The position numbers and the translations under genes are program-made. The notes beneath the pieces are model-generated. The model ran no database searches. It worked only from the letters and a program-made list of their open reading frames with translations, and was not told the origin of the DNA. Positions 1-28,255 of a stretch of DNA of 28,255 bases are shown here, in pieces. The stretch's first letter is position 1. The number at the start of each line of letters is the position of its first letter. The DNA comes from Cochliopodium minus (Eukaryota > Discosea > Himatismenida > Cochliopodiidae): the NCBI GenBank assembly GCA_024220525.1, contig JAMYWO010000092.1, forward strand, positions 1 through 28,255. The letters run 5' to 3'.

Positions 1-681
1 TATTTTCTATTTTTTATTTTTTATTTTTTATTTTTTATTTTTTATTTTTTATTTTTTATTTTTAATTTTAATTTTTCATTTTCATTATTTTTTATTTTTA
101 ATTTTTTGGAAATTTTTTAATTTATTATCTTTTTTTTTTCATTTTCATTATTTTTTTTATTGTTGTTATTTTATTTTCATTTTTATGTTTTTTTTTTTTT
201 TTTTTTGATTTTTACATTTTATGTCATCGAAAAAGTGAATCATTTCGATGGTTTCCAAAAGCTGGAGGGTATCAAGAGAGTAGATTCTCATGGTATGATC
301 GTGATTTCCCCAACTAAGAAACTTGGTAGCTTTGGGGTACAGCACGAGCTGGTGTTTTTGGAGAGGAACTGGAATGTTGTTGATCACCAAAATGTTTCCA
401 ACTGGTGCTAAAATAAAATGAAATAAATAAAAATAAAATATCAAAAAAAATGAATAAAATAAATATTTAAAAAAATTAATAAATTAAAAAAATTAATAAA
501 TTAAAAAAATTAATAAATTAAAAAAATTAATAAATTAAAAAAATTAAAAACATTCAATTTTATCAAAAATTGTTTACCAGGAAATTTGAGGACAAAGCTT
601 TTTTTGAGATTCTTATAATTGATTGAGATTACAAACTTTTTGGAGGGCTCTGGATCTCGAATTATGTGAGGTTTATTAAAA
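1..681 (-). CDS. BEACH-family protein, C-terminal WD40 fragment (partial)
   Basis: Two exons are visible: 681-578 (phase 2 in, phase 1 out) and 407-216 (phase 1 out, donor at 215). The gene continues off the left edge. The first exon carries FNKPHIIR, matching the conserved QLF.KPH..R tail just after a BEACH domain, then VLKFP. The second exon carries FLSWGNHDHTMRIYSLDT followed by DDIKC, the first WD40 repeat typical of neurobeachin/LYST-type proteins. This family scaffolds vesicle traffic and lysosome-related organelle work. No BEACH or PH domain exon exists upstream on this strand: 682-800 is AT repeat and then another gene begins. It is therefore an orphan 3' end, either a pseudogene remnant or the product of a collapsed assembly. 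Domain identity is fairly sure; gene integrity is not. Confidence 0.7.
10..62. repeat. Tandem ATTTTTT heptamer
   Basis: About seven copies of a 7-nt ATTTTTT unit lie in the intron at the left edge (minus-strand BEACH gene). Confidence 0.8.
467..549. repeat. 17-nt tandem repeat in the BEACH-fragment intron
   Basis: About four and a half near-identical copies of a 17-nt unit (ATTAATAAATTAAAAAA) lie inside the intron 408-577. This is likely slippage-prone sequence. Confidence 0.8.
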
Positions 682-744
682 CTAAATAACGAAAGTAAAA
701 AAAAAATAATAAAAATAAAACTTTAAAAATAAAAAATAAAAAAT

Positions 745-796
745 AATTAAAAATTAAAAATTAAAAATTAAAAATTAAAAATTAAAAATTAAAATA
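745..796. repeat. Tandem ATTAAAA heptamer between the RING gene and the BEACH fragment
   Basis: About seven copies of a 7-nt unit lie exactly at the suspicious junction between the RING gene 3' end and the orphan BEACH exons. Confidence 0.75.
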
Positions 797-799
797 ATT

Positions 800-2242
800 T
801 TAGTTACCCAGATTAAATAAAAGTTCGATCCCTTTCTTCTTTTCAGTGTTCCTTTTCTTATTCTCCTTCCTTTCCTCAATCACAAGGAGTTTTTTGCTCA
901 TAACTTCGTTTTCATCGTTGAGATAAGAGTTTTTGATCTTGAGGGTGCTGTCTTCGTTTTCGCTTTGACTAATTTGGTATTTTAAAGCTCTTATTTCTTG
1001 AAGGTAGTCTTGTTCTTTGCCCATCCGCTTTTCCATCTCGTTATTTAGATCCGTATTTATTTTCTTCACTTTATCTAGTTCTATTGAAATGGTTTTCTTT
1101 TCTTCATTTTCTTTTCATTTCAAAAAAAAAAATTTAAAATAAAAATTAATCGAAATAAACGAAATAAAAAGTAAAATTAAAAATAATTGAAATAAACGAA
1201 ATAAAAAATTTAAATAAATAATTTAAATTATACAAAAATACAAAAAATAATATAATTCATAAAGAGAGAAATAAAAATAAGTTAAAAAAAATGGATGTTA
1301 AAGTATTTTAAAATAAAAAATAAATAAATAAAACAAAACAAAATTTTTAATAAAAATAAAGTTGAGATAAAAATGTAATAAAATTAAAAAATTAAAATTA
1401 AACATTATTTACCTTGTTTTAGTTGTAAATTTAAGTTATCTATTTGCTTTAAAAAAAAATTATTTTGTTCATAAAACTTGTTGATTATTTCGTTCATTTT
1501 CCTATTTTCTTCGTTAAGTTTGTTGATGTGCTCGTCCTTATACTTTATATATCTTACCAAATATGATGTACACTGTTGTTCGTGCAAGTAGAGCTGAGAA
1601 AACTTGTCTTTGAAGCCGCACATCCCTTTACATTCGCTCAGGTGTTCTTTTTTGCTTTGGGGATGATCTTTTATCTCTTTCACAAGCATTTCTAACAAAA
1701 AAGAAAGATTATTTTGGATTAATTCAACATAAATTTTATTGGAATGATTATGATAATTTTGGGTGATGATTATTTTAAATCCAAATAAGGTATAATCTCA
1801 TTTAAATGGATAATTTGGTATGATTCATAATTATTATTGATCTTGATTTTTCAATATTAAGAGTATTTTAATAAGATCCAATCGGAAATTCAATATTCAC
1901 TCAGGAATATTGATTGAATCAATATTCAATCACTAATATTGATTCAATCAAATGATTATTGAGTTGATACTCGAAATTTTCTTTACCTTTTTCGCATATA
2001 TTACATTTCACTTTCAAATTATGAATCCTTTCTCCTAATTTATTGTTTATTTCAAGATCCTCTTCACAACATCTATCTTTTTTATCAACAGAACAAAATC
2101 TGCAGTATCCATGGAAACATATTTGACATATTTTAGGAGGATATAAAAGATGATTGCATTGATGGCATATCATATTGTGTTTAATCTCTTCAATAATCAA
2201 AAATATCTTTTCCCTCTCATTATTTTCCAAATATACTTTCAT
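800..2242 (-). CDS. RING/TRAF-type zinc finger coiled-coil protein
   Basis: Three exons, 2242-1987, 1691-1413 and 1110-800, join in frame (both junctions phase 1) to give 281 residues ending at TAA 802-800. Residues 26-50 have cysteines C26, C29, C39, C42, C47 and C50 in a RING-like order. A second Cys pair (KCNIC) and an H-C-C-H-C run (KEHLSECKGMCGF, then LHEQQC) resemble a TRAF-type zinc finger. The rest is a long lysine/glutamate coiled coil. This suggests a ubiquitin-ligase-like adaptor that oligomerises through its tail, but a complete canonical RING cross-brace cannot be proved by eye. The cysteine spacing C-x2-C-x9-C-x2-C-x4-C-x2-C is identical to that of the gene at 24388-27174, so they are paralogues. 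A usable donor also lies at 807-806, so the true C-terminus could differ. Confidence 0.72.
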
Positions 2243-2516
2243 TTTTTATTTTTATTTTGTTAAAATTAAACTGAAAATATATAAAAAAAAGGAGGTAAAT
2301 GAAAAAAGGAAAAATATTTTTAATTCGGAATATATAACCTCAATTTTACAATTGTTATTTCATTTGGTGTATTTTGTTTGAAAATCATAAAAACAACACC
2401 AATATGAATATAAAATTATATCAAAAAATATAAAGATTTTTTTTTTTTAACTAACTTGTCGAATATTGGAAACTAATTATTATGTAAAAAATCACATAAA
2501 TTTCCCTAAAAAAAAT
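2243..2516. other. Short intergenic gap, RING gene to tRNA-Asn
   Basis: About 270 bp of AT-rich sequence lies between the start of the RING-coiled-coil gene and the tRNA 3' end. Apart from the tRNA T-run, I see no gene or clear motif. Confidence 0.5.
2508..2515 (-). terminator. Pol III T-run terminator of left tRNA-Asn
   Basis: Eight A residues on the plus strand (T on the transcribed strand) begin two bases after the end of the tRNA acceptor stem. Confidence 0.75.
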
Positions 2517-2588
2517 TCTCCGTGGTGGGATCGAACCACCGACCTCCCGATTAACAGTCGGACGCTCTACCAACTAAGCCAACGGAGA
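2517..2588 (-). tRNA. tRNA-Asn (anticodon GUU)
   Basis: A 72-nt cloverleaf is read on the minus strand: a 7-bp acceptor stem (TCTCCGT with ACGGAGA), a D arm, a 5-bp anticodon stem around loop CTGTTAA with anticodon GTT, and a T arm GGTGG-TTCGATC-CCACC. There is no intron. Eight T residues follow the 3' end on the minus strand (2515-2508), a normal RNA polymerase III terminator. The gene is identical over all 72 nt to the copy at 28172-28243 and lies in the left arm of the inverted duplication. Confidence 0.96.
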
Positions 2589-2758
2589 TAAAATTTCTTG
2601 TTTTAATTTATATATTATTGCAATATTATTTTATACCTATAATTTCTTTAAAAACAAACTTTTTGTATATACTTCAAATTTGAATTCAAAAATACAATCA
2701 TTTTTTTTAGATAATTAAAATCAAATTGAAAATTACAAATTTAAAATAAAAAAAAAAA

Positions 2759-2914
2759 ATGATTAATCTGAGAAATATTAAAAAAGAAAGAAAATTTATT
2801 GAAAAAAAATCAACGAACAAGGAAAGAAATTTAATTTTACAAAAAGAATGGAGTGAATTTGAAATAATTTTTTTAATAAAGATTAGTCATCGATCATTTT
2901 TTCAATTTCATTAA
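2759..2914 (+). pseudogene. Truncated copy of the UBC12-like E2 first exon
   Basis: The ATG at 2759 opens a frame starting MINLRNIKKERKFIEKK that matches the start of the E2 gene at 28000 (minus strand). Homology ends after about 35 codons (KEWSEFE). The frame then runs about 17 unrelated codons into the antisense of the calponin-homology gene's last exon and stops at TAA 2912-2914. The E2 core, catalytic cysteine and second exon are absent, so this cannot be an active enzyme. It lacks one codon relative to the full gene. It is a by-product of the inverted duplication; its upstream spacer, and hence possibly a promoter, was copied as well. Confidence 0.85.
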
Positions 2915-5900
2915 TCAAGTTGAGGAGGACGTTCGTGATTTCTTGCCAGATATCTTCAACATCATCAAGATGCTTGTACTTGTACCATACAGTGGAGATA
3001 CCCCAACAAAAAGTCAAGATGATATCGTGAGAAACCTTCAAGAGGGCGTTTCTAAGAAGCATAGACAACACATCCAACCTTGCATTCTCCAAAAAAGAGA
3101 ATAAATGTTCGGAGAAGGAGGAGAGATCAAAATCGTAGATGCTGGACTTTATGTAGGAAGAGATTTTGAAGAGATTCAACTTGAGTTTTTCGGGATCGTG
3201 TGGGGATGTGGACAAAGGTTTTTGAGCCAAACTTTTCATGCATTTTTTCATAACAAAGAGTCCTAGATTAAAAAAATAATGTAAATTAAAAAAAAACATG
3301 TAATAAAAGTAATTTCAAATAAAAACAGATAAGAAAAAAAAAATATTTTCAAGGAGAAAATCTTTTTTTTTTTATTACCCATCAACACAAGAGCAGGATG
3401 AGGATAATTAATGTCTTTTTTCTTTGGATGGGTCTCCTTTTGTTTGGAAACGGCGAGATCCAAGAGATGAAGAAACTGAAAAAGTTTCTTGGAAGGAACA
3501 GAATCCAAAATGTGAAGGACATTCATCTTGTTGGATTTCTTGGAAATCTCGATGATCTTGTCAGCCGCGTCCTTCTCACTTTTGAACACGGAAAACTTCA
3601 AAGAGAGATCCTGTTTGGAATCCTCATATTCCAAATAAGATTTGGCACTACGGATGGTAAAATGATCAGAACCAGTGTCATTGAGAGAGGAGAACTTTTT
3701 CGATTTGTTAAGACGGAGAGTTCCGGCCTGAAACTTGCTCCACATGTAGAACTGTTCCTCGTCAGGCTCGATCTCCTCATTTTCGAACTCTTCTTCCAAC
3801 ATCTTCCTCTTGTAGTCCGAGTGTTGATAGACGATGTCACGGAAACCAGCGAGAGATTTTTTGATATCTTCAAAGTCCAACTTGATTTCGCGGTAATCTA
3901 ATTGTCCATCCAAGTACTGTTGAATGCCTCCCATGAAATTGTTTCTTAGCTTCAAGAACTTTTTGTAGTGGAGATCCAATTCTTTAATGGCGTCTCTGTC
4001 ATCGAAAACCTTGAATACATTGTCGAGCTCGTCAACGAGTGTTCGGGTGAGACTTTCTACGTTGTTGCTGGGGACGCTTCTCCTTCCAGGATTGATCTCC
4101 ATGATCATTCTGAACTCTCTCTTCAACTCCATGAGAATTTCTACTATGTTTCTTTTTGGTTTTTCGACCTTTCTGTTGTTTTCGATGACAGGAAAAAGGC
4201 TCAGCAAGTAATTGGTGTGAATCAAATGTCTCTGCAAGTTTCTGTCAACAACAAGATGTTGTCCCACATTCTCTATCTTCTTCCTTAGCTTCACAGACTC
4301 CTTGAGCAACAAAGTACTGCAATCCAAAAGCTTTATTATCTCGACCGAAACCAAATTGGTGATCTCTCCATCTACCAAGGGCAATTTGCTTTGCACCATT
4401 GTCACATATAACTTGATGATCCTCAGATCGTAAGATCCGTAAACTTTCTCTATAAGTCTTTTCACTTTTTTCTGGTTGACAGGGGTTTTGTGCACAAAAT
4501 TTTGTTTTTTTTCATTCAACTCCCTTTTCCTGTCGTATTCGTCTGTGTCGCTGTCTCCATCATCTGTGAACATCCCTCCCAGAAAATCATGGATTGCATC
4601 GATATCATCTTGAAATCTTACATCATTTTTGCTTCTGTTCCAATCATCTATTTCCTCAAGAGGATCTAATTAAAAAAGGGTGAGATATTAAATCGATTTT
4701 AAAATAAAATAAAAAAAAAGGTTAAAGATGAAATTTTTTTGAACCCATCAATTGAATGCAATCTTCCAATGGTACTTCATCATCTCTCAAATTATCAATC
4801 ACATCACCAAGAGCTTCAAGAATATCCACCAGTTTTTCCTTGTTCTCTTTCGTCAAAGGAAAGTTCTTCACCAATCTATTGTGATGATCAAAAGTACTTG
4901 GCTTGTTTCTTAGATGATTGATGACATCTTCCTTGAGATCCTTGAATAAGCAGATCAGTTCTTTCTGAAGTTTTTTGTTGGGGTTCATCAACCTCTCGTA
5001 GAACTGTTTGATCCTTTCTTTCTTGGACTCCAAAACGAGAACTCTATTTTTTGGATCATTATCGACAGAAGGTATCTTGTTGTGAAACTCTGTATATTTC
5101 TTGGATAATCTTTTTAGAAAGAAACAAAAATTAAGAAATATTTAAAGGAATTTTAATTTTTTAAAAATTTAATGTTTAACAATAAAAAGTTAAATAAAAA
5201 TGGGTTTACCTTTTATTCTTATCAAATTCTTTGATGTGAAATGGTTCTTTCATAAAAACAACATCCCTTTCATCATCGTCACTTTGATTATCAGCTCTTT
5301 TTTGATGCACTTCTGTATATTTCTTTGATAATCTAATGAATGATAAAAAGAAATAAGTATTGATTGGAATAAAAAAAAAAAAAGCTAAAAAACACAAACT
5401 TTTTATCTTCTGCAACAAGATTTTTTCTTGGGGAAGGCTTTTCTTTTTCGGGAAAGTTTTCTTTCATTTTGACTTTCTTCTCCTTCAACAATCTCTTCTC
5501 ATCTATAACCTTGACTTTCTTTTTCTCCTCTTTCAGATTCACTTCTTTTCTGTCTTCTTCCATTCTCTTTAACACCAGCTCCTTTTCTTTTATCTCTTCC
5601 AAAACTATTTTTTCATTGATTACATCGTTTCCTTTGTCAACATTTTCTTTGTCTTTTTTTAAAATAATCGTAAATAAATTAAAATTTTTTTAATTTTTTT
5701 TATTCACCGTTTAATTTTCCAGGCCTGTTAGATTTTTTTATGTCTATATCCTTTTTCAAGTAGTTTTCGTTTTCTACCACACTTGCTTTATACTCTTTTG
5801 TTGCTTGGATGAACTCTTCTTTTGTTCTTTCATCCCCAAAGAGACATATTGCTCTCCATACGAAAGCGATTACTTGTGATTCGTTTTTTTCAAAGAATAC

Positions 5901-6517
5901 TACAAAAGTTAAGATTTTATTAAAAATGATATTTCAATATTAATAAATATAATTTTATAATTTAAAAATTAATAATAAATTTTATTCTCTTTTTACTATT
6001 ATCTGTAAATGAATTTTTGTTTGAATTATTATTTCCAAATCTATTCTCCAATTCATCCAGAAATGAAATTGCCACTGATGCATTATCCAAAACTAAATTA
6101 AAGGAAAATATTATGAATATATTTTATAGAATTTGGTATAATATTGTATGTAATTTGAAAATTTCTTACACAAATGCTTCTTTTTTGGATTTTCAACATA
6201 TTTATTTGCGCATTTTAATCCTGATGCCTCTTCCAATACAACAATAGCATTGGAAGCAGTCTTCATTCCATCCAATAATGATTCCATTAACTTCATATCC
6301 CTTTTTTTCAAATATTGATTACACCATAATCTACAAATCTTTAATTTTTTTTTTATAATTTTCGTTAAAATTTATATTTAATTTAGTTGAAGAAATCATC
6401 ATATTAATTAAAGTATTAGTAAGTTGTATTAGAAATTACATTTTCTTGTTTATCATCTCTTTTTCTAATTGACATCATGTTCCTTTTCTTCAATTCTACC
6501 ATCATTTGGTTTTCCAT
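2883..6517 (-). CDS. Calponin-homology domain coiled-coil protein
   Basis: Nine exons join in one frame to 980 residues: 6517-6440, 6338-6170, 6092-5997, 5899-5708, 5652-5400, 5332-5210, 5109-4745, 4665-3379 and 3262-2883 (TAA). Residues 27 to about 145 look like a single calponin-homology (CH) domain, split over exons 2-4: LWCNQYLKKR at the first helix, VVLEEASG at the LLE.lsG position, and VIAFVWRAICLF at the closing helix. This predicts binding to actin or to microtubules. A Lys/Glu-rich segment follows (exon 5), then two similar small exons starting with (K/R)LSKKYTE. A roughly 600-residue helical C-terminal region matches no family I recognise. The donors gttcaa (4744) and gtttgt (5399) are weak but phase-consistent. 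The gene is divergent from the PH gene and ends about 20 bp from the duplicated E2 fragment. Confidence 0.82.
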
Positions 6518-6877
6518 TTTTCTTAAGTAAAATCTGTTTGTTAATTATTTATTTCTCTTTTGAATTCTAATCGTTTATTGCTAAGTATAAAAGCTTTGAA
6601 ATTTGATCAATTTTTTTTTTTTTTTAATTGGCTGTGAGTGTCATTTCATTGTCAAAAAAAAAGATTCTTTAATTTAGGTTAAAATGATTGTGTTATGAGA
6701 ATAGGATCAATTATGAAACCTTCAATTCTCATATTTTTGAGGATCTTGCTTTTATTTTCAAAGAATTTTGTTTGAATTTTGTGAGTTAACTTTGATTTGA
6801 CAAAAAAATAAAATAAAACAAGAAAAAAATATCCAAAATAACCAAATATGAAAGAAATAACCAGATGTGTGTACTGA
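6518..6877. promoter_or_regulatory. Divergent intergenic region, CH gene / double-PH gene
   Basis: The two genes start back to back, so this 360 bp should hold both promoters. It is AT-rich, with a T-run near 6609. An 8-bp inverted repeat, ATGAGAAT (6695-6702) with ATTCTCAT (6725-6732), is present. The hydrophobic minus-strand frame here is low-complexity and is not called as a gene. I see no convincing TATA or initiator element. Confidence 0.35.
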
Positions 6878-9800
6878 ATGATAAAGATATATCTTATTAA
6901 AGGGAAGATATTTGATTCTTCACAATTAAATAAAAATAAAAATAAAAATGGATTGGAAATTAGGTTGGAAAATATCACTTTTACCCTTCATTCTTTACCT
7001 CTTACTTATTTTAAATTAGAATATCCTATAATTGAAGGGGATAGTGTAAAAAAACATCTCAAAATTTTTTTATTTTTTTATTTTTTCATATTTTACAAAT
7101 ATCTTCAGTATCTTGGACCGAGATTCAAACCTCTTGAAAAAGTAGGAGAATTAGAAATGCAATTATTCAGATATTCCAAAAAAGAATTAAAATCATTGTA
7201 TGTAGATAAATTTGTGGAAATAAATGGTCATGCAATCAATGTCTATAACAATAAATCTGTTAGAAAATCCTTTTTTCTTTGACAAAGTTTTAATATTTAT
7301 ATACTTGTGAAAATAATATATATTTCAATTATATCAATAAGATCCATTCTATTTTCAATTTATTAAAAATTATTTAAATAATATTAATGACAGTCACATT
7401 TTATTTATATTTCAAAGAGATTAATCACATATATTCTTCATTCTTTTTATTCTTTTTAAAAATAGGACAATGAACCTGCAATAAGATTCGATATTAAAGA
7501 AGTATTGATGGTAAAAGCATATGGAGGATTACCCAAACAACAATTGGACAAAGAAATAGCCATCTTCGGGATAATATCGAGATATCACATCTGCGATATG
7601 ACCAATTCTTACGTTTATTTTTTCAGATGTTCATCAGCATCTGAATTGAATGAATGGCTGAAAGTATATTACGTCAATTATCAATGGTCCATCAGATTCT
7701 CCGCCTTGTTTTATCCTAGAGGATCTGCAAAGGTGGAATACGATCAAGAAAATTATAATTTGAAGACTATACCAATGAAAGAAACATATATCAGAAATGC
7801 AAGATTACATACAAAAGTAAAATAATCAAAAAGTATTAAATAAAAGTATAAAATAAATAAATTATCTTGTATCGGAATTAAATATCTAAGATTTTAATAA
7901 TTTTTGAATTTAATTAATCTTATCATCTTTGATTTATCTAGACAATGGATTGTGGTTATCTTGAAAAAAAAGGATCCTCATTCGTTTCTAAATTCAATAA
8001 AAGATGGATTGAAGTGAATGGTACCAAGATGAATTATTATGTTAAACCAGGTGGAGAACTAAAGGGAGACGCAGACTCTTCTAACGCAGATGTATTTATA
8101 ATATGTAATGGAGTTGGATTTCCTGCAAAAAAAGAAAACAGTTTCAATTTTCAATGGTTTGGATTTACTGTTAATGATAGAAATTTCATTTGCAAGGATA
8201 ATGGTAAAAATAAAATATCAAAATTATTAATAAATTTCATAATGCATTTTAAATTTAGATATTAACACATTTGAGAGATGGGTCTTTTACCTTCTTACTT
8301 CTTCACAAAAACAAAAAGTAAGTAACATTCATTTCTTATTTTTAAATTTTTTTTTTAAATTTTTTTGTAGTCTTTTTTGGAAGTAATTACTTCAACTATA
8401 AAAAAATTGGAATCAACATACATTGTAGACGAACCAATCACTTACTCTTTTAAAAATATGGAAAAGAGCAGTTATCCTATCGTTCCAAGAGGTCCGATGG
8501 CAGGAAGAAGTACAAGGTAATTATTTTTAATCTTTAGTCTTTATTAAAACCAAATTCAAAAATTGTAGTCCTGAAGTTGATAGAAAAGTAAAGTTAGGAG
8601 GAGAAATAGATAGAAACCAAGTTCTTTCTATGAACAAGGGATCTGTAAATAATGCTCAAAATCAAATTATTCAGTCTAGATCTTCTCGCATGTCAGAAAT
8701 CACTTTTGAGAAGGACAAATTAGACGAACTCAACGAAATCGATGATCAAAGCCTCATAGATGAAGACAAAATAGACGAAATGAACATGTCTTCCATAGTT
8801 TATGACGAAATCACATATATTGACGAAGAACCTCCGTCAATTCCCAACCAACAACAACCATCTTCCAATCCAAGAAGAATCACAAGAAGAAGCACTGCTA
8901 AAAACAATAATACCCCCAAATTTGATTCTCCAATGGACTTGGAGTTGCAATCTTCTCAAAACAGGCTTGTGGAGGCTCTGGAAACAATAGAGGAACTAGA
9001 AAGGAAGCTGGAGTCAGAGCTTGACATCAAAGATCAGTTGCAAGAATACCAAAAGGAGCTCATGGAAACGCAACAAAAGCTCGAAGATGACAATGAGTTT
9101 CTATTGAGCCAGATAGAGCTTTTGGAAGAAGAAAATAACCAATTGAAAAACTCTGGAGGTGGAGGCGGCGACAACGATTTTGAGTCCAAAAACTTGGAGT
9201 TGATCGACAAGATCCAGGATATGGAGCAGCAGTTCACCATAGAAAGAGCGGAACATTTGGCTCAGTTGGAAGAATACGAGGCTCAATTGGAAATGGAGAA
9301 GGATCTTCAAAACCAAGTTAATACGGAGATTGAAGAAAACAACAAGAAGCATCAGAAGGAGGTCAATGATCTCGAGCAAGATATCACCGAGTTTGCTGAT
9401 CGTGTTCAGGAGTTGCTTGCTTTGAATGAGAAGCAAGCGGAGGAGATCAATCAACTCAAGAGTTCGAGACAGGAACCTCTCGAGGAGATCTCCCCTAATA
9501 GCAACAAAAGAAGCGAAGATATCAAAATATTGGAAATTAAACTAGAAGAAAAGGAATCTGAGATTAAAAGAATGCAGGTAAAAAAAATAAAAATATTTCT
9601 TAAATTTCTTTATATTGTTTAGCAAATTAACTTTATTTTTTATCATTTTCATTTTCTTTGATATTTCAACTATTTTTCAACATCTTTTTTTCTCAAAGAT
9701 CAAACTCTCCAATTTGAAAGAAAAACTCCAAAAAACAGAAGAGAAGTTCCAAAGGGAAGTTCAAGAGCTTTCTGATCTTCGCGAGATCAAAAAAGAGAGA

Positions 9801-12800
9801 TCTCAAACCATGAAACAGGAGTCCAGGGAGCTTCTGGAGCTCGTTTCTTTGACAAGGATGATTCAGGACGAAAAGGAGGTCATGCAGAAGCGCATCAAGG
9901 TTTTGGAGGAGCAGGCTTTGGACATTTTGGACTTGCAGAGGAAAATTGAGGAGCAAAGAAACAAATACCAACAATCTGAAATTTCCAAGAAAAAAGTTGG
10001 TAAAAAAATAATAAAATAAAAATTTTTATTAAATTTTATTTTGTAATTTTATTTTGTAATTTTAATTTTTTATTTTATTTGTAATTTTATTTGTAATTTT
10101 TTTATTTAATTTATTATTTTTTTTATTGTTTATTTCCATATTTTTTTTTGTTTTTTTATTTTTTATTTTTTATTAAATTAATTTTAAATTTTAAATTTTT
10201 TATCATTTTTATATAGTCGAGGAAATGCAAGAAAAGATAAACCAATTGATAAGAGAACAAAATCTAAGAGACAAACAAAAAAGCATAGAACATAAAGAAT
10301 CGGAGTTAAAGAAAATTGAGCCCCAGAATGAAAACAGGAGGGAGAGAACTCGTACTTTCGCTCAGGGAAAAAATTCGATTGAACAAATCGAAGAAGAGTT
10401 TGAAAAACAACAGAAAATTAATGATGAGAGAACTTTGTTGAATGAGGAACAAGGTGAAATTATAAATGTTTTAGAAAGCAAAATAAAGGTAAAATAAAAA
10501 TAAAGACTGAAATAAAATGAATTTTTGAAAATTTAAAAATAAAAATAAAAATAAAATAATTACAATAAAAAACAAAAAAAATTTCCAAAAACTGAAATTA
10601 AAAAATAAAATTTATAATAAAAATAAATTTATAAAATAAATCAAAATAAATTACAAATAAAAATAAAATAAAAAATAAATAAAAAATTAAAAGTTTTTTA
10701 TTTTCCTCTTAAAAAAAAACACAATAAATAAAAATGATCACAATAAAAAGAAAAAATACAAATTAAATAAAATTGTTTTTTTTTTTAATTAGTTGTTGGA
10801 AAAAACCAACGAAAATTTGATGAAATCAAATTTGGAAGTGAAGAAGGACAGAAGAATGACAATCATGAAGAACAAGGAGAACGTGGACAGCGAAGAAGTG
10901 GAGAAGATGAAGCAGCAAATAAAGGAGCAGAAGCAAAGAATCGAGTCTTTGAACCAACAACTCAACAAAGCTAAACAAGAGACCATCGACGTGTCCAAGC
11001 AACTCTCCGAGAAAGTCAAAGTATACTTTTCAAAATAAAAAAAAAAAATTAATTTTTTTCACAAGAAATTAATCCAAATTTAATTATTTTGTTTATTATT
11101 ATATTTTTTATTCTTTAAAAAATTATTTTTTTTGATATTCATTCATTTTGTTTTAAAATTTTCATTTTATTTTTTAATTTTTCATTTATTTTATTATTTT
11201 ATTATTTTATTATTTTTTTTTTTAATGTATAATTCTTTCAATAATTTTTTTATCGTTTATTTATTTTTTATTTATTTCATTAATATTTTTTTTATTTTTT
11301 ATTGAGATTTTTTTAATTTTTATTTCTTCATTGATTATGTCATTCATTATTTTATTCATTAATATTTTTTTTAATTTTTATTATTTTATTCATTCATTTT
11401 ATTTATTTTTTTTTATCTTTTATATTATTTGTTAAATTTTTTTTTTCCTAAACAGGAAATGATCAAAGAAAAGTCAGGAGGGAAGAAAGTGATAGGATCA
11501 TTGGGATACATCAAAGAAAACGACGAACAACTTCTCAACCAATACGAAAGACAAGTGGAGGCCCTCAAACAAGAAAACAAGAGGCTCAACACCGAAATTG
11601 TTGATTTAAAGTTTGAATTGTCCACCAAGGACCTTGAAAAGGAGGAAGACATTTTTCCTGAAATGGATTTTGAAAGGTTGCTTAGTGTTGATACTATTGA
11701 GCTCGGTAATATTCAAAATTTTATTATTTTGTTTAACAAAAAATTCATTTTTTAAACATTTTTATTTTTTCATCAATTTTATTTTCATTAATTAATTTTT
11801 TAATTTTTTTGATTTTATTTATTATAATTTATTTTCATTTTATTTAAATTTATTTTTTAATTTTTCATTTATTTTTTAATTTCATTTGTTTTTATTTATT
11901 TTTTTTATTTTTTTTAATTTTTTTAATAATATTTGCTATTTTTTTAATAATATTTGCTATTTTTTTTAATCATTAATTTTTTTTTGACATGTTTTTGTGC
12001 AACAGATACAAAACCAACACCAGAACCCCAATTCGAAAAACAGACAAAAGAACTCACCGAAAAAGTGAAAGAGCTCAAAGAAAAACTCAAAACGCAAAAC
12101 GCACTGCACCAAAACCAAGAAATCAAAATCAACGATTTGAACTTGGAAATTTCCAAATTGAAAACCTCCGCTCATTCAAAAGAAGAGGTGGAGAGACAGC
12201 TCATTTATGTGAAGGACCAGCTCGCTGACGAGAAGAAGAGGACGGAGGATTGGAGGAAGAAGTACAATAATAATGAGAGGGAGATCATTGAGTTGAGGGA
12301 GGAGATCGAGTCTCTCAGGAAGAATCCTGTCACTGTAAGAAAAAACTATTTTAATTTGTTTTTTAAATTTTTTTTAATTTTTTTTTTTCATTTACAATTT
12401 TTATTTCCATTTTTTATTTTATTTTAAATTTTTTATAATCTTTATTATTTTTTTATTTATTTATTTTATTTTATTTAAAAAATAATTTATTATACCAACT
12501 TAATTTTTTATATTTATTTTTATTTTCATTTTATATTTTAATAAATAATTTTTTTATTTAAAGTATTTTAATAATTTATTTTATTTTTTAATAATTTATT
12601 GATCCCTTACTCTTATTTCACCTTTTAGAATAACAAAGAAGAAGAAGACAAAGACGTAAAGGAGATGGAAGAAATAGTGAGAATGATAAGCGCAGAGTCA
12701 TTCGACATCGAGCCAAGCGAAAACAACAAGCAAATCTCAAACAACAATCACAACAACAACAACGAAATCCACAACCTCAACGTGAAGATCAACAATCTTT

Positions 12801-13481
12801 CCTTCACTGTCGAAGATTTGTCTCAGGAGATCACCTCTCTCAGAGAAAAGCTCAATCGTGAGAATAAGGAGAAGAGTGTTTGGAAGAACAGATGTGTTGA
12901 ACTTCAAGAGAAGAAAAATCTCGACAACAATGAAGGGAGTAAAATTTATTTTTTCAATTTATCATATTTTATTTTTTATTTTTTATTTTTTAAATTTTTT
13001 ATTTCTTATTTTTTATTTTTTAAATTTTTTATTTTTTATTTTTTATTTTTTATTTTTTATTTTTTATTTTTTATATTTATTTTCTTTTACTTCAGATGAC
13101 AGTAGAATCAAAGAACTCACAAACATGATCGATAATTTGCGTAAAAATCTTCAAATTTCGGAGGATGAGAAGCTTGAGAACAAAAAGGAGCACGCGGAGA
13201 AGATCAAGGAGCTCCTAAAGCAGAAACAACCCAAAAAAGTCAACTCCGCTTTGTTCGAGCCTTCTGAGGATCAGAAGAATCAAAATAACAGAAATCTCGA
13301 GAAGATATCTAACCTTGAGAAGAGGATTGTTTACCTTGAGAAGGATCTTTATGAGTGCAAGAACATCATCAAGACCAAGGACATCAATTACAACAACAAC
13401 ATCAAAGTTTTAGAGGGCAAGATCAGAGATAGGGAAGATTATATCTTGGATCTTGAAAAAGAATATGGAATTAAGAAATGA
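6878..13481 (+). CDS. Double-PH-domain long coiled-coil protein
   Basis: Fourteen exons give 1406 residues in one frame: 6878-7045, 7109-7258, 7466-7816, 7942-8203, 8259-8317, 8371-8516, 8569-9577, 9699-9999, 10217-10488, 10793-11020, 11456-11705, 12006-12334, 12629-12938 and 13096-13481 (TGA). Residues about 70-175 look like one PH domain (KSLYVDKFVEING, ending SELNEWLKVYY). Residues about 225-330 are a clearer one (CGYLEKKGSSFVSKFNKRW, ending FERWVFYLLTS with the conserved C-terminal Trp). A short acidic disordered region follows, then about 900 residues of Glu/Lys/Gln heptad coiled coil, with a GGGGGD break inside exon 7. This predicts a membrane- or phosphoinositide-tethered scaffold. The start codon directly follows an in-frame TGA, so either this is the start or an upstream exon was missed. 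The long coiled-coil exons are markedly richer in G+C than their introns. Confidence 0.85.
10489..12005 (+). repeat. Low-complexity AT introns within the coiled-coil gene
   Basis: The introns 10489-10792, 11021-11455 and 11706-12005 are built almost entirely of ATTTT/AATAAA words, with no readable frame or conserved block. The exons 10793-11020 and 11456-11705 sit between them. The longest, 11021-11455, is 435 nt. I see nothing in these introns beyond splice sites. Confidence 0.7.
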
Positions 13482-13636
13482 TATAAAAATTTATAAATTA
13501 ATTCAATAATAAAAAAAAATGATTTTATTTTAAAAAGAAAAATATTTATTAGTGTTTTTTTTGGGGTTTTATTGTTTGTTTGTTAATTTACAAAATTTTT
13601 TTTTTTATTATTAAAAGAATGAATGGGAATAATCTA

Positions 13637-14971
13637 TCAATTATCTTTTTCTAAATAAAGATCTCCAACACTCTCATAAACGTTATCATGATCATCTTTC
13701 TTTTCATTGTCATCAATTTCGTTACTTTCATCATCATTGTTGTTCTCATGATCATTCTCTTTCATTATAATATCTGTGATGCTCTTTATAGATTTTTTTC
13801 GGTTGGCGATGGCATCAAAAGAAAGGTCGTCCATGGAATCACTACAACTAACAAAACCAACAAAATCACCAAAACCACCAGAGTTCCTTTTATAAAATTA
13901 AAAAAAACAAAAAAATAAAAAACAAAAATAAAATAACAAAAAATGAAATAAAAAAAACCAAAAACAAAAATAATTTTACAAAAAACAAAAAAAAAATAAT
14001 ATAATAAAAAAAGTAATACCTGTTTAATGGTTGACTGTGGCTGTGTTTAAATTGTTCTTTGATATCTTCAATAGATCTCACTTTGTGTTCCGAAGAACCC
14101 TTGTTATATCCACGAAGCTGCAAAAAATTTTAAAAATAAAGAAAATAATAAAAAAAATAAAATGAAGAAAATAATAAAAAAATAAAAAATTGTAATAATT
14201 TTTTTACAGTTTTGGATTTAGAAGGAAGTTTGGGTTTAGGAGGAAGTTTGGGAGTGAGTTGAGAGTTTTTCTTGGGAGGAGAAGGATATGAAGGCAAGGG
14301 AGGCTTGAAAACGACATTAGGAGACTGAGTGCCAAGAGAATCGCTGTCAAGACTACTGTTGACATCCTCATTATTATTTTTGATTTTGTTTTTGTTTTTA
14401 ATTAGCGGAGTATTGTTGTTTGATAGCGGAGAATTACTTTTTTGCTGGAAGATGGGGGATATCGTTTCTAGGTTAGGTTGTGGGGCTGTTATTGTTTGTG
14501 ATCTTTTGGAAGGATTTGGATAGTATGTTTTCATGTTTTCTTTTGATGGAAATTTTTTTTCTTTTTCATTTTTTTTTTAAAAAAAATTTTTTTATTTTTT
14601 GAATTTTATATTTATTATTTCTTAATTTTCTTTTTTTATTTTTTTACTCATTTTTTTTACATTATTTTTTGATTCTTTCTTTTTTGATTCTTTCTTTTAT
14701 TTATTTATTATTTTATTTTTTGTTAATTTTTTTATCTTTTATTTTTATTTTTTCTTTTTTCTTTTTTGTTTTATTTTTTTATTTTTTTATTTTTATTTAT
14801 TTTTTGTTTTTATTATTTTGTTTTATTTTTTTATTACCAAGTTCGGGAATGTTAAGTTTGGGGATGTTGATTTCGATGTTGTCTTTAGAGGTGTATTTGT
14901 TGGATTCAGCGTCCAAAGAACCATGCTCCACTATTTTCTTTTTTGGGCTTGTAGGATTACTATGAGACCTC
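13637..14971 (-). CDS. Proline/serine-rich protein of unknown function (5' end missing)
   Basis: Four exons join in frame: 14971-14838, 14539-14208, 14117-14020 and 13886-13637 (TGA). The first visible exon enters in phase 2, so at least one upstream exon is missing; nothing suitable lies between here and the N at 15091. The product is low complexity: SHSNPTSPKKK, then a Ser/Asn-rich region, a proline block (KPPLPSYPSPPKK, PKLPPKPKLPSK) that could bind SH3 or WW domains, and an acidic Asp/Glu/Asn tail. I do not recognise a domain. The 3' end is convergent with the coiled-coil gene, with 155 bp between stop codons. Confidence 0.6.
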
Positions 14972-15004
14972 CTAATAAATAAAAAAAATAAAACAAAAAA
15001 ACAA

Positions 15005-15091
15005 AAAATGAATAAATAAAAAAATAAAAAATAAAAAATAAAAAATAAAAAAATAAAAAAATAAAAAAATAAAAAAATAAAAAAATAAAAN
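15005..15091. repeat. AATAAAA-type heptamer tract ending in an ambiguous base
   Basis: A run of A5-7/T heptamers ends at a single N at 15091. On the left is the headless proline-rich gene and on the right the tailless carboxypeptidase. An unresolved base in such a tract marks a place where the assembly is uncertain or sequence was collapsed. Confidence 0.75.
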
Positions 15092-15107
15092 TTTTTTTAT
15101 GATTTAC

Positions 15108-15915
15108 CTTGGGAGTATGGATTAATCAAAGGATCTCCTACTATAATAGATTTGAAATTGAAATTAACGGGATTCTGGAGGATGGCATTGGCACATGCAG
15201 GAACAAATTTTCCACCTGTGTTATTATTCGTAATGATCAAACATATGAAGCGATATTTCTTTCATTTTATTCTTTACCATAGGATTCTCCTGCCACATAA
15301 AAAGGATTCTTTTGTAATTGAGGATGCTTTTGGAAGAATGCGAACAGGAATTGATACAATTGATAACCTACCTCTTGTTGGTTGGTCGGGAAGCTTTTTC
15401 CATCTCCGGCATAAGAGAATCCAACTCCTATTGGATTATCTACGAATAACAAATTGTATTTTTGTCTCCAGGTATCATTATTCCTAATTTTATCAAAGAA
15501 ATATATTTATTGCTTATATATATCAAATAATAATCAAATAATGTTGAAAAGATAAACCATTTGATGAAATTAATCCCTTTTTACTTAAATACCATGTTTT
15601 CATTTCTTTAATTTTTTACCTAAACAAATTAAATCCGCTGGTGAAATTATATTCCTCTATGAAATCTAATCTGAAGGGTCCCATTCCAAAAAATACTTGA
15701 AACAAAGAGGAAATTCCTGGTCCTCCTTCTAGCCATAAGATTATTGGTGCTGTTGATGCGTTTTGGTTAGATTGGAAGTACCAATAAAAAAAATTAGCAT
15801 TTGTCGTTTGATTTATTTGGATATATCCACTCTCCGAATTCTCAAAGGGATTGATTTGAGATTTTAGACCAAATATAAATAATAGAAAGAAAAAAACGAA
15901 CAATTCAGACTTCAT
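15108..15915 (-). CDS. Serine carboxypeptidase, S10 family (3' half missing)
   Basis: Three exons are visible: 15915-15620, 15483-15278 and 15215-15108, giving 203 residues with a good donor (gtaaat) at 15107. Residues 1-19 are a signal peptide (MKSELFVFFFLLFIFGLKS), so the enzyme is lysosomal or secreted. Family landmarks are in order: WLEGGPGISSLF (oxyanion-hole loop), FVDNPIGVGFSY, GESYGGKFVPACA holding the nucleophile Ser166, and IIVGDPLINP. The closest pattern I know is the CPVL/vitellogenic type. The catalytic Asp and His lie in the C-terminal half of this family, and that half is absent: after the donor come about 15 bases and then the N at 15091. The GESYG glycine codon is split by an intron. 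Confidence 0.85.
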
Positions 15916-16140
15916 TTTTTTTTTTATTTATTATTATAATTAAATCAAAAAATTAAAAAAAAATTAAAAAAAAAAATGCATTTTCTTTTTCTTTTAAATC
16001 AACAATTTCTCAAAGCAATTTTCTTTTTTTAATTTTGGATTGAGTAAGAATAAGAACAGGATATAGAAAAAAAATTCAAGTTTAATGTTACTTATACAAA
16101 AATAAATAGTTATTATTATATACAAAAAAGGAGGGATGTT

Positions 16141-16820
16141 TTAGAGAATGGTGCAGGTACATCCCTTTACATCTTTAACAGGCTTTTGATTCAATCTAAG
16201 TTTTTTGGAGTTAATGTTTTGATTAGGAGTAACATTAGAATCCAAAAGCAATTTGGTGACCTGGCAAAAAGTCTCATTGACATTGGTATTCATTTTGGTA
16301 GAAGTTTCCAAGTACGGCAAATTTAATCTTTTGCGCATTATTTCGATATCTTCTTCGTTTACTTGCCTCAGATCAAATAGATCAGATTTATTTCCTACTA
16401 TGAATATCTTGGTGTTGGGTCTTGAATGTGTTTCTATTTCACTCAACCAATAGTTGATTTTGTTGAAAGAATCTCTATCTGTCAGATCAAACATCAATAT
16501 CAAGGCATCTGCATTTCTATAGTAACTTGTGGTGATTGTATGGAATCTTTCTTGCCCTGCAGTATCAAATACATGAAGTTTAATTTTCTTTCCTTCGACA
16601 TTCATTGTGTTCATTTCTAAAAAAAAAATTAAAAATTAAATTTCCTTTGAAAAAAAAAATAGAGAGTGTGAAAAATGATCTTACTGAAATCTACTCCAAT
16701 GGTGCTCAAATACATCTCAGTGAAATCACATTCCACATATCTATGCAAGAAGCTACTTTTTCCAACTCCTGATTCACCAATTAACAATATTTTGAAAAGA
16801 TTATCGTATTCTTCAATCAT
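16141..16820 (-). CDS. Rab-family small GTPase
   Basis: Two exons, 16820-16685 and 16616-16141 (TAA), join in phase 1 to give 203 residues, a normal Rab length. All nucleotide-binding motifs are present: P-loop GESGVGKSS, switch I STIGVDFK, DTAGQE with [13 protein letters not shown] (Rab1/8/10-like switch II), GNKSD, and ETSTK where ETSAK is usual. The C-terminus CTCTIL gives a CaaX-type box ending in Leu, suggesting geranylgeranylation and membrane attachment. It should act in vesicle transport in the exocytic Rab1/8/10 group, but the exact subfamily cannot be fixed by eye. It is divergent from the acid phosphatase gene. Confidence 0.92.
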
Positions 16821-17337
16821 TTTATTTGTTTGGGGTGATTATTTGTTTATAAATTGTTATTTTGTTTGTAAAATATCTTTTTTGATTTTTTTTATTTTTC
16901 TTATTTGAATAAAGAGCTATCTTTTTGATTTCATTCAATCAAAGAGAAATAAACAAATGATTCGCTTTTCATATAATTTCTCTTTAATTTCTTTTTATTG
17001 AGCTGAATTTTTTTTTTTTTTTTATTTTTTTCACTGTAATTTCATATAAAGAAAAAAAATCTCTTTACTCGGGCAATTGAATACAATGTGATTCAATTAA
17101 TAAAGAGTTTATTGAGAATAAATTCCCCTTTCCATTTTTTAAAAAAAGATAAAGATCAAGCCAAGGTTCTTTTAAATCACTGAAAATTATTATCATCAAA
17201 AAATAAAAAGCATAAAGGAAATGTATCTTTTAAATCTTGAATTTAGACTTTCAATCCTTTTCAAATCCATATTCAATCCATTTGAAAACAATTAAAAAAA
17301 ATATATAAATTGGTACATAATAACGAAAAAAAAAAAA
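16821..17337. promoter_or_regulatory. Divergent intergenic region, Rab / acid phosphatase
   Basis: This 517-bp gap should hold promoters for both genes. It contains repeated CTCTTT/AAAGAG words, two copies of TTCATATAA, and an inverted repeat AATTGAAT (17075-17082) with ATTCAATT (17091-17098) around an 8-nt spacer. I see no coding frame and no firm promoter element. Confidence 0.4.
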
Positions 17338-20315
17338 ATGTTAAAGATTTGGTTTTTATTTGTTATGATTATAGCTTGTGGCTATTCCCAAATTTTCTAT
17401 AATATACATTTATCGATTGCTAATGATCCACAGGATGTAAATCAAATATTTTTTAATTATATATATTTTTTTTATATAATTTAAACGTAATAAATTATGG
17501 AAATATAAAAGCTCCCATTTTTAATTGTGGGTTGGAAAACGGACAAAAATACATCAACAAATCTCCAATATGGTTATAATAGTGGTGAATATGTACAAAC
17601 ATTGACAGGTTTTAGCAGGAGTTGTAAAAAAAAATTAAAAATAGTAGCATCTCTCTAATCCGTAGCATATTATTAACCCTATCATTTAATCCTTATATAT
17701 AATTTTAAAGATGATTCCGATGGAGGATTCAATCATTTTGCAATGTTGCCAGTTTTAAATTCATCCATACAATTCAAATACAGAGTAGGAGATAATAATC
17801 AATGGAGTGATGAATTCACGTAAAATAAATAAAAAATAAAAAAAATAAAAATTTTAAAAAATTAATCGTATTAACTTTCAATATAGAACCAATTCCCCTC
17901 CTTATAATGAACCTACTTTCAAAAAGTTTAGTTTCGTCGCAGTGGCAGATTACGGAGTGGATAACAGTGAAAACAACACCATCTCAATTAACAACCTCGC
18001 TTTGAATGACGAAATAGACTTTGTAGTTCATCCAGGAGACATTTCTTACGCAAACGATCATCCTCTAGTTAAAATTTTAAAAAAATTAATTTTTCTTTCA
18101 AAAAATTTTTTTTAAAAAAATTAAAAGACATATGGTATAATATTTTCAAAATATTTTGTATTTTTTTTTAATTTTTTAATTTTCTTTTTAAAATCAAGAA
18201 AAAACTTGGACAACTTGGTTCACTAGAATCCAACCAACACTCACTAGAAAGCCATATATGGTAAATATAGATTTCCCATCTTTTTTTTTTTATTTTTTTT
18301 CAAATTATTTTTACATTGACAAAAGGTATCACCAGGAAATGTAACAACACTCTTTATTACTCTCATCATTTTTTCTTTCATTACTTTTAAAATATTTCTT
18401 TTTTTTTTAGCACGAGAGCTGGTGTAGGAACCCAGTATGTGCTTCACAGACATGTTTATTTTTTTTCTATTTAAATTTTTTATATTCAAAAAAAAAAATT
18501 TTTTTTTTTTATTTTAAAAGACAACTTTACTGCTTACAAATATAAATTTGAAATGCCTGGTATTAACTTTTTTTTTCTCATTAGAAATTTTTTTTTTTTA
18601 ATATTTTTTTTACATTTTTTTTTTAATAAGGAAACCAATCAAAATCCAACACAAATATGTTTTACAGTTGGAATTACAAAAACATCCACTTTGTCTCAAT
18701 CTCTACTGGTAAATATTTTAATTAATTTAAATCAAAAATTTTTTTAATTTATTTATTTTTACTTATTTTTATTTATTTATTTTTTATTATTTTTTTTTAT
18801 TATTTTTTTTTTATTATAATTTTTTTATTTTTAGAAAGTGATTTTCCTGGATACCCTTTTGACCCAATATACGATTCTCAATACAAGATTAAAAGAGATC
18901 TGGCTAAAGAAGAGGAAGAAGCATATTTACAACTAAATTGGTTAGAAGAAGATCTCAAACAAGCCAACCTTCCATCCAACAGAAACAAAAGGTTTTATTA
19001 AAAAAAATTTTTTTTTTAATTTAAAATTTTTTTTAAAATATTTTAAAAATATTTTATTTACATTTTTTATTTTATTTAGATTTTTTTACTATTTTTTTTT
19101 TTTCAAATTATTTTATTTTTTCAGACCTTGGGTTATTATTTATGGACACAGAGGTATATATGACTCTGGAGTTACTGATGATGACAAACCTGGTAAAAAG
19201 AATACAACTAAAAAAAAAAAAAAAGTATCCTTTAATCTTTCAAAACTTTATTTACAGCAAGTGAATATGCAAAGATACAAAAAGGTCATTTTTTTTTTTT
19301 TTTTTATTTTTATTTATTATTATTTTTAAATTTTTTTTTAAATTTTTGTTATTTTTATTTTTATTTTTATTTTATTCAATGAATTTTTATTTTTTATTTA
19401 TTTTTTATTTTGATTTTTAACTTTTATTTTGATTTTGATTTTTTATTTTTATTTTTATTTTTTAGTTTATTTTTATTTTATTTTTTTTATTTTTATTTTT
19501 ATTTTTTGTTATTTATTTTTATTTTTTAGTTTATTTTTATTTTTTATTTTTATTATTTATTTTATTGATTTACTTTTAGTTTTCGAACCCATATTTAAAA
19601 AATACAATGTTGACATATACATTGCTGGGCATGCGCACAATTACCAAAGGTACCCTATTTTTCAAAACAATTTTTTATTTTTTATTTGAATTTATTCTTT
19701 CTTTTTGTTAGAATTTATCCTATTTACAACAACACCATCGTCCAAAAAAATTATGACAATCCTAACGCAACTATTTATCTCATTTCAGGAGCTGGAGGTT
19801 CAATAGAAGGTATTTTAGTTTTTAATTTTTTTATTTTTATTATATTTATAAATTTTTTCATGATTTTTTATTTTTTATTTTTTTTTATTTTATTTTTATT
19901 TTATTTTTATTTTTATTTTTTATTTTTATTTTTTTTTTATTTATTTTTTATTTTTTTTTTTTATTTCTTTATTTTATTATTTTATTTATAAATTTATTTC
20001 ATGATTTTTGATTTTTGATTTTTTATTTCTTTTTTTATTTTATTTTATATTATTTTATTTTATTTTATTTTATTTTTTATTTTTTATTTTTTATTTTATT
20101 TTTTTATTTTTCATTTCTTTTTTTTTAACTTATTTTTTTTTTGGAAAATAGGTTACACTGGACTTGATCCCAAAGTTCCTTGGTTTGCTTTTGGTGTTAA
20201 GGAGTGGGGTTATGGCAAAGTGGATGTCCTTTCCAACACTCAGATTTCTTGGAGCTTCATTCAGACCAACATCAACAAGACAATAGATAGTGTCATAATT
20301 ACAAAACAACATTAA
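17338..20315 (+). CDS. Purple acid phosphatase (metallophosphoesterase), secreted
   Basis: Sixteen exons give 442 residues: 17338-17436, 17512-17623, 17711-17819, 17887-18067, 18128-18134, 18199-18260, 18326-18340, 18411-18453, 18521-18559, 18631-18708, 18835-18991, 19125-19192, 19258-19284, 19580-19649, 19712-19809 and 20152-20315 (TAA). A signal peptide covers residues 1-18. The dinuclear-metal motifs are all intact: ADYG (D128), GDISY (D158, Y161), GNHE (N195, H196), YGHR (H309) and GHAH (H350, H352). It should hydrolyse phosphate monoesters in lysosome-like or secreted compartments. The 7-, 15- and 27-nt exons are required: the 7-nt one restores phase and gives LTYEKTW, and the 15-nt one supplies VSPGN, with HE in the next exon. 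The length is normal for the family. Confidence 0.93.
18128..18134 (+). other. 7-nt microexon (ACATATG) of the acid phosphatase gene
   Basis: The 7 bases ACATATG lie between acceptor ttaaaag and donor gtataat. The upstream exon ends in phase 0 (18067) and the next begins in phase 1 (18199), so exactly one base modulo three must be supplied. The joined peptide SYANDHPLTYEKTW fits the family spacing. Confidence 0.85.
18326..18340 (+). other. 15-nt microexon encoding VSPGN of the phosphatase GNHE motif
   Basis: Five codons, GTA TCA CCA GGA AAT, are flanked by acceptor acaaaag and donor gtaaca. The invariant GNHE motif is split: GN is encoded here and HE by the next exon at 18411. Without this exon the phosphatase would lose a metal ligand. 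Confidence 0.88.
19810..20151 (+). repeat. Long T-rich intron of the phosphatase gene
   Basis: This 342-nt intron is made of ATTTT and ATTTTTT words. The hydrophobic open frames that cross it are artefacts of T-rich sequence. No gene or motif is seen apart from the splice sites. Confidence 0.7.
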
Positions 20316-20399
20316 AAAAAAAAGATTTTCAAGATTTTTAAATTTAAAAAAAAACATTTCAGAGAATAATAAAAAATAAAAAATTAAAAAAAAATTTAA

Positions 20400-21554
20400 A
20401 TGTTGATTGTGAGAAAGATAAATGACCACAACGAGATTAAAGATGTTTTAGAGGGTATTTTATCTCCAAATCTTTATAATGGAATCAATCAGATGAAAAA
20501 TATTCTCAAGGATCATTTGAAGGGGAAAGGATTTCTGCATCTGGATCTATATATCTGCCAAAAAGAAAATATAACAAAAGCTATTTATTTGGAGGTAGAT
20601 AAGCGAATGAATAATTTAGGAAATATATAAGAAAAAAAAATATCATGGCAGATATTTTAAATCTTTTCAAAATTCTTTGATAAATAGATTCATAATAACA
20701 ATATTCCAATATCATTAATCATTATCCTGATTTATTTTATTTATAATTTATAATTTATAATTTATTTTTAATAAAAATAAAGATGGATTTACAAGATGAT
20801 ATCTTTTATGGTGATGAAGATGCAATAGTAAAAATTCTTGAAGAAACCAAAAAGAACAATGATAAAAACACAAGGGAGATAGGTCCGATAGATACCAAAT
20901 ATGTTCAGTTGTGCGAAAAAATGGGAATGGTGAACTACATGGAAGAAGCAAGATCTCATATTCTCAAAATGGACACAAACATAAAGAATAAAATCAAAAA
21001 TAATTTGAAAAAATTGCCCGATAACTTGAGACTTGATGTACCCAAAAAATCAGATGTGGAGAGGATGTTCTCTTTGTTGGACAAACACCAAGACTTTTAC
21101 AAAATTTCTTTTGTGGAGAAATGTGTCCTGTACCATGAAGCATCAGTAATAAGAAATGAAAAAGACCAAGTTGTGGCATTTACAACAATAGTAAAAAATT
21201 TTTGATATTTAAAATTTTCAATTCAAATAATTTTTCATTTTTATTTTTTAATTTTACTTTATTTTTTAAAATTTTTTTTAACCTTAATTTTTTATTTTTA
21301 ATTAGAAACCTTATGGGTGTATTGGGATGTTGAATGTTTCAGTTGATTACAGAAGATTAGGACTTGCTGAAATAATGATTTTTGATTTAATGGAAAGAGT
21401 ATTCAGTAAGTTTGAAGAAAAAGATCCTAATGCTCAATATGAGTTTTTTGCTGAAATTAATCCGTGGAACACAATCTCCCAAAAATTATTTGGAAAATTA
21501 GGTTTTGAACTTCAAGAAGAAAAATTTTGTTGGATTTCTTTTGATCAAAACTAA
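20400..21554 (+). CDS. GNAT acyltransferase, glycine N-acyltransferase/FR47-like
   Basis: Three exons, 20400-20594, 20783-21190 and 21306-21554 (TAA), all phase 0, give 283 residues, close to the usual GLYAT length. The C-terminal half carries a GNAT core: VVAFTTIVKPYGCIGMLNV on strand 4, then the acyl-CoA-binding turn DYRRLGLAEIMIFDLM in place of R/Q-x-x-G-x-G/A, and NPWNTISQKLFGKLGFEL on the closing helix and strand. The N-terminal half (SPNLYNGINQMKNIL) resembles the GLYAT-type N-domain only weakly. It should transfer an acyl group from CoA to a small molecule or amine; the substrate is unknown. It begins 84 bp after the phosphatase stop codon and is convergent with the surface-protein gene. 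Confidence 0.8.
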
Positions 21555-21622
21555 AAAATTTGTTTAAAAATTTATCATTTTATTAATTTTCTTTTTAAAA
21601 ATCTAATTTACAAATAATTTAT

Positions 21623-24138
21623 TTATTTATTATTTGACATTCTTCTCATTTCATATTGAGATTGATTAAATGTTTGAACTTGTTCTTTTGCTTTGTGCGA
21701 GGCATTTTTTTGATAGAGAATAACAGAAACAAGAACAAGAAAAAAGACAAAGATAGGCAAAGAAATAGACAACCCAACAATTATCTTTGTATTTCTTTTG
21801 TTATTACATTTTCCTAATTTGGAGTTCAAAGAGACAACCAAAGAATTTTGAATGCTATCATCCAATTTGTATCTTACTTCGTCACATTCAGAGTTTTTGT
21901 AAGTTATATTTAAAGATACTTTAGAAGAAGAAAGATCCAATTTTTGTGAGCAATTATAGTTAATTAGATCGAAATTTGTATTTCCTTCTTTTGGTTGATC
22001 TTCCAATAAAAGAGCAATACTCCCATTTATAATAATACATCCTGTAATGTTGAACAAAGAGGTTTCTTTTTGTAAAACAAAAACAATCGTAGCATTTGAG
22101 GTTACAGTAAAATTTCCTTGAATGTTGATATTTGTTTTGTTAATCTTCAAAACTTCCTTGAGAAAAATAGTTTCATTATTTGACTTGAAGACCCAAGTCC
22201 AAATTCCTTCAATATTTAAACAATCAGCATCATCAATATTAGTGATAGAAGAATCATCAGCCAATAAAGTTTGAGGACATTTTTCGCAGTTAGCTGTATT
22301 TTTAAAAATAAGGCAATTGGTTGGAAAATTTGTTGTTGGAAAATTTGTGGAAGGATAATTTGTCGAAGTTGATGTTGTTGAAGGAAAATTTGTTACAGGA
22401 GGTGTTGTTGGGCATCCAGTTGTACACTTACAAAAACCATAATTAGAATAAATCACATTTTTTAAATTATCACCAAACCAAACATTTTGATCAAAATTGT
22501 TGAAAATATTTTGAAACAAAGTCCCACAAGAAAATCCAATAATTCTGGAACCATCACTGGTAATATTTGGATTATTACTTCCTTTATTAAGAAATAATTA
22601 ATTAAAAAAAGATATTTTAATTATTATTTTTTACCTCCAAATGGTGGCAATGCGGGATTCGTTTGATTATTAAAATAAAATTGGAAGAAAGTAAGGTTAA
22701 AATTAGAGGAAGTGTTTTTATAATTGCCAATTGAGTTAGAAGTTCCATTGACAATATTGGAACTATAAATGTTTTCGAATCTGATAGTTGCATCGCCATA
22801 AATTTCTAAGTCCCCTATATTTTTATAAAAAAATAAATGAAATTAAAAATACTTATTTTTTATTGTTAGTTTACCAACAATACCACTCCCATTGTTAGGT
22901 GAAATTACAGTTGATCTTGAATAACTGTTTTTGTAAAAGAAAGAACCAGAGGTAAACATATATATAACCCCAACCAGTCCACCAGCTGCATTTGAAGAAC
23001 AATTGTAAGTAACATTTTCTTCGGAGAAAATTTCCGAAAAATTTCCGTTAGTCATCAAACCTATCAATCCAACACATTCTGATCCAATTACTGTTCCTTG
23101 AAAAGCTCCACTTTGAGAAATGGAACTGGTATTTAACTTTAATAAAAATAAAATTTAATTAAAAATAATTTTTTTTTTAATTTTTTTTATTTTAAAAAAA
23201 CAATTCTTGTTTACAACTCCTGCAATCATTCCTACTTGGCTTGTTCCTAACACTACTGGTTCATTAGTGATTGATGAACCCAAATTGTAACATCCTGTTA
23301 ATGTACAGTATTCTGCCCATCCAACAATTCCTCCCACATCTGTTTTTTAAAGAGAAAGAAAATTTCTAATAAAAAAAAAAAATAATTTTTCATATTCTAC
23401 CAATGAATGTTTTTGCATTCACTATAGTATTGAATGAAGTACAATTTATAAATCTCGATTGATAAGCTAATCCCATTAATCCACCTTTATTCAAATTTTG
23501 ATTTTTAAGTGAAAATAATTAAGAAGAAATTTTAATTATATTTTACCAATATAATAGTTGTTCGGAGATAAAGCATTAATATAACTTCTTTTGGTTGGTG
23601 ATGAGCTTGTAAGTTTAACATTAATCAAAGAACAATTGTTCCCTCTCCCAATCAATCCCATCTCTAATCCATTTGATCCTATATTTAAAAAGGATAATAT
23701 AAAGCAAAAAAGAAAATTGTTGGCATTTGAAAAGAAATTGAAGATTGGAAAAATAAATAAAATTTCTTCGTGTAAATTATTTTTTTATCTTTGATTTTTA
23801 CCTGTTATATTGAAATCCACAAAATTGATGTTTTGAATGGTTCCACTGAAGCACCAATCCATCATCCTCGAGGAACTGTTTTGATTATATATGTTTATAT
23901 CTGTGACATTGAAGCCATCTCCATCCAATATTCCTTCAAATGTTTGTGAACCAGATCCAATCGAAATAAAATTAGTATTCGAACAGTTTATATTGTTGGA
24001 TAGTTTATAAATTACTGTTTCATTTCCAACTTCAATATTCATAAATTGGGTGCAGTTTCCAATTAAAATTAATTGAGAGTTGTAATTTCCAATAAAAGAA
24101 ATTAGAAAGATCAAGAAAATTTGAGATGAAAACCTCAT
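21623..24138 (-). CDS. GLUG-motif type I membrane surface protein
   Basis: Seven exons give 692 residues: 24138-23802, 23678-23547, 23484-23401, 23339-23215, 23136-22875, 22814-22635 and 22581-21623 (TAA). A signal peptide opens the protein (MRFSSQIFLIFLISFIGNYNS). A series of GLUG-like beta repeats follows (NGLEMGLIGRGNNC, GGLMGLAYQSRFINC, VGGIVGWAEYCTLTGC, CVGLIGLMTNG, AGGLVGVIY), as in adhesins that form a right-handed beta solenoid. Next comes a Thr/Ser/Pro stalk of TNFPSTTST type, a Cys-containing domain with many N-glycosylation sites, one transmembrane helix (IIVGLSISLPIFVFFLVLVS) and a short basic tail. It is probably a cell-surface adhesion or recognition protein; the ligand is unknown. 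Five of the six internal introns are in phase 1, so repeat exons could be shuffled without changing frame. Confidence 0.85.
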
Positions 24139-24387
24139 TCTTAAGGAGATGGAAGAAATTTTTTTAAATTTTATTTTATTTTTTTCTTGAATTTTCTTAT
24201 ATTCTTATTTTCAATTAAAGATTCATTCAGTTAAAAATATAAACTCAAATATAATAATTGACTTTAAGAAAAATTAAGAAATCATCAAATTGTTGAAGGC
24301 AATAATAATATTTGGTTGTTTTTTCAATATATTTTCATTTTTTTATTTTTTTTTTTTGGAAATTTCATTTTTAATTTATCTTTATGA

Positions 24388-27174
24388 TCAAATGGTTAGT
24401 CTTTCGTCAATATCTTCTAAAGTTTCTTTCAATATATCGTATTTGAGCTTAAAAACAAAAGGGCAGTTCATTTCGTGATTGACAAGATGTTTACCTTTCA
24501 ACTCACCAGATTGGCAACCAAGATGAGAAGCACAACACATTGTAATATGGTTTTCCCATTTGAAGGAATGTTGGTTTTTGTCTTTAAATAAAAGAGTTAA
24601 GTGACAAACGTTACACTCTATTTCTAATTGTCCTATCTCAGAATCCAAATTTGGAGCTGAAGACAATTTACCTAAAAAAAATATAAAAAAAAATATTAAA
24701 GAAATAAAATAAATTTGATAAATAAAAATTTATAAATAAAATAAATTTTATAAAATAATAAATTAAAATAGAAAAATTAATTACCCTTTGAGCAAAAAGC
24801 ACAATCTTGATCAATTTTTGCACATTTGCTGCAGAAACACTTGAAACATACAAAACAGAAAAGAGTTTCTTTGCAGAGTTTGGAGCATTTGTTGCAAAAC
24901 CAGTTGTTATTTACGTTAACAGGATTCCTAACGGTGTATCCATCTTTTGGGGAATCTCTCGACAAATTTTCTATCTTATTTTTAACTTCTTCTATTTTGA
25001 TTTTGGTTTCTTAAAAAAAAAAAAAATAATTTTTTTTTTGAATTTAAAATAATTTTAAAAAATAAAATTAAAAATAATTATAAAACCTTTAATGATGTCC
25101 ATGTGCAGAGTTTTTTCTGGAACGTCCACCAAAAATTCAAATTTCAGTTCACTTTCTGTGACCATAAAATTAAACTCTTTTATTGTTTTGTGGAAATCCT
25201 TTTTTTCAATATCCTATTTAAAAACGAAAATAAAATTAAAATTAAAACAAATGTTAAAAAATTAAAAAAAATAAAAAATAAAAAATAGTATTTAAATAAA
25301 TAAAAAAAAATAATAATATAAAATAAAAAAGATATAAAAAACAAAAAAATATAAAAAAAACAAAAATGGATACCTTATTATTGATTTTGAGACCCTTTAT
25401 CTTCAAGAACTCAAGCTGTACTTTGTCTATGTTAGAATAGATACTGACTAAACCCATTCTACACAGCTTGCATAATTTTACTCCAAAATGAGAAGGAACT
25501 TCCACATCATGTGTCTCTCTTTTTTCTCCTTCGGTAATCTTTAAAAAAAATGTTAATAAAATAATTCAAAAAAAATTTATTTATAAAAAAATTTAAAAAA
25601 ATAAGAATTAAAATCCAAAAAAAAAAATTAATTAATAAAAAAAAATTTATCAAAAAAAATATTTTTAAAAAATTATTCTAATAATAAATTTTTTCAAATA
25701 AAATTTTACAGTAATCGAGAGATTGAGTTTTGTTTCTTTCTGTTTTTTGAAAAAAATTTATTTTATTATTAAAATATTTCTACATCATCATTAATTTCTT
25801 CGTTTACAATTCTCTCTTGTGCATGTTGAGGATCGTTCTTGTTCTCAGTAGCATAAAACTCAATTTTAGAAATGAGATCTTGGCTGATGTTGTTTCCCTT
25901 TGAAAGAAAAATGACCCACAAGTCAGAGTTGTAGTATCTTAGATAATTGAGAAGGATTTTGACATCATCATCCATCAAACCTATTGATTTCAAGTCAACC
26001 CATCTTATCTTTATGTTTGCTTCTGTCTGCTTTTTGTCTATGAACTTTGTAAGTTGTTCGAAAACGTGAATGTAATTTTCTTCGGACAGTTTGTTCTCTA
26101 GATCTATTCCCCATTCCTTTATTGTCAAAACAAAAAAAATAATAATTTGTTAAAATAAATTATAAATGATAAAAGTAAATATCTTACATACTAAACCAAC
26201 GAAAATTTGTGAAATTGTTTGTTAAAAAAATAATGTTTAATTGTTTTTTTTACCCCCTTTTTTATTAAAAAAAAATTAACATCGGAATTAAATCAATAAA
26301 TTGTTGATAAAATACTTACATACTTCAATGAATTAAAATTTTTAAAAAAATTTGTTTAATTTTCAAATGTTTCTTACCAACTTAAAAGAGATTTAAGATT
26401 AAAAATTTTAAAAAAGAAAAAAAATTCTTACCGTCTATTCAATCCAAAGTTAAAAATTGATTTAAAAATTTTCAAAAAAAAAAAATTCTTACATTCTACA
26501 AACCACCAAAATTAGCAAAAAAAAAAAACTGATTTATTTAAATATTACCTTCTACAATTTTCGAAAATGAATTAATTTAAAAATTATTGAAACGGAAAGA
26601 CTTACAACCTATAATAAAGTTTTTGAAAATGATGAAAGAAAAAAAAATTTTATTAAAGTTACATGCTGCGGTTAAATTGTTTTTGTTAGTTTTACAAATG
26701 GAAATTTTATTTGTTTTTGTTTACAATCTTTTGAAATTAAAAATTAAATAAAAAAAAATAGATCAACACAAAAAAATATCTTACAGTCTATTTGGGACAA
26801 TATTAGTTTAATTTTGAATTGAACAAATCAAAAATACTCACAGACTAAAAATAAACAAATTTGAAGGTAAAAAAATAAATAAAAAAATTTATAAAAGGCT
26901 TACTTGCTATATTTGGTGAAATAAAATTAAATATCAGAATTAGAGGATCTTGCGATTCTTTATTTCCAAAAATACTACCACCTATAAAACAAAATATTTT
27001 CAACATTTGCCTAAAACAAAAATAAACGATTTTTATTTTTCATTTTTACCAACTAAAAAAAAAGCATAATCATTAGTTATTATCAAAAATATATGTTTAA
27101 TGTCTAACATTTTGATCGAATATATTGAATAATCTCTCGTCGAATGTATTATTATTGGTTGTATTATTTGTCAT
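24388..27174 (-). CDS. LRR-like / RING-TRAF zinc protein with a one-codon exon array
   Basis: Exon 1 is 27174-27109 (22 codons). Fifteen 3-nt exons follow between 27052 and 26188 (see separate entry), then 26116-25784, 25739-25710, 25538-25374, 25213-25087, 25009-24785 and 24671-24388 (TAA). The total is 424 residues in one frame. Residues 38-148 include a leucine-rich-repeat-like stretch (IRWVDLKSIGLMDDDVKILL, then VIFLSKGNNIS). Residues 294-318 hold cysteines at C294, C297, C307, C310, C315 and C318, spaced exactly as in the gene at 800-2242. A further CNVC pair and a TRAF-like H-C-C-H-C run (HITMCCASHLGC, then NHEMNC) follow. It is likely a ubiquitin-ligase-like or signalling adaptor. A 30-nt exon (25739-25710) follows an intron of only 44 nt. 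The exons from 26116 on are well supported; exon 1 and the array rest on splice signals and phase. Confidence 0.78.
26117..27108 (-). other. Array of fifteen consecutive 3-nt (one-codon) microexons
   Basis: In transcription order the units are TTG 27052-27050, GTG 26981-26979, CAA 26906-26904, TCT 26844-26842, ACT 26787-26785, ATT 26727-26725, CAT 26665-26663, GTT 26608-26606, AAG 26551-26549, AAT 26495-26493, ACG 26434-26432, TTG 26380-26378, TAT 26322-26320, GGG 26256-26254 and TAT 26190-26188. Each is preceded by AG and followed by a donor (mostly gtaag or gtaaa; one gtgag, one gtagt, one gtaat). The sixteen introns measure 51-72 nt. Exon 1 ends and the exon at 26116 begins in phase 0, so the array adds LVQSTIHVKNTLYGY between them. 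The intron bodies do not look like copies of one another. The pattern is seen directly; use as exons is inferred. Confidence 0.8.
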
Positions 27175-27376
27175 GTTTAATTTTGTTTGTAATTTTTTTT
27201 TATTTTTTAAATTTGTTATTTTGATTATTAATTTTTGCTTTGTGAAAACAAAATTTAGGTTATATTCAAAATGGTTATCCTCAGATTTTCAAAAATAAAT
27301 TATTTAGATTCGCCAATTAATAAAAATATTCAATGAATATAAATTTTAAATCACATTTAATTAAACCAGTTTTTTT

Positions 27377-28000
27377 CTAATTCAATTTTTGAAAGTTTTT
27401 TTTGAGTTTTTCAACATATCCACCTTTCAAAGTTTTTCTCACAAGATCCCCAAATTCCTCCTTGTTTCTCAACATAACAGTTGCAGCCTCATATTCATTA
27501 TCTAAATCTCCTCTGTTAGGCAAAGGATCAAAAGGGTTTGGAGAATGAAACAAGTGGCAAATTCCAATAAAAATAGTACCAAGTCCAAAAGTAGGGTTCC
27601 ATCCTTCTTTCAACAAACTTAAACATACAGCACCATCAAATGTAATATTAGTGTGATAAATGGGAGTAGTTAAACAATATATTTTAGGTCCTAAAAAAGA
27701 AATTCAAAATAAAGAGATTTAAACAAAAAAAAATTTTGTATTACCATCTATTGGGTAAGTATCAGGGATTGCAACTTTAAATTTGTATTTTGCATTTGCC
27801 CAATATCCATCTTTAGTGCAGATGGTAACTATGAATTTTCCCAAATCATTTTTGTTTTCAAACTCAACTTCAATTTCAGGGTAATCTATCATCTCAAATT
27901 CACTCCATTCTTTTTGTAAAATTAAATTTCTTTCCTTGTTGTTTGTTGATTTTTTTTCAATAAATTTTCTTTCTTTTTTAATATTTCTCAGATTAATCAT
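27377..28000 (-). CDS. Ubiquitin-like-conjugating E2 enzyme, UBC12/UBE2F-like
   Basis: Two exons, 28000-27745 and 27690-27377 (TAG), join in phase 1 to give 189 residues. An N-terminal Lys/Arg-rich tail precedes the fold, as in UBC12 (NEDD8 E2). Core landmarks are IPDTYPIDGPKIYC, PIYHTN in place of the usual HPN, and the active-site cysteine in GAVCLSLLKEGWNPT. The C-terminus has NPFDPL, then roughly ten extra residues (PNRGDLDNEY), then EAATVMLRNKEEF, and ends GGYVEKLKKN. CLSLL is as in UBE2F and the GGY tail as in UBC12, so it probably loads NEDD8 onto cullins, though a ubiquitin E2 role is possible. It is divergent from tRNA-Asn, about 170 bp away, and its first third is duplicated at 2759. 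Confidence 0.88.
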
Positions 28001-28171
28001 TTTTTTTTTTTATATTTTAAATTTGTAATTTTCAATATGATTTTAATTATCTTACAAATTGATTGTATTTTTGAATTCAAATTTGAAGTATATACAAAAA
28101 GTTGGTTTTTAAAGAAATTATAGGTATAAAATAATATTCCAATAATATATAAATAAATATAAGAAATTATA

Positions 28172-28243
28172 TCTCCGTTGGCTTAGTTGGTAGAGCGTCC
28201 GACTGTTAATCGGGAGGTCGGTGGTTCGATCCCACCACGGAGA
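28172..28243 (+). tRNA. tRNA-Asn (anticodon GUU)
   Basis: Identical over 72 nt to the tRNA at 2517-2588, on the opposite strand. Acceptor, D, anticodon (loop CTGTTAA) and T arms all pair. At least twelve T residues follow (28244 to the window end), serving as Pol III terminator. Confidence 0.96.
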
Positions 28244-28255
28244 TTTTTTTTTTTT
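28244..28255 (+). terminator. Pol III T-run terminator of right tRNA-Asn
   Basis: An uninterrupted T-run follows the tRNA acceptor stem and reaches the window edge. Confidence 0.75.

Follow-up and report, generated by a model that had tools for sequence, protein, structure and literature searches.

Tandem arrays of putative one-codon exons at ten loci and in two gene families of Cochliopodium minus

The exons of schistosome micro-exon genes (MEGs) measure about 6-36 nt. In the account of these genes that we draw on in part, MEGs carry very small symmetric exons in runs, and the protein shifts by a few residues when such exons are lost or gained; these genes are described as restricted to platyhelminths (PMC4350168). 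The spliceosome can use an exon as short as 1 nt, as in Arabidopsis APC11 (PMC4674806), and isolated 3-nt exons occur in animals, Drosophila homothorax being an example (PMC7392893). In the portions of those sources used here both are single cases, whereas six of the arrays that we describe have 8 to 33 such units in a row. Plant microexons are coding, have 1-15 nt and sometimes come as two adjacent exons, such as one of 5 nt and one of 12 nt in a rice transcript; about half of them are not multiples of three, and the parts of that study considered here describe no long run (PMC8831610). Our literature search on tandem or one-codon exons, which covered few subscription journals, returned isolated 3-nt and 1-nt exons and no tandem arrays.

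The window, that is, the whole stretch of 28,255 nt of Cochliopodium minus DNA that we analysed, is part of contig C92 in an assembly of 44.65 Mb and 598 contigs. Table 1 gives the features of the gene that carries the array. A scan of the minus strand from 27108 to 26117 finds 15 AG-NNN-GT units spaced by 54-75 nt, 14 of them with GTA. The donor is GTAA in 13/15 (GTAAG in 8), and the remaining two donors read gtagta and gtgagt. Units are separated by 14 introns of 51-72 nt and, by position, the first intron of the array has 56 nt and the last 71. Every triplet is flanked by an acceptor AG and a donor GT with an intron of workable length on both sides. The triplets, in the order of the table, are of 13 kinds among 15 units. 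The post-array exon opens with GAA TGG GGA ATA GAT CTA GAG.

Table 1. Features of the array gene in the window (one-codon exons numbered in the direction of transcription)
Feature	Position	Strand	Basis or remark
Exon 1	27109..27174	-	ATG start, 66 nt, MTNNTTNNNTFDERLFNIFDQN, phase 0 end
Array: 16 short introns (51-72 nt) between 15 putative one-codon exons	26117..27108	-	
One-codon exon 1, TTG	27050..27052	-	AG-NNN-GT scan
One-codon exon 2, GTG (possibly 6-nt GTGGTA)	26979..26981	-	AG-NNN-GT scan and parser
One-codon exon 3, CAA	26904..26906	-	AG-NNN-GT scan
One-codon exon 4, TCT	26842..26844	-	AG-NNN-GT scan
One-codon exon 5, ACT	26785..26787	-	AG-NNN-GT scan
One-codon exon 6, ATT	26725..26727	-	AG-NNN-GT scan
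One-codon exon 7, CAT	26663..26665	-	AG-NNN-GT scan
One-codon exon 8, GTT	26606..26608	-	AG-NNN-GT scan
One-codon exon 9, AAG	26549..26551	-	AG-NNN-GT scan
One-codon exon 10, AAT	26493..26495	-	AG-NNN-GT scan
One-codon exon 11, ACG	26432..26434	-	AG-NNN-GT scan
One-codon exon 12, TTG	26378..26380	-	AG-NNN-GT scan
One-codon exon 13, TAT	26320..26322	-	AG-NNN-GT scan
One-codon exon 14, GGG	26254..26256	-	AG-NNN-GT scan
One-codon exon 15, TAT	26188..26190	-	AG-NNN-GT scan
Post-array exon, EWGIDLENKL...	25808..26116	-	phase 0 start; 3' limit by eye
Predicted next exon, ITEGEKRETHD...	25374..25538	-	splice sites by eye
Cysteine-rich exons, same gene as array	24388..25009	-	finger-like CxxC/CxxH spacing; limits approximate

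The first-pass annotation of this DNA had described fifteen units at this spacing, donors that are strong nearly throughout, introns all of 51-72 nt, and flanking exons that meet in phase 0, and each of these observations holds. It had also stated that every unit is exactly 3 nt. That claim stands in so far as the array (27108-26117, minus strand) has no AG-GTA spacing of 1, 2, 4 or 5 bases (of the other spacings, 0 nt occurs once, 6 nt once and 7 nt twice); it is less secure at the ambiguous unit 2, which may have 6 nt.

The nearest known kind of gene is the schistosome micro-exon gene. The two are alike, as far as the cited part of the MEG literature goes, in their runs of tiny exons with symmetric phase. 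They differ in that nearly all units at C92 and the related loci are single codons, and in that the run is confined to a short segment near the N-terminus. The micro-exons of a MEG make up most of the coding region, whereas the C92 array has 15 codons and the next exon alone has 103. A MEG also has a signal peptide and a secreted or membrane product, and C92 exon 1 (MTNNTTNNNTFDERLFNIFDQN), judged by eye, has no hydrophobic stretch or signal peptide. On the points tested, the gene thus falls outside the MEG definition.

We give almost no probability to the explanation that the array is due to chance or is a plain tandem repeat that contains AG...GT. In 1000 dinucleotide shuffles of the C92 array, AG-3-GT has a mean of 1.56 and a maximum of 7 (15 observed), AG-3-GTA a mean of 0.41 and a maximum of 4 (14 observed), and AG-3-GTAAG a mean of 0.016 and a maximum of 1 (8 observed). 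The mean of 0.41 agrees with the roughly 0.4 AG-NNN-GTA units per kb that had been guessed at first pass. Within 27108-26117, a tandem repeat finder detects no repeat with a period of 54-75. Chains of AG-NNN-GT do exist in viral and prokaryote repeats, as we see in a decoy set of DNA loci chosen for matching the pattern (at least 120 viral and at least 118 prokaryote loci, 238 checked), where 47 chains have at least 6 units. Amongst the matches listed, 37 of these 47 chains have 1-3 kinds of triplet, to be compared with the 13 in 15 of C92, and 9 include a stop; the other 10 are mixed, with 4-6 kinds of triplet and 6-9 units. Amongst these listed viral and prokaryote matches, no chain is as long and mixed as the C92 array. 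At the C92 locus, the shuffles together with the paralogues described below rule out chance and a simple tandem repeat.

A genome-wide search for three 3-nt units in a row gives 98 matches (51+47), which we sorted by hand into 81 in ten arrays and 17 elsewhere; by eye, the matches in C40 and C75 are not arrays. A control with the pattern read backward gives 102 matches (60+42), as many as the real pattern, so the raw number of matches proves nothing, and the case rests on the chaining of units, on phase and on the 4-nt pattern. The 4-nt pattern has 18 matches (79 in its backward control), which are scattered or in simple repeats and, by eye, never in arrays of this kind. What the first-pass annotation had presented as a single case is present at ten loci, which belong to two gene families. 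It is a real and striking architecture, and arrays of one-codon exons are its best reading.

Family A includes the window gene (C92) and five others, C86, C134, C193, C322 and C589. All six share one layout, in which a short ATG exon that ends in phase 0 is followed by 8 to 33 one-codon exons, with 33 in C134, and then by a related next exon. Exon 1 has 66, 42, 45, 66, 33 and 63 nt in C92, C86, C134, C193, C322 and C589 respectively, and the AG-3-GTA counts in the same order are 14, 8, 34, 13, 9 and 9, against 0.10-0.88 in shuffles. By eye, exon 1 ends similarly in five of the six genes (..LFNIFDQN, ..KFFKKN, ..FFDFFEIN, ..DLFWDN, ..LFQLFKEN), the exception being C589, which lacks the shared motif and ends in ..LLAKYLT. 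A protein search with the C92 post-array exon retrieves two paralogues. One of them, C86, is 30% identical to the query, and its gene repeats the arrangement with its own ATG exon, an array of eight one-codon units (ATC AAA GGG ATC TGG GGG GAT TCC) and the matching exon. With the C86 post-array exon as query, C92, C186 and C589 are found at E 3e-4 or better and C322 at E 0.0125; C134 and C193 are not retrieved by that query, and a profile of the other five post-array exons matches them at E 4e-6 and E 3e-7 respectively. The C92 post-array exon is thus related to its counterparts in the other five array genes and in C186, and in the alignment of all seven they are 20-35% identical to that of the window. 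C186 has some units of this sort with no clean start and no parser path, and we excluded it from the counts. C88 and C198, two contigs on which the post-array exon has remoter relatives, show no array within the 3 kb read.

Downstream of these exons, the family-A genes carry different modules. C589 has a Roc GTPase domain (PF08477, E 4e-8, above the cut-off), C134 has a weak Roc GTPase match (E 0.0022, below the cut-off), and C86 has a long open stretch that looks like a coiled coil and matches nothing in Pfam. The window gene has the cysteine-rich exons; its "RING/TRAF" label from the first-pass annotation comes from cysteine spacing judged by eye, and two Pfam queries with the gene return no family at E<=1. 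The post-array exon has weak matches to Pfam LRR families in a few of the 7 members (best E 0.02). A fold prediction of this exon has a mean pLDDT of 48, too poor to use.

That the array units are coding one-codon exons has strong support from the sequence. We parsed five arrays with fixed generic splice-site weights, allowing exon lengths of 1-40 and imposing no frame rule. Exactly 3 nt are found in 72/82 of the resulting exons and multiples of three in 80/82, against 14/397 and 111/397 in shuffled arrays, of which 40/100 gave a path. A higher intron cost leaves the real result unchanged, and the shuffles then give 9/421 and 128/421. When longer introns are allowed, C193 has 13/14 exons of 3 nt and one of 9 nt. 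At three loci of the second family, described below, 27/27 exons are of 3 nt. The errors of this parser are a 7-nt exon, a 22-nt exon and a 24-nt exon in C134 where the curated reading has AAA alone; since that 24-nt exon contains a TGA in frame, the 80 multiples of three are not all true. We trained another parser on 32 guessed introns, a weak training set, and it gives 45/66 exons of 3 nt and 52/66 multiples of three, with no path for C193.

The curated set has 121 one-codon units from the ten loci, of which family A contributes 88 and family B 33. The raw family-A scan has 92 units, three of which read TAA. We dropped these three, each of which lies 4 nt past an AAA or GAA unit followed by GTAAGTA, and also an AGA in C134 that we read as inside a 24-nt exon. 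None of the 121 triplets is a stop codon (P of about 0.001 given the composition of the triplets themselves, a value to be used only as a guide because the units of an array are not mutually independent). The longer units of family A have 6 and 9 nt, with one read as 24 nt (C134) and one as 30 nt (C322), all readable in frame. ACA occurs three times amongst the family-A triplets, always as the first codon, in C134, C193 and C322, where it is followed by GAG, GAT and GAG. An initial ACA followed by GAG or GAT is the pattern that one would expect of conserved coding sequence. The one-codon reading offered at first pass is well supported, then, by a layout that five diverged paralogues share, by phase, by the lack of stops and by the parser; it needs amending for the units elsewhere that have 6, 9, 24 or 30 nt.

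The same units could instead be way-stations of stepwise (recursive-type) splicing, in which an intron of 1 kb is removed in steps of 60 nt and the triplets are mostly lost from the mRNA. The regular spacing and the strong donors would suit such a process. GGG is also enriched, with 10/121 array codons (4/10 from C24a, a family-B locus) against 7/1075 codons in neighbouring exons, an excess from which the triplets may also take part in splice-site recognition and which suggests a splice-signal role. Classical recursive splice sites are AG|GT with nothing in between, and over the six family-A arrays AG-0-GTA totals 6 where about 4 are expected. Since the lack of stops, the larger in-frame units and the common start ACA-GAG/GAT also point to coding use, we consider stepwise splicing quite improbable.

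Family B has four loci, two of them on contig C24 (C24a and C24b) and one each on C119 and C532. The family appears to be unrelated to family A. Its downstream protein includes KCxKCxH...HS, then a stretch resembling a coiled coil, and ends in a cysteine-rich part whose spacing is RING-like; one copy searched against Pfam has no match at E<=0.1. The first exon is not clean at two loci. In C532 the first ATG exon is interrupted by a TAA in frame, and in C24a exon 1 has 44 nt, against 45 in C119, and needs another acceptor to keep the frame; these two genes may be broken or may start elsewhere. C119, with 5 units, has by our reading an open frame throughout. The introns of family B are recognisable tandem copies, with a mean identity of 0.83-0.94 (gaps counted). 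In family A, by comparison, the mean pair identity of introns within an array is 0.59-0.65 against 0.56-0.61 when shuffled, barely above chance.

The codons between these near-identical introns vary. Within the four family-B arrays, the introns have p-distances of 0.133, 0.057, 0.139 and 0.140, and the triplets, in the same order, of 0.585, 0.267, 0.778 and 0.674. For the 19 columns of the intron core outside the splice sites, the difference is 0.103 versus 0.604 for the triplets; of 57 three-column blocks of the intron, even the most variable, at 0.488, stays below the triplet value. Over distance classes, the triplets diverge about 7 to 40 times as much as the introns. Most of the decoy chains from viral and prokaryote DNA show the opposite behaviour, with 1-3 kinds of triplet in 37/47. 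Unit pairs whose introns are less than 2% different share the triplet in 9/22 cases, where the intron rate predicts 97%. Of the differing triplet pairs, 4/87 are synonymous. Units with the same triplet tend to have more similar introns (a difference as large as that observed arises in 90/5000 permutations), in keeping with whole units having been duplicated. The arrangement resembles TALE repeats, where a near-constant repeat carries a hypervariable residue pair, in that a near-constant repeat is combined with a variable, informative position. The difference is that the repeat here is an intron, which would be removed, leaving the variable codon only.

Random-looking triplets beside near-identical introns have a direct explanation if mobile introns (introners) were inserted at each codon boundary, the triplets being old coding sequence and never copies of one another. 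Introners are near-identical introns across many genes, and a search that gives a lower bound locates the family-B intron only on C24, C119 and C532, within the arrays. The last exons of C24b and C119 are 97.3% identical over their first 411 aligned bases, yet 0/5 triplets match when counted from the 3' end (the C24b array is partly masked). Random insertion leaves the exact 3-nt spacing unexplained, and the greater intron similarity of units with the same triplet is also at odds with it. We regard insertion by introners as rather unlikely.

The explanation that we favour, and consider probable on the sequence patterns, is that the units are coding exons of one codon each, which multiplied as codon and intron were duplicated together in tandem, and that the codon changes fast. 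The array would consist of coding one-codon exons between minimal spliceosomal introns, of 51-72 nt in C92. In the C92 gene, splicing would add about 15 residues (LVQSTIHVKNTLYGY) between the short N-terminal exon and the weakly LRR-like post-array exon. Tandem duplication of the [codon + intron] unit is supported by the repeats of C24, C119 and C532, and by extension would apply to family A, where the introns have diverged; family B would represent a young state and family A an old one. As every duplication brings in a single codon, the frame is never broken, which accounts for units of 3 nt and not 2 or 4. A tandem genomic duplication that creates a new intron from the copied segment has been described for a potato RdRp gene (PMC4974935); that is, in the part of the report used here, one case, whereas here the units are repeated and each leaves one codon. 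After duplication, the codon would change far faster than its own intron, as the comparison within family B shows. The cause may be selection for difference, purifying selection that acts on the intron, or a mutational process that is targeted. Splicing would probably proceed by intron definition, intron by intron, with each codon joined to the growing exon, a natural guess for introns of about 60 nt. As a guess at function, the array could encode a peptide that serves as a linker or in recognition, and that could be altered in length and in its residues one at a time without damage to the frame, by unequal exchange and possibly by skipping of units.

Skipping could also be the very purpose of the array. 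If any subset of units can be left out in frame, combinatorial splicing as in MEGs would give many peptides per gene. Nearly every unit can be read as a phase 0 multiple of three, so subsets keep the frame and add no stop, and the small symmetric exons of schistosome micro-exon genes provide a precedent, at least in the part of that work cited (PMC4350168). Exact multiples of three are also expected from duplication of units without any skipping, and strong uniform donors fit constitutive use equally well; we hold this purpose to be possible, on the doubtful side. Returning to duplicated one-codon exons, a more speculative extension, which we put forward tentatively from the same sequence comparisons, is a generator of diversity that works codon by codon. 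Each tandem intron would come with a hypervariable codon, unequal exchange would add, delete and reorder codons and leave the frame intact, selection or a targeted process would speed up their change to about 7 to 40 times that of the surrounding intron, the ratio seen in family B, and splicing would write one residue per repeat, with units perhaps skipped freely.

If the arrays are spliced as read, one-codon exons are used 8 to 33 times consecutively, which is beyond current ideas of exon and intron recognition, and splicing is pushed to the smallest coding unit. The arrays would be a natural test case for how the splicing machinery copes with two splice sites that lie three bases apart, and in which order it uses them. 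Whole segments of protein may escape gene finders and read aligners that do not consider 3-nt exons. The arrays also suggest how genes might acquire introns and residues at the same time, always keeping the frame, and a possible way for a peptide to evolve, and perhaps to vary, residue by residue. On the diversity-generator reading, the array peptide would precede modules that range from a Roc GTPase to cysteine-rich exons and a coiled-coil-like stretch, an arrangement that would suit a fast-evolving recognition or self/non-self protein.

Among the one-codon exons of the ten curated array loci, GGG is about 13 times commoner than in the neighbouring coding exons. One unit of the contig C589 array (locus L042), which reads AAAG ATG GCAAGA, seems from its sequence to use a GC donor; it would then form an additional one-codon exon, which is left out of the unit counts. 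Chains of 6-9 AG-NNN-GT units with mixed triplets also occur in decoy loci, viral or prokaryote stretches picked for this pattern as a comparison (L142, L146, L160, L168, L225 and others), where they are probably coding or other repeats.

Beyond the array gene, the window holds the features listed below, of which the putative ubiquitin-conjugating enzyme gene is adjacent to the array gene on its upstream side. Its assignment denotes a resemblance in motifs.

Other features of the window
Feature	Position	Strand	Remarks
tRNA-Asn (GTT) gene	2516-2588	-	near one window end
Open frame, Rab-type small GTPase motifs	16141-16635	-	CTCTIL end
Putative ubiquitin-conjugating enzyme gene	27377-28000	-	one short intron
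tRNA-Asn (GTT) gene	28171-28245	+	near opposite window end

The last exon of family B, the arrays with a different downstream protein, has additional relatives on contigs C220, C7, C336, C102, C11, C90 and C147 and at C589:1563. Downstream of the C589 and C134 arrays, which belong to family A, a region looks MORN-like by eye alone; Pfam gave no match to it in the piece searched. Pfam finds a Roc GTPase 3' of the array, clearly in C589 (L042) and weakly in C134 (L038), and because of these matches some array genes may, by sequence, resemble ROCO proteins.
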